From Candidatus Tepidiaquacella proteinivora (GTDB lineage Bacteria > Bacteroidota > Ignavibacteria > Tepidaquicellales > Tepidaquicellaceae): a stretch of 64,000 bases of DNA. The DNA is taken from contig CP054675.1 of assembly GCA_013348845.1 (NCBI GenBank), forward strand, positions 2,303,501 through 2,367,500, in the 5' to 3' direction. This document shows, in pieces, positions 1 through 64,000 of this stretch. The notes beneath the pieces were generated by a model. That model searched no databases. It worked only from the letters and a program-made list of their open reading frames with translations, and was not told the origin of the DNA. Within the stretch, counting starts at the first letter, position 1. Each line of letters opens with the position of its first letter. Both the position numbers and the translations under genes were made by a program.

Positions 1-1
1 T

Positions 2-1210
2 GATAAAGCTGGCGATGTAAAAGATGCATCGTTTAAAGCGCCTCCCGGATTAAAAGGAATAGTGGTGAATACTAAATTATTCTCGAGAAAAACCCGCAAT
101 ACGGAAAGTAAGAAAGATGAGAAGAAAAAAATTGATAAATTAGAAGCAGAAAGAAAAAGAGATATTAAAGAATTAAACATCAAATTTGCCGAAAAACTTG
201 GTATTCTCTTAGATGGGAAAAAATCGCTTGGTGTAAGAGATTCAAAAGGGAATGTCGTAATAAAAAGCGGAGTTATTTTCAAGAGAGAAACCTTCTTAAA
301 TCTTTATGAAAACGGAATAGATTTTAAAAATCTTGATTACGAAAAAGATTGGACAGAAAGTAAAAGAGCAAATACATTATTATTAGATATATATAAAAAT
401 TATTCTTATAAAAATATTGAAATTGAAGAAAGATATAAAAGATTGAAAGTTAAGGTTGCTTTGGGTGATGAATTACCTACAGGTGTTGTAAAACTCGCTA
501 AAGTTTATGTAGCTAAGAAGAGAAAATTATCTGTCGGTGATAAAATGGCAGGAAGGCATGGTAATAAAGGTGTGGTTGCAAAGATTGTACCTGTAGAAGA
601 TATGCCATTTTTACCCGATGGAACACCTGTTGATATCGTATTGAATCCATTAGGTGTACCATCAAGAATGAATTTGGGGCAATTATATGAAACTGCTCTT
701 GGATGGGTAGGAAAGAAACTTGGTGTTAAATTTGCTACTCCGATTTTTGATGGAGCAACTTCAGAAGAAATTGAAGAAGCACTAAGAAAATCAGGCTTAC
801 CTGAAAATTCAAGGATTGATTTATATGATGGTATGACAGGAAATAAATTCCATCAAAAAGTTACCGTGGGATATATTTATATGATGAAGTTATCACATCT
901 TGTTGATGATAAAATCCACGCAAGGTCTATTGGACCATATTCTCTAATTACACAACAGCCACTTGGCGGAAAGGCGCAATTTGGTGGCCAAAGATTTGGA
1001 GAAATGGAGTGCTGGGCATTACAAGGTTATGGTGCTGCACATACATTACAAGAAATGTTAACCATAAAAAGTGATGATGTTCAGGGAAGAAGTAAAGCAT
1101 ATGAAGCAATAATAAAAGGTGATAATATTCAAGAACCTTCTATTCCGGAAGCATTTAATGTGCTTATGAAGGAATTGCAGGGTTTATGCCTTGATATAAA
1201 TATTGAATAA
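2..1210 (+). CDS. rpoB: DNA-directed RNA polymerase beta subunit, C-terminal part (partial)
   Basis: The reading frame is open from the first bases of the window and ends with TAA at 1208-1210, giving about 402 C-terminal residues of the beta subunit; the 5' part lies outside the window. The protein contains the hallmark [12 protein letters not shown] segment (about nt 536-571), followed by the conserved [12 protein letters not shown] and [10 protein letters not shown] stretches, and near the end [19 protein letters not shown], which forms the clamp and anchors beta to beta-prime. A GTG at 62 can be read as a start, but codons upstream of it already match RpoB ([12 protein letters not shown]), so it is internal. 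rpoC follows after 33 nt, the usual rpoBC operon. The identification is certain; the full length is unknown. Confidence 0.97.
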
Positions 1211-1243
1211 ACATTAAAAAATAATAATTAATTTTTTACTTAT

Positions 1244-4200
1244 ATGCATAAAACTGAATTTAAAAAACCCAAAAGAATAACAAAGGTTACGATAAATCTT
1301 GCTTCCACGGAATCAATCGTCGCTCAATCAAGAGGTGAGGTAACAAAACCTGAAACAATCAATTACAGGACTTTTAAACCTGATAAAGATGGTTTATTCT
1401 GCGAGAAAATATTTGGTCCTGTTAAAGATTGGGAATGCCACTGTGGTAAATATAAAGGTATAAGATATAAAACAATAATATGCGATAGATGTGGTGTTGA
1501 AGTAAATATGAAAAGTGTGAGAAGGGAAAGAATGGGGCATATATCGCTATGTGTTCCTGTTGCTCACATTTGGTATTTCCGAACTTTACCATCGAAAATC
1601 GGCAGCGTACTTGGTATAACTTCAAAAGAGCTTGAGAAAATTATATATTATGAATCTTATGTTGTTATAAATCCCGGGAAAACTAAATATAAAAGATTAC
1701 AATTAATAAGTGAAGAAGAGTATCTCGATATTTTAAACCAACTACCAAGTAATAATGATGAACTTGAAGATACAAATCCTAATAAATTCGTAGCAGGTGA
1801 AGGTGGATTAGCAATACAGAAATTATTGAAGACTGTTAATGTCGAGGAGGAAATTGAAAAATTAAGAAAAACCATTATTGAAGAACAGTCTGCTGTTAAA
1901 AGGCTGGATATAATTAAGAGATTAAGAATTTTAGAAGCATTCAGACCGCGTGAGGGTGCAAAAATAAATAAACCGGAATGGATGGTTCTTGAAGTTATTC
2001 CTGTTATTCCTCCGGAGTTAAGGCCTCTTGTACCGCTTGAAGGTGGAAGATTTGCTACGAGTGATTTAAATGATTTGTACAGAAGGGTAATTATTCGTAA
2101 TAATAGATTAAAGAGATTAATGGATATTAAAGCACCTGAGGTTATTCTTAGGAATGAAAAACGTATGTTACAGGAAGCTGTTGACGCTTTACTTGATAAT
2201 TCAAGAAGAATCACTGCGGTTAAGGCAGAAAACAGAGCATTAAAATCTTTATCTGATATATTAAAGGGAAAACAAGGAAGATTTCGTCAGAATTTGTTAG
2301 GTAAAAGAGTTGATTATTCTGGTAGGTCAGTAATCGTTGTAGGTCCCGAATTAAAATTACATGAATGCGGTCTGCCTAAGGATATGGCATTGGAGTTATT
2401 CAAACCATTTATAATTAGAAGATTGATTGACAGGGACTATGTTAAAACAGTTAAGAGTGCGAAAAGAATGATTGATAAGAGAGTGCCGGAAGTCTGGGAT
2501 ATACTTGATAATGTTATTGATGGTCATCCAGTACTTTTAAATAGAGCACCTACATTGCATAGATTGAGTATTCAGGCATTCCAACCTGTATTAATTGAAG
2601 GTAAAGCAATAACTCTGCATCCTTTTGTTTGTACAGCATTCAATGCTGACTTTGACGGTGACCAGATGGCTGTACACGTTCCGCTTTCTTATGAAGCACA
2701 ACTTGAAGCATCTATTATGATGCTTTCTTCACACAATATATTATCTCCACAAAATGGTAATCCAATTATAGTTCCAAACCAGGAAGTTGTTCTTGGAATC
2801 TATTATCTTACGAAAGATAAAAGAGGTGATAAAGGTGAAGGTAAAATGTTTTCATCACCGGAAGAATTATTACTTGCCTATGAGAGCGGTTATGTAGGTA
2901 TGCATGCTAATGTCAAAGTAAGGTATAAAAACAAGATTATTGAAACTACCCCTGGAAGAATTATTTTTAATTCAATTCTTCCTGAAGGTGTAGTATTTAA
3001 TTCTATATTGTCAGAAGGCAATGGTTCAACAGAACCTGTCTCTTACATAAATGAGCCACTTAAGAAGCGAAGATTAATAGAAATTATTGGTACAATATAT
3101 AAACAAGTAGGTAATCAGAAGACAGCACTTTTCCTTGATAAATTAAAAGACCTTGGCTTCCGTTATGCAACCGAAGGTGGCCTTTCCATAAATATAGATG
3201 ATATTGTAGTTCCATCTACGAAGAAAAAAATTATTGATGATGCCTTAAAACGGGTTGAAAGAATTGAAAATGCAAAACTTGAAGGGCTAATTTCGGAAAA
3301 CGAAAGATATAATAAGGTTATAGATATTTGGACTCATGTAAGAGATGTTGTTAAAAATGATTTAATGGAAAATTTAAGGACATCAAAAGATGGATTCAAC
3401 TCCTTACATATGATGGTTGAATCGGGAGCAAGAGGTTCAGTTGATCAGGTTAGTCAGCTTGCAGGTATGAGAGGTTTAATGCAGAAACCACAAAAATCTC
3501 TTACCGGACAAGCAGGAGAAATTATCGAAAACCCAATTATCGCAAACTTCAAAGAAGGATTATCCATTCTTGAATACTTTATCTCTACGCACGGAGCAAG
3601 GAAAGGATTAGCGGATACTGCATTGAAGACTGCTGATGCTGGATATTTGACCAGAAGATTAGTTGATGTTGCTCAGGATGTTATTATTAATGAAGAAGAT
3701 TGTGGTACAATTAGAGGTGTTTTGACCGAAGCATTAAAAGAAGGTGAAGATGTTAAAGAAACCCTTGAAGAAAGGATTATCGGAAGGGTTACCGTTACTG
3801 ATGTAATTGACCCATTAACAAAGAAAGTTATCGCTAAAGCAGGAGAAGAAATTACAGAAGAAAAAGCTGCATTAATTGCGGAATCACCAATTACTGCTGT
3901 TGAAATTCGTTCCGTATTAACTTGTGAAAGTAAAAGAGGAGTGTGTGCTAAATGTTATGGTAGAAATCTTGCAACAGGAAAAATGGTGGAAATAGGAGAA
4001 GCGGTTGGAATCATTGCGGCACAATCAATTGGTGAACCAGGAACTCAGTTAACACTTAGGACATTCCATATAGGTGGTACAGCAAGCAGAATAATTACTC
4101 AGTCACAAATTTCAACGAAATTTGAAGGTAAGATTAAGTTTGAAAATATGAGGATTGTTGAATATAAAGGTGTTACCGCAGGTAAGACTTTGGTATCTTT

Positions 4201-5590
4201 AAGCAGAAATGGTAAAATAGCAATTCTTGATGACCAGAAGGAAGTTATAGCAAGATATTCTGTTCCGTATGGTGCTACTTTAAAAGTAAGAAATAATGAA
4301 AAAGTACCTAAAAATGCTATTCTTTATGAATGGGATCCATACAATGAAGTAATTGTTGCTGAAAATGATGGATATATTAAATACATTGATTTAGTTGAAG
4401 GAAAGCAATTTGAGTTAATTAAAGATGAACAGACAGGCCACTATCAAAAAACAGTTATTGAAAGTAAAGATAAAACAAAGAGTCCTACAATTGCTATCAC
4501 TAATTCTTCAGGAGATGTTCAAAGTACATATCTGATTCCTGCGAAAGCTAATTTATTAGTAGATGATGGACAACCAGTTAAAGCCGGTACGGTTATGGTT
4601 AAGATTCCAAGAGAATCCGGTAAAACCCGTGATATCACAGGTGGTTTGCCAAGAGTAACAGAATTATTTGAAGCAAGAAGACCATCTGACCCGGCAAGGA
4701 TTGCTGAAATAGACGGAAAAGTAAAAATTGGAAAGATATCCCGTGGGTTCAGAGAAATGACTGTTACATCACCTGATAAATCGAAAGAATTTACTTATAA
4801 AATTCCAATTGGTAAACATATACTTGTCAGAGATGGTGATAAAGTTGAAGCAGGTGAACCATTAACAGGTGGAGCTCTTGACCCTGTCGATATTTTGAAA
4901 ATTAAAGGGGTCTCTGCCGTACAAGAATATCTGTTAAACGAGATTCAGGAAGTATATAGGATGCAAGGTGTTAAAATTAACGATAAACATATAGAGATTA
5001 TTGTAAGACAGATGTTCCAGAAGGTAAAAGTTACAGACCCTGGTGATACCAGATTATTGGAAGGAGATATTATTCATAAGAATATATTTGCAGAAGAAAA
5101 TGAAAAATTAAAAGGTATGGTTGTTGTGGTTGATAAGGGAGATTCTGATAAAGTAAAAACATATCAATTATTAACAAGAAAACAAGTAAAAGAAATAAAC
5201 TCTGAATTAAAGAAGAAAAATAAAACTCAGATTAAAACAAGAGAGCCAAGACCTGCTACTGCAGACCCGATAATGCTTGGTATTACACAAACTTCCTTAA
5301 CGACAGATAGTTTTCTTTCTGCTGCTTCATTCCAGGAAACAACAAAGGTATTAGCTGATGCTGCTATTAAAGGAAAAGTTGATTATCTTTACGGTTTAAA
5401 GGAAAATGTTATTATTGGGCAATTGATTCCTGCTGGTACTGGTTTGAGAAAATATCGCGACCTATTGGTATTTAAGAAAGATGCATTATTTAAACCTGAA
5501 GAAAAAGTTGAAGAAGTTATAGAAGAAGAAGAAAAGGAAGAAGAAAAACCAAAAGAAAGAAAAAGAAGGGCAAAGACCAAAAAGAAGTAA
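1244..5590 (+). CDS. rpoC: DNA-directed RNA polymerase beta-prime subunit
   Basis: Complete 1448-residue beta-prime subunit, the catalytic partner of RpoB. The N-terminal zinc site (CHCGKYKG ... CDRCGVEV) is near residues 66-85. The catalytic Mg-binding motif NADFDGDQ is at residues 467-474. The second zinc site is formed by C820, C894, C901 and C904. The trigger-loop region reads [13 protein letters not shown]. There is no large lineage-specific split or fusion. The last 40 residues are a low-complexity Glu-then-Lys tail ([22 protein letters not shown] region) that is presumably disordered. The ATG at 1244 follows rpoB by 33 nt and the gene ends just before a strong terminator at 5630-5658, so it closes the transcription unit. 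Confidence 0.99.
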
Positions 5591-5629
5591 TTCCATAAGA
5601 ATCTGATTTAATTATAAATTAATAATCAA

Positions 5630-5658
5630 AAAAGCCGCTAAAAGCGGCTTTTTTTTTA
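5630..5658 (+). terminator. rho-independent terminator after rpoC
   Basis: An 8-bp perfect stem, AAGCCGCT (5632-5639) with AGCGGCTT (5643-5650), and a 3-nt loop is followed by a run of T (5651-5657). It separates the rpoBC unit from the dcw operon promoter about 30 bp downstream. Confidence 0.9.
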
Positions 5659-5684
5659 TTTGTAAAAAAAGATAAATTTTTGTT

Positions 5685-5714
5685 TTGACTTTTTAAAAAA
5701 TATGCTTATATTTG
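5685..5714 (+). promoter_or_regulatory. predicted dcw operon promoter (Bacteroidota type)
   Basis: TTGACT at 5685-5690 (within TTTTGACT) and TATATTTG at 5707-5714 are separated by 16 bp. The second element matches the Bacteroidota primary-sigma consensus TAnnTTTG exactly and the first matches its TTTG/TTGAC -33 element. Transcription would start near 5720, right at the TGGA repeats described in the next entry. Confidence 0.75.
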
Positions 5715-5720
5715 TAATAA

Positions 5721-5776
5721 AGTGGAGACAAATGGAGGAAAGTGGATTATCGGTTGCGATTGTAGGTGACGGTGGA
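5721..5776 (+). promoter_or_regulatory. MraZ-box array upstream of mraZ (operator)
   Basis: Three TGGA units lie at 5723, 5733 and 5743, each exactly 10 bp apart, in the contexts AGTGGAGACA, AATGGAGGAA and AGTGGATTAT. A fourth TGGA sits in the same 10-bp phase at 5773, with a degenerate TAGG at 5763. MraZ proteins are known to bind tandem TGGG/GTGG-type repeats spaced about one helical turn apart upstream of their own operon. The array overlaps the predicted transcription start, so binding would be expected to block transcription. The assignment combines observed repeats with family knowledge. Confidence 0.8.
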
Positions 5777-5810
5777 AGATATTATTATTTTTTAACTTAA
5801 AATAACTGCT

Positions 5811-6260
5811 ATGTTTCAGGGACATTCAATTTGCACTTTAGACTCGAAATCAAGAATTGTTTTTCCCTCAAAATTCAGAAAAAATATTACCCCTTCAGCA
5901 AATAATAAAATAAAGATTACAAGGGGAATGGATAAATGTCTGCTTGTATATCCTCAGGATGCATGGGAACTAATTGAGGGAAAATTAAAAAAGTTAAATA
6001 TTCTTGATCCTAAAAAAAGATTTTTTCTTAGACAATTTATGATGTATGCAGAGGAATGTGAAATTGATTCACAAAATAGAATATTAATACCTTCTCATTT
6101 AATTAATTATGCCGAAATTAAAAATGAGATATTAATAATAGGTTTAATTGATAAATTAGAAATGTGGAGCCCGGAAGTAAAAGCTGATTATGACAAAAAA
6201 CAGGAATATAGTTATGAAGAAGTAGCAAAAATGTTATCTGATGAACTCAACGAATTATAA
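5811..6260 (+). CDS. mraZ: Transcriptional regulator MraZ
   Basis: 149 residues, the usual MraZ length, with the two AbrB-like half-domains each carrying the DxxxR signature: DSKSR at residues 11-15 and DSQNR at 86-90. MraZ is the DNA-binding regulator that represses the division and cell-wall cluster and forms ring-shaped oligomers. It is the first gene of the dcw operon and lies 60-90 bp downstream of a TGGA repeat array that looks like its own operator. The 3' end overlaps rsmH by 20 nt, suggesting translational coupling. The start at ATG 5811 gives the canonical N-terminus. Confidence 0.97.
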   Translation: MFQGHSICTLDSKSRIVFPSKFRKNITPSANNKIKITRGMDKCLLVYPQDAWELIEGKLKKLNILDPKKRFFLRQFMMYAEECEIDSQNRILIPSHLINYAEIKNEILIIGLIDKLEMWSPEVKADYDKKQEYSYEEVAKMLSDELNEL

Positions 6261-7203
6261 AATTAACTTGGATAATTACTATCACATACCTGTTCTTTTA
6301 AAAAGTGTTTTAGAATTATTAATCAATCCTTCTATTAAAAATCATATAATAATTGATTGTACTGTTGGTGGTGGAGGGCATTCTTTGGAAATCGGGAAAA
6401 AGATTTTGCCTGAGGGTAAATTAATATGTATAGATAGGGATGAAAATGCAATTATGTATTCAAAAGAAAGATTAAGAAAGAACGGTATTAAAGCTGAATT
6501 TCTTAAAGGAAACTTTTCAGATATAGAAGAATTATTATCATCAATTAATATAAAATTTGCAACAGGAATATTAATAGACCTTGGCCTTTCAAGTTTTCAA
6601 TTAGAAAATGAAGACGGTTTTAGTTTTATGAGAAATACAGTACTGGATATGCGCTCTGATAAATCACAAACATTAAAAGCGAGTGATGTACTTAACAGAT
6701 TTAACAAAAATGAACTTAATAAAATATTTAAAGAATTTGGGGAAATCAAAAATTATAAAAAAGTTTCTGAAGCAATAATAGAATATAGAAAGAAGAAAAA
6801 AATCCAGACTACTTTTGAGTTTATTGAAATTCTGAAATCAGTATATAGAAGAAGATTAACTGAAAGTATACTTGCGAAAATTTTCCAGGCAATCAGAATA
6901 TATGTAAACAATGAGTTAGAAAACCTCAGAAAAGTTTTGGAGGATTCTTTCAAAATTTTAGCAGATGGAGGAAGACTGGTTGTTTTATCATATCATTCAC
7001 TTGAAGATAGAATTGTAAAATATTTCTTTAGAAAATATTCTATAACCAGTAAAAATCAAAATAATAATATTCAAAATCGTTTTTTTGAAATTATAACGAA
7101 GAAACCGATTGTGCCAGACTATGATGAACTAAGAAATAACAGAAGAGCACGAAGTGCAAAGTTAAGAGCAGCAGAATTAAAAATAGCTTATGCAGAAAGA
7201 TAA
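6241..7203 (+). CDS. rsmH: 16S rRNA (cytosine-1402-N4)-methyltransferase RsmH
   Basis: 320 residues, standard for RsmH (MraW). The protein begins with the family signature YHIPVLLK (residues 14-21) and has the SAM-binding motif DCTVGGGGHS; the C-terminus has the expected SYHSLEDRIVK segment and the NxRARSAKLRAAE tail. It methylates N4 of C1402 in 16S rRNA at the P site. It overlaps mraZ by 20 nt and ftsL by 14 nt, so it is an integral member of the dcw operon. Confidence 0.97.
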   Translation: MNSTNYKINLDNYYHIPVLLKSVLELLINPSIKNHIIIDCTVGGGGHSLEIGKKILPEGKLICIDRDENAIMYSKERLRKNGIKAEFLKGNFSDIEELLSSINIKFATGILIDLGLSSFQLENEDGFSFMRNTVLDMRSDKSQTLKASDVLNRFNKNELNKIFKEFGEIKNYKKVSEAIIEYRKKKKIQTTFEFIEILKSVYRRRLTESILAKIFQAIRIYVNNELENLRKVLEDSFKILADGGRLVVLSYHSLEDRIVKYFFRKYSITSKNQNNNIQNRFFEIITKKPIVPDYDELRNNRRARSAKLRAAELKIAYAER

Positions 7204-7504
7204 AAGAAGAAGAAAAATTTCTGTTTTTTATACATTAATTGTATTTATTGTCTTAATTGTTTTAACTGGTTTTTATATTAATAATATAATTGTTTTCAAT
7301 AACCTGATTAGAAAAAATAAAGAGTTAAGAGAAAAATTAGTTCAAATGGGTTTAGATAATTATAAAAAAAAGATGGAGATTGAATCATTAACTTCTTTTA
7401 TAAGAATAAAAAAACTCGTAAGTGAAAAAATGAATATGACTTATAATGAAAATGCGATTGATAAGAGAGAAATTGTTGTAATTATGAAAGATTCAATTAA
7501 ATAA
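7190..7504 (+). CDS. ftsL: Cell division protein FtsL-like
   Basis: 104 residues with a very basic N-terminus, a single membrane segment at about residues 12-31 and an extracytoplasmic leucine-zipper-like coiled coil (about 32-75). FtsL sequences are poorly conserved, so the call rests on size, topology and position between rsmH and the division transpeptidase, where ftsL always lies. It would join FtsB/FtsQ to activate septal peptidoglycan synthesis. The start overlaps rsmH by 14 nt, and ftsI begins 4 nt after its stop. Confidence 0.85.
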   Translation: MQKDKRRRKISVFYTLIVFIVLIVLTGFYINNIIVFNNLIRKNKELREKLVQMGLDNYKKKMEIESLTSFIRIKKLVSEKMNMTYNENAIDKREIVVIMKDSIK

Positions 7505-7508
7505 TTTA

Positions 7509-9656
7509 ATGAAACAAAAGAAAAAAATATTACTTATTGAAATTATTATTATTTTGAGTTTCTTTTTGGTAATAGCAAGATTATTTGATGTTCAGATTTT
7601 AAATCATGAGAAATATAAATCCGTTGTAAAAAAACAAACTCAGATTCGTGAATTTTATAAACCTGAGAGAGGACTTATTTATGACAGGAATATGAAATTA
7701 TTAGCGACGAATAATTATCTTGTTAATGTCTCTGGTCAACCTAAAAGAATAAATAACAAAGATACAGTTGCAAAATTACTTAATTCTGTTTTCGGAAATT
7801 CAACAGACTATTATTTTAATGTTCTTAATCTTGATACTGATAATGAAATATTAATAGAATCAAATGTAAAAATATCAGACATTAAAAAATTAGATGATAT
7901 CAATAATATTTACGGCATAACTGTAGAGAAAAAACCTTATCGTTATTATCTTAATAACAAACTTGCTTCCCAATTAATAGGTTTTACTGATGAGTTTAAT
8001 GAAGGAAAATCAGGAGTAGAATATGCATACAACAAAGAATTATCAGGAACTTACGGGCTTTTAGTTCTGCAAAAGGATGGTTGTGGTAATAAAAGGCCCT
8101 TTGCTGGTTTTTATCAAAAGTATCCTGAAGCAGGGAAAAATATAGTTCTGACTATAGATTTGAATATTCAGGAGATTGTAGAAAATGAATTGAGAAAAGG
8201 AATAAATGAATTTAATGCGAAGAAGGGAAAAGCAGTTGTTATATCAGTGAAAACAGGGGAAATAATAGCAATGGCAACATATCCAGGTTTTGATTTAAAT
8301 AATATCAAACCATCTGATACTGCATTTATGACAAATGGGGTTATTTCAGATTTGTATGAACCTGGTTCCACTTTCAAATTAGTTACAGCTGCGGCAAGCC
8401 TGGAAGAAAACATTGCAGATGGCAATACCAATATAAATACAGAAAACGGTTTATATAAAAGATGGGGATTTGAATTTAAAGATGAACACAAGGCTCCAAG
8501 TATGACATTTAGAGAGGTTATTGTTTATTCAAGTAATATTGGAACAATTAAATTAGCCGAGAGATTAGGAAAAGAAAGACTGTATTATTATGCAAGGGAA
8601 TTTGGGTTTGGTTCTTTCTCCGGTATAGATTTATTTGGAGAGAATAAGGGTAAACTTAAAATGATAAATGATTTCAATGAAAGTTCACTTGGTTTTATTT
8701 CTATTGGATATGAGTTAATGGTAACTCAACTACAATTGTCTATGGCGTATTCCTCAATTGCGAACAATGGTATATTACTGAAACCGCAAATATTAAAGAA
8801 GATATTCTCGAAAGATGGTAATACATATTTTGAATGTAAACCTCAGGAAGTCAGAAGAGTTATTTCTGAAAGGACTGCTAAAACCCTGAATGGATTTTTT
8901 ACCGGTGTTGTAGAGAAAGGAACTGCAACTGTTGCTAAACTTGGTGAAATAAAAGTTGCGGGAAAAACAGGCACTGCTCAAAGAGTGATAGAAGGAAAAC
9001 ATAGTAAACTTTCCCATAATGCTTTTTTCATAGGATACTTTCCGGTTGATAATCCGGTAATATTAATTTCAGTTGTAATAGATGATATTAGTGGTACATC
9101 AAATTTTTATGGCGGGGAAGTTGCTGCTCCTATTTTTAAAAGAATTGCAGAAAAGATTGTTGATTATGTTGGTATTGACAGAATATATTCATCTGACGTT
9201 TTTAATGAGGGGAATTTATATGGAAGGCAATCGATACAAAATGTATCTGATGTTGGGAAAAATAGTATGAATTTACCAGAGCTTAAAGGTAAAGATTTAT
9301 TTAATGTTGCTAAAATACTGGAGGAAAGAAAAATTAAATTTGAAATTGTAGACAGAAAGGATATTAATTTAGAAAAAATTCCGCCTAAAAAATATATTGT
9401 AACTGGTCAGAGCAAGAGTACTTATGATGATGGTACAACATTAATAAAATTAAATATTAAAGAGATTTCTATTGAAAGTAGCAAAGATAAAATAGTTCCT
9501 GATGTTGTTAATATGAGTTTGCGTAAAGCAATAACAAAACTTTCTTATGAAGGATTTCTAATGGAAATTGAAGGTAAAGGTAAAGTTATAAAACAGTATC
9601 CGGAAGCAGGAACGGTTAATCCTAAATCAAACAGAGTTAAAATTATTTGCAAATAA
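7509..9656 (+). CDS. ftsI: Division-specific penicillin-binding protein (FtsI/PBP3) with C-terminal PASTA repeats
   Basis: 715-residue class B penicillin-binding protein. An N-terminal membrane anchor (residues 5-24) is followed by a dimerisation domain (RGLIYDRN near 56-63) and a transpeptidase domain with all three active-site motifs: S287-T-F-K290, S341-S-N343 and K486-T-G488. The C-terminus carries two PASTA-type domains, one starting around LPELKGK (about 592) and one around VPDVVNMS (about 660), as is common for FtsI in Bacteroidota and Firmicutes but not in enterobacteria. It crosslinks septal peptidoglycan in partnership with FtsW. murE starts 2 nt after its stop codon. Confidence 0.96.
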   Translation: MKQKKKILLIEIIIILSFFLVIARLFDVQILNHEKYKSVVKKQTQIREFYKPERGLIYDRNMKLLATNNYLVNVSGQPKRINNKDTVAKLLNSVFGNSTDYYFNVLNLDTDNEILIESNVKISDIKKLDDINNIYGITVEKKPYRYYLNNKLASQLIGFTDEFNEGKSGVEYAYNKELSGTYGLLVLQKDGCGNKRPFAGFYQKYPEAGKNIVLTIDLNIQEIVENELRKGINEFNAKKGKAVVISVKTGEIIAMATYPGFDLNNIKPSDTAFMTNGVISDLYEPGSTFKLVTAAASLEENIADGNTNINTENGLYKRWGFEFKDEHKAPSMTFREVIVYSSNIGTIKLAERLGKERLYYYAREFGFGSFSGIDLFGENKGKLKMINDFNESSLGFISIGYELMVTQLQLSMAYSSIANNGILLKPQILKKIFSKDGNTYFECKPQEVRRVISERTAKTLNGFFTGVVEKGTATVAKLGEIKVAGKTGTAQRVIEGKHSKLSHNAFFIGYFPVDNPVILISVVIDDISGTSNFYGGEVAAPIFKRIAEKIVDYVGIDRIYSSDVFNEGNLYGRQSIQNVSDVGKNSMNLPELKGKDLFNVAKILEERKIKFEIVDRKDINLEKIPPKKYIVTGQSKSTYDDGTTLIKLNIKEISIESSKDKIVPDVVNMSLRKAITKLSYEGFLMEIEGKGKVIKQYPEAGTVNPKSNRVKIICK

Positions 9657-9657
9657 G

Positions 9658-11208
9658 ATGAAACAATATAATTTTTCGAACTTATTGAAATTACTTGATA
9701 CTGATGAAAGTAAAATCTTTCACACTCCCGAAATAGTATGTAAAGGTGATGACTTTGCAATAGAAGGAATTACTTATGATTCAAGAAAGGTTGAAAAAAA
9801 TTTTGTTTTCTTTGCAATTGTAGGATATAAGGATGACGGAAGCAGTTACATTGCTGACGCTATTAATAAAGGGGCATTAGCTGTAATTTCTGATTCGGAT
9901 AAAAGTATTATATATAAAGAAATTTGTGCGAAAAACAATGTGTGGCTTATTATTCTTAAAAATATTAGGAAATTTCTTGCAGTAGTTTCAGGTGATTATT
10001 TTGGATTTCCCTCAAAAAAATTAAAGATGTTAGGTGTAACTGGTACAAATGGGAAAACAACAATAAGCTACTTAATTAAACATATGTTTGATTATCTGAA
10101 TATCAATTGTGGACTAATTGGAACGGTCGATTATATAACAGGTAAAGAAAAAAAAGTTGCTTCTCTTACAACTCCTGATTCAGTTGATATTCAATCAATG
10201 TTATCTGAGATGGTCGAAAGTGGTTGTAAATATTGTGTTATGGAAGTTTCCTCTATTGCACTTATTCTTGATAGAGTATATGGGATTAATTATAGTGCCG
10301 GTGTATTTTCCAACCTGACGAGTGAACATCTTGATTTGCATATTAATATGGATAATTATTTTGAAGCAAAGAAAATACTTTTTGATAATTTGGGTTCAGA
10401 TTCTGTAGCAGTTTCAAATCTTGACGACGAATATGGAGAAAGAATATTATCTTCAACCAAAGCAAGGAAAATTTATTATAAACTGGATAATGATTCAGGC
10501 GAAAAATATAAAGGTATTCCTCTGTATGTTGCAAGGAATGTAAAATATTCAATTGAAGGTTTAGAATTTGATTTAATTTATTATAATAACAGGTATAAAA
10601 TTACATCAAAACTTACTGGGAGATTTAACATTTATAATATTTTAGCAGCATTAAGTTGCGTTTCAGAATTAGGATTTCCTTTAGGAGATTTAATCGATTC
10701 AATAAAAAGCTTCACCCCAGTAAACGGTAGATTTAATCCCATAAAGTTATATAACGGAGCATATGCAATAATTGATTATTCTCATACTTCAGATTCTTTA
10801 AAGAATGCAATTTTAGCAGCAAAAGAAATTTTAAAGATGTCAAATTTAAATTCCCGGGTAATAACCATTTTTGGATGTGGTGGAAACAAAGATAGAACTA
10901 AAAGGCCTGTGATGGGAAAATTTGCTGCTGAGTATTCAGATTATTGCATTGTTACTTCAGATAATCCAAGGTATGAAGACCCGTACGATATTATTAAAGA
11001 AATTTTGGTTGGAATGAAAGACAAGTCAAATTATGAAGTGGAAGAGAACCGTGAAAAAGCAATAAAAAGAGGAATAGAAATTTCAAAGGAAAATGATTTA
11101 ATATTAATATGTGGAAAAGGGCACGAAAATTATCAAGAGATAAAGGGTGTAAGATATCACTTTGATGACAGAGAAATTGTTGAAAAATATAATTCAATGC
11201 TTCAATGA
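9658..11208 (+). CDS. murE: UDP-MurNAc-tripeptide synthetase MurE (meso-diaminopimelate adding)
   Basis: 516-residue Mur ligase. The P-loop reads GTNGKTT and the substrate-specificity motif DNPR is at residues 435-438, which in this family selects meso-diaminopimelate rather than lysine. It attaches the third amino acid to UDP-MurNAc-L-Ala-D-Glu in the cytoplasm. One departure is visible: the usual EVSSH segment reads EVSS-Ile (I200), and DHLD reads EHLD. The enzyme otherwise looks intact and sits in an unbroken operon, so it is probably functional. It overlaps murF by 4 nt (ATGA). Confidence 0.96.
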   Translation: MKQYNFSNLLKLLDTDESKIFHTPEIVCKGDDFAIEGITYDSRKVEKNFVFFAIVGYKDDGSSYIADAINKGALAVISDSDKSIIYKEICAKNNVWLIILKNIRKFLAVVSGDYFGFPSKKLKMLGVTGTNGKTTISYLIKHMFDYLNINCGLIGTVDYITGKEKKVASLTTPDSVDIQSMLSEMVESGCKYCVMEVSSIALILDRVYGINYSAGVFSNLTSEHLDLHINMDNYFEAKKILFDNLGSDSVAVSNLDDEYGERILSSTKARKIYYKLDNDSGEKYKGIPLYVARNVKYSIEGLEFDLIYYNNRYKITSKLTGRFNIYNILAALSCVSELGFPLGDLIDSIKSFTPVNGRFNPIKLYNGAYAIIDYSHTSDSLKNAILAAKEILKMSNLNSRVITIFGCGGNKDRTKRPVMGKFAAEYSDYCIVTSDNPRYEDPYDIIKEILVGMKDKSNYEVEENREKAIKRGIEISKENDLILICGKGHENYQEIKGVRYHFDDREIVEKYNSMLQ

Positions 11209-12590
11209 TTAAATTTGAAGAAATATTAAAGTTAAGAAATTGTGTTTTTAAAAATTTGGAAAAACTTAATTCAAATTCTTTTGCAGGATTGACTATAGAT
11301 TCAAGAAATCTGAAAAAGAATCAGATATTTCTTGCAATTAAAGGAGAAAATTTTGATGGTCATTCTTTTATTGAAGAAGTATTTAAGAAAGGAGCATCAA
11401 TTGCAATTATTAACAAGATTTGGTTTAATAAAAATAAAAGTAAAGTTAAACAATATCCGTTAATTATTGTTGATGATACTGTAAAAACCTTAGGTGAACT
11501 TGCAAGAATTCATAGAGATAATTTTAATTTGCCTGTTATTTGCATTGGTGGTAGTAATGGAAAAACAACTACGAAAGATATTTTAGGTTGGCTATTAAAG
11601 CAAAAATATAAAGTATTAATTACTCAAGGGAATTATAACAATCATATTGGAGTGCCACTAACTCTGCTATCCTTAAATAAAAATCATCAGATTTGCCTTC
11701 TTGAAGTGGGGACAAATCATTTTAATGAAATTTCTTACCTATGTGAAATAGCACAACCTGAATATGGTTTGGTTACAAATATTGGGAGAGAACATTTAGA
11801 ATTCTTTAAGAACCTAAAAGGTGTTGCTAAGGAGGAATTCAGGTTATATGATTATGTTTTGAGAAATAATGGAATTTGTTTTGCAAATTTTGATGATGAT
11901 TACATAAGAAAATATTTCGTTAATATCGGGAAGGAAAAGTATTTTTCTTATTCATACAAATTCAGAACAGATTTGAAAGGTAAATTTATTGGATATGATA
12001 AGAATTTTTATCCGATAATCGAATTATCATCTAAAAATAAAAAAACTTCTTTCAAAATTAATACATTTGGAAAACATTCAATCTATAATTCTATATCAGC
12101 AGCAGCAGTCGGTATTTATTTCGGCTTAAGTCTTAAAGAAATAAAAAAAGCATTTGAAAGTTATAAACCAGTTCATAATATGAGAATGGATGTAATAAAT
12201 AAAAATGGAATTATATATATCAATGATGCTTACAATAGCAATCCTGATTCGTTAAAATTGGGTCTTGAATCTTTGAAAGAGTTCAGCACATCAGGAAAGA
12301 AGCATATTATTTTAAGTGATATGTTGGAGATGGGTGAAGCAAGTAAGAATGAACATATTAAAATTGGAAAATTAATACAGAAATTGAAATTTGAAAATTT
12401 ATACACAATCGGAAATGATGCATTTTATTTTTCTAAAGGTGCTTCTAATTTAAAAAATAATTTTTATTTCCATAATATAGATGATATGGCGAAATTTCTG
12501 AGAAAGGTTATAAAAACAGGCGATGTTGTATATTTAAAAGGTTCGCGAGGTATGAAATTAGAGAATTTATTAAACAAATTAATTAATTAA
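11205..12590 (+). CDS. murF: UDP-MurNAc-tripeptide:D-Ala-D-Ala ligase MurF
   Basis: 461 residues with the Mur ligase P-loop GSNGKTTTK, the family motifs NYNNHIGVPLT and AYNSNPDS, and the ligase C-terminal domain. It adds the D-Ala-D-Ala dipeptide to complete the UDP-MurNAc-pentapeptide. The ATG overlaps the murE stop in an ATGA, and mraY begins 12 nt downstream with GTG. No ddl gene for D-Ala-D-Ala synthesis is present in this cluster, so that gene must be elsewhere. Confidence 0.95.
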   Translation: MIKFEEILKLRNCVFKNLEKLNSNSFAGLTIDSRNLKKNQIFLAIKGENFDGHSFIEEVFKKGASIAIINKIWFNKNKSKVKQYPLIIVDDTVKTLGELARIHRDNFNLPVICIGGSNGKTTTKDILGWLLKQKYKVLITQGNYNNHIGVPLTLLSLNKNHQICLLEVGTNHFNEISYLCEIAQPEYGLVTNIGREHLEFFKNLKGVAKEEFRLYDYVLRNNGICFANFDDDYIRKYFVNIGKEKYFSYSYKFRTDLKGKFIGYDKNFYPIIELSSKNKKTSFKINTFGKHSIYNSISAAAVGIYFGLSLKEIKKAFESYKPVHNMRMDVINKNGIIYINDAYNSNPDSLKLGLESLKEFSTSGKKHIILSDMLEMGEASKNEHIKIGKLIQKLKFENLYTIGNDAFYFSKGASNLKNNFYFHNIDDMAKFLRKVIKTGDVVYLKGSRGMKLENLLNKLIN

Positions 12591-12602
12591 AATATTTGAA
12601 AA

Positions 12603-13712
12603 GTGCTTTACTATTTAGCTGAAATAATCAATAAAAAATTTGCCCCGCCGGGCTTCGATGTATTTAAATACATTACTTTTCGTTCTGCACTCGCTGCTAT
12701 TACAGCACTGTTTTTAACTTTTTTTATTGGTCCTAAGATTATTAACCTTATCAGGAGAAAACAGATTGGAATAGAAATTAAAGAAGATGGGCCTAAATCC
12801 CACTTTTGTAAAGAAGGAATTCCTACGATGGGTGGATTAATTATTCTATTTTCTGTTTTTATTCCTGTATTATGTTGGGGAGATTTAAGTAATATATATG
12901 TCCAATTAATTTTATTGGTAACCTTTATTCTTGGTCTTGTTGGATTTATTGATGATTATTTGAAATCTGTAAAAAAATATAAAAACGGTCTAGTTGCAAA
13001 ATATAAATTACTTGGACAGGTGTTAACAGGTTTATTTATTGGACTTGTGATTTATTTCTCTCCGCAGTTTGAAGGAATAAATTCTATTACAACTATACCA
13101 TTTTTAAAAAATTATCAGTTTGATTTTTCTATATTCTATATTCCTATTGTAATTTTTATAATTACAGCTACATCTAATGCAGTTAATTTGACAGATGGTC
13201 TTGATGGTCTGGCAACCGGAACAGTGGGGATAGTAGTATTTACTCTTGGAATAATTGCTTATATATCTGGTAATATTGAAGCAGCTAATTATTTGAATAT
13301 TATATATCTAAGAGGGAATGGAGAATTAACTATATATTGTTCAGCGTTGGTTGGAGCAGCATTAGGGTTTTTATGGTATAATTCATTTCCGGCGCAGATT
13401 ATTATGGGTGATACCGGTTCTCTTGCTCTGGGGGGTGCAGTAGCAACACTCAGCATTCTTGTAAAAAAAGAACTTTTACTACCATTACTTGGAGGAATAT
13501 TTTTCGCAGAAACTGTTTCAGTGTTGATTCAGAGATATTATTTCAAATATACACGAATAAAATATGGTCAAGGTAAACGAGTTTTTAAAATGGCGCCTTT
13601 GCATCATCATTTCGAATTAAAAGGATTGCCGGAGCCTAAAATCGTTATGCGGTTTTATATTATTGCAATTTTATTAGCAATTATGACTCTTGCAACATTT
13701 AAAATCAGATAA
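12603..13712 (+). CDS. mraY: Phospho-N-acetylmuramoyl-pentapeptide transferase MraY
   Basis: 369-residue polytopic membrane enzyme that transfers phospho-MurNAc-pentapeptide to undecaprenyl phosphate, making lipid I. The family signatures are all visible: DGPKSH followed by PTMGG, the catalytic aspartates in FIDDYLK, NLTDGLDGLA, GDTGSLALGG and APLHHHFE. The start is GTG at 12603, supported by the typical MraY N-terminus MLYYL and the following YITFRS segment. The stop codon and the murD start share one base (TAATG). Confidence 0.97.
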   Translation: MLYYLAEIINKKFAPPGFDVFKYITFRSALAAITALFLTFFIGPKIINLIRRKQIGIEIKEDGPKSHFCKEGIPTMGGLIILFSVFIPVLCWGDLSNIYVQLILLVTFILGLVGFIDDYLKSVKKYKNGLVAKYKLLGQVLTGLFIGLVIYFSPQFEGINSITTIPFLKNYQFDFSIFYIPIVIFIITATSNAVNLTDGLDGLATGTVGIVVFTLGIIAYISGNIEAANYLNIIYLRGNGELTIYCSALVGAALGFLWYNSFPAQIIMGDTGSLALGGAVATLSILVKKELLLPLLGGIFFAETVSVLIQRYYFKYTRIKYGQGKRVFKMAPLHHHFELKGLPEPKIVMRFYIIAILLAIMTLATFKIR

Positions 13713-15103
13713 TGTTTATGAACCCTTTTGAAGCATTAAAGTTAAGATATTCAATTATTGGAGCCGGACGAAGTGGCATTTCCATTGCTAAATATTTAAA
13801 AAGCAAGGGTGCATCAGTATTCTTAAGCGAATCTGAACAATTAAGTAATCTTTTATATTTTTCACAAGAAGAATTTAAAAATTTAAATATTGATTTCGAA
13901 ATCGGCGGACATACAGATAAAGTTTTTGAATCTGATATTTTAATCGTGTGTCCGGGGATTCCACTAAATTCTGATATTATAGTGAAAGCAAAATCATTAG
14001 GTAAAAAGGTATATGGTGAAATTGAGGTTGCTTCATGGTTTTGTACAGTACCAATAGTAGCAATTACAGGAACAAATGGTAAAACAACTACTACAGCATT
14101 GACTGGAGAAATTTTTAAATCGGCTGGATTTAATTCTATCGTTTGTGGAAATATAGGGAAACCTTTTGCAAGTGTCTTAAATCAAATAAAAGAAGATTCA
14201 ATAATAATTCTCGAAGTAAGTAGTTTTCAGTTAACGACAATTGAAAAGTTCAAACCTGAAGTCGCCATTATATTGAATATTACAGAAGACCATATTGATT
14301 GGCATGGCTCGTTTGAGAATTATATTGAAGCAAAATTTGCTATAAATAAAAATCAGACTAAAGAAAACTTTTTCATATACAATTATAATAATGATATTTT
14401 ATATAAGCAGGTTCAGTTAAGAAAAATTGATTGTAATTTGGGTGCGTTTGGAGTCTTCCCAAGTATTGAGAATTTTTCTAATCTTCAGCATATATGCTTT
14501 ATAAGTGAAGATTCAATTAATTATTATAGTAATGATAAAAAAACAACAGAAAAAATCATAGACATTAAAGATATTTATATACCGGGTAAACATAATGTCT
14601 ATAATTCAATGGCAGCAGTTTTATCTTCTAAATGTTATAATATTAGTAATGACATAATTTCAAATACGCTTAAGAGTTTTAAAGGTGTAGAACACAGAAT
14701 AGAATTTGTTAGAGAAGTGAATGGAATAAAATATTATAACGATTCAAAGTCTACAAATTTTGATTCTTTATTTGTTGCGCTTGAAAGTTTTCCCGATAAT
14801 ATAATTCTTATAATGGGCGGGAAAAAAGGTGATAATAAATTTCAGATGATTGATAACCTAATTGAAAAGAAGGTTAAAGGAATTATTACAATAGGGCAAT
14901 CTAAAGATATTATTTTTGACCATTATAAAAATGTTGTTCCGGTGGTTAAATGTGATAATTTACAGGATGCTGTAATAAAATCCTCAGAAGTTGCAAAGGA
15001 AGGCGATATAGTATTGTTTTCTCCCGGTTATAAAAGTTTTGATATGTTTGATAATTATGAGCACAGAGGAAATGAATTTAAAAAAAGTGTTAATAAGTTA
15101 TGA
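13712..15103 (+). CDS. murD: UDP-MurNAc-L-alanine:D-glutamate ligase MurD
   Basis: 463 residues. The N-terminal Rossmann-like UDP-binding domain (IGAGRSGIS) is followed by the Mur ligase P-loop TGTNGKTTT, the ELSSFQ-equivalent EVSSFQL and the DHIDWHGS segment. It adds D-glutamate to UDP-MurNAc-L-Ala. It overlaps mraY by one base and ftsW by four bases. A second in-frame ATG lies two codons in (MFMN), so the start could be 13718 instead. Confidence 0.95.
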   Translation: MFMNPFEALKLRYSIIGAGRSGISIAKYLKSKGASVFLSESEQLSNLLYFSQEEFKNLNIDFEIGGHTDKVFESDILIVCPGIPLNSDIIVKAKSLGKKVYGEIEVASWFCTVPIVAITGTNGKTTTTALTGEIFKSAGFNSIVCGNIGKPFASVLNQIKEDSIIILEVSSFQLTTIEKFKPEVAIILNITEDHIDWHGSFENYIEAKFAINKNQTKENFFIYNYNNDILYKQVQLRKIDCNLGAFGVFPSIENFSNLQHICFISEDSINYYSNDKKTTEKIIDIKDIYIPGKHNVYNSMAAVLSSKCYNISNDIISNTLKSFKGVEHRIEFVREVNGIKYYNDSKSTNFDSLFVALESFPDNIILIMGGKKGDNKFQMIDNLIEKKVKGIITIGQSKDIIFDHYKNVVPVVKCDNLQDAVIKSSEVAKEGDIVLFSPGYKSFDMFDNYEHRGNEFKKSVNKL

Positions 15104-16224
15104 ATACTACATCACATAAAAGAGATGTTTTTATTTTACTTTCTGTAATTGCATTGATGTTGTTTTCAATTGCTGCTCTTTATAGTGCAAGTTCATATTA
15201 TGCAATGCAGACAAAAGGTTCAGCAGAATACTTTGCTAAAACTCATATCCCTAAAGTCATTTTTGCTATCATTCTAATATTTATGACTGCAAAGGTAGAT
15301 TATCATTTATATTCAAAATATAGTAAGCATTTAATTTGGATAACTATAATTTTATTAGTTCTTGTTCTGTTTTTCGGAACTACGAAAAATAATGCTACGA
15401 GGTGGTTTCAGATTTTAAATTTTAGTTTTCAGCCATCAGATTTAGCTAAATATACATTAATTATTCATTTATCACATCTTTTAGCTAAAAAGAAAGATTA
15501 TGTTCATTTATTTTATAAAGGATATCTTCCTTTGTTGTTCTATATTATTCTTGTAACATTATTAATTGCACTACAACCGAATTTATCTACAGCTATTATT
15601 ATTTTCTGCACTTCTTTTGCACTATTATATATTTCAAATGTAAAATTAAAACATCTAATAATAACATTTCTTATTTTTATTCCTTTGTTAATCGCGTTTA
15701 TTAGCACAAAGGAATATGCAGTGAATAGAATTATGAGTTATAAAAGTTACTCAACTAATGGAAAAACTCATCTACAACTGGAGCAAGCACTTATAGGACT
15801 TGGAAATGGCGGATTTGTTGGGGTTGGTCCGGGAAATTCGTTTCAAAAGGAATTGTTTTTACCGGAAGCATATGGAGACTTTATCTTTGCTATTGTAGGG
15901 GAAGAATATGGATTTGTTGGAACTGCTGGTGTAGTTTTAATTTTTGTCTTTTTAATTATTCGTGGTTTTAAGATTTCAAAATCTATCAATGATGATTTTG
16001 GGAAATATCTTTCATTTGGTATTACTTTAATAATATCTGCTTATGTTTTTGTTAATTCTGCTGTAGCAACAGGGATTCTACCCGTTACCGGTGTTCCTAT
16101 GCCTTTCATAAGCTATGGTGGTACTGCATTGATTATTAATTCTGTCGGTATAGGAATACTTTTAAATATTTCATCTCAATATAATAAACAAATTAAAGAA
16201 AACTCAATTTTGAAAGAAGAATAA
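15100..16224 (+). CDS. ftsW: Peptidoglycan polymerase FtsW (SEDS family)
   Basis: 374 residues with about ten hydrophobic segments and the SEDS signature near the C-terminus, GVPMPFISYGGTALI. FtsW is the septal glycosyltransferase working with FtsI and transported lipid II. The GEEYGFVGTAGV segment and a ParaWFQI-like segment (RWFQILNFSFQPSD) also match the family. It starts inside the murD stop (ATGA) and is directly followed by the murG ATG. Confidence 0.95.
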   Translation: MNTTSHKRDVFILLSVIALMLFSIAALYSASSYYAMQTKGSAEYFAKTHIPKVIFAIILIFMTAKVDYHLYSKYSKHLIWITIILLVLVLFFGTTKNNATRWFQILNFSFQPSDLAKYTLIIHLSHLLAKKKDYVHLFYKGYLPLLFYIILVTLLIALQPNLSTAIIIFCTSFALLYISNVKLKHLIITFLIFIPLLIAFISTKEYAVNRIMSYKSYSTNGKTHLQLEQALIGLGNGGFVGVGPGNSFQKELFLPEAYGDFIFAIVGEEYGFVGTAGVVLIFVFLIIRGFKISKSINDDFGKYLSFGITLIISAYVFVNSAVATGILPVTGVPMPFISYGGTALIINSVGIGILLNISSQYNKQIKENSILKEE

Positions 16225-17316
16225 ATGAATGTAATATTTACAGGCGGCGGTACTGGTGGTCATATGTTTCCGGCAATAGCAATTGCTGAAAGCCTTCGGG
16301 TAATTAATCCGGATGTAAATATTTTATTCATTGGAGCAAAAGGAAAGATAGAAGAAAAAATTGTACCTACTTATAATTTCAAACTTGCGACAATAAAAAT
16401 ATATGGTTTAAATAAAAAACAAATTTTTAAAACATTTATTTTACCTATTGTATTTTTTAATGCAGTATCAGATTGCAAGAAAATTTTTTATGATTTCAGA
16501 CCAGATTTAGTTTTAGGTACAGGAGCATTTGTTTCTGCACCAGTATTTTATACTGCAATAAAGATGAAGGTACCTTTTATAATTCAGGAGGGTAATGCTT
16601 ATCCGGGAAAAGTAACAAAATTTTTCAGTCCGAAAGCAAATAAGGTTGTTATAAATTTTGAAGAAACTAAAAATTACCTTAAAAGACCGGATAACGTTAT
16701 AAGAATTCCGCATCCCATTAGAGAATATAAAGAAAAAATAAATAGAGATAATATTATTAGAAATCTTGGGATTAACCCAGACCTAAAAACAATATTTATA
16801 TTTGGTGGTAGTCAGGGTTCAGCATCGATAAATAAAGCAGTGCTAATGTCCATAGAAGATTTATATAATTTAAATGTAAATATTATTTGGCAAACAGGGA
16901 AAAATGAATATGTAAAAATAAAAGAATTAACAAGTAAATTTTCTGATTATGTTAAAGTTTTTGATTTTATTTATAAGATGGATGAAATTTACTCTGTTTC
17001 AGATTTGGTAATTTGTCGTGCTGGTATAACAAGTATAATGGAAATTTCTGCTTATGGAAAATCATCAATATTGATTCCTTTTCCTTTTGCAGCAGATAAC
17101 CATCAGGAAAAAAATGCTCAAATGCTTGAGAAAGAAGATTCGTGTATTATATTAAGAGATAATGAATTACAGGAAAAGTTATATAAAACCATAAAAAATC
17201 TGATTCAGGATGAGAATAAAATGAAGCAAATGGCAGAGAATGTAAGAAAGATAGCCGATATTGATGCAGCCAAAAAAATTGCTTTGGAAATAATTAAAAC
17301 TTTAAAAAATGAGTGA
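16225..17316 (+). CDS. murG: UDP-GlcNAc:lipid I N-acetylglucosaminyltransferase MurG
   Basis: 363 residues of GT28 type. The N-terminal glycine-rich motif GGGTGGHMFPA (residues 6-16) and the internal GGSQGSASIN motif bind lipid I and UDP-GlcNAc; a further signature is the SDLVICRAGITSIMEI stretch. The enzyme makes lipid II at the inner face of the cytoplasmic membrane. The ATG abuts the ftsW stop and the 3' end overlaps the next small gene by 8 nt. Confidence 0.96.
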   Translation: MNVIFTGGGTGGHMFPAIAIAESLRVINPDVNILFIGAKGKIEEKIVPTYNFKLATIKIYGLNKKQIFKTFILPIVFFNAVSDCKKIFYDFRPDLVLGTGAFVSAPVFYTAIKMKVPFIIQEGNAYPGKVTKFFSPKANKVVINFEETKNYLKRPDNVIRIPHPIREYKEKINRDNIIRNLGINPDLKTIFIFGGSQGSASINKAVLMSIEDLYNLNVNIIWQTGKNEYVKIKELTSKFSDYVKVFDFIYKMDEIYSVSDLVICRAGITSIMEISAYGKSSILIPFPFAADNHQEKNAQMLEKEDSCIILRDNELQEKLYKTIKNLIQDENKMKQMAENVRKIADIDAAKKIALEIIKTLKNE

Positions 17317-17770
17317 GAAAATATTTAAATTCAAATTAGATTTTTATTATAAATCTTTAATAATTTATTTTATTTTCCTTGTTATTTATGTTATCATTAG
17401 AGGAAATTTCTCAGAAGAAAAATTCTATATAGTATTTAAAGACCCTATAATTTACATAACCGTAATTTTTATAATAATTACTCTCATTGGATTGATTATA
17501 AATGCAATGAGAAATAGGCAAATTATTTTTTATGATGATAAAATAGTTTTTAAAAATAGATTTGGTGAAAGAGAAATTTTTAAAGATGAAATTTTAGCTG
17601 TAAAATTTTCAAGAGAAAGAGGAAAAGTGATTGATGGTCATAGAAAAATAAGGTTAGTTAAACTGAAATTAAAAAATAGAAAAAGATGGTTGCGAATTAG
17701 AATAATTGATTATTATGATGAAAGAAAATTAATTAAGGAATTTAAATTGTTAAAACATAAGGAAATATGA
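17309..17770 (+). CDS. Small membrane protein with PH-like C-terminal domain, embedded in dcw operon
   Basis: 153 residues. Two hydrophobic helices at about 15-31 and 46-66 are followed by a basic domain (72-150) made mostly of alternating beta-type strands (IIFYDDKIVFKN, GEREIFKDEILAVKF, KIRLVKLKLKN, KRWLRIRI) and a final helix. That pattern resembles bacterial PH-domain proteins, which often follow two TM helices. No specific family is recognised. The gene overlaps murG by 8 nt and murC by 4 nt, so it is translationally coupled within the cell-wall operon, in the place where many genomes carry murB. It has no FAD-binding or MurB feature and cannot replace that enzyme. A role in envelope assembly or division is inferred from position only. 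Confidence 0.7.
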   Translation: MSEKIFKFKLDFYYKSLIIYFIFLVIYVIIRGNFSEEKFYIVFKDPIIYITVIFIIITLIGLIINAMRNRQIIFYDDKIVFKNRFGEREIFKDEILAVKFSRERGKVIDGHRKIRLVKLKLKNRKRWLRIRIIDYYDERKLIKEFKLLKHKEI

Positions 17771-19170
17771 AAATACATTTTATCGGTATTGGCGGTTTCG
17801 GTATGAGCGCTCTTGCTGAGTATTGTATTGCAGAAGGGCATTCAGTGACGGGAAGTGATATTTCTCTTTCTAATTTGTTGAAAAATTTAATCGAAAAAGG
17901 TGCTAATATAAATATCGGACATTCGGAAGAAAATTTAGCTGATGATACTGACCTTGTTGTTTATACACCTGCTATAGCAAATGATAACCCTGAATTGATA
18001 AAAGCTCAAAAACTTAAATTGAGAATTTTAAAAAGAGCTGAATTGCTTGGTGTTGTGGTAAATGAAAAAAAATTAATCGCTGTTTCCGGAACTCATGGCA
18101 AAACTACAACTTCAGCTATGATTGCTTATACATTAATTAAAAGTAATTTTGATCCTACTGTATTTGTCGGTGGTGAATTAGTGTTTCTTGAAAATTCAAC
18201 CTTCAGAACAGGTAAAAGTAATATAGTTGTTGTGGAAGCAGACGAATATGATAGAAGTTTCCTGACTCTTAAACCTGATATTGTTGTAATAACAAATATT
18301 GATTTAGACCATCTTGATATATATAAAAATATAGAAGATATAAAATCAGGATTTAGAATGTTTTTAAAAAATTCTAAACCTAATTCTATTTTTGTTGCAA
18401 ATGGAGATGATGAAAATGTTTTAGATGTTTTATCTGACTTCGATAGAAATAGAATTATTACTTTTGGTTATAAAAAGGAAAATGATTTATATATAGATGA
18501 TTGTGATAATGGTAATGAGAATAAATTTCAAATTATCGTTAACAATCCCAAAAATGTATTTACTTCAAAGTCAAAATTTGAAATTCAATTAGAAGTTAAA
18601 GGAAAACATAATGCCTTAAATTGTCTTGCTTCTTATATTACTTGTATGTTCTTGGAATTAAAAACTGAAATGTATGTTAATGTAATAAAATACTTTCCCG
18701 GGGTTAGAAGAAGAATAGAACTTAAGTATAAAAATAGTTTTGAGGTTTATGATGACTATGCTCACCATCCTGTTGAGATTAAAGCTACTTTTGAAGCGTT
18801 AAAAAAAGGATTTAATGGAAAAATGATAACAATATTTCAACCGCATCTTTATTCAAGGACAAAGGATTTTTATATACAGTTTGCCGAAAGTCTAAAGGAT
18901 AATGATATTGTAATTCTTACGGATATTTACCCTGCAAGAGAAGAACCTATAAAAGATGTGAGTTCAAAATTAATTTTTGATGAGATTAAAAGGAAATATA
19001 ATTGTGAAGTTTATTATGTGAAAAGAGAAAATATAATCAGTTTTTTAAATAGATTACCTGTTGAAAACAGCAGAATAATTTTCCAGGGAGCAGGAGATAT
19101 AACTAATGTTTGTGAAAATTTCGTTAATGCTTTAAAAGAAAAAAAGAAAAGAATTAGTGAAAATAGTTAA
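17767..19170 (+). CDS. murC: UDP-N-acetylmuramate:L-alanine ligase MurC
   Basis: 467 residues. The N-terminal IGIGGFGMSALAE motif binds UDP-MurNAc, SGTHGKTTTSAM is the ATP-binding P-loop and YDDYAHHPVEI is the strongly conserved MurC signature. It adds L-alanine as the first residue of the stem peptide. The ATG overlaps the upstream small membrane protein gene (ATGA) and ftsQ starts inside its last codons (14-nt overlap). Confidence 0.96.
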   Translation: MKIHFIGIGGFGMSALAEYCIAEGHSVTGSDISLSNLLKNLIEKGANINIGHSEENLADDTDLVVYTPAIANDNPELIKAQKLKLRILKRAELLGVVVNEKKLIAVSGTHGKTTTSAMIAYTLIKSNFDPTVFVGGELVFLENSTFRTGKSNIVVVEADEYDRSFLTLKPDIVVITNIDLDHLDIYKNIEDIKSGFRMFLKNSKPNSIFVANGDDENVLDVLSDFDRNRIITFGYKKENDLYIDDCDNGNENKFQIIVNNPKNVFTSKSKFEIQLEVKGKHNALNCLASYITCMFLELKTEMYVNVIKYFPGVRRRIELKYKNSFEVYDDYAHHPVEIKATFEALKKGFNGKMITIFQPHLYSRTKDFYIQFAESLKDNDIVILTDIYPAREEPIKDVSSKLIFDEIKRKYNCEVYYVKRENIISFLNRLPVENSRIIFQGAGDITNVCENFVNALKEKKKRISENS

Positions 19171-19933
19171 GTACATATTGCTATCCATTGTTTTGTTAGG
19201 AATAATTATAACTGTTTTAATTTTATCTTTTCGATGGCGAAGTGAAGAAGTTTATAATAAGATATCTATAGTTGGAAATTACACTATTTCAGATAAGGAA
19301 ATACTTAAATATGCAGGACTTGATGGAATGCAAAATGTTAAATCAGAAAATTTAAATGAGAACGAAATTGCTGAGAAATTAAAACTTCATCCGGATATCA
19401 AGAAGGTTTTTGTCGTGAAAAATCCACCTAATGAAATAAAAATAGAAATAATAGAAAAAAATCCTATAGCGCTTTTAAATATTAATGGTGAATTGAACTT
19501 CATTGATGAAGAACTTGATTTGCAGCCGCTGAAAAATACCGGTAAAGTTTATGATTTACCAATAATTAATGGAATTAAGTTTGAAAAAGATAAAATATAC
19601 GAAAGTAATACAAAATCCGAGTTAAAAATTGCTATTTCAATTTTGATGGCAATTAATAAAGAAAGTAAATTGCTGAGTGATATGATATCAGAAATAAATA
19701 TGTCTGATAAAGAAAACATAACTCTTTACACACATGATTATTCAATACCGATTTTAATCCCTAAATATAGAGAAGAACTTTTTCAGAATGTTGATGCACG
19801 TAGAGATATTTTAATGAAAATAAAAGCGATGAAATATTTTCTTGAAGAAATTTATCCTAATGAAAAAAAAGAAGATATTGAAAAAATAAATTTAACATAT
19901 TCAAATCAACTAATAATTACTTTTAAAGAATAA
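19157..19933 (+). CDS. ftsQ: Cell division protein FtsQ/DivIB-like
   Basis: 258 residues: a short basic N-terminus, one membrane helix (about 5-25), a POTRA-like segment beginning at ISIVGNYTISDKEIL (about 37-51) and the FtsQ beta domain. It links cytoplasmic and periplasmic division proteins through FtsB/FtsL. The start is GTG at 19157, overlapping murC by 14 nt. Sequence conservation in the family is low, and the call is supported by topology and by its position immediately before ftsA. Confidence 0.9.
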   Translation: MKIVKYILLSIVLLGIIITVLILSFRWRSEEVYNKISIVGNYTISDKEILKYAGLDGMQNVKSENLNENEIAEKLKLHPDIKKVFVVKNPPNEIKIEIIEKNPIALLNINGELNFIDEELDLQPLKNTGKVYDLPIINGIKFEKDKIYESNTKSELKIAISILMAINKESKLLSDMISEINMSDKENITLYTHDYSIPILIPKYREELFQNVDARRDILMKIKAMKYFLEEIYPNEKKEDIEKINLTYSNQLIITFKE

Positions 19934-19949
19934 ACTAAATTAAAAGAAA

Positions 19950-21215
19950 TTGAAAACAAAAAAACAAGATCGCGAAATTATTGTCGGACTTGATGTGGGA
20001 ACAACAAAGATATGTGTAATAGTAGCAAGAATTCGTGATGATAGTAATATTGATATTATTGGAATAGGTAAGGCTCCTTCCGAAGGATTAAGCAGGGGTG
20101 TTGTTGTTAACCCACAAAAAGCTTCTGCATCTATTAACAGAGCATTAAGAAATGCAGAATCAAATTCTGGAATAAATATAAATTCAGTTTCTGTGGGAAT
20201 TTCTGGTCACCATATAAGATGTATACAAACAAGTACAATTATTGGAGTTACAAATAATGACCGTACAATACATGAAGAAGATGTCGAAAGAGCGTTGGAG
20301 CAAACAAAACTAATCAGATTACCAAGTGATACAAGAATTATTGATGTGATACCACAAGAATTCATTATTGATGATAGAGAAAAAGTATATGAATATCCTG
20401 TGGGTATGCTGGGTATGAAACTGGAAGTTAAAGCAAATATTGTAACAGGGTTAATATCAAGTATAGATGATTTAACGAAATGCGTAACTGACTGTGATGT
20501 GGATTTAGAAGATATCGTTCTTGAACCAATTGCTTCTTCTTTGGCAGTTCTTGATGATACAGAAAAAAAAGTGGGTGTAGCGATGATTGATATCGGTGGT
20601 GGTACAACGGATGTAGCTGTTTTCAGAAAAGGTGTTCTAAAATATACAGCTGGTATAGGTTTAGCAGGTAACCATGTCACGAAAGATATTGTTGAAGGAT
20701 TAGGAATACTTGAAGAAGAAGCGGAGAGGATTAAAAAAGAATATGGCTATGCATTGGTTTCAGAAGTTATGAATGATGAAATTATTACTGTTAAAAATAT
20801 ACGAGGACAGGAACCTAAAAGAGTAAAGAAAAGTGTATTAGCGAGAATAATTCAATCAAGGATGGAAGAAATTTTTGATTTGTCAGCAATAGAAATAAAA
20901 AATTCACAAATAGCAAATGAATTACATGCAGGTGTCGTAATTACGGGAGGTGGTTCTTTATTAAAATTTTCTAAAGAATTAGGTGAGAAGGTTTTAGGAA
21001 TGGAAGTCAATTGTGGAAAACCAAGAGGTATATCCGGAGGAATGGTAAGAGAAGTAGAAAGTCCTATTTATGCAACAGGAGTTGGTCTTGTTTTACATAA
21101 ATTTCGTAATATAGAGAAGGGAGGAAGAAAGTTCTTAGAAAAGAAAAATAAAAAGAGTAAAGGTGATACAAAAAAGATTTTAAAGAAAATAAAAGATTGG
21201 TTCGATGAGTTATAA
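19950..21215 (+). CDS. ftsA: Cell division protein FtsA
   Basis: 421-residue actin-fold ATPase that anchors FtsZ to the membrane. Visible motifs are VGLDVGTTKICV (phosphate 1), IDIGGGTTDVAVF (phosphate 2) and VITGGGSLLK (adenosine). The C-terminus ends in a lysine-rich linker and an amphipathic helix (about 408-421, KKILKKIKDWFDEL), the usual membrane-targeting sequence. The start is TTG at 19950, because no ATG or GTG lies near the beginning of the conserved region. Confidence 0.96.
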   Translation: MKTKKQDREIIVGLDVGTTKICVIVARIRDDSNIDIIGIGKAPSEGLSRGVVVNPQKASASINRALRNAESNSGININSVSVGISGHHIRCIQTSTIIGVTNNDRTIHEEDVERALEQTKLIRLPSDTRIIDVIPQEFIIDDREKVYEYPVGMLGMKLEVKANIVTGLISSIDDLTKCVTDCDVDLEDIVLEPIASSLAVLDDTEKKVGVAMIDIGGGTTDVAVFRKGVLKYTAGIGLAGNHVTKDIVEGLGILEEEAERIKKEYGYALVSEVMNDEIITVKNIRGQEPKRVKKSVLARIIQSRMEEIFDLSAIEIKNSQIANELHAGVVITGGGSLLKFSKELGEKVLGMEVNCGKPRGISGGMVREVESPIYATGVGLVLHKFRNIEKGGRKFLEKKNKKSKGDTKKILKKIKDWFDEL

Positions 21216-21273
21216 AAATTATTGAGTTTAATTAAAAAAAATTTTTTTATAAATTAAAACAGAAAAATAAATC

Positions 21274-22548
21274 ATGGCGATTCAAATTTTACCAAATGAA
21301 CCAAATCCTACAAAAGGTGCTAACATTAAATGTGTGGGTGTTGGCGGTGGTGGTGGCAACATAATTAATTCAATGATTGAAAAAGGAATTGAGGGTATTG
21401 AATTTATTGCAATAAATACAGATGCACAAGCATTAAAGCACAATAAAGCCAACAAAAAAATACAAATAGGAAGAGCGCTTACAGGTGGTTTAGGTGCAGG
21501 TATGGATCATGCAATTGGTGCTAAGGCTGCTGAAGAAAGTAGAGAAGAAATAGAGAAAGCCCTTCGAAATGCTGATATGGTTTTTTTGTCAGCAGGTATG
21601 GGAGGAGGAACGGGTACAGGAGCTTCCCCAATCGTAGCACAAATCGCAAGAAACATTGGTGCTCTTGTTATTGCAATTGTGACTAAACCTTTTATTAGTG
21701 AAGGTAAACCAAAGATGAGACTTGCTGAGGAGGGTTTAAAAAAACTGAAACCACAAGTTGATAGTCTAATTGTTGTTCCCAATGAAAATATTTTTAAACT
21801 TATTGATAAAAATACGATAAGGTCTGAAGCTATGGACCATGTAAACAGAGTATTATTTAATGCGACTAAAGGAATTTCACAAATTATTACAAAACATGGT
21901 GAAGTTAATGTTGATTTTGCGGATGTGAGAACAATAATGAGAGGTATGGGTGATGCTATGATAGGTATGGGTATAGCTTCCGGAGAAGACAGAGCAAAAG
22001 AAGCTGCTTTAGGTGCTTTAAGTAATCCAATATTAGATGACATCAACATTACTGGAGCAAAGTCAGTACTTGTTAATATACTCAGTAATGGAAATATAAC
22101 AATGAATGAAATAGAGACTATAAATAAAACAATCCTTGAGATAACGGGAGATGATGTGGTTTTCATAAGCGGTTGGGCTGATGATAATAAAATGAAAGAT
22201 GAAATAATGGTTACGGTGATAGCAACCGGATTTAACAGTTCAAATGAAATATCTGAAAATGAAGATATATTAATGAGTAATACTCAAACGGGCAGAAGAG
22301 TTATAATTGATACAACTTTTAAAAATGACAGAGTAGAAACAAGTATCACAAGAATTCCCGCAACTGATAAAGAATTAGAAGAATTAGATACACCAACATT
22401 TAAAAGGCATAATATCAATATTAATGATGATTTAAGTGAATCTGAATTTGATGATGAAAAAATTGATAAAGAGAAAATTACTTTTGATGATATTGAAGAT
22501 TTAGAAAATTATAAATCCCCGGAGTTTTTAAGACGAAAAATTCAATAA
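21274..22548 (+). CDS. ftsZ: Cell division GTPase FtsZ
   Basis: 424 residues of tubulin-like GTPase that forms the Z ring. The GTP-binding signature GGGTGTG is at residues 110-116, preceded by CVGVGGGGGN at 20-29, and the T7-loop region reads NVDFADVRTIM. After a variable acidic linker (about 320-405) the extreme C-terminus SPEFLRRKIQ is the conserved peptide that binds FtsA. It lies 58 nt downstream of ftsA and is the last gene of the dcw cluster. Confidence 0.98.
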   Translation: MAIQILPNEPNPTKGANIKCVGVGGGGGNIINSMIEKGIEGIEFIAINTDAQALKHNKANKKIQIGRALTGGLGAGMDHAIGAKAAEESREEIEKALRNADMVFLSAGMGGGTGTGASPIVAQIARNIGALVIAIVTKPFISEGKPKMRLAEEGLKKLKPQVDSLIVVPNENIFKLIDKNTIRSEAMDHVNRVLFNATKGISQIITKHGEVNVDFADVRTIMRGMGDAMIGMGIASGEDRAKEAALGALSNPILDDINITGAKSVLVNILSNGNITMNEIETINKTILEITGDDVVFISGWADDNKMKDEIMVTVIATGFNSSNEISENEDILMSNTQTGRRVIIDTTFKNDRVETSITRIPATDKELEELDTPTFKRHNININDDLSESEFDDEKIDKEKITFDDIEDLENYKSPEFLRRKIQ

Positions 22549-22585
22549 GTAAAATTATTTATTCTTAATTAATTAATAAAACTTT

Positions 22586-24343
22586 ATGAGAAAGCTCATA
22601 ACATTTTATGTTATTTTTATTTTTTTATTTACCATTTCTTTTTCAGGTTATTCTTATGGTCAGATAAATCCTTTAGATACTGTTAAAGCTGGTAAGTTCG
22701 ATAATGGTAAAATGTGGACTTTCGAACATCCACCAATTAATTATTTTAAAGAAGCTTATAATTTTGCGCCTGATAAGTCCTGGTTTGACCATGTTAGGTC
22801 ATCTGCTTTAAGATTTGCAAATTATTGCTCTGCATCTTTTGTTTCTGAAGATGGCTTAATAATGACAAATCATCATTGCGGTAGAGATGCTGTCAGTTCT
22901 GTTCAACTTGAAGGTGAAGATCTGCACGCGAATGGATTTTATGCTGAGACTATTGATAAAGAAAGAAAAGTAAAAGATTTATATGTTGATCAGTTAGTTC
23001 AGATTATTGATGTAACAAAAGAGGTACTGGAATCATTTGAATCAGAAAAAGACGATGAACTAAAAATTGAGTTAAGAAAAAAGAAGATTGATGAACTTGA
23101 AAAGACTTACTCAGAGAAACTTGGTTTAATTTGTAAAGTTATACCGCTTTATAATGGAGCGGAGTATTCATTATATGCTTATAAGCGATACACAGATGTG
23201 AGACTTGTTTTTGCGCCAGAAGACCAGATAGGTTTCTTTGGTGGCGACCCTGATAATTTTACATATCCTCGTTATAATCTTGATATGACATTTTTTAGGG
23301 CTTACGATGAAGATGGAAAACCAATTAAATGTGAAAATTATTTCAAATGGAATGTTGAAGGTGCTCAACCGGGTGAGCCTATTTTTGTTGTCGGTAACCC
23401 GGGTCGTACTGATAGATTAAAAACTGTTGCTCAATTAGAGTATGATAGGGATATTACTTATCCTTTAGGACTTCAAAGATTAAATAAGATAATAGATTCT
23501 TTGAAATTAAGAATTGAATTACAACCCGAGTTAAGAAAAGAATTGAATAATCAGATTTTTTACATGGAGAATGGAAGGAAAGTATATTCAGGAATATTAA
23601 AAGGACTTAATGACCCGATTCTAATGGCAAAGCGTAAAGATTTTGAAAAAAAGTTTAAAGATGCTGTTAATAATAATCAGGAATTAAAAAGTAAATACTC
23701 AAAAATTTGGGATGAGATTAGCGAATTACTTGTCGAAAAGAAAAATGTATATATTGAATTGATGAATACTGATACAACCACTTCAGATGGTCTTGAAATG
23801 GCAAATAAATTAAGAAATAGACTGAAATCTATTAATGCTAAAGAGAATGTTAAAATGCAAAATTTAGGGAAAGCACTTTTCGAAGTTTATGGTACTACGA
23901 TTCCCCCGGATGCTACATTCACATTAAGAATTTCCGATGGTGTAATAAAAGGATATGAATATAATGGCACTATTGCGCCACCTAAAACTACCTTCCATGG
24001 AATTTATGATAGATATTTCTCTTTTAATAAGGAATATCCTTGGTCGTTGCCAGAAAGATGGAAAAACCCACCACCGGAATTTGATTTGTCTGTTCCTATT
24101 AATTTTGTTTCTACTAATGATATCATAGGTGGAAATTCCGGTAGCCCTGTTATTAATGTGAAAGCAGAAATAATTGGTTTAGCATTTGATGGAAATATTG
24201 AAAGTTTACCCGGACGATTTATTTATACAACAGAAGCAAATAGAACTATTAGTGTAGATTCCAAAGGTATTCTTGAAGCTATAAAAAATTTATATAAAGC
24301 TGAAAGATTATATAATGAACTAATAAGTGGGAAATTAAAATAA
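22586..24343 (+). CDS. Secreted S46 family dipeptidyl peptidase (DPP7-like)
   Basis: 585 residues with a signal peptide (residues 1-26, ending YSYGQ). The serine-peptidase triad of family S46 is recognisable: H97 in TNHHCG, an aspartate in YNLDMTFFRAY, and S518 in GGNSGSPV. Eighteen residues after the serine the FDGN motif has Gly at position 536. In characterised enzymes Gly here goes with DPP7 (hydrophobic P1), while Arg goes with DPP11 (acidic P1). Well-studied members are about 700-720 residues, so this one is about 120 residues shorter, most likely within the helical cap. It would trim dipeptides from peptides in the periplasm for amino-acid feeding. Confidence 0.93.
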   Translation: MRKLITFYVIFIFLFTISFSGYSYGQINPLDTVKAGKFDNGKMWTFEHPPINYFKEAYNFAPDKSWFDHVRSSALRFANYCSASFVSEDGLIMTNHHCGRDAVSSVQLEGEDLHANGFYAETIDKERKVKDLYVDQLVQIIDVTKEVLESFESEKDDELKIELRKKKIDELEKTYSEKLGLICKVIPLYNGAEYSLYAYKRYTDVRLVFAPEDQIGFFGGDPDNFTYPRYNLDMTFFRAYDEDGKPIKCENYFKWNVEGAQPGEPIFVVGNPGRTDRLKTVAQLEYDRDITYPLGLQRLNKIIDSLKLRIELQPELRKELNNQIFYMENGRKVYSGILKGLNDPILMAKRKDFEKKFKDAVNNNQELKSKYSKIWDEISELLVEKKNVYIELMNTDTTTSDGLEMANKLRNRLKSINAKENVKMQNLGKALFEVYGTTIPPDATFTLRISDGVIKGYEYNGTIAPPKTTFHGIYDRYFSFNKEYPWSLPERWKNPPPEFDLSVPINFVSTNDIIGGNSGSPVINVKAEIIGLAFDGNIESLPGRFIYTTEANRTISVDSKGILEAIKNLYKAERLYNELISGKLK

Positions 24344-24359
24344 TTTAAAATAATATATA

Positions 24360-24395
24360 AAAAAAACACCGATAATTTTAATTATCGGCGTTTTT
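24360..24395. terminator. bidirectional terminator between convergent genes
   Basis: Stem CCGATAAT (24369-24376) with ATTATCGG (24381-24388), extended by one further pair beyond a mismatch, has a 4-nt loop. It is flanked by seven A on the left and five T on the right, so it can serve both the S46 peptidase gene and the convergent lipoprotein gene. Confidence 0.85.
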
Positions 24396-24414
24396 AATTT
24401 TTCAAACTTAGAAT

Positions 24415-25053
24415 TTATTGGTTAAGTTTGTCCATATTTTTCATCATTTCATTCATATCAAGGTATTCAATATCTTTTGGTGGTTCAAGTTCACTATCGC
24501 TGATTTTTGCATCCGGTTCAAAAGCAGTTGCTATCATAATTTCCTCACCTTTTGCAAATTTTAATGCGATTAAATCTTGATGTAAAGATACTGATTCATC
24601 TCCCTTTTTATAAATATTGCATTTGTATCCTAATATTTCTTCAGTGCCTTCCTTCTGATAATCCTTAACCATTTCCTTTGCTTTTGCTAAGTTCATAAAG
24701 TCTTTCATTCCTTCTTCTATTTCCTCTCCGGACATTTTTAATCCAACTTTTTTACCTCCTTCTTCCGTTATCATATAACCTACATTGTCTTTTAAATACA
24801 TAAGTACACTTACATCTTTCCCGTTTTCTTTTGCTTTAATTTCCATTTTCATTTGTTTTCCTTTTATGAACATATCAATAGAGCCTGTCTCTTTTCCTCT
24901 CATTTCGTATTTAATATGAACTGGGGTTGTCTCTGTGATTTTTACATCTTTTTTATCTGATACATCAGATTTACCCTCTTCTTTTTTTCCGCATCCCCAA
25001 ATTAGTACGAAGGCTAAAAGGAATGAAATTAATGTTAGTGTTAGTTTTCGCAT
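24415..25053 (-). CDS. Putative lipoprotein of unknown function
   Basis: 212 residues. The signal sequence ends in a lipobox LIWGC with the lipidated cysteine at position 21, followed by a charged linker. The mature part has a run of beta-type segments (KYEMRGKETGSIDMFIKGKQMKMEI; VLMYLKDNVGYMITEEG) that resembles LolA-like or DUF4412-type periplasmic proteins, including an EILGYKCNIYKKG segment also common there. No specific function is recognised. It starts at an ATG with a good upstream AAAAGGAG and lies 31 nt downstream of the next entry, probably in one operon. Confidence 0.75.
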   Translation of the reverse strand: MRKLTLTLISFLLAFVLIWGCGKKEEGKSDVSDKKDVKITETTPVHIKYEMRGKETGSIDMFIKGKQMKMEIKAKENGKDVSVLMYLKDNVGYMITEEGGKKVGLKMSGEEIEEGMKDFMNLAKAKEMVKDYQKEGTEEILGYKCNIYKKGDESVSLHQDLIALKFAKGEEIMIATAFEPDAKISDSELEPPKDIEYLDMNEMMKNMDKLNQ

Positions 25054-25084
25054 TTTGTCTCCTTTTTTTAAATTAGTTAAAATG

Positions 25085-26203
25085 TTATTTTATTTTATCG
25101 AGAGTAATCATTACATATATTACTCTTCTTATTAAATCTGGTTTAGGGTTAATCTCAAGGGAAATTAATTTTTCTACTTCAGCTTCGGGTAATCTATAAA
25201 TTAAATTTGCCCATCCACCTTGATTTGTTCTTTGTGTAAAAGGTGTATACCATAATCTTGAAAATGATTCTGCTTCCATCTTTGAAAATCCTAAATTTAT
25301 CAAATCTTCATACCATACATTCTGAATATCTTCGTACCTGAATGCAAGTCTTTCACCTGCAACCATACTATCAACATGACACATTACATATTCCGGATTA
25401 ATGAAATTACCAAGTTGTTTTGTAACCGTAACATTATAAATTGTGTATTCAAAATTATTCACAAGAAGTACTGCTCCTAAATCGGTGTCAAAATCAACTA
25501 AAACTTTATTTTCGAATTCCATTTCTCCTTCATAAAACAGAAACTTGGAATGTTTATTATCATATTCTAAACATTTTGAATCAACATTTTGCAAAATTCC
25601 TATTATTTCTCTTAAAGGTACTAAATCCCAATCATCATCTTTTTCTAATCTTTTCTCTACTTCATGTCGGGAATGAGCAAAAACATTGTTCCATTGAATT
25701 GTATTATTATCAACAAATGCTTTAGGATATGTGTCATCTGGCTTACCAGTTTTAAATTCAACTTTAACGTTAAAATTTATATCCTCACTACTGTGAATGT
25801 AAATTACTGGTTGTTTTACTATAGTAATTTGGACAGGCCTTGAAGTATTATAAAAAATATTATCATTATAACAACCTAACATAACCCCCCACTCGAAAAC
25901 TTCAAATGATGATTTTTCTTCATTCAGTAGTTCAATATCTTTTAATTCTAATATAATTCCCCAATTATGAACACTCATAACATCTGTTCTGATAATCCCC
26001 TTGAATTTTACTTTACAGTTTTCCTTCTGATATTCTGCCGGGAGATTCATAGGGTCATAATTATTACCGTCATCTCCGATTATACCATAAAATCCACCTT
26101 CAAAAGGAAAATATTCAATTTTACCCGTTGTGTTAACTATATCTTGGGAAAGAGATATACCTGATAAAGCAATGAAGATTAGGAATAGAACTTTAATTCT
26201 CAT
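25085..26203 (-). CDS. Secreted protein of unknown function
   Basis: 372 residues with a signal peptide (about 1-19, ending SLSQ). Residues about 24-90 look like a compact OB- or beta-barrel-type module (GGFYGIIGDDGNNYDP, then NLPAEYQK and VKFKGIIRTD), a module seen in other secreted proteins where it often binds ligands or ions. The rest has no motif I recognise; cysteines are few. The C-terminus ends IYVMITLDKIK and lacks a type IX sorting domain. It is first of a two-gene minus-strand unit with the lipoprotein downstream. Function unknown. Confidence 0.7.
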   Translation of the reverse strand: MRIKVLFLIFIALSGISLSQDIVNTTGKIEYFPFEGGFYGIIGDDGNNYDPMNLPAEYQKENCKVKFKGIIRTDVMSVHNWGIILELKDIELLNEEKSSFEVFEWGVMLGCYNDNIFYNTSRPVQITIVKQPVIYIHSSEDINFNVKVEFKTGKPDDTYPKAFVDNNTIQWNNVFAHSRHEVEKRLEKDDDWDLVPLREIIGILQNVDSKCLEYDNKHSKFLFYEGEMEFENKVLVDFDTDLGAVLLVNNFEYTIYNVTVTKQLGNFINPEYVMCHVDSMVAGERLAFRYEDIQNVWYEDLINLGFSKMEAESFSRLWYTPFTQRTNQGGWANLIYRLPEAEVEKLISLEINPKPDLIRRVIYVMITLDKIK

Positions 26204-26454
26204 ATATGATTTATTTTATATCAAGATATTTAAATTAATATAAAAAGTCAACTTAAATGAAAGTTGGTTATTTGATGATCATAAAAATAATAAATAATTT
26301 TTTAGCAAGAATTAATTTGTAAAAATACTTTTATGAATTATTTTTTATTTAAAAAGAATTTAATATGTTCAAATTATTTTTTTATAAAGGTATTGTTTTT
26401 TTAGTTAATATGTTTTATGTTTAAATATATTTATTAACTAAAAGAGGAGAAAAA

Positions 26455-27000
26455 ATGTTTAGAAGGAATCTCATTCTTTTTGTTACTGCGTTGGCATTTT
26501 TATTTAGTAGTCTGTTTGGTTTTTCGTTAAATTCAGATGTATTCGCTAAGCCAAACAAGAAGGAGGCAAACAAAATTGAACAGACTTCTAAGAAGCCTAA
26601 AAAGAAAAAGCAAAAAGTAACAAAAAAGAAAAAGTTAGTTAAGAAGAAAAGCGCTGGAAAAAAGACTAACGTTAAGAAGAAATCAACTAAACCTGTAAAA
26701 AAATCAAAAGTTACGAAGAAGACTTCCAAAAAATCTCCCAAAAAGTCTTCTAAAAATGTAAAAGGAAAGAAATATTCAAAGAAAACGAAGAAAAGAGTAA
26801 AGAAGACATACAGAACTAATCGAACTTATGTTCCTCCCAAGACCAGTGACAAGATTCAGTATACACCACCAAAGAATTATGATAAAAATGAAGAGCAGAT
26901 AGAAAAGAAACCCAGAGAATATAAAAGGGAGGATAATACCCCTAAGAAAGAAACAATAAAGAAAGAACCGAAAAAGGAAACTGAAGAACAACAGAACTAA
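26455..27000 (+). CDS. Exported lysine-rich low-complexity protein
   Basis: 181 residues. A clear signal peptide (basic start, hydrophobic 5-26, DVFA cleavage site near 31) is followed by about 90 residues that are nearly half lysine (repeats of KKK, KKS, KKT), then a Thr/Pro/Tyr section (TYVPPKTSDK, YTPPKNYDK) and a Lys/Glu tail. The composition is like histone H1 or DNA-binding tails, but the signal peptide sends it outside the cytoplasm, so a cell-surface, polyanion or cell-wall binding role is more likely. An AGAGGAG-like Shine-Dalgarno stands 7 nt before the ATG, and a strong terminator follows, so it is a single-gene unit. The opposite strand is also open here, which is a composition artefact. 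Confidence 0.75.
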   Translation: MFRRNLILFVTALAFLFSSLFGFSLNSDVFAKPNKKEANKIEQTSKKPKKKKQKVTKKKKLVKKKSAGKKTNVKKKSTKPVKKSKVTKKTSKKSPKKSSKNVKGKKYSKKTKKRVKKTYRTNRTYVPPKTSDKIQYTPPKNYDKNEEQIEKKPREYKREDNTPKKETIKKEPKKETEEQQN

Positions 27001-27027
27001 ATTCGAAGAAAAGAAAATCAACTAAAT

Positions 27028-27070
27028 GGGCTATCATAGATTTGTAAGTAAGTTTATGATAGCCCTTTTT
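27028..27070 (+). terminator. rho-independent terminator after the lysine-rich gene
   Basis: Perfect 11-bp stem GGGCTATCATA (27028-27038) with TATGATAGCCC (27055-27065) and a 16-nt loop, followed by five T. It isolates the upstream gene from pheT. Confidence 0.85.
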
Positions 27071-27140
27071 ATATTTAATATGCAAATCTAAATTAATATA
27101 TTATAATTACTATAACTTATTGAAGTAATGAAATATTATT

Positions 27141-29543
27141 ATGAGATTTAGTTTAAATTGGATTAAAAATTATATACCAGGTTTATCTGGTTTAAGTGTT
27201 GAGGATATTAAAAGCAGAATGATAGCAATCGGGTTTGATATTGAATCAGTTGAGTCGGAAAGTGAGAAGTATGAAAACTTTGTTGTAGCAGAAATTATTG
27301 AGATTAATAAAATCCCCAAATCTGATAAACTAACATTATGTAAGGTAACCGATGGTTCTTCTAACTATGATGTCGTTTGTGGAGCTCCTAATGTAAAAGT
27401 CGGACAAAAAGTATGTTTGGCTAAAGTTGGAGCCGTTATACCGTCAGGTGAATTGAAAATAGAAAAAACAAAAATTAGAGGCGTGGTTTCTGAGGGAATG
27501 CTTTGTGCGGAAGATGAATTAGGAATATCAGATGACCACAGCGGGATTATGGTTCTTGACCCGTCAGTCAAAACTGGCATTCCTTTTTCTGAATATTTAG
27601 GTGCAAATGATTATTTTTTTGAAATTGCAATAACTCCGAATCGGGGTGATTTACTTTCTCATTTTGGGGTTGCCCGGGAAATTGCTGCTGCTGTTGGGTT
27701 ACAATTTGTAAAACCAGAGATTAAATTAAAGACTTCTAATGAGAAAAGTTCAGATTATGTTTCTATATCAATAGAGAGTAAGGAATTTTGCAAAAGATTT
27801 ACAGGACGAATTGTGAAAAATGTTAAAATTGATGAATCCCCGGACTGGTTAAAAAAATATTTAATCGCTGTTGGATTAAGACCAAGAAATAATATTGTTG
27901 ACATTACAAATTTTGTTATGATGGAAACGGGACAACCACTTCATGCCTTTGATTATGATAAAATAAGAGGTAAGAAAATCATTATAAAAACTGCAAAGGT
28001 TGGAGATAAATTCATTACACTTGATTCAAAAGAAAGAATTTTGAACGAATTTTCATTAATGGTATGTGATGCGGAAGGTCCCTCTGCAATTGCTGGAGTT
28101 ATGGGAGGGGAATTTTCTGAAATTACTGAAAATACAAAAAATGTTTTTATAGAAAGTGCCTTTTTCGATCCTGTTTGTATTAGAAGAAATTCAAAAAAAT
28201 TAAATCTTATTACTGATGCATCTCAGAGGTTTGAAAGAGGCGTGGATATAGAAAATGTTGTTTATGCCTCTAACCGAGCAGCACAACTTATGAGCGAAAT
28301 TGCAGGAGGAGAAGTATTGGATGAACTTATTGATGTTTATCCTGAACCGTTTAAAAAGATTCACATTTCTCTTAGACCTAAAAGGGTTCAAAGTTTGCTT
28401 GGAAAAGATATAACTGAAGACCAAATTATTAATTTATTAGAAAGTATAGGAATTATTTGTATAGAAAAATTGGATACTTATTCAATATTTGAAATTCCGG
28501 AATACAGAAGACATGATTTAACAAGAGAAGTTGATTTAATTGAAGAAGTAGCAAGATTATATGGATATGACAACTTTGAAAATGATTATTCTATTAAATT
28601 TGATGTTTTTAATTTACCGGATTATAATGATAATTTTAATGATTTCTTATTCGAATTAAAGGAATATTTTATTGGCAGAGGTTTTAATGAAATTATTACA
28701 TATTCTCAACAGAATGAAAATTTTGTAAAGCAATTCTCTGAAAGATATATAACACTGCAGAATCCGAATTCTGTTGAAATGAATACAATGAGAGTAAATC
28801 TTGCTTATGGATTACTTGATACTATGAAACTTAATTTCAATAATTCAGGAAAAGATGTTAATCTTAAATTATTCGAGATTGGAAAAGTTTTTCAAAATAA
28901 CGAAGAAAAATTCAATGAGAAATATAATTTATGCTTTGGTATAGGAGGAAATTTTGATTTGTATGGCTTTGATGTTAAAGAAAGAAAGTATGATTTCTTC
29001 GATCTGAAAGGGGAAATTGAACTTTTTTATAAGAAATTAAATCTTGAAAATAATAAAATTATTTATTATAATAGTACAAGTTCTTTAAATAAGATTGCTG
29101 ATCTATATGTAAATAATGTACTTATAGGTAATGCATACTATTTTAATGGTGAGGAAAATCATTTTTTAGATAAAGGTCAGGAAGTATTTTTATGCGAAGT
29201 TGATATTGAGTTGCTGTTTAAATTTTTAAAAAGAGAGAGAAAATTTAAAGATATATACAGGTATCCTCCTGTTAAAAGAGATTTGGCATTACTGGTAAGA
29301 AATGATATAAATTATGAAAATATTAAACAAGTAATTATTGAAAATAGTAATAATTTATTGAGTTCTTTGAAACTTTTTGATATATATAAGGATAAAAAGT
29401 TAGGAGAAAACTTTAAGAGTATTGCTCTTACTTTTGAATTTAACTCTACTGAGCGAACATTAACAGATGAAGAGGTGAATTTAATTATTGAAAGGATTGT
29501 TAATTCTTTAAATAAGAAGTATGCAATTAAATTAAGAAATTAA
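27141..29543 (+). CDS. pheT: Phenylalanyl-tRNA synthetase beta subunit
   Basis: 800 residues, the full-length bacterial form. The N-terminal tRNA-binding (EMAP/Trbp111-like) domain spans about 39-150 (VVAEIIEINKIPKSDKL; GVVSEGMLCAEDELG). A B3/4 editing domain (PRNNIVDITNFVMMETGQPLHAFD) follows, then B5 (RHDLTREVDLIEEVARLYGY) and a C-terminal ferredoxin-fold anticodon-binding domain starting at RYPPVKRDLALLV (about 707). Together with PheS, which is not in this window, it charges tRNA-Phe and hydrolyses mischarged Tyr-tRNA. It is followed without any gap by the coiled-coil gene and then zapA. Confidence 0.97.
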   Translation: MRFSLNWIKNYIPGLSGLSVEDIKSRMIAIGFDIESVESESEKYENFVVAEIIEINKIPKSDKLTLCKVTDGSSNYDVVCGAPNVKVGQKVCLAKVGAVIPSGELKIEKTKIRGVVSEGMLCAEDELGISDDHSGIMVLDPSVKTGIPFSEYLGANDYFFEIAITPNRGDLLSHFGVAREIAAAVGLQFVKPEIKLKTSNEKSSDYVSISIESKEFCKRFTGRIVKNVKIDESPDWLKKYLIAVGLRPRNNIVDITNFVMMETGQPLHAFDYDKIRGKKIIIKTAKVGDKFITLDSKERILNEFSLMVCDAEGPSAIAGVMGGEFSEITENTKNVFIESAFFDPVCIRRNSKKLNLITDASQRFERGVDIENVVYASNRAAQLMSEIAGGEVLDELIDVYPEPFKKIHISLRPKRVQSLLGKDITEDQIINLLESIGIICIEKLDTYSIFEIPEYRRHDLTREVDLIEEVARLYGYDNFENDYSIKFDVFNLPDYNDNFNDFLFELKEYFIGRGFNEIITYSQQNENFVKQFSERYITLQNPNSVEMNTMRVNLAYGLLDTMKLNFNNSGKDVNLKLFEIGKVFQNNEEKFNEKYNLCFGIGGNFDLYGFDVKERKYDFFDLKGEIELFYKKLNLENNKIIYYNSTSSLNKIADLYVNNVLIGNAYYFNGEENHFLDKGQEVFLCEVDIELLFKFLKRERKFKDIYRYPPVKRDLALLVRNDINYENIKQVIIENSNNLLSSLKLFDIYKDKKLGENFKSIALTFEFNSTERTLTDEEVNLIIERIVNSLNKKYAIKLRN

Positions 29544-29960
29544 ATGACAAAAGTAAATCAACCATCGTTAATTAATGATAATGAGCAACCTGAAAGTCAC
29601 AAGGATTTTGATAAGGCAAAATCTTTGTTCGTTCAGTGTGTCGATAGGTTGACTTTAAAAATCGGTTTGTTAATTGAAAGATTAAGAAGGCTTGAGGATG
29701 AAAACAAGGGATTTAAAGAAACTATTAATGATTTAAATAATAAATTACAGGAGTTAAAGCTTGAATTAGCTAAATCGAATTCTGATTCTGTTTTAAAAGA
29801 TAAAGAAATATTAAATTTAAAAAGCATTATTTTAGGTTTACAATCGAATAAATCTTCTGTCTTAGATAAAGAAAATATTAAGAGCAGAGTTAAAGAGTTA
29901 ATCGCGAGGATTGATACTCATTTAGAGCAATATGAAGAGAATCAGGAAGAAGATGAATGA
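29544..29960 (+). CDS. Small coiled-coil protein next to zapA, possible ZapB-like partner
   Basis: 138 residues, no signal peptide or membrane helix. A long heptad-rich coiled coil covers about residues 38-100 (LIERLRRLEDENKGF; LNNKLQELKLELAKS), followed by a short acidic C-terminal segment (ELIARIDTHLEQYEE). A small coiled-coil gene between pheT and zapA is a recurrent arrangement in Bacteroidota. The ATG begins at the base directly after the pheT stop, and zapA follows 53 nt later. By analogy with ZapA-ZapB it may bind ZapA and bundle Z-ring filaments; this is inference from context, not from sequence homology. Confidence 0.75.
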   Translation: MTKVNQPSLINDNEQPESHKDFDKAKSLFVQCVDRLTLKIGLLIERLRRLEDENKGFKETINDLNNKLQELKLELAKSNSDSVLKDKEILNLKSIILGLQSNKSSVLDKENIKSRVKELIARIDTHLEQYEENQEEDE

Positions 29961-30013
29961 ATTAATTTATTTTAATTTTATTTATGTTTGACTGGAAATA
30001 TTAAACTAAGGTT

Positions 30014-30313
30014 ATGAAAAGTAGCGGTATAAAGGTCAAAATTTTTAATAGTGAATATAATCTTGTAGGTGAAAATCCTGCAGAGGTTGAAAAGATTGCC
30101 AATTATGTTGATAATACGATGCACAAAATAAGCTATCAATCACCATATACATCAGTTGAATTTATAGCAATAGTATCAGCAATAAATATAGCCGAAAACT
30201 ATTTTAAGGAAAAAGAGAGTAAAAGGGCATTGGAAAAAGAATTTACATCCTTATTAAATGATTTCAGTGCCCGAATTGATGACCTGAACCAGCAATTAGA
30301 AAATATACTTTAG
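30014..30313 (+). CDS. zapA: Cell division protein ZapA
   Basis: 99 residues with the ZapA globular head (VKIFNSEYNLVGENPAEVEKIANYVD) and a C-terminal coiled coil (FKEKESKRALEKEF onward). ZapA binds FtsZ and crosslinks protofilaments. It lies between the coiled-coil gene and a structured RNA, followed by rny, matching the zapA - 6S RNA neighbourhood known from enterobacteria and many Bacteroidota. Confidence 0.93.
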   Translation: MKSSGIKVKIFNSEYNLVGENPAEVEKIANYVDNTMHKISYQSPYTSVEFIAIVSAINIAENYFKEKESKRALEKEFTSLLNDFSARIDDLNQQLENIL

Positions 30314-30340
30314 TTTCGTTCTTTGACATAAAAAAGTTTA

Positions 30341-30576
30341 AAAACCGCACATCTACAGTCAAACATAGATATAAAGAACTTAGCAATAATAAAAACTTGG
30401 GAGGCAAGCTCTAAAATGTCAATTACAGGCCTCACCGGTTTACCGGATTTACTAACAGAACGGAAGTTCTGTATTATTAGTAAGCAGTGGAAGTAAAAGA
30501 CATTTTGGCACCACCCACTATGTATGTAAGAGAGGTTCTCTTATAATAATTTGACTAGTGATAGTGCGGTTTTTTT
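30341..30576 (+). ncRNA. ssrS: Structured RNA between zapA and rny, probable 6S RNA
   Basis: A 236-nt element with no coding frame. The ends pair perfectly: AAAACCGCAC (30341-30350) with GTGCGGTTTT (30564-30573), finishing in a T run, so the closing stem doubles as a terminator. Inside it AGTCAAA (30357-30363) pairs with TTTGACT (30550-30556), AAAATGTC (30413-30420) pairs with GACATTTT (30499-30506), and a GGAA-capped hairpin (CAGAAC 30456-30461 with GTTCTG 30466-30471) lies on top of TTACTAA/TTAGTAA (30449-30455, 30477-30483). A long rod with an interrupted centre and the position after zapA are typical of 6S RNA, which mimics an open promoter and binds RNA polymerase. No conserved 6S sequence was checked, so the family call is inferred; the existence of a structured RNA is well supported. 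Confidence 0.75.
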
Positions 30577-30620
30577 ATTAATAAATTTTATGTTTAATTT
30601 AAAGCGGAGGTAAATTAAGT

Positions 30621-32276
30621 ATGGAAATGGAAATATATATTCTATTACCAATTTTTGTAATTTTATGTTTATTGACTTTTTTTCTCGGCTGGTATATTCA
30701 AAATAGAGCAAATAAAACGAAAATTAATAGCGCTGAGAATATTTCCAAACAGATTATTAATGATGCTGAAAATAAAGCGAAAGAAATAATTTTAGAAGCA
30801 GAGAAAAAAGCAAAGCAGTTTAAAATTGATGCTGAAAAATATGCACAGACTCTTAAAAAAGAAAAGATGTTAGAAGTTAAAGATGAATTTTATAAAAGGA
30901 AACAAAAATTTGATGAAGATGTTAGGCTAAAGGAAAAAGAACTGTTTGATTTTGAAAGGAAATTGCGTAATGAAAAGGAAACAATAGAAAAGTTAAAGTT
31001 AGATTTGAATAATAAGCAAAGTGAAGCTGAGAAATCAATTAATACTTATAATGTCAAAATTAAAGAAGTTGATGAAAAGGAAAAACTTGTAGAAAAGCTA
31101 ATTAAAGAAAATGAGGAATTAATAGTTAAACAGAGTGAAACATTACAATCCATTGCTGGAATGACTGAAGAAGAAGCAAAGAAAGTTCTTTTTGATAACT
31201 TGATTAATAAGGCAAAATTAGAAGCGGCGCAAAAGCTACAGGAAATTAGAGAGGAAACAAAACAAGAAGCAAACAAAATTGCAAAAGAAATTATTGTCCA
31301 AGCAATTCAAAGGTCTGCAATTGATCATTCTGTAGAAACTACTGTTAGTGTGCTACAAATTACTTCCGATGAGTTGAAAGGCAGAATTATAGGAAAGGAA
31401 GGTAGAAATATAAGGGCATTCGAAGCAGTTACAGGTGTAGATATTATAGTTGATGATACACCTGAAGCGATAATTATTTCTGCTTTTGATCCATTTAGAA
31501 GGGAAGTTGCAAGAGTTGCTATGGAGAGATTAATTCAGGATGGAAGGATTCACCCGGCAAGAATCGAAGAAGTAGTTGAAAAAGTGGAAAGAGAGTTGAA
31601 TGAAGAAATCTTTAGGGTGGGTGAGCAAACTTTAATTGATATGGAAATTCAGAATGTAAATAGAGATATTATTACACTTATTGGAAGAATGAAGTATCGT
31701 TCAAGCTACGGACAAAATGTTTTAAACCACTCAATAGAAGTTAGTTATCTTGCTGGAATTATGGCAGCAGAATTAGGATTTGATCCGATACTTGCTAAAC
31801 GGGCTGGACTCTTTCACGACATTGGTAAAACTGTAGATAGAAGTATTGAAGGACCGCATGCTATTTTAGGTTATGAGATAGCAAGGCGATGTAAAGAACA
31901 CCCGATTATTTGTAATGCTATTGGTGCTCATCATGATGAGATTCCAATGGAACATCCAATTTCTGTTCTTGTACAGGTAGCTGATGCGATAAGCGGTGCG
32001 CGTCCTGGTGCAAGGAGAGAGTCTGTGGAAGCATACTGGAAAAGACTTGAGAAACTTGAAACCATTGCAACTTCATTTGAAGGTGTTGCAAAGACTTATG
32101 CAATTCAGGCTGGAAGAGAAGTTAGGGTCATTGTCGAATGTGATAAAATCAATGATATTATGCAGGATCAACTTGCAGATGATATTGCGCATAAAATTCA
32201 GGAGGAAATGGAATATCCTGGTCAAATAAAAGTTAATGTAATTAGAGAGAGAAGATCTATTGCATATGCAAAATAA
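30621..32276 (+). CDS. rny: Ribonuclease Y
   Basis: 551 residues: N-terminal membrane helix (about 5-25), a long coiled coil (about 30-200), a KH domain with GRIIGKEGRN at about 254-263 and an HD phosphohydrolase domain with H399-D400 (FHDIGKT). It is the membrane-bound endoribonuclease that starts mRNA decay. The start is chosen at ATG 30621, 10 nt after GGAGG (30606-30610); a second ATG six bases later is too distant. It directly follows the structured RNA, whose terminator ends 44 nt upstream. Confidence 0.97.
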   Translation: MEMEIYILLPIFVILCLLTFFLGWYIQNRANKTKINSAENISKQIINDAENKAKEIILEAEKKAKQFKIDAEKYAQTLKKEKMLEVKDEFYKRKQKFDEDVRLKEKELFDFERKLRNEKETIEKLKLDLNNKQSEAEKSINTYNVKIKEVDEKEKLVEKLIKENEELIVKQSETLQSIAGMTEEEAKKVLFDNLINKAKLEAAQKLQEIREETKQEANKIAKEIIVQAIQRSAIDHSVETTVSVLQITSDELKGRIIGKEGRNIRAFEAVTGVDIIVDDTPEAIIISAFDPFRREVARVAMERLIQDGRIHPARIEEVVEKVERELNEEIFRVGEQTLIDMEIQNVNRDIITLIGRMKYRSSYGQNVLNHSIEVSYLAGIMAAELGFDPILAKRAGLFHDIGKTVDRSIEGPHAILGYEIARRCKEHPIICNAIGAHHDEIPMEHPISVLVQVADAISGARPGARRESVEAYWKRLEKLETIATSFEGVAKTYAIQAGREVRVIVECDKINDIMQDQLADDIAHKIQEEMEYPGQIKVNVIRERRSIAYAK

Positions 32277-32315
32277 TTTTCATAATATTATGAAGATATA
32301 AATTATCAAAATATT

Positions 32316-32924
32316 ATGAAAAAAAATAAAGAAAAAATTTTAATTGGAATTACTGGCGGTATCGGTTCCGGTAAATCAGAAGTTTGTACACAACTCGCCA
32401 ATAAAGGTTTTAAAGTATTTTTTGCCGATTTAATGGCGAAAGAATTATATGCAAAAGATAAGAAATTAACTTCTCAGTTAGTTAAGAGATTTGGAAAGGA
32501 GATTTTAAATTTTAAAGGAAAAATCAATTTATCCAAATTTAAAGAGATTATATTTGCGAACAAGAAAAATTATTTAGACGCAAATAAAATTATCCATCCT
32601 GCAGTCATTCGGTATTTGGATACTGAAGTCAAAAAGTGTAAGGAAAAAATAATTTTTATTGAATCAGCAATTGTATATGAGAGTAATTTTGATAAGTATC
32701 TTGATTATGTTGTTTTAGTATATTCAAATAAGGAAAATAGAATCAGAAGAATAATGAACCGCGATGGAGCTAAAAGAAAAGATGTTTTGCAAATAATGAA
32801 ATATCAATTACCTGAAAATGAAAAAGCTAAAAGAGCAGATTTTATAATAAATAATAATAAATCGATTGATGGCTTGAATAGGGAAATCGATGCGTTTAGT
32901 GAGATTTTAAAATTTTTAAAATAA
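32316..32924 (+). CDS. coaE: Dephospho-CoA kinase
   Basis: 202 residues with the P-loop GITGGIGSGKS near the start, the FFADLMAKELYA segment that contacts dephospho-CoA, and IIHPAVIRYLD and RMNRDGAKRKD motifs, all typical of CoaE. It catalyses the last step of coenzyme A synthesis. It lies 39 nt downstream of rny. The interval contains a 16-bp palindrome TTCATAATATTATGAA (32279-32294), whose right half is repeated across the start codon; this is likely a composition effect. Confidence 0.95.
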   Translation: MKKNKEKILIGITGGIGSGKSEVCTQLANKGFKVFFADLMAKELYAKDKKLTSQLVKRFGKEILNFKGKINLSKFKEIIFANKKNYLDANKIIHPAVIRYLDTEVKKCKEKIIFIESAIVYESNFDKYLDYVVLVYSNKENRIRRIMNRDGAKRKDVLQIMKYQLPENEKAKRADFIINNNKSIDGLNREIDAFSEILKFLK

Positions 32925-32955
32925 ATCTTCTTAATATTATAATAGAGTTTTATTT

Positions 32956-34815
32956 ATGAAAAGTCGGGTTTTCATTATTATAATTCTTTTCTTTTTTGGG
33001 GGTATTATTTTATACTCGCATAATTCTCCTGAAATTGATAAATCAAACAACCTAACATATATAGAATCTTCTTCAGGATTACAAACTATAAATTTAGAAA
33101 GTGGGAGAACAGAATTAGAATTTGCAGACGTAAATAGTGATGGATTTCTCGATATAATTTCAATTGGGGATCATGGAAATCCTCTGATAAATTCTCAGGA
33201 GCAGGGAGTTATGGTTTGGTTCGGTAATGGAACTGGTACGAATTGGAGCCATTATCAAACTGGATATCTTGGTTATGGTGGTATTGCGGTTGGTGATGTT
33301 AATAATGATGGAAAACAAGATATTGGTTATGGTATGCATCATAATTATTCCGGGAATGATTTTGGCGACCAGATTCTTGAAGTTGCTCTGGGAAATGGGA
33401 CTGGTATGAATTGGGTCCCATACGATGATAGCCTTGCTATGAATGGTGAAACTTGGGGTATGTTCACTTCTGATTTTGGTGATGTTGACAATGATGGTTT
33501 ACTTGATTTAGGTTCTATTTCCTTTGGCTGTTGCAACGGGATAAGAGTCTATAAAAATTTAGGTACCGGTATATGGAGACAAACATTTGCAGCAAATGGT
33601 GGTAATTCAAATATGGAATTTTCTTTTGGTGATATTAATAAGGATGGTAATCTTGATTTAGTCGCATCGTACCAGTACGGAACAGTTTATTTTGGAGATG
33701 GTAATGGTGGATTTACACAGGCTCAATATAATTTACCGTCGCCAAGCTCATCAGGTAATCCCGGAGTTACTCTCGGTGATGTTGATAATGATGGAGCAAT
33801 GGATGTAGGTTTTATTGGTTCTGGTGGAGCTGTTAACGTCTGGAAATTTGATAGAGTTGCATTACAATATGTAAATCTTTCTGCAAATCTTCCAACTTCT
33901 GGTAATTATAAAGCAGCAGTTTTGTATGATATGGATTCTGATGACTTTTGTGATTTAGTTCTTTATGGAGATGCTACAATTACAGTATGGAAAGGTAATG
34001 GAGGAACAAACTGGGTTCAGGTTGCAAGTTTTTCAGTACCAACTCCCGGCAATTATTCCGGTATTGCTATTGCGGATGCTGATAGAAATGGTTTTGCAGA
34101 TATTGGTTTACAAACTGCACATCAGGTAAGTTTATTTAATTATAAAAATATGCTGAGATTTTTTAAAGAAACAACTCCATATACAACATTATCTATCAAA
34201 CCTATTTTCCCAAAAGGATATGAATATTTTAAGTCGGGTTGTGTAAGGTTTATTAAATGGATTACTTCTGCCCCTTCAAATTTAGATTCGAGAGTTAAAC
34301 TGGAGTTATCAACTAATGGTCCGAATGGTCCATTTACATTGATTGCTGATAGTGTTAGGAATAATGGAATTTATCAGTGGTCTATTCCTTCTGGTATTAC
34401 TTCTGCAAATTGTTATATAAGATATACAGTCTATGTAATAAATTCTTCTCAAACATATACTGCTATGAATACTAAACCCTTTGGGATAGGATTATATACT
34501 AGTGCTGAAATGAATAATAAAAGTATTCCGCAAAAATATTTTTTACATCAAAATTATCCCAATCCGTTTAATCAATCCACAATAATAAAGTATCAATTGC
34601 AGAGTAAAGCTTATATAACTTTAAAGATTTATGATATAGTTGGAAAAGAAATAGTAACTCTGATTAGTACAGAAAAAGAGCCTGGAGAATATGATATAAA
34701 TTTCAATGCTAAAGACTTGCCAAGTGGTATTTATTTTTATCAGATAAAAATATATAGTTCAGATAAAAAAGATTTAATTTTTTCGCAGATAAAGAAATTA
34801 ATTATTATTAAATAA
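32956..34815 (+). CDS. Secreted FG-GAP/VCBS repeat protein with type IX secretion sorting domain
   Basis: 619 residues. A signal peptide (1-21) is followed by seven repeats, each centred on a Ca-binding loop of the DxDxDG type: DVNSDGFLD, DVNNDGKQD, DVDNDGLLD, DINKDGNLD, DVDNDGAMD, DMDSDDFCD and DADRNGFAD. Seven such repeats are expected to fold as a seven-bladed beta-propeller. A linker Ig-like region (about 420-525) leads to a C-terminal type A sorting domain with NYPNPFNQST and ending in IKKLIIIK. It would be exported by Sec, then across the outer membrane by the type IX system and attached or released; ligand unknown. It starts 31 nt after coaE. Confidence 0.9.
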   Translation: MKSRVFIIIILFFFGGIILYSHNSPEIDKSNNLTYIESSSGLQTINLESGRTELEFADVNSDGFLDIISIGDHGNPLINSQEQGVMVWFGNGTGTNWSHYQTGYLGYGGIAVGDVNNDGKQDIGYGMHHNYSGNDFGDQILEVALGNGTGMNWVPYDDSLAMNGETWGMFTSDFGDVDNDGLLDLGSISFGCCNGIRVYKNLGTGIWRQTFAANGGNSNMEFSFGDINKDGNLDLVASYQYGTVYFGDGNGGFTQAQYNLPSPSSSGNPGVTLGDVDNDGAMDVGFIGSGGAVNVWKFDRVALQYVNLSANLPTSGNYKAAVLYDMDSDDFCDLVLYGDATITVWKGNGGTNWVQVASFSVPTPGNYSGIAIADADRNGFADIGLQTAHQVSLFNYKNMLRFFKETTPYTTLSIKPIFPKGYEYFKSGCVRFIKWITSAPSNLDSRVKLELSTNGPNGPFTLIADSVRNNGIYQWSIPSGITSANCYIRYTVYVINSSQTYTAMNTKPFGIGLYTSAEMNNKSIPQKYFLHQNYPNPFNQSTIIKYQLQSKAYITLKIYDIVGKEIVTLISTEKEPGEYDINFNAKDLPSGIYFYQIKIYSSDKKDLIFSQIKKLIIIK

Positions 34816-34902
34816 AAAATTTTATAAAGATAAAGTTTTATTTATAAATACAATTTATAAATCAATATACTAAATTCAAGTATTTAATTGGGGAGTATTA
34901 AT

Positions 34903-35997
34903 TTAACAATTTAGTGCACGTTTTAAATTCATGATTTGATAATTCAAATCCAATTTATGTAATTTTAAATATGCTTTTTCTTTTATTGATATAATCTCTT
35001 TATTTTGGGCTATCTGATTTATTATATCAATAAAATTGTTTTTGTTGTAAAAAAAAGAAACTTCTTTAAAATCCTCTATTTTATTAAAATCTTCGTATAA
35101 TAATAATGGTTTTTTAAAGGATAATGCTGATAAGTACGCCCCTGAAATTTTAGCTTCTTTATATGATGTGTAATACCTTAACCCGGGATGAATAAGAGTT
35201 GCTATGATATCACTTTCAAAAATTGTTTTGTAATATAACTTTTCCGGGATGAATTTGCTAAAAGTTCTTATTTTATTTTCAAGATTGTTTCTCTTAATAT
35301 AATTTATAATTTCAAATCCTTTATCATCTACTGCAGTTCCTAAAAAAATAAACTTAATATTTTCCGGTATTTCGTTTTTAGAAATTATATTCAATAAAAA
35401 TTTGTAATCTCTGCGGTTCTGGTCTATTTCCCCAGGTATGCATATTGTAATTATATCCGAATTAATAGAATCTTCATTAAGAAATTCCCGTATTTTCTTG
35501 TTAATGAAACATGGATATATCGATTCTATTTTATAATTTTTGAAATTTTTATTACAATAATCCTTTACAAAATCATTGAGGACAAAATATTTTTTTATTT
35601 TTAATGAAATCAGTTTTTGAGTAAAACTGTTCTTTAGTTTATCTGTATCGTGCAGTATTCCATAAATATTAATTTTCCTAAAAAGAAATTTTAAAATGAA
35701 ATCTCTTGCAAATATCCCTTGAGCATTGTTTAATATTACATTATTAATGTTATATTTCTCTGAAATATTATTAAAATTTCTGATAAAATTTAATCTGATT
35801 TTTCGATTATAAAAATCTACTTTTTGAATACATACTTTTCCTTCTATCAAACTTTCATCAAGAGCTGTTTTAGTGTTTATCCACAAAAAAACATTTTCAA
35901 AAAGATTATTTAATAATAATATTTGTGGATATATTATATCGTGTTGCCTTTCTGAAAATTCGATTAATGCAATATTTTGTGATTTTTCGAAACTCAA
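34903..35997 (-). CDS. Putative glycosyltransferase (GT4-like, GT-B fold)
   Basis: 364 residues without signal peptide. The C-terminal half shows a GT-B pattern: ICIPGEIDQNRRDYKFLL starts the nucleotide-sugar domain, followed by IKFIFLGTAVDDKG, and then the SDIIATLIHPGLRYYTSYK...SGAYLSALSFKKPLLLYED region, which corresponds to the usual donor-binding stretch where a Glu is expected. The N-terminal half has Rossmann-like strands (NVILNNAQG). The probable start is TTG at 35997, since an in-frame stop lies four codons upstream. The gene stands alone on the minus strand between long AT-rich spacers and is itself very AT-rich, which may indicate separate acquisition. Acceptor and donor are unknown. 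Confidence 0.65.
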   Translation of the reverse strand: MSFEKSQNIALIEFSERQHDIIYPQILLLNNLFENVFLWINTKTALDESLIEGKVCIQKVDFYNRKIRLNFIRNFNNISEKYNINNVILNNAQGIFARDFILKFLFRKINIYGILHDTDKLKNSFTQKLISLKIKKYFVLNDFVKDYCNKNFKNYKIESIYPCFINKKIREFLNEDSINSDIITICIPGEIDQNRRDYKFLLNIISKNEIPENIKFIFLGTAVDDKGFEIINYIKRNNLENKIRTFSKFIPEKLYYKTIFESDIIATLIHPGLRYYTSYKEAKISGAYLSALSFKKPLLLYEDFNKIEDFKEVSFFYNKNNFIDIINQIAQNKEIISIKEKAYLKLHKLDLNYQIMNLKRALNC

Positions 35998-36437
35998 AAT
36001 GATTGTCTATATTTAAGCTCTTTTCATTTGGGTGGATATATATTCATAGGTTAATGATATTTCATCAAAATAAAATTACATATAATATTTTTTAAATAAT
36101 GTATAAAAACTAAAACTGATATGTCACTTTATATTTAGTAAATAAAGATATTACTTTATTATTTATTTAAAAATCTTAAAGATCCAACTTTAATCTTTAT
36201 GTACTTAAAACTTTATTAACAAGAAATAACAATTGTTAATTATATTTAGGTGATATTTAGATGAATTCAGTAATACAATGAAATTTTCAATAATTATTTA
36301 ATTGATTATTCATTGAAATATTTATATTTTTTATGATAAAATAATTAAAATCAAATCAAAGGAGGTACATCTTCCACAACCTTGAAACAAAAGTAAGGAA
36401 CAGAAACCTGAACTTACTGAACGGTAAAGTACTGGTT
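35998..36437. other. AT-rich divergent intergenic region with strong isolated Shine-Dalgarno
   Basis: About 440 bp between the glycosyltransferase and HNH genes. No gene or RNA is recognised. A weak Bacteroidota-type promoter for the HNH gene can be seen: TTG at 36302-36304 and TATATTTT at 36323-36330, 18 bp apart. A perfect AAAGGAGGT lies at 36358-36366, but no ATG, GTG or TTG follows at normal distance in the HNH frame. From 36345 the HNH frame is open. Confidence 0.5.
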
Positions 36438-36917
36438 TTGAACCAAAATTACGAACCGTTGACTTTATGTAACGTTAAAAGAGCAATAATTTTAGCATAC
36501 TTAGGAAAGGTTGAGATTGTAAGTAAAGTTAATGGGAAAAAAATTAATTCTATAACCTCATCTTTCGATTGCCCGAGTATCGTGAGATTGGGCTATTTTG
36601 TTAAAGTCCCGTATAAGAAAATAATATTATCAAGAAAGAATGTTTTAAAAAGAGATAATCACAGGTGTCAGTATTGTGGTTCTACTAATAATTTAACTAT
36701 AGACCATATTATTCCAAAATCAAGGGGTGGTGAAGATTCTTGGGAAAATTTAGTAACTGCGTGTATAAGATGTAATAATAAAAAGGGAGATAGAACACCG
36801 GAAGAAGCGGGTATGGTTTTAATATCAAAACCTAAGAGACCATCTCATATTACATTTATTAAAAGTTCTGCAGGAAAAGTATTGGAAGACTGGAAACCAT
36901 TTTTATATTTATATTAA
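36438..36917 (+). CDS. HNH endonuclease family protein (start uncertain)
   Basis: At least 159 residues from TTG 36438. The HNH nuclease core is clear: CQYCG at the first zinc knuckle, LTIDHIIPKSRGG with the catalytic DH, and WENLVTACIRCNNKKGDRTPEEA with the second CxxC. It belongs to the widespread small HNH proteins whose N-terminus reads VLVLNxxYEPL. Here the codons for NGKVLV lie upstream of the TTG, so the real start is probably upstream in the frame that is open from 36345, where only non-canonical starts (ATC 36369; CTG 36408, 36417, 36432) are available. The role of this family is not settled. A Rossmann-protein gene follows after 27 nt. Confidence 0.8.
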   Translation: MNQNYEPLTLCNVKRAIILAYLGKVEIVSKVNGKKINSITSSFDCPSIVRLGYFVKVPYKKIILSRKNVLKRDNHRCQYCGSTNNLTIDHIIPKSRGGEDSWENLVTACIRCNNKKGDRTPEEAGMVLISKPKRPSHITFIKSSAGKVLEDWKPFLYLY

Positions 36918-36944
36918 TTTTATAAAATTATAATCAGAAAACTT

Positions 36945-38639
36945 ATGGACATTAAAAATAAAACTATTTTAATTTTAGGTGGGTGGGGATTAGTTGGTTC
37001 TGCAATTGCAAGGAAGATTATGGAGGGAAATCCTTCGAAGGTTGTTTTAACTTCATTACATAAAAATGAAGCTGAAGAGATATGTGAAGTTTTAAGTCAG
37101 GAGTTTAAAGTTAAAAATGTATTTATTCCGTTCTGGGGTAATATCTTTACAAGGTATGAATATAAAGATTTAAATCGTGATGATATAATTAATGATCCTG
37201 TAAAAAGAAGAAAAACCATTGAAGATATTGTTTATGAATTAGATGAAAGAATTTTAAAAGAGTCCTGTATATATAAACTTCTTGAGAAATTCAAACCCGA
37301 TATCATTATTGATTGTATTAATACCGCAACATCCATTGCTTACCAGAATATTTATAAGGCATATTTTGATATATTAAAAATTGCAAACTCTAAAGATAAA
37401 GATTATAATTTACTTTTGACAGCTTCAGAAAAATTAATTTGTTTTTCTTATGTTCCGCAATTAATTAGACATATTCAGATTTTATATAATTCAATGTTGA
37501 AGTTCAGGACAAAGTTTTATTTTAAAATTGGGACAAGTGGAACCGGCGGTATGGGCTTAAATATTCCGTTTACCCATAGTGAGGAAAAACCTTCTCGGGT
37601 TTTATTAAGTAAATCTTCTGTTGCTGGGGCTCATACATTGTTACTTTTCCTTATGGCTCGTACACCAGGCGGTCCTAAAATTAAAGAAATAAAACCTACG
37701 GCTGCTATTGCATGGAAGAAAATTAAATTCGGAGAAATACGAAAAAAGAATTCCCCAATTATTATATATGATGTCAAACCAGAGGATAAAATTTTACTTA
37801 AAGGAAAGTTTGAATTAAAATCTCCAAAAGAATACAAGAAAATAGGAACTTTAAAAACCCCATTCATTGATACAGGTGAAAATGGTATTTTTTCCCGTGG
37901 GGAATTTGAAGCAATTACTACTAAAGGACAGATGGAATTTGTAACTCCTGAAGAAATTGCAGAAAATGTGTTCCTGGAATTACAAGGTGGAAATACTGGC
38001 ACTGATGTGATTAGTGCGCTTGACTCTTCAGTAATGGAACCATCATACAGAGCAGGATTTATGCAACATTATGCAGTAGAAAAGTTAGTTGAACTTGAGA
38101 AAAAGCATAAAACTTACTCAGTTGCTTTTGAAATGTTAGGACCACCACGGCTATCGAAATTGCTTTATGAATGTCATTTAATAAAGTTGATATATAAAAA
38201 TTTTGATAATGTGATTAAAGATAATCCGAAATCTATATCTAAGAAATTAAATGATATTATTTTAAAAAATTCCGGAATCAGAAACGAAATTGTTTCTATA
38301 GGTGTTCCTATTCTATTATCGGACGGAAAATCTTTATTAAGAGGACCTGAAGTTATTATACCCTCAAATTCCAGTTCAAAAAGTTTTGATATTAACCTGA
38401 ATAGAATAAATCGCTGGGCTTATGATGGTTGGGTCGATTTAAGGGTTGAAAACTGTAAGATTTGGAGGGAAAGATTTATTAAGATTAAAAATCAGACAGA
38501 AGAGGAATTTGATTGTATGTATAGTTCTAAGATAGTTTTTTCTAAAGAATATTGGGATAATTTTAAAGATATAAACATCGGGAAAATTGTTGGTTGGATT
38601 TTTATCAATGAAGAAAAAGGTTTAAGAATGAAAGGATAA
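36945..38639 (+). CDS. NAD(P)-binding Rossmann-fold protein of unknown substrate
   Basis: 564 residues. The N-terminus ILILGGWGLVGSAIARKI (about 9-26) is a dinucleotide-binding glycine motif like that of extended short-chain dehydrogenases, and FKPDIIIDCINTATS matches the following strands. A glycine-rich stretch IGTSGTGGMGLNIPFTHSEEKPS (about 193-215) follows. The C-terminal 250 residues match nothing I recognise. No YxxxK catalytic pair can be assigned with confidence. It is separated by only 2 nt from a NuoM-type gene and then a Na+/H+ antiporter, hinting at a shared unit. Substrate unknown. Confidence 0.65.
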   Translation: MDIKNKTILILGGWGLVGSAIARKIMEGNPSKVVLTSLHKNEAEEICEVLSQEFKVKNVFIPFWGNIFTRYEYKDLNRDDIINDPVKRRKTIEDIVYELDERILKESCIYKLLEKFKPDIIIDCINTATSIAYQNIYKAYFDILKIANSKDKDYNLLLTASEKLICFSYVPQLIRHIQILYNSMLKFRTKFYFKIGTSGTGGMGLNIPFTHSEEKPSRVLLSKSSVAGAHTLLLFLMARTPGGPKIKEIKPTAAIAWKKIKFGEIRKKNSPIIIYDVKPEDKILLKGKFELKSPKEYKKIGTLKTPFIDTGENGIFSRGEFEAITTKGQMEFVTPEEIAENVFLELQGGNTGTDVISALDSSVMEPSYRAGFMQHYAVEKLVELEKKHKTYSVAFEMLGPPRLSKLLYECHLIKLIYKNFDNVIKDNPKSISKKLNDIILKNSGIRNEIVSIGVPILLSDGKSLLRGPEVIIPSNSSSKSFDINLNRINRWAYDGWVDLRVENCKIWRERFIKIKNQTEEEFDCMYSSKIVFSKEYWDNFKDINIGKIVGWIFINEEKGLRMKG

Positions 38640-38641
38640 AA

Positions 38642-40180
38642 TTGGAATCTAATATTTTAAGTATATTAATATTTTTTCCGATTATTTTATCTATTCCGAT
38701 TCTTTTTTTCCATAAGGAAAATAATCTGTTGATAAAAACTTATGCTATTATAATTTCTCTTTTAACCTTTCTGATTTCAATATATCTTTTTCTTAATTTT
38801 AGAACAGAGATTACTGATTTTCAATTTGTTGAAAAAGTACAATGGATAAAATCAATAAGATGTAATTATTATCTTGGAGTGGATGGGATATCAGTCTTGT
38901 TGATAATGCTAACAACTTTTCTTTTCCCCTTGTGTATCTTTGCATCCTGGAATACTATAAAAAATCGTATTAAGGAATATTACTTTTTATTGCTTTTACT
39001 TGAAGGTGCTTTGATTGGGGTTTTTTGTTCCCTTGATTTAATACTCTTTTATGTATTCTGGGAATTTATTTTAATTCCTATGTATTTTATAATTGGTTTA
39101 TGGGGCGGTGAAGATAGAATTTATGCTACATTAAAATTCTTTATTTATACTATGCTTGGAAGTGTTTTATTACTTATTGGAATTTTATGGCTCGGGTTTA
39201 TGGCATCCCCATTATATGGAGTATTTACCAGTGATTTTGTTGAGTTAGCTAAGGTATCTTGTGTACAACCAATCAATAAACAAATTATACTTTTTATTTT
39301 CTTCACTCTTGGATTTCTTATTAAAGTGCCTCTTTTCCCATTTCATACATGGTTACCTGATGCACATGTTCAAGCACCTACAGCTGGAAGTGTAATACTT
39401 GCTGCTATATTGTTAAAAATGGGAACTTATGGATTAATTAGATTTTCACTCGGTCTTTTTCCCGCTGCTTTCGAATATTTTAGTCATATTTTATCAATAC
39501 TTGCTATTATTGGTATAATTTATGGTGCTTTACTTTGTATTGTCCAAACTGATATGAAAAAATTAATTGCTTATTCTTCTGTGAGTCATCTTGGTTTTGT
39601 TGTCCTTGGTATTTTAGCAGTAAATCAAGAGGGTTTGCAGGGGAGTGTTATACAAATGATCAATCATGGATTATCAACTGGTGCTCTGTTTTTAATAGTT
39701 GGGATTATTTATGAAAGAAGGCACACGAAATTAATTTCTGAATTTGGAGGAATAAGAAAAGTTATGCCTTCATTAGCAGCAATATTTTTAATCGTTTCAT
39801 TATCATCAATTGGTTTACCAGGGTTAAATGGTTTTATTGGAGAATTTTTAATTCTTATTGGAGCTTTTACCTCTTTCAATCTTAATAATAATATTTATGC
39901 AATTATTGCATCTGTTGGTATAGTATTATCTGCTGTTTATCTTTTATGGTTATATCAAAGGGTTATGCTCGGTCCTGTTGTTAAGGAAGAAAACAAAAAT
40001 TTAAAAGATTTATCTAAACTTGAATATTTATCTCTAATACCAATCCTTGTGTTTATTTTTTGGATTGGTGTCTATCCAAACACCTTTCTGAAAATATCAG
40101 AGGCAAGCGTTAAAAAGTTGGTTGAAAATTTTGAGTCTGCAAAAGGCAAGATTCAAATAGATATACCCAAAGAAAAATAA
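38642..40180 (+). CDS. nuoM: NADH-quinone oxidoreductase subunit M (orphan NuoM-like antiporter subunit)
   Basis: 512 residues, about 14 membrane helices. The residues needed for proton translocation in NuoM are present: Glu in FWEFILIPMY (TM5), Lys in FLIKVPLFPFHTWLPDAH (TM7), Lys in ILLKMGTYG (TM8) and Glu in GFIGEFLILIG (TM12). The HVQAPTAGSVILA and YSSVSHLGFV signatures also match. No other complex I gene occurs nearby: it is preceded by a Rossmann protein (2 nt) and followed by an NhaD-like antiporter (2 nt). It could be a second copy or a separate ion-translocating unit. Starts TTG at 38642. Confidence 0.88.
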   Translation: MESNILSILIFFPIILSIPILFFHKENNLLIKTYAIIISLLTFLISIYLFLNFRTEITDFQFVEKVQWIKSIRCNYYLGVDGISVLLIMLTTFLFPLCIFASWNTIKNRIKEYYFLLLLLEGALIGVFCSLDLILFYVFWEFILIPMYFIIGLWGGEDRIYATLKFFIYTMLGSVLLLIGILWLGFMASPLYGVFTSDFVELAKVSCVQPINKQIILFIFFTLGFLIKVPLFPFHTWLPDAHVQAPTAGSVILAAILLKMGTYGLIRFSLGLFPAAFEYFSHILSILAIIGIIYGALLCIVQTDMKKLIAYSSVSHLGFVVLGILAVNQEGLQGSVIQMINHGLSTGALFLIVGIIYERRHTKLISEFGGIRKVMPSLAAIFLIVSLSSIGLPGLNGFIGEFLILIGAFTSFNLNNNIYAIIASVGIVLSAVYLLWLYQRVMLGPVVKEENKNLKDLSKLEYLSLIPILVFIFWIGVYPNTFLKISEASVKKLVENFESAKGKIQIDIPKEK

Positions 40181-40182
40181 CA

Positions 40183-41451
40183 TTGGAGTTAAAATTGGAA
40201 TTTCTTTTATTCATTCCGTTTATTGTGCTTTTATTGTCAATTGCTATTATGCCATTTTTAGCACCATCCTGGTGGCATAAAAATTATGGGAAATTCTCCA
40301 TTTTGCTTGCTCTATTTATGGTGTTGTTTTATTTAATTGCACTGAAAAAAAATGATGAGGTAATAAAGACAGCAGAGGAATATATTAGTTTTATTTGTCT
40401 TCTTGGTTCTTTGTACACCGTATCTGGCGGAATATATTTTGTAATCAAAGGAAAAGCTACACCTTTTAAAAATACACTTACACTTTTTATTGGATCCGTG
40501 ATTGCAAATTTTTTTGGAACAACTGGTGCTGCGATGCTATTAATAAGACCTTATATGAATTCAAATAAGAACAGATTAAAACCTTATCATATAGTGTTTT
40601 TTATTTTCACAGTTTGTAATACTGGTGGTGCACTTACACCAATCGGAGACCCTCCTTTATTTCTTGGGTATTTAAAAGGTGTTCCTTTCTTTTGGATAAT
40701 AGGTAATCTTTATTATATTTGGTTTTTTACATTACTGTATATACTTTTAATCTTTTATATTATTGATAAATATAATTACGAAAAATTGCGTAGAGACGCA
40801 CGTTCGAGAATTGAAGAAAAAGGAGAAGAATTTGAATTTAGAGGATTATATAATATAATTTTTCTCTTAATTATTATTGCTTCTGTTTTTATTACAAAGC
40901 CCATATTTGTGAGAGAGGCTCTTATGATTTTCTGTGCTGTTGCTTCTTATAGATTAACACCTCGCGAGGTTCATAGAAAAAATAAGTTCAATTTTGAGCC
41001 AATAAAAGAAGTAGCTCTTCTTTTCATTGGAATTTTTATGACTATGATGCCGGTTTTAAATTATCTCAGTAAAAATGCTGAAGATCTTAATATTAAAACT
41101 CCGGGCGAATTTTATTGGGTTGCAGGATTTCTAACAAGTTTTCTTGACAATGCTCCAACTTACCTTAATTTTCTAACTATGGCTATGGGACTGGAACATT
41201 TAAATATCTATAATCCTAATGAAGTTTTATTATTCCTTGATAAATTCAAAATTTATGTTATCTCTATTTCTGTATCTTCTGTATTTTTCGGGGCAATGAC
41301 ATATATTGGAAATGGACCAAATTTTATGGTAAAATCTATTGCTGAGAATAAGGGTGTGAAAATGCCGGCATTTTTCACTTATATTTATAAATACTCTCTT
41401 CCTATTTTAATTCCTGCATTTTTTGTAATTTGGTATATATTTTTTAGATAA
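40183..41451 (+). CDS. NhaD-like Na+/H+ antiporter (ion transporter superfamily)
   Basis: 422 residues, about 11 hydrophobic segments. Two halves carry the superfamily re-entrant motifs: NTGGALTPIGDPPLFLGYLKG in the first half and FLDNAPTYLNFL with YIGNGPNFMVKSIAE in the second. The TPIGDPP motif is typical of NhaD and arsenite/citrate-type (IT superfamily) carriers. It probably exchanges sodium and protons across the cytoplasmic membrane. The start is TTG at 40183 or TTG at 40195; the second gives a more usual short N-terminus. It lies 2 nt behind the NuoM-like gene. Confidence 0.82.
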   Translation: MELKLEFLLFIPFIVLLLSIAIMPFLAPSWWHKNYGKFSILLALFMVLFYLIALKKNDEVIKTAEEYISFICLLGSLYTVSGGIYFVIKGKATPFKNTLTLFIGSVIANFFGTTGAAMLLIRPYMNSNKNRLKPYHIVFFIFTVCNTGGALTPIGDPPLFLGYLKGVPFFWIIGNLYYIWFFTLLYILLIFYIIDKYNYEKLRRDARSRIEEKGEEFEFRGLYNIIFLLIIIASVFITKPIFVREALMIFCAVASYRLTPREVHRKNKFNFEPIKEVALLFIGIFMTMMPVLNYLSKNAEDLNIKTPGEFYWVAGFLTSFLDNAPTYLNFLTMAMGLEHLNIYNPNEVLLFLDKFKIYVISISVSSVFFGAMTYIGNGPNFMVKSIAENKGVKMPAFFTYIYKYSLPILIPAFFVIWYIFFR

Positions 41452-41545
41452 AGTTTATACAAAAGGAACTTATTTGCGTATAAGTTTGATTAAAATGTAT
41501 AAGAAATTATATTATATTTTATTAAAATAATTTTTTGTTATAAAA

Positions 41546-43114
41546 ATGAATAAAAAGAAATATTTATACCTAATCACATTTCTCGTCCTTGCGATTGGTA
41601 TTATTATAGGAATGAAGATTCAGGATGCGATTTCTGATGATAAGATTGGAGAACAGGTTAAAAAATATGCTGAAGTCTTAAGTTTAGTGTCTCAGTATTA
41701 TGTTGACACTGTTGATTCTCAAAAATTAACGGAAGTCGCAATAAATTCACTCCTGCAAGAATTAGACCCTCATTCTGTCTATATTGATCCGGAGCAGTTG
41801 AAGAGAGTAAATGAAGATTTTCAGGGTAGCTTTGAAGGAATTGGAATTGAATTTGATATTATAAACGATACTCTAACTGTTATAACACCAATTAGTGGTG
41901 GTCCTTCAGATAAACTTGGAATTTTAGCAGGGGATAAAATAGTTAAGATTGATGGCGTATCTGCTATAAAAATATCAAGAGAAGATGTGCCCAAAAAATT
42001 ACGAGGGAAAAAAGGAACAAAAGTTACTGTTACAATAATTAGAGCAGGGATGACAGAACCACTTGAATTTGTTATAACAAGAGATAAAATACCTCTTTAC
42101 AGTGTTGATGCATCTTTTATGTATGAAGATGATATTGGTTATATAAAAGTTTCCCGTTTCTCAGCTACAACTTATAAAGAATTTACTGATGCTTTGAGCA
42201 AATTGAAAAGTCAGGGGATGGGGAAACTAATTCTTGATTTGAGAGGTAATCCGGGTGGATATCTTGAGCAGGCATTTAAAGTAGCAAGTGAGTTTATTCC
42301 TGCCGGGAGAAAAATTGTTTATACTCAGGGAAGACTTTCTATGTTTAACGATGTATATAATTCTTCCGGTGGAAAATATACAGACATCCCCTTAATTATC
42401 CTCGTTAATGGTGGTTCTGCATCGGCAAGTGAAATAGTTTCCGGAGCTATTCAGGATTGGGATAGGGGATTAATCGTCGGAGAAACAACTTTTGGTAAAG
42501 GGTTGGTACAGAGACAATTTGATATTTTTGATGGTTCAGCAGTCCGAATTACAACCTCTAAATATTATACTCCTTCCGGTAGATTAATACAAAAGCCCTA
42601 TGAACACGGCAAATATAAAAATATTGACGATGAAGCGAAGAATGTTGCAGATACCACTCGTCCACAGTATAAAACTGCTGGCGGTAGGATTGTATTAGGT
42701 GGTGGAGGTATTACCCCGGATTATATAGTAAAACTTGATACATTAAGTGAGTACACAGTATCTTTAAGACGACTGAATCTTATTTATGAGTACACTGAAA
42801 ATTATATGAAGTCTATGCGAAAAAGCATAGAAAATACTTATAAAGATTACAATTCTTTCAGGAAGGATTTTATTGTTTCTGATGCAATGTTAAAAGATTT
42901 AATTTCATTTGCTGAAAGTAGAAATGTTAAATTTAATCAGGAACAATTTGAACGGGATAAAAAATTTATTATAACTTCGATTAAGTTTCAGATCGCAAGG
43001 GATATCTGGGGTAATGAAGGAGCGTATGCTGTTTTTGTATCTGATGATGAGCAATTTTTAAAAGCTTTAGAACTTTTTGTTACTGAAAAAGATTTTCTGA
43101 ATAGATTGAAATAA
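41546..43114 (+). CDS. C-terminal processing peptidase (S41, CtpA/Prc-like)
   Basis: 522 residues. An N-terminal signal anchor (about 6-24) is followed by the DPHSVYIDPEQ segment, a PDZ domain (about 90-170, PISGGPSDKLGILAGDKIVKI), and the S41 protease core. The catalytic serine is probably S293 in GGSASASE and the general-base lysine is K318 in TTFGKG, 25 residues apart as usual. It cleaves proteins near their C-termini in the periplasm. It leads a likely operon with the DUF3108 gene (6 nt away), the LolA-like gene and a membrane protein. Confidence 0.95.
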   Translation: MNKKKYLYLITFLVLAIGIIIGMKIQDAISDDKIGEQVKKYAEVLSLVSQYYVDTVDSQKLTEVAINSLLQELDPHSVYIDPEQLKRVNEDFQGSFEGIGIEFDIINDTLTVITPISGGPSDKLGILAGDKIVKIDGVSAIKISREDVPKKLRGKKGTKVTVTIIRAGMTEPLEFVITRDKIPLYSVDASFMYEDDIGYIKVSRFSATTYKEFTDALSKLKSQGMGKLILDLRGNPGGYLEQAFKVASEFIPAGRKIVYTQGRLSMFNDVYNSSGGKYTDIPLIILVNGGSASASEIVSGAIQDWDRGLIVGETTFGKGLVQRQFDIFDGSAVRITTSKYYTPSGRLIQKPYEHGKYKNIDDEAKNVADTTRPQYKTAGGRIVLGGGGITPDYIVKLDTLSEYTVSLRRLNLIYEYTENYMKSMRKSIENTYKDYNSFRKDFIVSDAMLKDLISFAESRNVKFNQEQFERDKKFIITSIKFQIARDIWGNEGAYAVFVSDDEQFLKALELFVTEKDFLNRLK

Positions 43115-43120
43115 GATAAT

Positions 43121-43957
43121 ATGAAGTTTTGCTTCAGGGTTATATTGTGTATTTTATTAGCTACTGCAGCGACTACATATTCTCAAAGTAAAATTCTGCA
43201 GGTTGGTGAAGAACTTGTATATACAGTTTCGTTTGGTTTTATTAAACTTGGTGAAGTTAAGTTTAACCTGAATTCTACATTTTATGAGAATAATAAGAAG
43301 TATTTCACAGCTAAAGCTGAGATGAAAAGTTATGAAGGAATCCCGTTTCTATCGGTGAGGTATATTTTTGAATCTGTGATGAGGGAAGAAAAAGGAAAAA
43401 TATTATCGGAAAAGTTTCACTCATCAGAGTTTAAAGATGATAATTCCGGTGAAAGAGTGATTATTCGGACTGATTATGAATTTGATTATTCTTCTGATAA
43501 TGATACTGGCTTTATTAGAGTGAAAAGGTATAAAGATAATGGAAGAGATAAAATTTTAGAAGTTGATAAAACAGAACTCTTTGAAAAAGGAATGGAATTC
43601 CAGGATGGGTTATCGATTGTTTATTTTGCAAGGATTAATTCATATAAAAAAGATAGGTCAAAAAAAGTAAATATATATATTAATGAAAAACAGTCATTCA
43701 TTGCCTATTCATTTAATTATAATAGAGATGCTGTGTCAATAGATTTAGTTGATTACGATATGGCAGCAATTAAAATAGATGGAAAGGCTGATTTTATTGG
43801 AGTGCTTGGGTTAACAGGAGAATTCGAAGGTTGGCTTTCAGATGATGATGAAAGGATACCACTGAAAGCAAGATTTAATATAATACTTGGTTCTGTTACT
43901 CTTGAATTAACTTCTTATAAAAGAACTGGCTGGAAACCACCAAAATTTAATGAATAA
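43121..43957 (+). CDS. Secreted DUF3108 domain protein
   Basis: 278 residues with a signal peptide (about 1-21, TTYSQ). The mature protein starts with the DUF3108 pattern VGEELVYTVSFGFIKLGEVKF and ends in LTGEFEGWLSDDDERIPLKARFNIILGSVTLELTSY in fragments typical of that family. DUF3108 proteins are periplasmic beta-rich proteins of unknown function, often close to lipoprotein transport or LPS genes. The 3' end overlaps the first possible start of the LolA-like gene by 8 nt. Confidence 0.88.
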   Translation: MKFCFRVILCILLATAATTYSQSKILQVGEELVYTVSFGFIKLGEVKFNLNSTFYENNKKYFTAKAEMKSYEGIPFLSVRYIFESVMREEKGKILSEKFHSSEFKDDNSGERVIIRTDYEFDYSSDNDTGFIRVKRYKDNGRDKILEVDKTELFEKGMEFQDGLSIVYFARINSYKKDRSKKVNIYINEKQSFIAYSFNYNRDAVSIDLVDYDMAAIKIDGKADFIGVLGLTGEFEGWLSDDDERIPLKARFNIILGSVTLELTSYKRTGWKPPKFNE

Positions 43958-44597
43958 AAAAACTTTAACTATGAACAAAATTATATTTTTATCATTAATT
44001 TTTATTGCATTTTTTAATTCTGTGATTTTTTCTCAGGATGCCCAGGAAATAATTAAAAAAGTGCAGGATAATTATAAGGATTTGAAAGATGCTAAAGCGG
44101 AATTCTCTATGACTGAGAAATTTTCAGGAGGCAAATCTTCATCCTCAAGCGGTACTATAATGATCCAGAAGGAAAATAAATACAAGATTAAAACTAAAAG
44201 TTACATACTTGTTACTGATGGTGTTACTTCCTGGTCTTATTCTCCGTCTAAAAAACAAGTTGTGATAGATAACTATAAAGATGATGGTAGCACTTTTTCA
44301 CCTAATAAATTTTTATTTAATTATCCTGAAAATTTCTATTCTGATTATATAGGGGATGAAAAAGTAAACAAAAAAGATTGTTATGTATTGAAACTTACAC
44401 CAAGAAACAAAGGAAATATTAAATCCGCAAAAATATGGGTAGATCAGGCTGAATATTTTATTAGAAAAATCACAATTACTACTTCGGAATCAACAAAAAC
44501 ATATACATTAAAATCTATTGTCTTAAACCCAGGTTTAAGTTCTTCTGAATTTAAATTTACTCCTCCTGAAGGTGTTGAAGTGATTGATTTAAGATAA
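43950..44597 (+). CDS. lolA: LolA-like outer-membrane lipoprotein carrier
   Basis: 215 residues if started at 43950; a second ATG at 43971 gives a cleaner signal peptide (MNKIIFLSLIFIAFF ... FSQ) and avoids the 8-nt overlap, so it may be the true start. The mature part matches LolA: DAQEIIKKVQDNYKDLKDAKAEFSM, then VTDGVTSWSYSP and a C-terminal SEFKFTPPEGVEVIDL. LolA carries lipoproteins across the periplasm to the outer membrane. It sits between DUF3108 and a UPF0104-type membrane protein. Confident at family level. Confidence 0.9.
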   Translation: MNKKTLTMNKIIFLSLIFIAFFNSVIFSQDAQEIIKKVQDNYKDLKDAKAEFSMTEKFSGGKSSSSSGTIMIQKENKYKIKTKSYILVTDGVTSWSYSPSKKQVVIDNYKDDGSTFSPNKFLFNYPENFYSDYIGDEKVNKKDCYVLKLTPRNKGNIKSAKIWVDQAEYFIRKITITTSESTKTYTLKSIVLNPGLSSSEFKFTPPEGVEVIDLR

Positions 44598-44610
44598 TTC
44601 TTTTATATCT

Positions 44611-45645
44611 TTGGTTAAAAAAATTAAACAAATATTAAAGTTTTTCATTGTTAGTGGATTACTTATTTTCTTTTTGTACCTTGCTTTTAAGGATATTGAT
44701 TTTAATAAGTTAATCGAAGAACTTCTTAAAACAAATTATATACTTGCGATCCTTGGAATGATCGTAGGTCTTGTTATTGGTAGTGTGATAAGAGCTGAAC
44801 GCTGGAGGTATTTTCTGTACCCTCAGAAGAAAAACATAAAATTTGGTGATTTGTTTTCAGCGGTTATGATAGGATATTTTGTTAATGCAATAATTCCACG
44901 TGGTGGAGAGGTGTCAAGACCGTTCTTACTCGCACAGAAAGAAGGAATTTCAAAAGCATTTACACTTGGAACTATTGTAGTTGAAAGAATTTTTGATATG
45001 CTGTCTATGTTTTTTGTGTTTGGATTATGTCTTTTCTTTTACAGAAATAAAATCCAGGAAGCATTTGGGAAATATGATATTGAGAATATTTCTTTGTATT
45101 TTTCTTTAGGGCTGTTATTTCTCGTTATAATTGCTGTAATTTTATTAATTAAGATAGAAAAGACTGAATACTTCCTTGAAAAATTCGCATCTCGATTACT
45201 TCCTAAAAAATATAGAGAAAAATTCCAAAAAGCATTACTGTCACTATTAAATTCTTTTTCTTTTATTAAGTATAAAGAGAACTATTTAAAAATATTTTTA
45301 TTATCCGTACTTTTGTGGCTTGATTATGCATTCTCCACTTACCTTTTTATTAATGCTTTTAGTGACCCGACTATGAAAAGTCTTAACTTCCTTGATGCAA
45401 ATGTTGTTTTAACTTTAACTGCATTCGCACAAACTATACCACTGCCTGGTAATTCTGCTGGTTCTTATCATTTCTTTGTTAAAACTACTCTCGTTGTTAT
45501 ATATGGGGTTATGAGTGAAACCGCAATGGCTTATGCTACAATTAGTCACCTTCTTACCTTTATAGGAATTATAGTTATTGGTTTCTATTATTCATTAAAA
45601 GAAAATTATAAATTCTCATTTAAATTAAATAAATCTTCTCAATAA
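44611..45645 (+). CDS. LPG-synthase-TM/UPF0104 family integral membrane protein
   Basis: 344 residues with about eight membrane helices. The family motif RAERWRYFL appears around 65-73, followed by AVMIGYFVNAIIPRGGEVSRP (about 88-108) and EGISKAFTLGTIVVERIFDM, all characteristic of the lysylphosphatidylglycerol-synthase-like transmembrane family, whose members may flip lipids. It lacks the soluble aminoacyl-transferase domain of MprF. The start is TTG at 44611, 13 nt after the LolA-like gene. It is the last gene of the operon and meets a hairpin at 45668-45700. Confidence 0.85.
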   Translation: MVKKIKQILKFFIVSGLLIFFLYLAFKDIDFNKLIEELLKTNYILAILGMIVGLVIGSVIRAERWRYFLYPQKKNIKFGDLFSAVMIGYFVNAIIPRGGEVSRPFLLAQKEGISKAFTLGTIVVERIFDMLSMFFVFGLCLFFYRNKIQEAFGKYDIENISLYFSLGLLFLVIIAVILLIKIEKTEYFLEKFASRLLPKKYREKFQKALLSLLNSFSFIKYKENYLKIFLLSVLLWLDYAFSTYLFINAFSDPTMKSLNFLDANVVLTLTAFAQTIPLPGNSAGSYHFFVKTTLVVIYGVMSETAMAYATISHLLTFIGIIVIGFYYSLKENYKFSFKLNKSSQ

Positions 45646-45667
45646 ATTTCACTTTTTTATTACAGAA

Positions 45668-45700
45668 AAGCCACAGTATAAATAATTAATACTGTGGCTT
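45668..45700. terminator. hairpin between convergent genes, probable terminator
   Basis: 12-bp perfect stem AAGCCACAGTAT (45668-45679) with ATACTGTGGCTT (45689-45700) and a 9-nt loop. The T tracts on both sides are short, so termination efficiency is less certain than for the other terminators. Confidence 0.7.
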
Positions 45701-45724
45701 TGCTGAATATTGTTTTATATAATT

Positions 45725-46702
45725 CTACTTTATTAATACAAGTTTTTTTACATCTGAAAGTAAGAATCCTTTTTGATTTATAAATTTCAGGTGATAGAAG
45801 TATGTACCAGAAGTTAAATTACCTGCATTGAAGTTAATCGAATAAATTCCTGGACTTAAATTTCCTTCATATAAATTATATAATTCTTTTCCAAGAATGT
45901 CATATAATTTTAAAGAAACCAAACCAGTTTCAGGTATGGAGAACCTGATATTTGTATTAGGGTTAAAAGGATTTGGATAATTTTGATAGAGCTGAAAGTT
46001 TTCAGGTACAGATGAGTTCTTTATTATACCTGAGGATTGTCTTAATAATAATATATATTGTAAATTACCTGCACTATCATTAGGCAAACCTGGTGTTCCT
46101 CCATAATTTGTATCAACAGCAAGATTATTATTATCAGCAAAATCTGATAGTGTCATAATAGTTGGTTTGGTAAAATGTAATGATGCACCACCAACAAGAG
46201 CACCTCCCGAAAGCGCACCACTGTAATGGGCTTTCGGCATTGGTAGCGAATTTTGATTTGCCGTTCCGTGAGATAGTCCATGAATATGAGTCGTATCAAT
46301 GGTTCTAATTTGAACTGCATCAGATGCATTTGCAATGTTAAAGATAGTTCCTCTGATATATGTTGTATCCTGTGAATTAAATTTTATGCAGATTGAAAAA
46401 TCGGATTTATTGGTATCCTGGATAAACAGTGTGGTATCAAGAGTTATTAATATAAGCAATCCACTTGGCAAATTATTCCAGTAAGAATTGTAAGTGAAAA
46501 ACAGAGGGTTTTGTGGTGAACCTCCGGCAGAAAAATCCCTGATTTGCATCCCTCTTAAATCAAGATTGTTTTGAATGACAAGTAATTCAACAAATTCTCT
46601 CTTCTGTACAAATCCATTAAAATATTCATTAACAACAATAGATTGCGCTGATAATGTTGAAGTTATTATCAGTAATATTGAGATTAAAATATATTTTTTC
46701 AT
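45725..46702 (-). CDS. Secreted lamin-tail-like protein with type IX sorting domain
   Basis: 325 residues with signal peptide (1-19, LSAQ). Residues 20-170 resemble a lamin-tail domain: it begins IVVNEYFNGFVQKREFVEL and continues LDLRGMQIRDFS, the usual INE...EFIEL...DLxGwxlxD pattern. The C-terminal 85 residues are a type A sorting domain with YQNYPNPFNPNTNIRF, ending VKKLVLIK. It follows the duplicated His-helix gene by 26 nt on the same strand, so both are probably co-expressed. Target unknown. Confidence 0.85.
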   Translation of the reverse strand: MKKYILISILLIITSTLSAQSIVVNEYFNGFVQKREFVELLVIQNNLDLRGMQIRDFSAGGSPQNPLFFTYNSYWNNLPSGLLILITLDTTLFIQDTNKSDFSICIKFNSQDTTYIRGTIFNIANASDAVQIRTIDTTHIHGLSHGTANQNSLPMPKAHYSGALSGGALVGGASLHFTKPTIMTLSDFADNNNLAVDTNYGGTPGLPNDSAGNLQYILLLRQSSGIIKNSSVPENFQLYQNYPNPFNPNTNIRFSIPETGLVSLKLYDILGKELYNLYEGNLSPGIYSINFNAGNLTSGTYFYHLKFINQKGFLLSDVKKLVLIK

Positions 46703-46728
46703 TTTTTAACCTTTTATTGATTTATTAA

Positions 46729-47460
46729 TTAATCAAATAAATTTTCAAGTTTCTGATATTTTGTATGCATTACTTCTACGGCAGATTTAATTTTTTCCGT
46801 GTTGTTCGTTTTAAGAACATCCTTAACTGCTTTTGTTGCCTCAATTAATTCATTAACAACAGAAAAGAATTCTTCCTTTTTTGCTTCTATTCTTTTGGAT
46901 AGTTTTCCATTTGGAATAGCTTCCGCCCTGATAATTAATTCGTCAATTAGTGGTTCTAACTCAGAAAATTTATCATAAGGAATAATTTTATGATAAATAA
47001 CATATAACACCTTATGATATTCATCCACTTCTTTCATAATGGGTTTAATTATTCTTACCATCATTTCAAAATCAGCATGTAGTTTTTCTGCTGCATCCAG
47101 TAATGCATTATTGTCACTTACTTCTGCCGCTCTGTAATATTCTTCTGCGGAATTATTTAGTTTTTTAAGTCCTTCTTCCCATTTTTCCTTTTTATCTTGA
47201 ACTATCCCTGGAAGTTTTTCATTGTTAATTTTATCAATGTGAGTTTTAATGTCAGGGACTAGGCTTTTTAATTTATCTATATCCTGGGAAGGATAAGCTT
47301 CATGCCAAATTTGATATATTACTTCGTGAAAATCAAAAAGTTCAGGAACGCTCCATTGAATTTCAGTTGAATCAATATCTACCTGAGCTTTAGAATTAAT
47401 TGAAAAACCAATAATTAAGATTAATAAATAGAAGAAAAAAATTTTTTGTTTCATTTTCAT
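46729..47460 (-). CDS. Secreted helical protein with two gapless 104-residue His-containing repeats
   Basis: 243 residues with a signal peptide (about 1-25, SKAQ). The mature protein is two copies of one all-helical unit (about 45-138 and 149-242) that align without any gap at an offset of 104: H45/H149, H53/H157, P57/P161, K82/K186, KK90-91/KK194-195 and H128/H232. In the motifs FHEVIYQIWH and YHKVLYVIYH two histidines are eight apart on one helix; the third lies on a later helix (KLH, VMH). Conserved histidines on a helical bundle suggest metal or haem binding, but no CxxCH is present. It is divergent from a NapH-like polyferredoxin. The family is not recognised. Confidence 0.75.
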   Translation of the reverse strand: MKMKQKIFFFYLLILIIGFSINSKAQVDIDSTEIQWSVPELFDFHEVIYQIWHEAYPSQDIDKLKSLVPDIKTHIDKINNEKLPGIVQDKKEKWEEGLKKLNNSAEEYYRAAEVSDNNALLDAAEKLHADFEMMVRIIKPIMKEVDEYHKVLYVIYHKIIPYDKFSELEPLIDELIIRAEAIPNGKLSKRIEAKKEEFFSVVNELIEATKAVKDVLKTNNTEKIKSAVEVMHTKYQKLENLFD

Positions 47461-47595
47461 TTTTTTATTTATTTTCTTAAAAAAATTTATACAAAACTAT
47501 AAAAATAAATGTTCAAAAAAAATCCAATGAGTAGCTGAATTTGACGAATTTTAATTATTAATGAATATTTTTTTTAATTTTTTTAATTTATATTT

Positions 47596-47613
47596 TTGGC
47601 ATAGTATTTGCAA
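47596..47613 (+). promoter_or_regulatory. predicted sigma-54 promoter for the NapH-like gene
   Basis: TTGGCATAGTATTTGCAA at 47596-47613 matches the -24/-12 consensus (TGGCAC, then TTGCA), with GG and GC exactly 10 nt apart. The initiation site would be near 47623, about 10 nt before the ATG at 47633. A sigma-54-dependent activator gene lies 1.3 kb downstream (48898-50268) and is a natural candidate regulator. Confidence 0.75.
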
Positions 47614-47632
47614 TTAAATAAATAAAAAAATT

Positions 47633-48538
47633 ATGAAACTATTTAAAAAGTTTTTTTACACATTCATTATATCGTTATATCCTTTTTTGGTTATTGCTCA
47701 GGATGGAGTTGGAAAGAACCAGAGCAAGACATTTTTAGATTATCTGTTAGATTATCGTTATCTAACAATAATTATAATTTTTATCATTGGTTTGTATATT
47801 ATTTGGAATAAGAGAATGACGCTTAAGTTTCGTATTCCACTTTTATTATTTACATTTTTATTATATGGAGTTGTAGCATATTTTGTTTCTGCCATATATA
47901 TTTCTCCAAGCCCTGTTTGTGCATCTACGAAAATATTTACAATTGGGCTTAAACCCCAATTTTTTGCAACTTTAACAGTTATTGGCATTCTAAGTTTAGT
48001 TTCAACAAAAGGATTTTGTGGCTTGGTATGTCCGATAGGTGCTCTTCAAGAACTTTTTTACAGAATCCCGGGAATAAAGAAATTAAAACTAAAATTTGTA
48101 ATTACGAATTCAGTAAGAATTCTTTTGTTTATATCATTTCTGGTGGTTTTCGTCTTTGCAGGTGTTTCTTTATATAATTTTATTAATTTATTCGACTTAA
48201 TACATTGGGATTTTAATTTACCTTTTCTTGAGCTTTTCTTCTTTTTATTATTTATTGTTATTATGCTTGTTATGAGTATTTTTTTGTTTAGACCTTTCTG
48301 TTATTTAATTTGTCCGTTTGGTTTATATAGCTGGATACTCGAACAATTTTCTTTCTTAAAAATCAGAATAAGTAAAAATAAATGTAATGAGTGTGGGGTT
48401 TGTGAACAAAAAGCACCTTGCCCGGCAATAGGTGATATTTTGAAAAATAAAGTTATAAAAGCGGATTGTCATCTTTGCGGGGATTGTTTAAATCTTTGTA
48501 ATAGGGATGCTATATATTTTGGATTAAAGAAGAAATAA
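47633..48538 (+). CDS. NapH/MauN-type membrane polyferredoxin (4Fe-4S protein)
   Basis: 301 residues. A signal-like first helix (ending VIAQ) and about five further membrane helices carry two CxxxCP motifs, C129/C133-P and C223/C227-P, on the membrane side as in NapH, NosR and MauN. The C-terminus is a soluble 2[4Fe-4S] ferredoxin domain: C251, C254, C257, C263 and C279, C282, C285, C289. Such proteins pass electrons between the quinone pool and periplasmic or membrane reductases. No nap, nos or mau partner gene is nearby. A near-consensus sigma-54 promoter precedes it. Confidence 0.88.
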   Translation: MKLFKKFFYTFIISLYPFLVIAQDGVGKNQSKTFLDYLLDYRYLTIIIIFIIGLYIIWNKRMTLKFRIPLLLFTFLLYGVVAYFVSAIYISPSPVCASTKIFTIGLKPQFFATLTVIGILSLVSTKGFCGLVCPIGALQELFYRIPGIKKLKLKFVITNSVRILLFISFLVVFVFAGVSLYNFINLFDLIHWDFNLPFLELFFFLLFIVIMLVMSIFLFRPFCYLICPFGLYSWILEQFSFLKIRISKNKCNECGVCEQKAPCPAIGDILKNKVIKADCHLCGDCLNLCNRDAIYFGLKKK

Positions 48539-48548
48539 AGATAAAATA

Positions 48549-48887
48549 TTAATTTTGCTGATTTCTGCCCCAACCCCATCTATGTCTGTGTCTGTGGCGC
48601 ATACCTTTTCCAAAGGAACAATTGCTATCATTCATTAATTTTCTGTTTTTATTGTAATACCAATATTTATTTCCTCCCTTTTTTTGAGGTGGTACATAGT
48701 CAGGCTTAGAGTTATTTATTTGGGTATCTTTTACGATTTCTTTCTGGTCTTTAGGTGCAATAAATGATGTATCATTTTTATTTGTTTCTACTCTATTTTC
48801 TTCTTTGCAACTAAAGAAAATTATTAAAGTAATTAATGAAATATTTAGAACTATTTTCTTCATTAAATTATAAATTGCAATAATCAT
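48549..48887 (-). CDS. Small lipoprotein with His/Arg-rich C-terminal tail
   Basis: 112 residues from 48887, or 104 from the better start at 48863, which gives a classic lipoprotein signal with lipobox IIFFSC (Cys19). The mature part is hydrophilic with no fold recognised, and ends in RHRHRHRWGWGRN, a tail likely to bind metal ions or anionic surfaces. It lies 10 nt after the response-regulator gene on the same strand, so it belongs to the two-component operon. A weak sigma-54-like element overlaps its start region. Confidence 0.7.
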   Translation of the reverse strand: MIIAIYNLMKKIVLNISLITLIIFFSCKEENRVETNKNDTSFIAPKDQKEIVKDTQINNSKPDYVPPQKKGGNKYWYYNKNRKLMNDSNCSFGKGMRHRHRHRWGWGRNQQN

Positions 48888-48897
48888 ACCTTATTTT

Positions 48898-50268
48898 TTA
48901 CTTTTTCAACCCCCATTTTTCAAGCCTATATCTTAAATTTCGTTCAGAAATGCCGAGTTTTCTTGCTGCTTTTGATTGGTTACCACCAGCTTCCTTTAAT
49001 GCATCAAATATTAATTTTTTTTCAAAGTTTTCTACCCTTTCTGTAAAACTCATATTTTCATCATCTATAAAATCAACTTTTTCTTTTTGCATCTGTTTTA
49101 CATTTGAAGGTAAATCTTCAGTTGTTATTAATTCACCCCTTGATAACACAAGGGAATGATGTATTATATTTTCAAGTTCTCTGACATTACCAGGGTAGTT
49201 ATATTTTAAAAGTAAATCGATTGCTTCTTTTGAAAATTCCACTTTACTTCTGTTTGTTTCCTGAATATATTTTTTTAGGAAATAATCAATCAATGGTAAT
49301 ATATCTTCTTTTCTTTCTCTTAAAGGTGGTATGTGTATGGTAATAACATTCAAACGGTAATACAAATCTTCTCTGAATTTCCCTTCATTTATAAGTTCTT
49401 CAATATTTTTATTTGTGGCTGAAATAATCCTGACATCTGTATGTATTGTTTGTGTTCCCCCAACTCTTTCAAATTGTCCTTCCTGCAGGACTCGTAATAA
49501 TTTAACCTGTGTTTGTAATGGTAAATCGCCAACTTCATCTAAAAACAATGTTCCTTTATCTGCTAATTCAAACCTCCCTAATTTTTGTCTGTCAGCCCCT
49601 GTAAAAGCTCCCTTCTCATGACCAAACATTTCACTTTCAAGTAGATTTTCGTTTAAAGCTGCGCAATTTACAGCTATAAATGGTTGGTCTTTTCTCTGAC
49701 TTGTAAAATGAATAGCTTTTGCAAGTACTTCTTTACCACTGCCGCTCTCACCCCTTATCAGTATAGTAGCCTTACTCTGAGCAACTCTTCCAGCTAAATT
49801 TACAATTTCTTGCATTTTTTTGGAAAATGCAATCAGATTGGGAAGATTATATTTTTCATCTAATATGTTTCTTAATTTTTCATTTTCAGAAATTAAAGTT
49901 TTCCTTTCAACAATTCTTTTTAATATAATTTCTAATTCATCAAGATTTATAGGCTTTGTTATAAAATCAAAGGCTCCTTCTTTCATTATTTCAACGGCGG
50001 TTTCTACGGTTCCGTAAGCTGTGAATAAAATAAAATAAATTTCAGGATTTATTTTCTTTATTGTTTTAAATAACTCGAGCCCGGTTTTATCTGGCATTTG
50101 ATAATCACTTAAAACTATATCTATAATATTACTATTTATAATATTGATTGCTTTATCAGCAGATTCCGCCTCGTAAACTAAATAACCAATATTTTTTAAG
50201 TGTCCGGATAGAGTAATTCTTTGTGGGGCTTCATCATCTACTACTAAAATTGAGATTTTATTTTTCAT
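48898..50268 (-). CDS. NtrC-family sigma-54-dependent response regulator
   Basis: 456 residues. Receiver domain with phospho-acceptor D55 (VLSDYQMPD); AAA+ domain with Walker A GESGSGKE at 173-180 and the sigma-54 contact loop GAFTGA at 220-225; arginine-finger region YYRLNVITIHIPPLRER; C-terminal Fis-type helix-turn-helix (NQSKAARKLGISERNLRYRL). It activates sigma-54 promoters when phosphorylated. Overlaps its kinase gene by 4 nt. Likely targets include the sigma-54 promoter at 47596 nearby. Confidence 0.96.
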   Translation of the reverse strand: MKNKISILVVDDEAPQRITLSGHLKNIGYLVYEAESADKAINIINSNIIDIVLSDYQMPDKTGLELFKTIKKINPEIYFILFTAYGTVETAVEIMKEGAFDFITKPINLDELEIILKRIVERKTLISENEKLRNILDEKYNLPNLIAFSKKMQEIVNLAGRVAQSKATILIRGESGSGKEVLAKAIHFTSQRKDQPFIAVNCAALNENLLESEMFGHEKGAFTGADRQKLGRFELADKGTLFLDEVGDLPLQTQVKLLRVLQEGQFERVGGTQTIHTDVRIISATNKNIEELINEGKFREDLYYRLNVITIHIPPLRERKEDILPLIDYFLKKYIQETNRSKVEFSKEAIDLLLKYNYPGNVRELENIIHHSLVLSRGELITTEDLPSNVKQMQKEKVDFIDDENMSFTERVENFEKKLIFDALKEAGGNQSKAARKLGISERNLRYRLEKWGLKK

Positions 50269-52289
50269 ATTAATTCAATTATGAATTTAGTTCCTTGATT
50301 TATTTTACTTTCTATATGTATTATTCCGTTATGCTGAGTAACAATCTGTTGCACTATGCTTAAGCCAAGTCCGGAACCTGTTTTTTTGGTGGTAAAGTAT
50401 GGATAAAATATTTTATTCTTTATTTCATCAGGAATACCTGTTCCGGTATCAATAAACTCGAAAATTTTTCTATTGTTTTTTGTATAAAAATTTATTGTGA
50501 TTTTACCCTCTCCTTTTATTGAATCTATTGAATTAATTGCAAGGTTATTAAATACTTGTTTAAATAATTCAGGATCCACACTTATTGTTGTATCATTTTT
50601 TTGATTAATTTCTATTTTAATGTTTTTACCCTGCACTAAAACATCAATCAGGTTTTTTATTTCGCTGAGGAAATCAGATATTTTAATTTGCTGTATTACC
50701 GGTTCCTTAGGTCTGGAAAATTTTAAAAATTCAGTTATTATATTATTTACTCTTTCTGATTCTGATTTCAACACTTCGATTAATTTATTGTATTCTTCAG
50801 AATTGATTTTCATCAATTCACCCGCTTTTTCAAATCGCTGAGCAATCATATGAATTGAATTTAAAGGATTTCTTACTTCGTGAGCAACTGCTGATGCTAA
50901 TTCACCCATTGTAATAAGTTTCTCATTTCGGAGGGATTGCTCCTGTAATATTTTAAATTCTGTTATATCCCGACTTACTATTGTAAAAGTATATAGGGAT
51001 TTTTTTTCATCAAATATTCTGGTAGAATTTATTAATAATGTTTTCTTACCTTGCTCCGGTACTTCTATAATTATCTCCCTATCTGTGTATTCAACTTTAT
51101 CGTAAATTATCTGATAAAATTCTTTTGAATATTGTTTTAAAACTTTTTCGTAATGCTTCCCGATTATTTCCTCTGCTTTAATATTAAATATCTTTTCACT
51201 GTATTTATTGAAAATAATAATTTTGTCATCATTTCCTATAGATATTACAGATAGCGTCATATTTTCAAGAATTGAGCTGGTGAAAGCCTGCATCTTTTTA
51301 TATTCATAGGAAAGTAAATTGTAATTTTGATTCGAAACAATAATTGCAATTAAAATAACTGATAGAACAATTATAATGATTGTTATAATAACGCTTCTTC
51401 TGATTAGTCTCGATTCAAGTGAATTGATTTCATCTAATTTTAATCCTATCCGAAAAATACCGATTGTTTCATTTTCTATTTGAAATTTTCTTACAACTTC
51501 AAAAATACGGTTACCTTCATAATATATTTCTCTTGTTCTTGTACTTGTATCCTGATATGCATTTTTAAGAAATTCATCTTGACTAATATGCTTAAAATCT
51601 TTAATCTCTTTATCAGCGGCAATTATTCCTTCTTCATCTTGTAGAATTATATACTTTACTTCTTCTTTATTTCCAATATCCTGAATCATTTTTCCAAATC
51701 CTGTTTTTTCCTGAAATTCTTTTAAAAGTTCTGCATCAAGATTTACAACTATAGCTCCTCCTTTATTCTTCGGTCTTTTAATTGCTACAGCATACCTTTC
51801 TCCTTCTTCGAACCGTGATTCTTTAATTCCAATTATTATTTCCTCTTCTTTTCCTTCTAAAATTGGTCTGATAAAATCTTTTGGTGAATATTTCGGCTTT
51901 AGTCCAGAATGAACAGTATCTTTAACATTTGATAGTATCTTTTCGCCCTTTTTATTGAATATATTTATTCTATATACATCGTTTTCTTCAGCAATATCTT
52001 TTAATAATTTATTATTTAGAGAAGATATACTATCCAATCTTGCTACATTTTTTGCTACACCTAACAGATGTTGCGAAATTAATGCTTCAAATTCTCTATC
52101 AGAGATTATTGTATTTGCACTTCCTGTTGTTATGGTTTGAATTAAACTTGTTGCATTGTCATTTATTAAGTGATATATTTCCTCTCTATTTTGAATATAT
52201 TCCAGATAAGATGATATTATCATCAAAACTGTGAGTGTTAAACCAATAATAATTAGATATTTCGTTTTTATCGAAAAAAACTTTTCCAA
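50265..52289 (-). CDS. Membrane sensor histidine kinase (partner of the NtrC-type regulator)
   Basis: 674 residues. TM1 about 10-29, an extracytoplasmic sensor region of about 265 residues, TM2 about 298-319, then a PAS domain (about 330-445), HisKA with phospho-acceptor H470 (AVAHEVRNPLNS), and a C-terminal HATPase domain (DTGTGIPDEIKNKI; TGSGLGLSIVQQI). The sensor region has charged, Cache-like strand patterns (VVNLDAELL; FNKKGEKILS) but is not assignable to a ligand. It overlaps the response regulator gene by 4 nt and so forms a cognate pair. What it senses is unknown; the adjoining polyferredoxin and His-rich proteins suggest redox state or metals. Confidence 0.93.
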   Translation of the reverse strand: MEKFFSIKTKYLIIIGLTLTVLMIISSYLEYIQNREEIYHLINDNATSLIQTITTGSANTIISDREFEALISQHLLGVAKNVARLDSISSLNNKLLKDIAEENDVYRINIFNKKGEKILSNVKDTVHSGLKPKYSPKDFIRPILEGKEEEIIIGIKESRFEEGERYAVAIKRPKNKGGAIVVNLDAELLKEFQEKTGFGKMIQDIGNKEEVKYIILQDEEGIIAADKEIKDFKHISQDEFLKNAYQDTSTRTREIYYEGNRIFEVVRKFQIENETIGIFRIGLKLDEINSLESRLIRRSVIITIIIIVLSVILIAIIVSNQNYNLLSYEYKKMQAFTSSILENMTLSVISIGNDDKIIIFNKYSEKIFNIKAEEIIGKHYEKVLKQYSKEFYQIIYDKVEYTDREIIIEVPEQGKKTLLINSTRIFDEKKSLYTFTIVSRDITEFKILQEQSLRNEKLITMGELASAVAHEVRNPLNSIHMIAQRFEKAGELMKINSEEYNKLIEVLKSESERVNNIITEFLKFSRPKEPVIQQIKISDFLSEIKNLIDVLVQGKNIKIEINQKNDTTISVDPELFKQVFNNLAINSIDSIKGEGKITINFYTKNNRKIFEFIDTGTGIPDEIKNKIFYPYFTTKKTGSGLGLSIVQQIVTQHNGIIHIESKINQGTKFIIELI

Positions 52290-52599
52290 AGTAATTACAT
52301 ATATTATTAAAATTAGTAAATTGTGAGCAAAATAAAAACTTAATTTACTGAATTCGTTATTTTTAAGTTAATTAGTGGCTTCTAATATATTTAACCTTGT
52401 ATGAGATCTATTCTTTAATAATATCATTAATTTTTAAACAATCTTACTTTATTATTATTTATAAGATATAACTAACTTATTAATAAAACTCGTATTTTAA
52501 AATTGAAAACTAATTCTGGGTTGAATAATTTGAAGTATAAGTTATTTGATTTGTTCTATTTTTTTAAGAAGTTTTTTATTTAAATCAAATGTTAAATGC
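52290..52599. other. AT-rich intergenic region, no feature recognised
   Basis: About 310 bp between the sensor kinase start and the end of tatA, both on the minus strand. It must hold the kinase promoter, but no confident -33/-7 or -24/-12 pair, hairpin or open frame was found. Confidence 0.4.
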
Positions 52600-52800
52600 T
52601 TATTGCTTGTCTTTATTTTCACTGCTTGTCTCAGAATTTATTACCTGATTTATATCTTTTTGTATTTCTTCTTTTGCTTTTCTAAATTCTCTGAGCCCTT
52701 TTCCTAAACTCTGCATAAGTTCTGGTATCTTTTTCGGACCAAATAATATAAGAATTACAATTATTATTAAAATTAATTCCTGTGTACCTAAACCAAACAT
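52600..52800 (-). CDS. tatA: Twin-arginine translocase subunit TatA/E
   Basis: 66 residues: one N-terminal helix (about 7-20, [17 protein letters not shown]), the FGPKK hinge, an amphipathic helix ([18 protein letters not shown]) and a short charged tail. This is the TatA/E pore-forming subunit, short as usual. No tatC lies nearby. It is monocistronic in this window. TatA serves folded cofactor-bearing proteins, which fits but does not prove a link with the adjacent redox genes. Confidence 0.93.
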
Positions 52801-52979
52801 CTTAAAATATTATTAATACTAATTTATTATAATAATTATTAAATCATAATTCAATATATTTTAAAATAACATTTGTGTTTTTACTTGTAATAAAAGTTTA
52901 TAGATATCTTTGGAATTATAATATATTATTTAATTGTTATTATTATTCAAAATAACTATACTATTTAGAATTTAAATAT

Positions 52980-54053
52980 ATGAAAGATAAAGGAAAAACG
53001 GTCGTTGTTGCTATGAGTGGTGGAGTAGATTCTTCTATCGCTGCTTATATGATGAAAAAAAATAATTATAATGTAATTGGAATTACACTGAAAACATGGG
53101 ATTACAAAAACTTAGAAGTTGAAAAAATTAGTTGCTGTTCTACTGAGTCAATTAGCAGAGCACAAAAAGTTGCAGAACAATTAGGAATAAAACATTATAT
53201 TTTTGATTTTTCTGAAGCATTTAATAATACTGTAATTAATAATTTCATATCAGAATATTTAGCAGGCAGGACACCGAATCCTTGTGTTATATGTAATAAA
53301 TACATTAAATGGGGATTGCTTCTTGATAAAGTAAAATCACTTGGAGCGGATTTCTTAGTAACAGGTCATTATGCAGGAATTAAAAAATTAGAAAATAACA
53401 GATTGACAGTATCTCTGTCTAAAGATAAATTAAAAGACCAATCCTATTTTCTTTGGGTGTTATCACAAGAAGCATTATCAAAATCGATATTTCCATTAGG
53501 AGATTTTACGAAAGTTGAGATAAGAAAGATTGCAAAAGATTTAAATTTAAAATCTGCAAAAATTCCTGACTCTCAGGAAATATGTTTTATACCTGATAAT
53601 GATTACCCGAAATTTTTAATTTCGAAAATTGGAGATAAAATCAGTGAAGGGGATATAGTTTATAAAGATAAATTAGTTGGAAGGCATAAAGGGTATCCGT
53701 TTTATACGATAGGTCAAAGAAGAGGATTAAATTTATCATTAGGTAAGCCTGTTTATGTAAGAAAAATAGATTCGAAAAATAATATAATCTATGTTGATGA
53801 TGAGAAAAACTTATATACAAAAGAATTTCTTGTAAATAGTATTAATTTTCTATCTGTAAATACTTTAAATAGCACTTGTGAGGTATTAGTTAAGGTTAGA
53901 TATAAGGATGTAGGTACCCCTGCATTAATAGAACAAATAGGTGAAGATGAAATTAAAGTAATATTGAAAACCCCTAAAAAATCAGTGACCCCCGGTCAAT
54001 CAGCAGTATTCTACATAGATGATTATTTATTATGTGGTGGGTTTATTGTATGA
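52980..54053 (+). CDS. mnmA: tRNA 2-thiouridylase MnmA
   Basis: 357 residues. The PP-loop AMSGGVDSS binds ATP; catalytic cysteines are C102 (TPNPCVICNKYIKWG) and C202 (DSQEICFIPDNDY). GHYAGI and IGQRRGLNLSLGKPVYV are further MnmA signatures. It thiolates U34 of tRNA for Lys, Glu and Gln. The gene stands alone, preceded by about 180 bp of AT-rich sequence. Confidence 0.97.
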   Translation: MKDKGKTVVVAMSGGVDSSIAAYMMKKNNYNVIGITLKTWDYKNLEVEKISCCSTESISRAQKVAEQLGIKHYIFDFSEAFNNTVINNFISEYLAGRTPNPCVICNKYIKWGLLLDKVKSLGADFLVTGHYAGIKKLENNRLTVSLSKDKLKDQSYFLWVLSQEALSKSIFPLGDFTKVEIRKIAKDLNLKSAKIPDSQEICFIPDNDYPKFLISKIGDKISEGDIVYKDKLVGRHKGYPFYTIGQRRGLNLSLGKPVYVRKIDSKNNIIYVDDEKNLYTKEFLVNSINFLSVNTLNSTCEVLVKVRYKDVGTPALIEQIGEDEIKVILKTPKKSVTPGQSAVFYIDDYLLCGGFIV

Positions 54054-54091
54054 TTAGCAAATAATAATTTGTATATCTTAATTGTTTTTTT

Positions 54092-54250
54092 TCAATTATT
54101 TTTAATAAATAGTCGTTGTATTATATTTTGAATTTTATGTGGTATTTTAAGAAAAAGCATTTTAAAGACAAAAACAAGAAAAGAAATCCTTATATCTCCA
54201 TTAAACTCAACTCTCTTATTCAACTTAACTACTCTAATCACTTGTGCCAT
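54092..54250 (-). CDS. Possible small ORF (52 residues), unconfirmed
   Basis: Antisense frame from ATG at 54250 to TGA at 54092, in the spacer between mnmA and the hybrid kinase. It starts MAQVIRVVKLNKRVEFNGD and continues into a hydrophobic stretch (ISFLVFVFKMLFLKI) that could be one membrane helix. No Shine-Dalgarno precedes it. A competing frame of 39 codons runs on the plus strand at 54137-54256; the minus frame has the more protein-like composition. Neither matches anything known to me. It may be a remnant. Confidence 0.25.
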   Translation of the reverse strand: MAQVIRVVKLNKRVEFNGDIRISFLVFVFKMLFLKIPHKIQNIIQRLFIKNN

Positions 54251-54317
54251 CAATAAAATTCAGATCAGTAATCTAATTTGTAATTAAATACTTTTTTCAT
54301 CGCTAATTTATTTTAAT

Positions 54318-57300
54318 ATGAAGGATAACAACGAAGTTAATTTATTAATTGAGTTATTGGACAACATTCCTGAAATAGTCATTATTTCAGATTACAATTC
54401 AAATATAGATTATGTTAACCCTTACGGATGTAATATTCTTGGATATTCTAAATCTGATATTGAGGGTAAGTTAATTTTTGAAATCGATGTCAATCTAAAT
54501 AAAAAGAAATTTAAAACTTTGCTAAAAGATGTTAAGACAAACAAAAAGTTAGATTATAAAGGCTTGTTACAGAAAAAAGATAATTCAAGAATATCAGTCT
54601 TCGGGAATGTTTATTATGTATGCAATTTTGAGAAGGAAATGCTTGTTATTTTTGCAAAAGATAAATTACTTATAGATAATGACTATTTTAATATTCAGGA
54701 AAGTTTAATTAAATATCATGATTTTGTTGAGAAGAGTATTGAAGGAATATATTACCTGAATTTTGAAAAACCAATAAATACTAAAATTCAGCCCTGGGAG
54801 CAGATAAAAGAATTTTATAAATATGGATATATTTCAGAGTGTAATTTAGCATTTGCAAAAATGTATGGATATAATAGTCCTGATGAGATAACAGGTGTTA
54901 GATTAATTGAAATTCATAATGGCGATAGTAATGAAATCAATATTAATACATTCTTACAATTCATTAATCAAAATTATACTGCTCTTGATGTTGAGACCGA
55001 AGAAGTTGATAGGAATGGACAAATAATATATTTTTCTAATAATTCTTTTGGTATTATTAAAGATAATTTTTTGCAGGGAGTTTGGGGCACACAAATTGAC
55101 ATTACAAAAAGAAAAAAATTTGAGAAACTACAAGATGCTGTGTTTAAAATTGCAGAAGAAACTCATAAAGTAAAAAATCTGAATGAGCTTTTTAAATCCA
55201 TTCATAGTATTATTTGTACCTTGATGCACGGCAAAAATTTTTATATTGCTTTATATAGTGAAGAATCAAATACACTTAAGTTTCCGTATTTTATTGATGA
55301 ATACGATGAATTTATGCCTCCTAAAAAGTTTGGTAAAGGTTTAACTGAATATGTTATAAGAACGGGAATTCCTTTACTTGCTACTCCTGAAAAATTTAAA
55401 AGTTTATTGGATTCAGGAGAGGTTGAACTTATTGGGGTTGATTCAGTTGACTGGTTAGGTGTACCTTTAAAAGTCGAAAATAAAACAATAGGTGTACTGG
55501 CTGTACAATCATATACGAAAGGTGTAAGATATACAATTGAGGATTTAAATATTCTTTCTTATATATCGGAACAAGTTGCCATAGCGATTGAGAGAAAAAT
55601 ATCTGAAGACGCATTGCGTTTAAGTGAAGAGAAATACAGGAATTTTATTGAACAAAGTCTTGAGGGTATATATTTAATTAAATATCAAAAACCGATTGAT
55701 ACTAAACTTCAACCAGAAGAGCAGGTAAACTTAATTATGAAGTATGGAGTTATTTCAGAATGTAATGATTTAATGGTGAAAATGTATGGTTTTAATTCTA
55801 AAAATGATTTATTAGGTAAACGCTTGATTGATTTATATGGTGATAACGGGACAGAAAAAAATTATGATACAATTTTGCAATTTATAAAAAATGGATACAA
55901 AATACAAAATGCAGAAACTTTTGAAATTAATAATAAAGGTGAAAGAGTTTGGTTTTTAAATAATGTAATTGGTATTGTAAAAGATGGAAAATTAGTGTCA
56001 AATTGGGGTTCGCAATTAGATATAACAAAAAGGAAAATTGCTGAGAAAGAAAATAAATATTTACAGGATTTATTTTCTACAGTATCAAAAGCAGAGGAGC
56101 ATTTGATTGTTGAAGAGTCTTTAAATGAAGGAATCTCTAATGCCTTATCAGAAATTGGAATGATAACTAAGGTTAACAGAATATGTCTATATGAAAATTT
56201 TACTCAATGTGAAATAAGAGAAATATATATAAATAAAATTTGTGAGTGGTGTTCTGATGATAAGTATGAGTTAATTAATAATATTAATTATCAGTCTTTT
56301 CCTTTCAAAAGTAAATTAAACTCCTGGTTTAAAGAGCTTTCGTCTGGGAAGAGTATTTGTGGAACAATTAATTCTTTCTCCAATTATGAAAAAGAATTTT
56401 CAGAAGCTCAAAATATAAAATCATTGTTAATACTCCCTGTTTTCATTGACAATAGTTTCTGGGGCATTTTGAGTTTTGAAGACTGTGAATTTGAAAGAGA
56501 ATGGAAAAAAGCCGAAATTGATGCTTTGAAAGTACTTACAAATTCGATAGGTGGTATGATAAAGCAGAAAAGGATTGAAAATGAAATTAAAGAAAAAGAA
56601 TCTGAGATTAGCGCCATTATTTCTGCATTACCAGATATGATTTTCATATTTAATAAATCCGGTGTTTATCTTGACCTTTATGCACCAGATGAGGATTTGT
56701 TATTCTTACCAAAAGAGAAAATTATTGGTAAAAAGTTTCAGGATATTCTTCCAAAGGAAATAGTCCCAGATATTGAGAAAAAGTTTGAAAGAGCATTTAA
56801 AGAAAGAAAAATACAATTTTATGATTATTATTTAGATTTACCTTTTGGCAGAAGATATTTTGAAGCACGTTTGAATTGCTTTAATAACGATAAGATATTA
56901 GCATTAGTTAGTGATATTACAGAAAGAATGAGAGTAATGGAAGATTTAGTTGAAGCTAAAGAGAAAGCTGAGGAAATGAGCAGACTTAAAACTAATTTTC
57001 TTGCTAATATGAGCCATGAGTTAAGAACACCCCTGCATGGTATTCTTGGGTTTGCTCAGATTTTAAATCAAATGACTGAAGATTTATATTTAAAGGAAAT
57101 CGGAGATATTATTTATAAAAGTGGGACAAGATTAATGGATACTTTGAATCAAATTCTCGATTTATCGAGAATTGAATCAAATAAAGTAAGTATAGATTAT
57201 AGAAAAGTTGATATTAATAAACTAATTTTGGAAGTTGTAAGATTATTTGAACAATCAGCCAGAAATAAAAACTTATATATAAAGACAAAATTCCACACTG

Positions 57301-58121
57301 AGGAAATTATAACTGAAACAGATGAGAGAATCCTGTCTGATATATTAAATAATTTAGTAAATAATGCGATTAAGTTCACAAATGAGGGCGGTGTTGTTAT
57401 TGAGTCAGGAGTTGAAGATGGAAATTTCTTTATTAATGTTATTGATACCGGAATAGGTATCCCTGAGGAAAAATATAATATAATATTTCAAGAATTTCGG
57501 CAGGTTAGTGAAGGAATAAGTAGAAGTTTTGAAGGTTCTGGTTTAGGTCTGTCACTTGCTAAAAAATTTACCGAACTTTTAAACGGGGAAATTAAAATAA
57601 AAAGTGAAATTGGTAAAGGTTCAGTTTTTACTGTAACATTCCCAATTTGTTCCGGTAAGATAAAAGAAGAAAATAAAGAAGCTCAAATAAAACATTTTGA
57701 AGATTTAAAAGAGGAAGATTATGTTATAACTGAATCCAAAGAAAAAGGAAAAAAACATAAAAAGTTAAGAAAAATATTATTAGTTGAAAATGATTATGCA
57801 AGTATAGAACTTATTAAACTTTTTCTTAAAGATGATTATATTATTGATGTTGCTTTTACAGGAATTGAAGGATTAGAGAAAGTTAATCGTTCCGATTATG
57901 ACATTATATTAATGGATATAAATCTTGGTACTGGTATGACAGGTACGGAATTAACAAAAAGGATAAGAAATATTAGCTCTTATAAGAAAAAACCTATTAT
58001 TGCGATGACGGCTTTTGCTATAGAAGGGGATAGGGAAGAGTTTATTAAAGCAGGTTGCACACATTACATATCAAAACCGTTCGATAAAGAACAACTGATT
58101 TCTCTTCTGGGAACCTTGTAG
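54318..58121 (+). CDS. Hybrid sensor histidine kinase with multiple PAS/GAF domains and C-terminal receiver
   Basis: 1267 residues, cytoplasmic (no TM segment). Domains in order: PAS (about 1-115), extended PAS (about 130-275), GAF (275-430), second extended PAS (438-575), GAF (590-755), PAS (760-880), HisKA with H900 (NMSHELRTPLHG), HATPase (about 1000-1115, DTGIGIPEEK; GSGLGLS), and a receiver domain with phospho-acceptor D1200 (LMDINLGTG). The extended PAS units are paralogues sharing KPI-TK-QP-EQ and ISECN motifs, so PAS-GAF was duplicated. Phosphate can pass from H900 to D1200, and on to an unseen phosphotransfer partner. No response-regulator gene is adjacent. Confidence 0.93.
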   Translation: MKDNNEVNLLIELLDNIPEIVIISDYNSNIDYVNPYGCNILGYSKSDIEGKLIFEIDVNLNKKKFKTLLKDVKTNKKLDYKGLLQKKDNSRISVFGNVYYVCNFEKEMLVIFAKDKLLIDNDYFNIQESLIKYHDFVEKSIEGIYYLNFEKPINTKIQPWEQIKEFYKYGYISECNLAFAKMYGYNSPDEITGVRLIEIHNGDSNEININTFLQFINQNYTALDVETEEVDRNGQIIYFSNNSFGIIKDNFLQGVWGTQIDITKRKKFEKLQDAVFKIAEETHKVKNLNELFKSIHSIICTLMHGKNFYIALYSEESNTLKFPYFIDEYDEFMPPKKFGKGLTEYVIRTGIPLLATPEKFKSLLDSGEVELIGVDSVDWLGVPLKVENKTIGVLAVQSYTKGVRYTIEDLNILSYISEQVAIAIERKISEDALRLSEEKYRNFIEQSLEGIYLIKYQKPIDTKLQPEEQVNLIMKYGVISECNDLMVKMYGFNSKNDLLGKRLIDLYGDNGTEKNYDTILQFIKNGYKIQNAETFEINNKGERVWFLNNVIGIVKDGKLVSNWGSQLDITKRKIAEKENKYLQDLFSTVSKAEEHLIVEESLNEGISNALSEIGMITKVNRICLYENFTQCEIREIYINKICEWCSDDKYELINNINYQSFPFKSKLNSWFKELSSGKSICGTINSFSNYEKEFSEAQNIKSLLILPVFIDNSFWGILSFEDCEFEREWKKAEIDALKVLTNSIGGMIKQKRIENEIKEKESEISAIISALPDMIFIFNKSGVYLDLYAPDEDLLFLPKEKIIGKKFQDILPKEIVPDIEKKFERAFKERKIQFYDYYLDLPFGRRYFEARLNCFNNDKILALVSDITERMRVMEDLVEAKEKAEEMSRLKTNFLANMSHELRTPLHGILGFAQILNQMTEDLYLKEIGDIIYKSGTRLMDTLNQILDLSRIESNKVSIDYRKVDINKLILEVVRLFEQSARNKNLYIKTKFHTEEIITETDERILSDILNNLVNNAIKFTNEGGVVIESGVEDGNFFINVIDTGIGIPEEKYNIIFQEFRQVSEGISRSFEGSGLGLSLAKKFTELLNGEIKIKSEIGKGSVFTVTFPICSGKIKEENKEAQIKHFEDLKEEDYVITESKEKGKKHKKLRKILLVENDYASIELIKLFLKDDYIIDVAFTGIEGLEKVNRSDYDIILMDINLGTGMTGTELTKRIRNISSYKKKPIIAMTAFAIEGDREEFIKAGCTHYISKPFDKEQLISLLGTL

Positions 58122-58180
58122 TAATTAATAACTTAAAAATTTGGGTTATATTAAAAATAGGAATTATTATTATTATTAAC

Positions 58181-58717
58181 TTATAATTCTAATCTCTTAT
58201 CTTTTTTCATAGCATTAATTATATGTTGAATGTGAGTATTTAAATCGGAATTAATTTCTTCAACTCCTTTTTTTATGTCATCCCGATTTACATTCCTTGC
58301 AAAAGCTTTATCTTTCATTTTCTTAATAACACCTTTTACTTCGACTTCCTGTAATCCACCGGGTTTCATTAAAGCGTATGCAGTAACAAGACCGGTGATT
58401 TCGTCACATGCAAATAAATATTTTGATATTAGAGAGTCTCTTGGAACATTTGTTCTTTCCGGGTATGCATGAGAAAGAATAATATTAATAAATTCTTCAT
58501 CATATCCTGCTTCCTTCAGAATAGGGACAGAAGTGTTTGGATGAGTGTCAGGATACATTTCCCAGTCAATATCATGCAACAAGCCTACTTCTCCCCATTT
58601 TTTTATATCCTCATTCATTAATTCAGCATAGTATTTCATACAGGTTTCAACTGCGTAACAGTGCTTTATAAGATTTTCATTCTTAATGTAATTTCTTAGT
58701 AATTCTTCTGGATTCAT
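58181..58717 (-). CDS. HD-domain phosphohydrolase-like protein
   Basis: 178 residues. HD superfamily metal-binding residues are visible: H19 in LIKHCYAVE, H48-D49 in LLHDIDWE, a second His in DTHPNTSVPILKEAGYD and a third in IILSHAYPE. Substrate cannot be told; many relatives act on nucleotides. It is convergent with the hybrid kinase gene (59-nt gap) and divergent from the next small secreted gene. Confidence 0.85.
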   Translation of the reverse strand: MNPEELLRNYIKNENLIKHCYAVETCMKYYAELMNEDIKKWGEVGLLHDIDWEMYPDTHPNTSVPILKEAGYDEEFINIILSHAYPERTNVPRDSLISKYLFACDEITGLVTAYALMKPGGLQEVEVKGVIKKMKDKAFARNVNRDDIKKGVEEINSDLNTHIQHIINAMKKDKRLEL

Positions 58718-58820
58718 TTTGATGGAACTTTATGTGTTTATTATTTGTATAATATGTTATAAATTACATAAAAGTAATATGGCTCTTTTTTAAAATTAAA
58801 TAATTATGAAAGGAAACAAA

Positions 58821-59228
58821 ATGGCAAAAAAAATTCTAATTTGTGTTTTTTTAATCACTACAATCTTCTTGTTGAACAGTAGTTCATATTCTCAAACACT
58901 TTATTTCTGTGAAGGGGTTGATAAAAGAGGAAATCCAATTAATGAAAGCCAGACATTTTACATACCAAGTGGCGGTGGTTATTTATATTTTTTAGTCCAT
59001 GTTCCTTATGAAATAGGATGCAATAAGGTCTATTATGATATTTATGAAGTCGATGATTATTATAATGAAACTTATAATACAACCATCACACAAGATGATA
59101 TGAGACCAAGTTGGACCTGGTTCTGGAAAAAGGTTACTTTTTATTATCCGGGGTATTATCATATTTATGTAAGAGATTGTAATGGATACAACTTAACATC
59201 TTCATATCTTGATATTTATTATAAGTAA
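58821..59228 (+). CDS. Small secreted protein of unknown function
   Basis: 135 residues from ATG 58821 (an ATG at 58806 adds five residues, but the AAAGGAA at 58809-58815 is placed for the 58821 start). Signal peptide to about SSSYSQ. The mature domain of about 110 residues is rich in tyrosine and aromatic beta strands (GGYLYFLVHVPYEIG; YYDIYEVDDYYNETY; PGYYHIYVRDCNGY), like a single Ig-like beta-sandwich with cysteines at about 31, 66 and 120. No family recognised. Confidence 0.65.
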   Translation: MAKKILICVFLITTIFLLNSSSYSQTLYFCEGVDKRGNPINESQTFYIPSGGGYLYFLVHVPYEIGCNKVYYDIYEVDDYYNETYNTTITQDDMRPSWTWFWKKVTFYYPGYYHIYVRDCNGYNLTSSYLDIYYK

Positions 59229-59236
59229 TTAGAACT

Positions 59237-59285
59237 AAAACCGGATATTTAAAGTATTTTTTTGATTTGCTTTATATCCGGTTTT
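59237..59285. terminator. bidirectional terminator overlapping the mtnA 3' end
   Basis: Perfect 12-bp stem AAAACCGGATAT (59237-59248) with ATATCCGGTTTT (59274-59285) and a 25-nt loop. The right arm lies inside the last codons of mtnA and the loop includes its stop codon, so one hairpin may serve both convergent genes. Confidence 0.75.
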
Positions 59286-60346
59286 ATTATTCCTCTATCT
59301 GTTATTAATGCAGTTACAAGGCGGGAAGGTGTTATATCAAATCCAAAATTTTTAGCTTTACTTTTTGGGGAAGAGATTAATATTTTTTTAATTCCATTAT
59401 AATAACCTGTTATATATTTTACCTCGTCTTCTTCCCTTTCTTCAATGGGAATTTCATTTAATGCATCTTTAATTTTTATATCGAGTGAACTAACTGGTAA
59501 AGCGACATAAAAGGGGATTTTATTATCATAAGCTGCAAGCGCTGTTTTGTATGTCCCTATTTTATTACAAACATCACCCTTTATAGTTGTTCTATCAGAT
59601 CCTACAATTACTAAATCTACCAAACCTTTCTGTATAATAAAGCCACCTGCATTATCTGTTATAATGGTATGTGGTATGTTATTATGAAAAAGTTCCCATG
59701 CAGTAAGTTTAGCTCCTTGATTTCTTGGTCTTGTTTCTTCTACCCATACATGCATTTTAATCCCTTTTTCTTTTGCAAAATATATCGGTGCAAGAGCTGT
59801 TCCATAGTCAATGCATGCAAGCCATCCAGCATTACAATGAGTTAATATATTTATTTGTTTATACTTTTTTCTTTTATATAAATCTTCTATTATTTTTAAC
59901 CCGTATTGTCCTATCTTATAACTTGCCAATTCTTCTTCTTTAGAAATTGAGATAGCATTTTTTAGAACAGCTTCTAACTTTTTATCTGGCTCTTGTTCTG
60001 AATTATAAGCTACTAATGATCTGTTGATAGCATATTTAAGATTAATGGCGGTAGGTCTCGTCTTTAGAATTTTTTCTGATTTCTTTATTACATAATTATC
60101 TAATTTTCTACCTGAGTAAGCTTTCTTTATTCCTTCTTTTACTGAAAGATAAACCCCAAATGCGGCAGCAACACCTATGATTGGAGCTCCCCTTAATGTC
60201 ATTTTTTTTATAGCATTTGCGATATCATCAGATGATTTTAAAGAAATTATTCTAAATTTGAATGGTATTAAATTCTGGTCAACTGTTTTTATTTTTCCAC
60301 TTCCATCAAGCCAGATTGTTTTATAACTTTTCCCGTTAACAAGCAT
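59249..60346 (-). CDS. mtnA: Methylthioribose-1-phosphate isomerase
   Basis: 365 residues of the eIF-2B-related isomerase family. Signatures include RGAPIIGVAAAFG (about 52-64), the catalytic Cys in LTHCNAG (C171) and the catalytic Asp in VGSDR (D251), with VEETRPRNQGAKLTAWEL. It converts 5-methylthioribose 1-phosphate to the ribulose form in methionine salvage, although some relatives act on other pentose phosphates. It is the second gene of a pair, 3 nt behind a radical SAM gene on the minus strand; no other mtn gene is nearby. Confidence 0.93.
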   Translation of the reverse strand: MLVNGKSYKTIWLDGSGKIKTVDQNLIPFKFRIISLKSSDDIANAIKKMTLRGAPIIGVAAAFGVYLSVKEGIKKAYSGRKLDNYVIKKSEKILKTRPTAINLKYAINRSLVAYNSEQEPDKKLEAVLKNAISISKEEELASYKIGQYGLKIIEDLYKRKKYKQINILTHCNAGWLACIDYGTALAPIYFAKEKGIKMHVWVEETRPRNQGAKLTAWELFHNNIPHTIITDNAGGFIIQKGLVDLVIVGSDRTTIKGDVCNKIGTYKTALAAYDNKIPFYVALPVSSLDIKIKDALNEIPIEEREEDEVKYITGYYNGIKKILISSPKSKAKNFGFDITPSRLVTALITDRGIIKPDIKQIKKIL

Positions 60347-60349
60347 GAA

Positions 60350-61591
60350 TTAATTCTTTTGGTATTTATTCCGTTGCTTTTCTATTATTTCTCTTAGATT
60401 TTTTGGATATGCTTGTACATTAAATCCATAATTGAGCTGTTCTTCCATTCTGCACGACCATACAAGTTTTCCATTCCAGATTGTTATGTCCGGACATCCG
60501 TCACACATATTTTGCCTACCATCTTCAAGAATATCTATTGGTTGAATTATCATAATTGATTGCGAGTATAATTTACGGAATAAGTTGAGTGGGTTACGAT
60601 AATATTTAAAGAATATTTTCCTGAGTCTTTTATCAAATGCACCTAATAATAATAATGAACGTCCTTTTGCCTGGGTTTTCGGTCTTGCATAAGCAAGATA
60701 TCTTCCTGTAAATAAATGATGAAAAGTTTGTATTATTTCTATTCCTTTACATCCTAAATAACCATATCTTCTTTTTTTATTTGCTAGTTTAACTGATAGT
60801 AACCATTTAAAAGATTCAGGGTCACTGGTTCCGTTTAAGTAAGCGCAACTGTCAAATTCTGGATCTTCCTTTTTAATTAATTCGTATATCTCTTCCGCTT
60901 TAATGTCAACTACATTTTCAGGTTGAATATTATAGACTAATTCATTTGAGTTGATTTCAACAGGACCGATATAAAAATCAAAAAGATTATTATTTGCCAT
61001 TCTATATAAAATAAAAACCATTACTTGTACTATATCAATATTTTGCTCAGCCCATTTTACCATACCAGGTATATATTGCATTGTATCTCTATAAACTGTG
61101 GAATTAAACGAACAGGATATATCACCAACTTCACTTAACATTTTTGCAAAATGATATCTTAGTTCATTCAATTGGAGTTCGTTTGCATCTTTCCATCCGG
61201 GACGCCCTTGCTTGCTATCTATGTGGAAAGTAAAACCGAAAACTCCTGCTTTCTTAAGTTCCTTCAGAAAATCTTTCGTGAGAATATGACCATTAGTATT
61301 TATTATTGGCTTTAAACCGTAATTTTTAATTTCTTTCACTATATCTATTATATTGGGATGTAATAGTGGTTCTCCACCCGCTATGGAAATACCATCTGTT
61401 CTTCTGTATTGATTTAATAATCTGATTTCTTCTTTTATCTCTTCTAATGGTTTGTGACCATCCATTTCGTTTTTTCTATAACAGCCGAGGCAAGCAAGAT
61501 TGCATTTTGATGTTGGCTCTAACCATGTAATTGAGTTGTCTGTTAAGTTCCAGGGCAATCTATAATAATTCTGATGATTTAACTTAATCAT
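60350..61591 (-). CDS. Radical SAM protein, SPASM-like C-terminus
   Basis: 413 residues. The 4Fe-4S motif CNLACLGC gives C30, C34 and C37, followed by the GGEPLLHPNIIDIV SAM-binding stretch. The C-terminal MCDGCPD and SCRMEE cysteines near 380-400 indicate an additional cluster or SPASM/twitch-like domain. Its substrate cannot be deduced. It lies 3 nt upstream of mtnA, so a joint role in thiosugar or sulfur metabolism is conceivable but not shown. Confidence 0.88.
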   Translation of the reverse strand: MIKLNHQNYYRLPWNLTDNSITWLEPTSKCNLACLGCYRKNEMDGHKPLEEIKEEIRLLNQYRRTDGISIAGGEPLLHPNIIDIVKEIKNYGLKPIINTNGHILTKDFLKELKKAGVFGFTFHIDSKQGRPGWKDANELQLNELRYHFAKMLSEVGDISCSFNSTVYRDTMQYIPGMVKWAEQNIDIVQVMVFILYRMANNNLFDFYIGPVEINSNELVYNIQPENVVDIKAEEIYELIKKEDPEFDSCAYLNGTSDPESFKWLLSVKLANKKRRYGYLGCKGIEIIQTFHHLFTGRYLAYARPKTQAKGRSLLLLGAFDKRLRKIFFKYYRNPLNLFRKLYSQSIMIIQPIDILEDGRQNMCDGCPDITIWNGKLVWSCRMEEQLNYGFNVQAYPKNLREIIEKQRNKYQKN

Positions 61592-61721
61592 AACTCTTTC
61601 TTTTGTTTTTAAACTTTGTTTTAAATATATAATTAAAATCTCTTTTAAGCAATTATTAAATAAATACTTTTATTTATATTAAATTTATGTTAAATTTAAT
61701 TTATATTCAAGAGGACCTTTT

Positions 61722-62435
61722 ATGGAGAGTGATTTTACATTTGAAAAATTAAAAGAATATTTTAATAAGAAAGCACATATTGGGAAAGAACATTTGTTTC
61801 AAAGAGAAGAGGTAATTCAACCTTTTATAACTATTTCAAGAGAGACCGGAGCTAGAGGGATTACGATTGGGGAGAAATTGGTCTCTTACCTGAATGAATA
61901 TGATACGGATAGAAAGAGCAATTGGATTCTTTTTGATAAAAATTTGTTAGAAAAAGTTAGTGAAGATCATAAATTGTCTTCAGAAATAATCAATCTGATA
62001 CCAGAAAAAAAAATTCCTGAAATGCAAGGAATAATTGAACAATTCTTTGGCTTACATCCTTCTATGACAAGAATTAATCAGAAAGTAAGTGAAACAATAA
62101 TTAGACTTGCAACTATGGGCTGCGTTGTAATTATTGGAAGAGGTGCAAATATTATAACAAGAAAATTGAAGAAAGGTTTGCATATTCGGCTTATTTCATC
62201 GCTCGAAAAAAAGGTTGAAAATATAATGAATATATTTAATATCGATAGAAATAATGCAATAAAATTTATTAAAAAAGAGGATAAGGATAGAACAGATTAT
62301 ATTAAAAAAAATTTTAATAAAGATATAAATGATCCGCATTTATATTCTATGGTATTAAATCTTTCCATCCTTAATATTGATGATGTAGTCCGAATGATTG
62401 CAGAGCAGGCAATAAAAATGCGAAGTTATAGTTAA
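61722..62435 (+). CDS. Cytidylate kinase-like family protein
   Basis: 237 residues. ITISRETGARGITIGEKL corresponds to the modified P-loop of the cytidylate-kinase-like family (Cytidylate_kin2), followed by CVVIIGRGANIITR and an RTDYIKKNF segment of lid type. These proteins are distinct from true Cmk and their substrate is generally unknown. ATG at 61722 follows an AAGAGGA Shine-Dalgarno. It stands alone. Confidence 0.85.
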   Translation: MESDFTFEKLKEYFNKKAHIGKEHLFQREEVIQPFITISRETGARGITIGEKLVSYLNEYDTDRKSNWILFDKNLLEKVSEDHKLSSEIINLIPEKKIPEMQGIIEQFFGLHPSMTRINQKVSETIIRLATMGCVVIIGRGANIITRKLKKGLHIRLISSLEKKVENIMNIFNIDRNNAIKFIKKEDKDRTDYIKKNFNKDINDPHLYSMVLNLSILNIDDVVRMIAEQAIKMRSYS

Positions 62436-62729
62436 ATAACTATAAATCAATCACTTAATAATATATTAGAATAAAATATAAGGGGGTTGAATGAAATAAA
62501 AATAAAAAAATTCTAAATTTATTTTTTTTCAGAAAAAGTATTAAAAAATACCTATAAAATTTGAACAATAATAAGTATATTTTGATATAATTTTTGCTTA
62601 AAATAAGTTATTAATGTGACATTATGCAACGATGAAAAATTAAGGATAATAAATAAGAAAAATCAAATAAACTTCTGCTTATATTATCCATTCATTTTAA
62701 AAAAATCAATAAAAATTTAATAGTGCAAT
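62436..62729. other. AT-rich spacer, no feature recognised
   Basis: About 290 bp between the cytidylate-kinase-like and zinc-ribbon genes. Only short A/T runs are seen. A TATATTTTG element around 62576 is promoter-like but has no partner at normal spacing. Confidence 0.35.
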
Positions 62730-63605
62730 ATGTATAATTTTATCTCATTAAATGTTAAATGTCCTTTATGCGGAGAATCTTTAATGGATTACGAAAATTT
62801 GGTTGACAATCAACCAAGTATAAAACTAAAAATAAAGATTTATGATAATATTGGTATTATAAGGTTAAGTTCTATTTATGGTAGTTACAATTATATTTGT
62901 GATTTTGAAATAGAAAAGGATTCAGTAGCAAAATTTTTCTGTCCCCATTGTAACAAAATTCTAAATACTGATGAGAAGTGTGGTGTTTGTAGCGCTTCTA
63001 TGGTACCTCTTATATTGGATATAGGTGGGAAAGTAGCAATTTGTTCGAGAGCAGGATGTAAAAATCATCTCGTCGAATTTGAAGATTTATCACAGGCATT
63101 AACAAAACTATATCAGGAATATGGTTATCAGGTGAAAAATGTTGAACAGGAAATCTTAACACCAAAAGAAGAAAAAACAGTTAAAGAAGAAGTTGATGAG
63201 GACAAGGAAATAATTGAAACAGGTACCTATCTTAATGCTTATTGTCCCTATTGCAAACATAGTTTGAATGAAGAAGATATGTTGAAACTGAAAATAATTA
63301 ATGAAAGAAATGAAGAAGGTTATGTGTTTTTAAGTCCTTATTTAAATGTTTTCTCTTCAAAATCAACAATCTTTTTACAGGAAGATAAAGTTGTAAATGA
63401 TGTTAAATGTCCGCATTGTGAAGAAAGTTTAATATTAAAGGAAAAGAAATGTGAAATTTGTAATTCACCTGTGGCTGTTATATCTATTAGTGCCCGTACT
63501 AAGTTAATAGACTTTTATATTTGTTCAAAGAAAGGTTGTAGATGGCATGGATTGAGTGAAGATGATATAAATGAGATAAAATTAGAAGATAGTATGGAAT
63601 GGTAA
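62730..63605 (+). CDS. Duplicated zinc-ribbon protein of unknown function
   Basis: 291 residues, soluble. It contains two copies of one module with eight cysteines each: C11, C14, C71, C74, C84, C87, C105, C110 and C172, C175, C227, C230, C241, C244, C265, C270. Each module reads CPxC, CPHC, CxxC, CSxxGC, which should form two zinc ribbons. The modules are joined by a Glu/Lys-rich linker (about 140-165). The C-terminal tail is acidic. No enzymatic domain is visible. It lies 26 nt upstream of an NfnA/SudB-like gene on the same strand and may be co-transcribed with it. Confidence 0.8.
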   Translation: MYNFISLNVKCPLCGESLMDYENLVDNQPSIKLKIKIYDNIGIIRLSSIYGSYNYICDFEIEKDSVAKFFCPHCNKILNTDEKCGVCSASMVPLILDIGGKVAICSRAGCKNHLVEFEDLSQALTKLYQEYGYQVKNVEQEILTPKEEKTVKEEVDEDKEIIETGTYLNAYCPYCKHSLNEEDMLKLKIINERNEEGYVFLSPYLNVFSSKSTIFLQEDKVVNDVKCPHCEESLILKEKKCEICNSPVAVISISARTKLIDFYICSKKGCRWHGLSEDDINEIKLEDSMEW

Positions 63606-63631
63606 TTTATAAAATTTAATTAGAAATACTT

Positions 63632-64000
63632 ATGTTTCAGATAGTAAGAAAGCAGGAAATGGCTAAGGGGTCAATAATTAGATTTGACATTCATGCCCCT
63701 AAAATTGCTCAAAAAGCGAAAGCAGGACAATTCGTTATATTAAGAGTAAACGAGTTTGGAGAAAGAATTCCTATGACTATTGCTGATAAAGATGCTTTCT
63801 CTGGTACAATTACTATTATTTTTCAGGTAGTGGGTAAAACAACAGCTCTTATGAGGTCTTTGAAAGAGGGTGAATTAATTCGTGATGTTGTCGGTCCTTT
63901 GGGAAGACCCGCAGAAGTTTCCAAGATTGGTACTGTTATTATGGTCGGAGGTGGTACTGGAATTGCAATTCTTCATCATGTTGCTAAAGCATTTAAAGAA
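63632..64000 (+). CDS. NfnA/SudB-like FAD/NAD-binding subunit (partial, 5' part)
   Basis: 123 codons from ATG 63632 to the window end, frame still open. The start MFQIVRKQEMAKGSIIRFDI, the FAD-binding stretch AGQFVILRVNEFGERIPMTIAD and the NAD-binding motif GTVIMVGGGTGIAILHHVA match the small flavin subunit of sulfide dehydrogenase / NADH-dependent ferredoxin:NADP oxidoreductase (SudB, NfnA) and the related PyrK family. The partner glutamate-synthase-like subunit would be expected downstream, outside the window. Confidence 0.85.
   Translation, partial: MFQIVRKQEMAKGSIIRFDIHAPKIAQKAKAGQFVILRVNEFGERIPMTIADKDAFSGTITIIFQVVGKTTALMRSLKEGELIRDVVGPLGRPAEVSKIGTVIMVGGGTGIAILHHVAKAFKE

What the first reader, a model, noticed from the sequence alone, without database searches (positions are those of the whole stretch)
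36945..41451. Orphan NuoM subunit packed between a Rossmann protein and an NhaD-type antiporter
Spacings of 2 nt on both sides imply one transcription and translation unit. The NuoM keeps all four pump residues, but no other complex I gene is present. A NuoM-like subunit plus a separate sodium/proton carrier plus a dinucleotide-binding protein is not a layout I can match to a known complex; it may be a sodium/proton module linked to NAD(P) chemistry.
Basis: partly seen in the sequence, partly recalled or inferred. Interest (0 to 1): 0.5.

Follow-up and report, generated by a model that had tools for sequence, protein, structure and literature searches.

The report
Scattered complex I: relocated NuoM gene
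The lone NuoM gene is the proton-pump subunit of an ordinary 14-subunit respiratory complex I whose genes are scattered around this bacterium's chromosome, and its neighbouring ion-transporter gene is an old companion from the ancestral complex I operon.

Summary
The trio is real: ROSS 36945-38639, NuoM 38642-40180, CitMHS_2 transporter 40183-41451, gaps of 2 nt. The NuoM is not an orphan. The complete 2.40-Mb chromosome carries two complex I sets. One is an 11-gene operon A-B-C-D-H-I-J-K-L-M-N without EFG, with its own NuoM (45% identical). The other is a 14-subunit set in eight places: ABCDEF, N, KL, I, G, H, J, and M in this window. The window NuoM groups with the M genes of sister families' nuo clusters; in six family genomes it is the only NuoM found. 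This two-set arrangement is in print for Ignavibacterium album and related MAGs (PMC6338057). The transporter link is old: PF16980 adjoins this NuoM in 31 of the 33 genomes that carry it, of 59, and lies inside L-M-PF16980-N clusters in sister families. I recall the same from Rhodothermus marinus. The Rossmann protein is a newcomer: NuoM follows it in 15 of the 16 most similar named loci and 0 of 64 others. Most likely: ordinary complex I with broken-up gene order, plus an antiporter inherited from the ancestral operon.

The parts
38642..40180 (+). NuoM, antiporter-like subunit M of the dispersed 14-subunit complex I (genome 2342142-2343680)
   Evidence: TIGR01972 605 bits; PDB best match 8qby_M, a NADH dehydrogenase subunit M; tree; pump residues E141, K228, K259, E401
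40183..41451 (+). CitMHS_2 (PF16980) transporter, IT-superfamily fold, probable Na+/H+ antiporter; ancestral neighbour of NuoM
   Evidence: PF16980 472 bits; model resembles NaDC3, NaCT, ArsB, INDY; adjacent to NuoM in 31 of 33 PF16980-bearing genomes
36945..38639 (+). ROSS: 564-aa protein with N-terminal SDR-like Rossmann domain (GGWGLVGSA), function unknown; NuoM's neighbour only in this family as far as examined
   Evidence: no Pfam family; AF2 pLDDT 81, SDR/4,6-dehydratase matches; NuoM follows in 15 of the 16 most similar named loci, 0 of 64 others
36438..36917 (+). HNH endonuclease-domain gene that marks the neighbourhood (HNH-ALDH-x-NuoM in many relatives; no ALDH here)
   Evidence: PF01844; HNH upstream of NuoM in families f1 and f2
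41546..43114 (+). S41 C-terminal processing peptidase, downstream flank shared by relatives; not part of the system
   Evidence: PF03572; directly downstream of the transporter in L117-L123 and L125-L127

Best explanation
The NuoM is the M subunit (proton channel of the membrane arm) of a canonical 14-subunit NADH:quinone oxidoreductase whose genes lie in eight places on this chromosome. SHOWN: all 14 subunits exist as a second set beside an 11-gene operon that has its own M; the window gene is the only M of that set; it groups with M genes that in sister families sit in J-K-L-M-N or L-M-N clusters. SHOWN: the PF16980 transporter next to it lies inside such clusters, between M and N, in several of those families, so the simplest history is that the pair stayed together when the operon broke up. 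INFERRED: the proteins assemble in trans into complex I and pump protons; the transporter is a separate Na+/H+ antiporter of the ion-transporter superfamily that spends the proton gradient on Na+ extrusion and pH control, and is co-expressed with NuoM. INFERRED: ROSS is an unrelated SDR-like enzyme that shares the transcript; in some relatives an aldehyde dehydrogenase gene lies near it.
For: Own genome: 8 Proton_antipo_M matches. Operon A-B-C-D-H-I-J-K-L-M-N at 132.4-142.8 kb. Second set: ABCDEF 102.8-107.2 kb, N 291.5 kb, KL 505.8-508.0 kb, I 523.1 kb, G 1194.5 kb, H 1565.0 kb, J 1670.7 kb, M 2342.1 kb; NCBIfam best matches agree for A-F and H-K, G by TIGR01973, L and N by PF00361 and tree. 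In the 6 family and 2 order genomes examined the set is likewise not in one cluster; outer families keep clusters. Six family genomes have only three matches to the NuoM query, one of them this NuoM, and no second NuoM appears in the list down to about E 1e-25. NuoM tree: window M in a 36-row M clade (support 100) with cluster-encoded M genes, own 11-gene M as sister of the rest. [quoted passage not shown] In M. roseus, rotenone stops aerobic growth and NuoG of the non-operon locus rises in aerobic cells (PMC5492636 with PMC3534657, passages).
Against: No expression, assembly or pumping data for this organism. NuoG scores 427.8 bits, below the TIGR01973 cut-off of 470; NuoA and NuoJ are below the cut-offs of the models they match. 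That the transporter exchanges Na+ for H+ is untested; Pfam calls it 'putative citrate transport'. Lasting adjacency may be inertia, not co-function: NuoN also sits beside what looks like an old non-nuo neighbour pair.
Confidence: 0.93

Rival explanations
1. A stand-alone sodium/proton module: NuoM plus the transporter plus the Rossmann protein form their own complex, separate from complex I.
For: 2-nt gaps; full trio in 11 of 29 genomes of the family; M-transporter adjacency in 31 of 33.
Against: Without this NuoM the 14-subunit set has no M. In six family genomes it is the only NuoM found. NuoM does not follow ROSS in 64 of 64 named loci outside the 16 most similar (two of the 64 hold under 250 nt downstream). 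In f10 genomes G051, G103 and G118 the transporter persists although nuoJKLMN are gone from beside it.
Confidence: 0.03
2. The transporter is a functional accessory of complex I (same operon by selection): it uses locally pumped protons to expel Na+, perhaps bound to the distal membrane arm, so M and transporter stay paired even after operon break-up.
For: Adjacency in 9 families in the phylum survey (20 of 79 genomes); the pair kept in 24 of 24 assessable f1 and f2 genomes that have the transporter, while the other nuo genes except KL and the ABCDEF group are no longer adjacent in the 8 examined; all 23 M-linked transporters placed in a tree fall in one clade; R. marinus precedent recalled.
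Against: Absent from 15 of 27 f1 genomes that keep the NuoM; kept without nuoJKLMN beside it in G051, G103, G118; f1 and f2 share the HNH/ALDH flank, so one relocation then inheritance explains the pairing there; in f2 genomes G029 and G032 the M, N and KL genes are still within about 35 kb of each other; NuoN too seems to have kept an old neighbour. The clade also holds unlinked f24 and f35 copies, and the f30 copies that lie 2.4 kb from NuoM fall outside it. 51 of 79 survey genomes show no link.
Confidence: 0.2
3. Spare or decaying duplicate: the window NuoM is a redundant leftover of an extra nuo operon.
For: A second NuoM exists in the 11-gene operon.
Against: Open frame with all four key residues; present in 54 of 59 genomes, own included, and the only NuoM found in six family genomes; the 13 partner subunits of its own set are all present.
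Confidence: 0.03

Closest known systems
Two nuo sets of Ignavibacterium album and related hot-spring MAGs (PMC6338057, passages read)
   Different: The passages read do not mention the M-transporter pair or the SDR-like neighbour
Melioribacter roseus complex I genes (PMC3534657, passages read)
   Same: 11-gene cluster without EFG plus a second set split over loci (an ABCDEF/JKLMN cluster and a GHI locus)
   Different: Less scattered: by its gene numbers J-K-L-M and N are still close together
Rhodothermus marinus complex I genes with nhaD and pcd (Melo et al. 2005, recalled title only, not held); the R. marinus antiporter founded the NhaE family (PMC9408914, passages)
   Same: Na+/H+ antiporter gene among complex I genes. 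In family f21 here the order is L-M-PF16980-PCD(PF01329)-N, which fits that recalled description
   Different: Here M and the transporter sit apart from the other nuo genes. Orthology with the R. marinus protein was not tested by sequence, and f21 is unnamed
Mrp antiporter; DabAB (recalled)
   Same: Use NuoL/M-like proteins outside complex I
   Different: The genome's Mrp operon is separate (1.59 Mb), and the window NuoM groups with NuoM, not MrpA or MrpD. DabAB was not tested

Membership tests
Complex I subunit NuoM | Scores above the curated NuoM cut-off | tested here: met
   TIGR01972 605.2 bits, cut-off 263.8
Complex I subunit NuoM | Phylogenetically within NuoM, not NuoL, NuoN or Mrp | tested here: met
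   36-row NuoM clade, support 100 (quick tree, Mrp rows on long branches)
Complex I subunit NuoM | Conserved pump residues (two Glu, two Lys; recalled) | tested here: met
   E141, K228, K259, E401 by motif
14-subunit complex I | All other subunits A-L and N encoded in the genome | tested here: met
   NuoG, NuoA and NuoJ below the cut-offs of their models but with those as best matches
14-subunit complex I | Assembly into one enzyme with NADH:quinone activity | not testable with these tools
   needs biochemistry
NhaD Na+/H+ antiporter | Matches an NhaD family model | tested here: not met
   no NCBIfam NhaD match up to E = 10 (that the library holds an NhaD model is recalled); PF16980 instead
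Ion-transporter (IT) superfamily carrier | DASS/INDY/ArsB-like fold | tested here: met
   Foldseek prob 1.00 to NaDC3, NaCT, ArsB, INDY, TMq 0.46-0.56 but rmsd 8-12, 5 matches at E <= 0.001, model pLDDT 78
NhaE (2.A.111) antiporter | Sequence homology to R. marinus NhaE and Na+/H+ exchange | not tested
   reference sequence not available by name here; layout agreement only
SDR superfamily (ROSS) | N-terminal GxxGxxG-like Rossmann nucleotide-binding fold | tested here: met
   G12, G13, G15 and G18 invariant in 29 sequences; SDR matches
SDR superfamily (ROSS) | YxxxK catalytic motif | tested here: inconclusive
   invariant Y192 and K194 are spaced YxK, not YxxxK; no other YxxxK was sought

The most novel reading that the evidence does not exclude
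The PF16980 antiporter is a functional partner of complex I's distal pump module. It is encoded with NuoM because it takes protons delivered by M/L and exchanges them for Na+, making a lineage-wide complex I/antiporter unit; the scattered genomes are a natural experiment in which the M-antiporter pair, like K-L, has stayed together.
Probability: 0.12. Interest if true: 0.65.

Novelty: new member of a known kind. Interest (0 to 1): 0.28.

Why it matters
It removes a supposed unknown Na+/H+ complex and shows why a window view misleads: complex I genes can be scattered one by one, so a lone nuo gene is not evidence of a new machine. The pairing of NuoM with a PF16980 carrier in at least nine families makes a testable question out of an old observation from Rhodothermus (recalled): does complex I in this group work together with a dedicated Na+/H+ antiporter?

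Tried and rejected
Candidate NuoG at 1576052-1577941: rejected, because by eye its sequence carries what I recall as [FeFe]-hydrogenase signatures; the better NuoG is at 1194.5 kb. Viral contigs scan with ROSS: nothing. Paper searches, listings only: 'orphan NuoM' and similar, 15 of 42 papers listed, none on this layout by title; Ignavibacteri/complex I/nuo genes/scattered, 18 listed, one of which (PMC6338057) proved relevant; nuo genes + dispersed + operon and others, 2 papers, not read; nhaD + nuoM + nuoN, 2 papers, not read, neither on this group by title; Ignavibacteri + nuoM + antiporter, 0. The library holds open-licence papers only. PMC3543383 was looked at in passages because it held the search words; its NhaD passage does not concern complex I. 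PDB sequence search: the transporter has no match up to E = 1, ROSS only weak matches of E 0.14 or worse. Promoter/terminator scan: promoter-like sites 44 against 33.9 expected (sd 5.6), terminators 2 against 2.3, so not informative. A Mrp-like reading was rejected by the tree. Not done: expression data, complex I purification data, naming of family f21, a search for YxxxK elsewhere in ROSS, a family search with the ROSS C-terminal half alone.

Full report
OBSERVATION. NuoM is a strong NuoM (TIGR01972 605 bits), nearest in the PDB by sequence to 8qby_M (Paracoccus, recalled), with the four pump residues in place. The third gene is a CitMHS_2 (PF16980) carrier. The first has no Pfam family, and its model has an N-terminal SDR-like Rossmann domain.

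THE NUOM IS NOT AN ORPHAN. The window lies at 2303501-2367500 of a single-contig 2.40-Mb chromosome with eight Proton_antipo_M matches. At 132.4-142.8 kb there is an 11-gene operon, nuoA-B-C-D-H-I-J-K-L-M-N, without EFG. Its NuoM is 45% identical to the window's. A second set is scattered: ABCDEF at 102.8-107.2 kb, N at 291.5, K-L at 505.8-508.0, I at 523.1, G at 1194.5, H at 1565.0, J at 1670.7 and M at 2342.1 kb. NCBIfam best matches for A-F and H-K are the expected subunits, A and J below the cut-offs of their models. NuoG is the best TIGR01973 match (427.8 bits, below the 470 cut-off). L and N rest on PF00361 and the tree. So the set is eight gene groups on one chromosome (KL and I only 15 kb apart), and the window gene is its only M.

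THE SAME IN RELATIVES. A window-type NuoM is found in 54 of 59 genomes, own included. In six genomes of the family (G005, G008, G013, G016, G019, G020; G019 is 88% complete) only three matches to the NuoM query exist, one of them this NuoM, and no second NuoM appears in the list down to about E 1e-25. A search with nine subunits in 11 genomes shows the second set spread out in the family (G000, G002, G008, G010, G013, G016) and, less far, in family f2 (G029, G032, where M, N and KL are no longer adjacent but lie within about 35 kb). Some of these genomes are drafts in up to 80 contigs. Clusters remain in outer families: J-K-L-M-N in G052, G049 and G047, L-M-N in G048, M-N in G058. In a tree of 85 antiporter-like proteins the window M joins the M genes of those clusters (36-row clade, support 100), apart from NuoL, NuoN and Mrp, with the own 11-gene M as sister of the rest (quick method, Mrp rows on long branches). 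The layout is in print: hot-spring MAGs 'similar to the genome of I. [quoted passage not shown] M. roseus has a milder version (PMC3534657, passages); there rotenone stops aerobic growth and NuoG (MROS_2032, of the GHI locus) is raised in aerobic cells (PMC5492636, passages).

THE TRANSPORTER IS AN OLD NEIGHBOUR. Among the same 59 genomes, 33 carry PF16980. In 31 of 33 it lies within 500 nt of the window-type NuoM on the same strand: 12 of 12 in f1, 12 of 13 in f2 (in G038 the two genes lie on different contigs), 7 of 8 elsewhere (G051 has no window-type NuoM). In outer families it sits inside the nuo cluster: L-M-T-N in G056 and G044, J-K-L-M-T-x-N in G053, M-T-N in G055, and others. In a phylum draw of 148 genomes, 79 carry PF16980, of which 72 also have a NuoM at E <= 1e-100. 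In 20 of 79 it is adjacent to NuoM, in nine families; in eight more (family f30) it lies 2.4 kb away on the opposite strand; 51 show no link (the NuoM list was cut at its weakest rows, so linked counts are lower bounds). Family f21 has L-M-PF16980-PCD-N, the PCD confirmed as PF01329. I recall that layout as described for Rhodothermus marinus (Melo et al. 2005, not held). The R. marinus antiporter founded the NhaE family (PMC9408914, passages). In a tree of 41 transporters the 23 M-linked ones all fall in one 29-row clade (100/99). That clade also holds unlinked f24 and f35 copies and three f10 copies described next. Unlinked f10, f18 and f37 copies, and all five f30 copies, including three that lie 2.4 kb from NuoM, fall outside, so the f30 link may be a separate matter.

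WHAT SPEAKS AGAINST A TIGHT MODULE. The transporter is absent from 15 of 27 f1 genomes that keep this NuoM (G004 among them is 77% complete). In G051, G103 and G118 it stays while nuoJKLMN are gone from beside it. f1 and f2 share the upstream HNH/ALDH flank, so one relocation and inheritance would explain the pairing there. NuoN may also have kept an ancestral non-nuo neighbour: in the own genome it follows a 522-aa gene and a 130-aa gene that are 33-39% identical to the NAD(P)H-hydrate dehydratase gene and its small neighbour beside the transporter in G103 and G118 (Pfam of the G103 gene); by eye the same two genes follow NuoN in outer families such as G044 and G047. Inertia is therefore enough to explain the pairing.

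THE ROSSMANN PROTEIN IS A NEWCOMER. ROSS occurs in 30 of 59 genomes, own included, and 538 stretches in the genome collection encode a relative, of which the best 80 were kept. NuoM follows it in 18 of 19 loci of the family (the 19th is cut by a contig end) and in 0 of 11 other loci. Among the 80 named loci it is 15 of the 16 at 60% identity or more (the 16th is cut) and 0 of the other 64, two of which hold under 250 nt downstream. In family genomes without a ROSS match, an aldehyde dehydrogenase and a GNAT gene stand upstream of NuoM instead (L199-L202 and L204; in L203 the contig starts too close to tell); other such genomes were not fetched. The full trio is in 11 of 29 genomes of the family.

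MECHANISM. Shown: gene content, ancestry and neighbourhoods. Inferred: NuoM assembles in trans with the 13 scattered partners and pumps protons; the carrier, whose model looks like NaDC3, NaCT, ArsB and INDY (TMq about 0.5, rmsd 8-12, pLDDT 78), works as a separate Na+/H+ antiporter. It is not an NhaD by family model, and NhaE membership was not tested.

VERDICT. Ordinary subunit, published arrangement, with a conserved NuoM-carrier pairing worth a test. Interest 0.28.

Noticed in passing
G000:C1:124000-126515 (L039:1-2516, minus strand): An 838-aa (cut) Cas9-like ORF, judged by eye from its N-terminus (recalled motif), a few kb upstream of the 11-gene nuo operon; outside the window.
   Followed up: no
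L040:7572-10958 (genome 289571-292957): Dispersed NuoN follows an NAD(P)H-hydrate dehydratase-like gene and a 130-aa gene; relatives of both lie beside the transporter in G103 and G118 and, by eye, after NuoN in outer families: perhaps another relic neighbourhood.
   Followed up: partly
L263, L264, L265 (G051, G103, G118): PF16980 carrier kept, with a 518-531-aa gene just downstream (NAD(P)H-hydrate dehydratase by Pfam in G103), although nuoJKLMN are missing from beside it.
   Followed up: partly
L257:6682-7047 and L205:10641-11021: Unknown 121-126-aa protein between the carrier and NuoN in several families, no Pfam match.
   Followed up: no
L079:4052-7125 (genome 1576052-1579125): NuoF-like gene (PF01512) beside a 629-aa protein that looks like [FeFe]-hydrogenase HydA by eye; not counted as complex I.
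   Followed up: no
window 36438-36917: HNH protein whose HNH domain matches IscB/Cas9 HNH models far below their cut-offs; a conserved flank of NuoM in families f1 and f2.
   Followed up: partly
L259, L260 (family f30): PF16980 carrier on the opposite strand beside an L-M-PCD-N cluster, 2.4 kb from NuoM; the tree puts these copies outside the M-linked clade, so the link may have arisen separately.
   Followed up: partly

Follow-up and report, generated by a model that had tools for sequence, protein, structure and literature searches.

We found that a 243-residue protein encoded in the window, the 64,000-nucleotide stretch of DNA from Candidatus Tepidiaquacella proteinivora analysed here, is a predicted exported tandem of two four-helix domains of one unnamed, possibly metal-binding family. 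Three histidines recur in each domain. The pattern is genuine, old and strictly kept, in a domain that has no name but whose fold is a known one; the functions discussed below are those we infer for it. The fold is common, but histidines that stay invariant after a tandem duplication, in several phyla and where the domain is joined to superoxide dismutase (SOD) set it apart as undescribed. As it is missing from curated family models, proteins that carry it would be labelled hypothetical, and no description of the family was found in the open-licence papers searched.

Tandem repeat and its conservation

The reading frame, the two repeats and the codons of the residues discussed most often lie on the minus strand at the following window positions.

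46729..47460, minus strand: ORF of the two-repeat protein (P0001), 243 amino acids, ATG start
47383..47460, minus strand: N-terminal export signal, residues 1-26 (MKMKQKIFFFYLLILIIGFSINSKAQ), hydrophobic, read from sequence
47041..47352, minus strand: repeat 1, residues 37-140, delimited from the AlphaFold2 models
46732..47040, minus strand: repeat 2, residues 141-243, delimited from the AlphaFold2 model
47326..47328, minus strand: H45 codon, repeat 1 helix 1, invariant in 86 sequences
47302..47304, minus strand: H53 codon, repeat 1 helix 1, invariant in 86 sequences
47086..47088, minus strand: E125 codon, repeat 1 helix 4, invariant in 86 sequences
47077..47079, minus strand: H128 codon, repeat 1 helix 4, invariant in 86 sequences
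47065..47067, minus strand: E132 codon, repeat 1 helix 4, invariant in 86 sequences; His in 28 of 28 single-repeat relatives
47014..47016, minus strand: H149 codon, repeat 2 helix 1, invariant in 86 sequences
46990..46992, minus strand: H157 codon, repeat 2 helix 1, invariant in 86 sequences
46765..46767, minus strand: H232 codon, repeat 2 helix 4, present in 85 of 85 sequences reaching the position

Residues 45-138 and 149-242 aligned at an offset of 104 without gaps (19 of 94 positions identical), and the best ungapped self-match scored 101 (BLOSUM62), whereas 1,000 shuffled versions averaged 30.7 and peaked at 62. Profiles built from repeat 1 and repeat 2 were matched by hhalign over 101 gap-free columns (probability 99.1%, E = 6e-19). 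These results confirm the tandem duplication at a constant offset that had been proposed in a preliminary description, and the gap-free alignment recovers the pairings named there (H45/H149, H53/H157, H128/H232, P57/P161 and K90/K194). Its term “gapless” is accurate for the window protein but not family-wide, as some relatives carry a 3-residue insertion in repeat 2. The N-terminal signal is in line with the export claimed for the protein, which contains no Cys.

Of the 294 genomes that we sampled in its class, 57 carry the two-repeat gene. A scan of GTDB contigs returned 136 candidate relatives of the two-repeat protein, 80 of which were fetched; going by their record titles, they come from Ignavibacteria, Bacteroidales, Aminicenantes, other Acidobacteria and some further groups. 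We assessed conservation on 86 distinct two-repeat sequences, with identity to the query among the aligned set ranging from 33 to 71%. H45, H53, H128, H149 and H157 were constant in all 86, and H232 was present in all 85 that reach its position, the remaining sequence ending earlier at a contig edge, such that the three invariant histidines per repeat noted in the single protein extend across phyla. L41, W52, E125, E132, R136, P140 and Y153 were kept as strictly as the histidines, and R136, P140 and E144, at the repeat junction, were about as invariant, while K90 (84 of 86) and K194 (72 of 86) were less strictly kept. The invariant glutamates of repeat 1, E125 and E132, had not been part of the preliminary description. 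Repeat 1 carries the pattern H-x7-H plus E-x2-H-x3-E and repeat 2 the pattern H-x7-H plus [E/D]-x2-H-x3-Q, with Glu or Asp at position 229 (E229) in 69 of 86 sequences and mostly Gln at position 236 (Q236). Because the acids of repeat 1 are lost in repeat 2, the repeats are not equivalent. Relatives of the protein were absent from the viral contigs and plasmids searched.

Predicted fold and comparison with known families

AlphaFold2 modelled the protein with a pLDDT of 92.6 and a pTM of 0.79 from a 44-sequence alignment, and repeat 1 alone with a pLDDT of 94.8 and a pTM of 0.88. Four helices were predicted per repeat, spanning residues 39-55, 61-79 (broken at 67), 85-113 and 117-138 in repeat 1 and residues 143-159, 165-184, 195-216 and 221-240 in repeat 2. 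In these models each repeat is an up-down four-helix bundle of the cytochrome c'/b562/PsbQ fold, consistent with the earlier statement that the protein is all-helical. The predicted helices also place H45 and H53 on helix 1 and H128 on helix 4, as expected from the proposal that two histidines share one helix and the third sits on another.

Among solved structures, both repeats scored highest against PsbQ/PnsL-type photosystem/NDH subunits (PDB 9grx, 1nze, 3ls1), with a PnsL-type NDH subunit (9grx chain 6) giving Z = 14.2 for repeat 2 and Z = 13.2 for repeat 1. Cytochrome c' (PF01322; PDB 6a3l, 4d4n) matched repeat 2 with Z = 13.2 (rmsd 2.0, 101 residues) and repeat 1 with Z = 11.2, and cytochrome b562 (PDB 4er9) matched repeat 2 with Z = 12.1 (rmsd 2.2, 97 residues) and repeat 1 with a Foldseek TM of 0.71 to the target. 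Z values of this size are common for helical bundles and therefore indicate a shared arrangement, not kinship, and searches of the PDB by sequence with two-repeat and single-repeat profiles gave no convincing match. For the PsbQ/PnsL-type subunits, no sequence match to the window protein was found, and the likeness is one of fold, with Z values in a range that unrelated helical bundles can also reach. The cyanobacterial PsbQ entry 3ls1 is titled as a Zn2+ complex.

The two-repeat protein fell under every cut-off in Pfam and NCBIfam, which agrees with the earlier remark that no family with this pattern is known. Sub-cut-off Pfam matches were to Cytochrom_B562 in 26 of 44 members (best E = 1.3e-5) and to Cytochrom_C_2 in 12 of 44. 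The window protein resembles cytochrome b562 (PF07361; 20.6 bits, below the cut-off of 30) in being a predicted exported up-down four-helix bundle of ~105 residues per domain, with a helix-4 His and a helix-1 partner on equivalent faces. The two differ in that the iron ligands of cytochrome b562 are a helix-1 Met and a His towards the end of helix 4, whereas each window repeat has two His on helix 1 and one on helix 4, at positions shifted by one to two turns as judged from alignment end-points; the window protein is also duplicated and has Glu near the helix-4 His. Cytochrome c', for which the window protein is likewise below the Pfam cut-off, carries a CxxCH haem attachment on helix 4 that the Cys-free window protein cannot have. 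The lack of Cys also led us to drop c-type haem and copper storage by Cys residues (Csp) as candidates. EfeO/imelysin was dropped because one of 44 members matched the EfeO iron-uptake model NF041757, against which the window protein scored 18.2 bits (cut-off 270).

Single-domain relatives and readings of the histidine site

Profile searches recovered single-repeat homologues in other Bacteroidota, at E-values down to 1e-10 with the two-repeat profile. All 28 sequences read keep the three shared histidines and have one more where the two-repeat form has E132 (H-x7-H ... H-x3-H); this single-repeat family with a fourth His is new here. Neither Pfam nor NCBIfam gave an assignment for the bundle region. 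The proteins are as long as one repeat and predicted to be exported, often with a Cys after the fourth His, and several end in His-rich tails such as HGDHHDHKH. They are homologous to the two-repeat form and share its three histidines and export, but have one domain and a fourth His where the two-repeat form has two domains with E132 and Q236. The window protein fits the H-x7-H / H-x3-[HEQ] four-helix domain that we define here in its three histidines, length, signal and profile homology. Given that the position is His in every single-domain sequence and Glu in the two-repeat form, E132 looks like the site of a His/Glu ligand swap.

In four of the single-domain relatives the bundle is the C-terminal domain of a secreted Fe/Mn superoxide dismutase (L153, confirmed by Pfam; L190, L192 and L193, read from sequence), and in L191 (5785-6933, minus strand) a DJ-1/PfpI domain is followed by a four-His bundle. 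Gene neighbours, counted by inspection without a control set, were YHS and SCO1/SenC for L190, a sub-threshold YHS gene for L201, MbnP with CCP_MauG for L199 and L191 (in L191 a di-haem peroxidase-like gene, with MauG assigned by reading) and a metal-efflux-like gene set for L153, while other single-domain genes adjoin housekeeping genes (purine, phospholipid, cysteinyl-tRNA). A small CKG[QT]C-type protein is encoded near L190, L191, L199, L202 and L203, with DUF2911 in four of the five.

In a tree of 72 repeats, repeat 1 formed a single clade (99/99), and the single-domain sequences formed a weakly supported group (66/73). The single clade of repeat 1 makes one ancient duplication likely, and this is also the most economical account of the tree, although its long branches leave the sequence of events uncertain.

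In helical wheels computed over the alignment, with angles taken from the hydrophobic moment of each helix, H45 fell at +67 degrees, H128 at +87 degrees, and their repeat-2 counterparts H149 and H232 at +68 and +90 degrees. The equivalent His pair of the single-domain relatives lay at +68 and +78 degrees, and the iron ligands of E. coli cytochrome b562, M7 and H102, at +65 and +93 degrees. M7 and H102 are the pair that meets at one iron in cytochrome b562, and the faces occupied by H45 and H128 therefore agree with those of such a pair. H53, E125 and E132 were nearer the surface, at +127 to +147 degrees. Structural-alignment end-points suggest that L41 and V135 occupy the ligand positions of cytochromes b562 and c', which would put the histidines one to two turns deeper. 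With a coarse model of helices 1 and 4, placing the residues at one point depended on the bundle handedness assumed, and the helix-face analysis of the predicted bundle is compatible with convergence of the histidines. The metal or non-covalent haem site imagined in the preliminary description fits the fold, given that cytochromes c' and b562 rank among its nearest structural matches and that H45/H128 occupy faces equivalent to those of M7/H102.

The most likely reading, held tentatively and at slightly less than an even chance, is that each bundle has a transition-metal site between its helices 1 and 4: one variable position swaps between His, Glu and Gln, the SOD and DJ-1 fusions and the His-rich tails suggest metal, and H128 has a polar environment. 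Also in favour are the invariance of the six His, E125 and E132, the b562-like faces of H45 and H128, and the SCO1/SenC, YHS, MbnP with CCP_MauG or metal-efflux-like genes next to some single-domain genes. The groove would be lined by H45 and H53 (H149 and H157 in repeat 2) from helix 1 and by H128 (H232) from helix 4, along with the residue four positions after the helix-4 His, a position at which repeat 1 has Glu, repeat 2 mostly has Gln and the single-domain forms have His. We infer that these residues meet at one site, where a transition-metal ion might be held by H-x7-H of one helix and H-x3-[H/E] of the other. Single-domain forms would bind through four His, with copper the probable metal in the aerobic relatives among the Bacteroidota. 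In the anaerobe-type two-domain form, His and Glu would make up the site of repeat 1, and the site of repeat 2 would be a reduced one. The protein may bind, buffer or hand over metal outside the cytoplasm. Against a metal stand the position of H53, E125 and E132 towards the surface, the lack of a conserved metal-related neighbourhood around the two-repeat form, and the confinement of copper-linked contexts to one part of the single-domain family. The window’s genome has one HMA-type domain and gave no match to COX1, which makes a need for copper in this organism doubtful. Were copper or another transition metal bound, the protein would add to the metal handling of bacteria in which such proteins are poorly known. 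We also hold as a reasonable possibility, short of a favoured conclusion, that a periplasmic metal site on a b562/c' bundle, all-His in the single-domain and His/Glu in the two-domain form, is a new architecture that serves as a module attached to SOD and that became, through one ancient duplication, a two-site carrier in Ignavibacteria, Bacteroidales and Acidobacteriota.

The same bundle could instead hold a non-covalent b-type haem in each repeat, as in cytochrome b562 with His/His ligation one to two turns deeper, making the protein a bis-His relative of cytochrome b562 that would act outside the cytoplasm as an electron carrier with two haems, as a haem carrier or as a gas sensor; we consider this rather unlikely. 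Cytochrom_B562 is the commonest sub-cut-off match, with Cytochrom_C_2 next, but no member reaches the Pfam cut-off, and while cytochromes c' and b562 match both repeats, haem-free PsbQ/PnsL-type bundles score equal or higher. The helix faces that carry H45 and H128 correspond to those of M7 and H102, yet the iron-ligand positions themselves fall on L41 and V135, not on His, as judged by alignment end-points. The polar residues around H128 (E125, E132, R136) would be unusual in a haem pocket, and a haem would account neither for the third His nor for the alternation of His and Glu at position 132.

The conserved residues might also serve no cofactor, forming a packing or hydrogen-bonding interface between the bundles, a dimer interface of single domains or a PsbQ-like docking surface for a partner. 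The near-invariance of the junction residues R136, P140 and E144, the many other invariant residues that are not His and the non-catalytic nature of the best fold matches, the PsbQ/PnsL-type subunits, would all suit such a role. It is nevertheless unlikely, as both repeats keep the three-His spacing and so do the single-domain proteins, which lack a second repeat and have a fourth His, and as the His-rich tails and SOD fusions point to metal. Catalysis by His and Glu, in a hydrolase or oxidoreductase of unknown type, would account for the invariant His, Glu, Arg, Lys, Tyr and Trp of repeat 1, but seems very improbable for a plain four-helix bundle without a recognisable pocket motif, and the persistence of the pattern in single domains fused to SOD better fits an accessory domain.

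Gene surroundings of the two-repeat form

Clustering by similarity at 80 two-repeat loci revealed no conserved partner beyond close relatives, in which the two-repeat gene follows genes for a histidine kinase, a sigma-54 response regulator and a small lipoprotein. Because the conserved partners are found only among close relatives, synteny gives no function. In the window, a small lipoprotein-like ORF (48549-48887, minus strand) ends in MRHRHRHRWGWGRNQQN and has no Pfam family, and a relative of it lies upstream of the two-repeat gene in several closely related genomes (L033, L035, L036, L038, L039 and L040). The next gene downstream of the two-repeat gene (45725-46702, minus strand), across a 26 bp gap, encodes a type IX secretion C-terminal sorting domain. 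We also observed a sigma-54-like promoter match with one mismatch, TGGCATAGTATTTGCA (47597-47612, plus strand), which may be due to chance since ~4 one-mismatch sites occur in the whole window. Its end is separated by 20 bases from the start codon (ATG) of a NapH/NosR-like ferredoxin gene (47633-48538, plus strand), and a sigma-54-type response regulator gene (48898-50268, minus strand) lies close to it.
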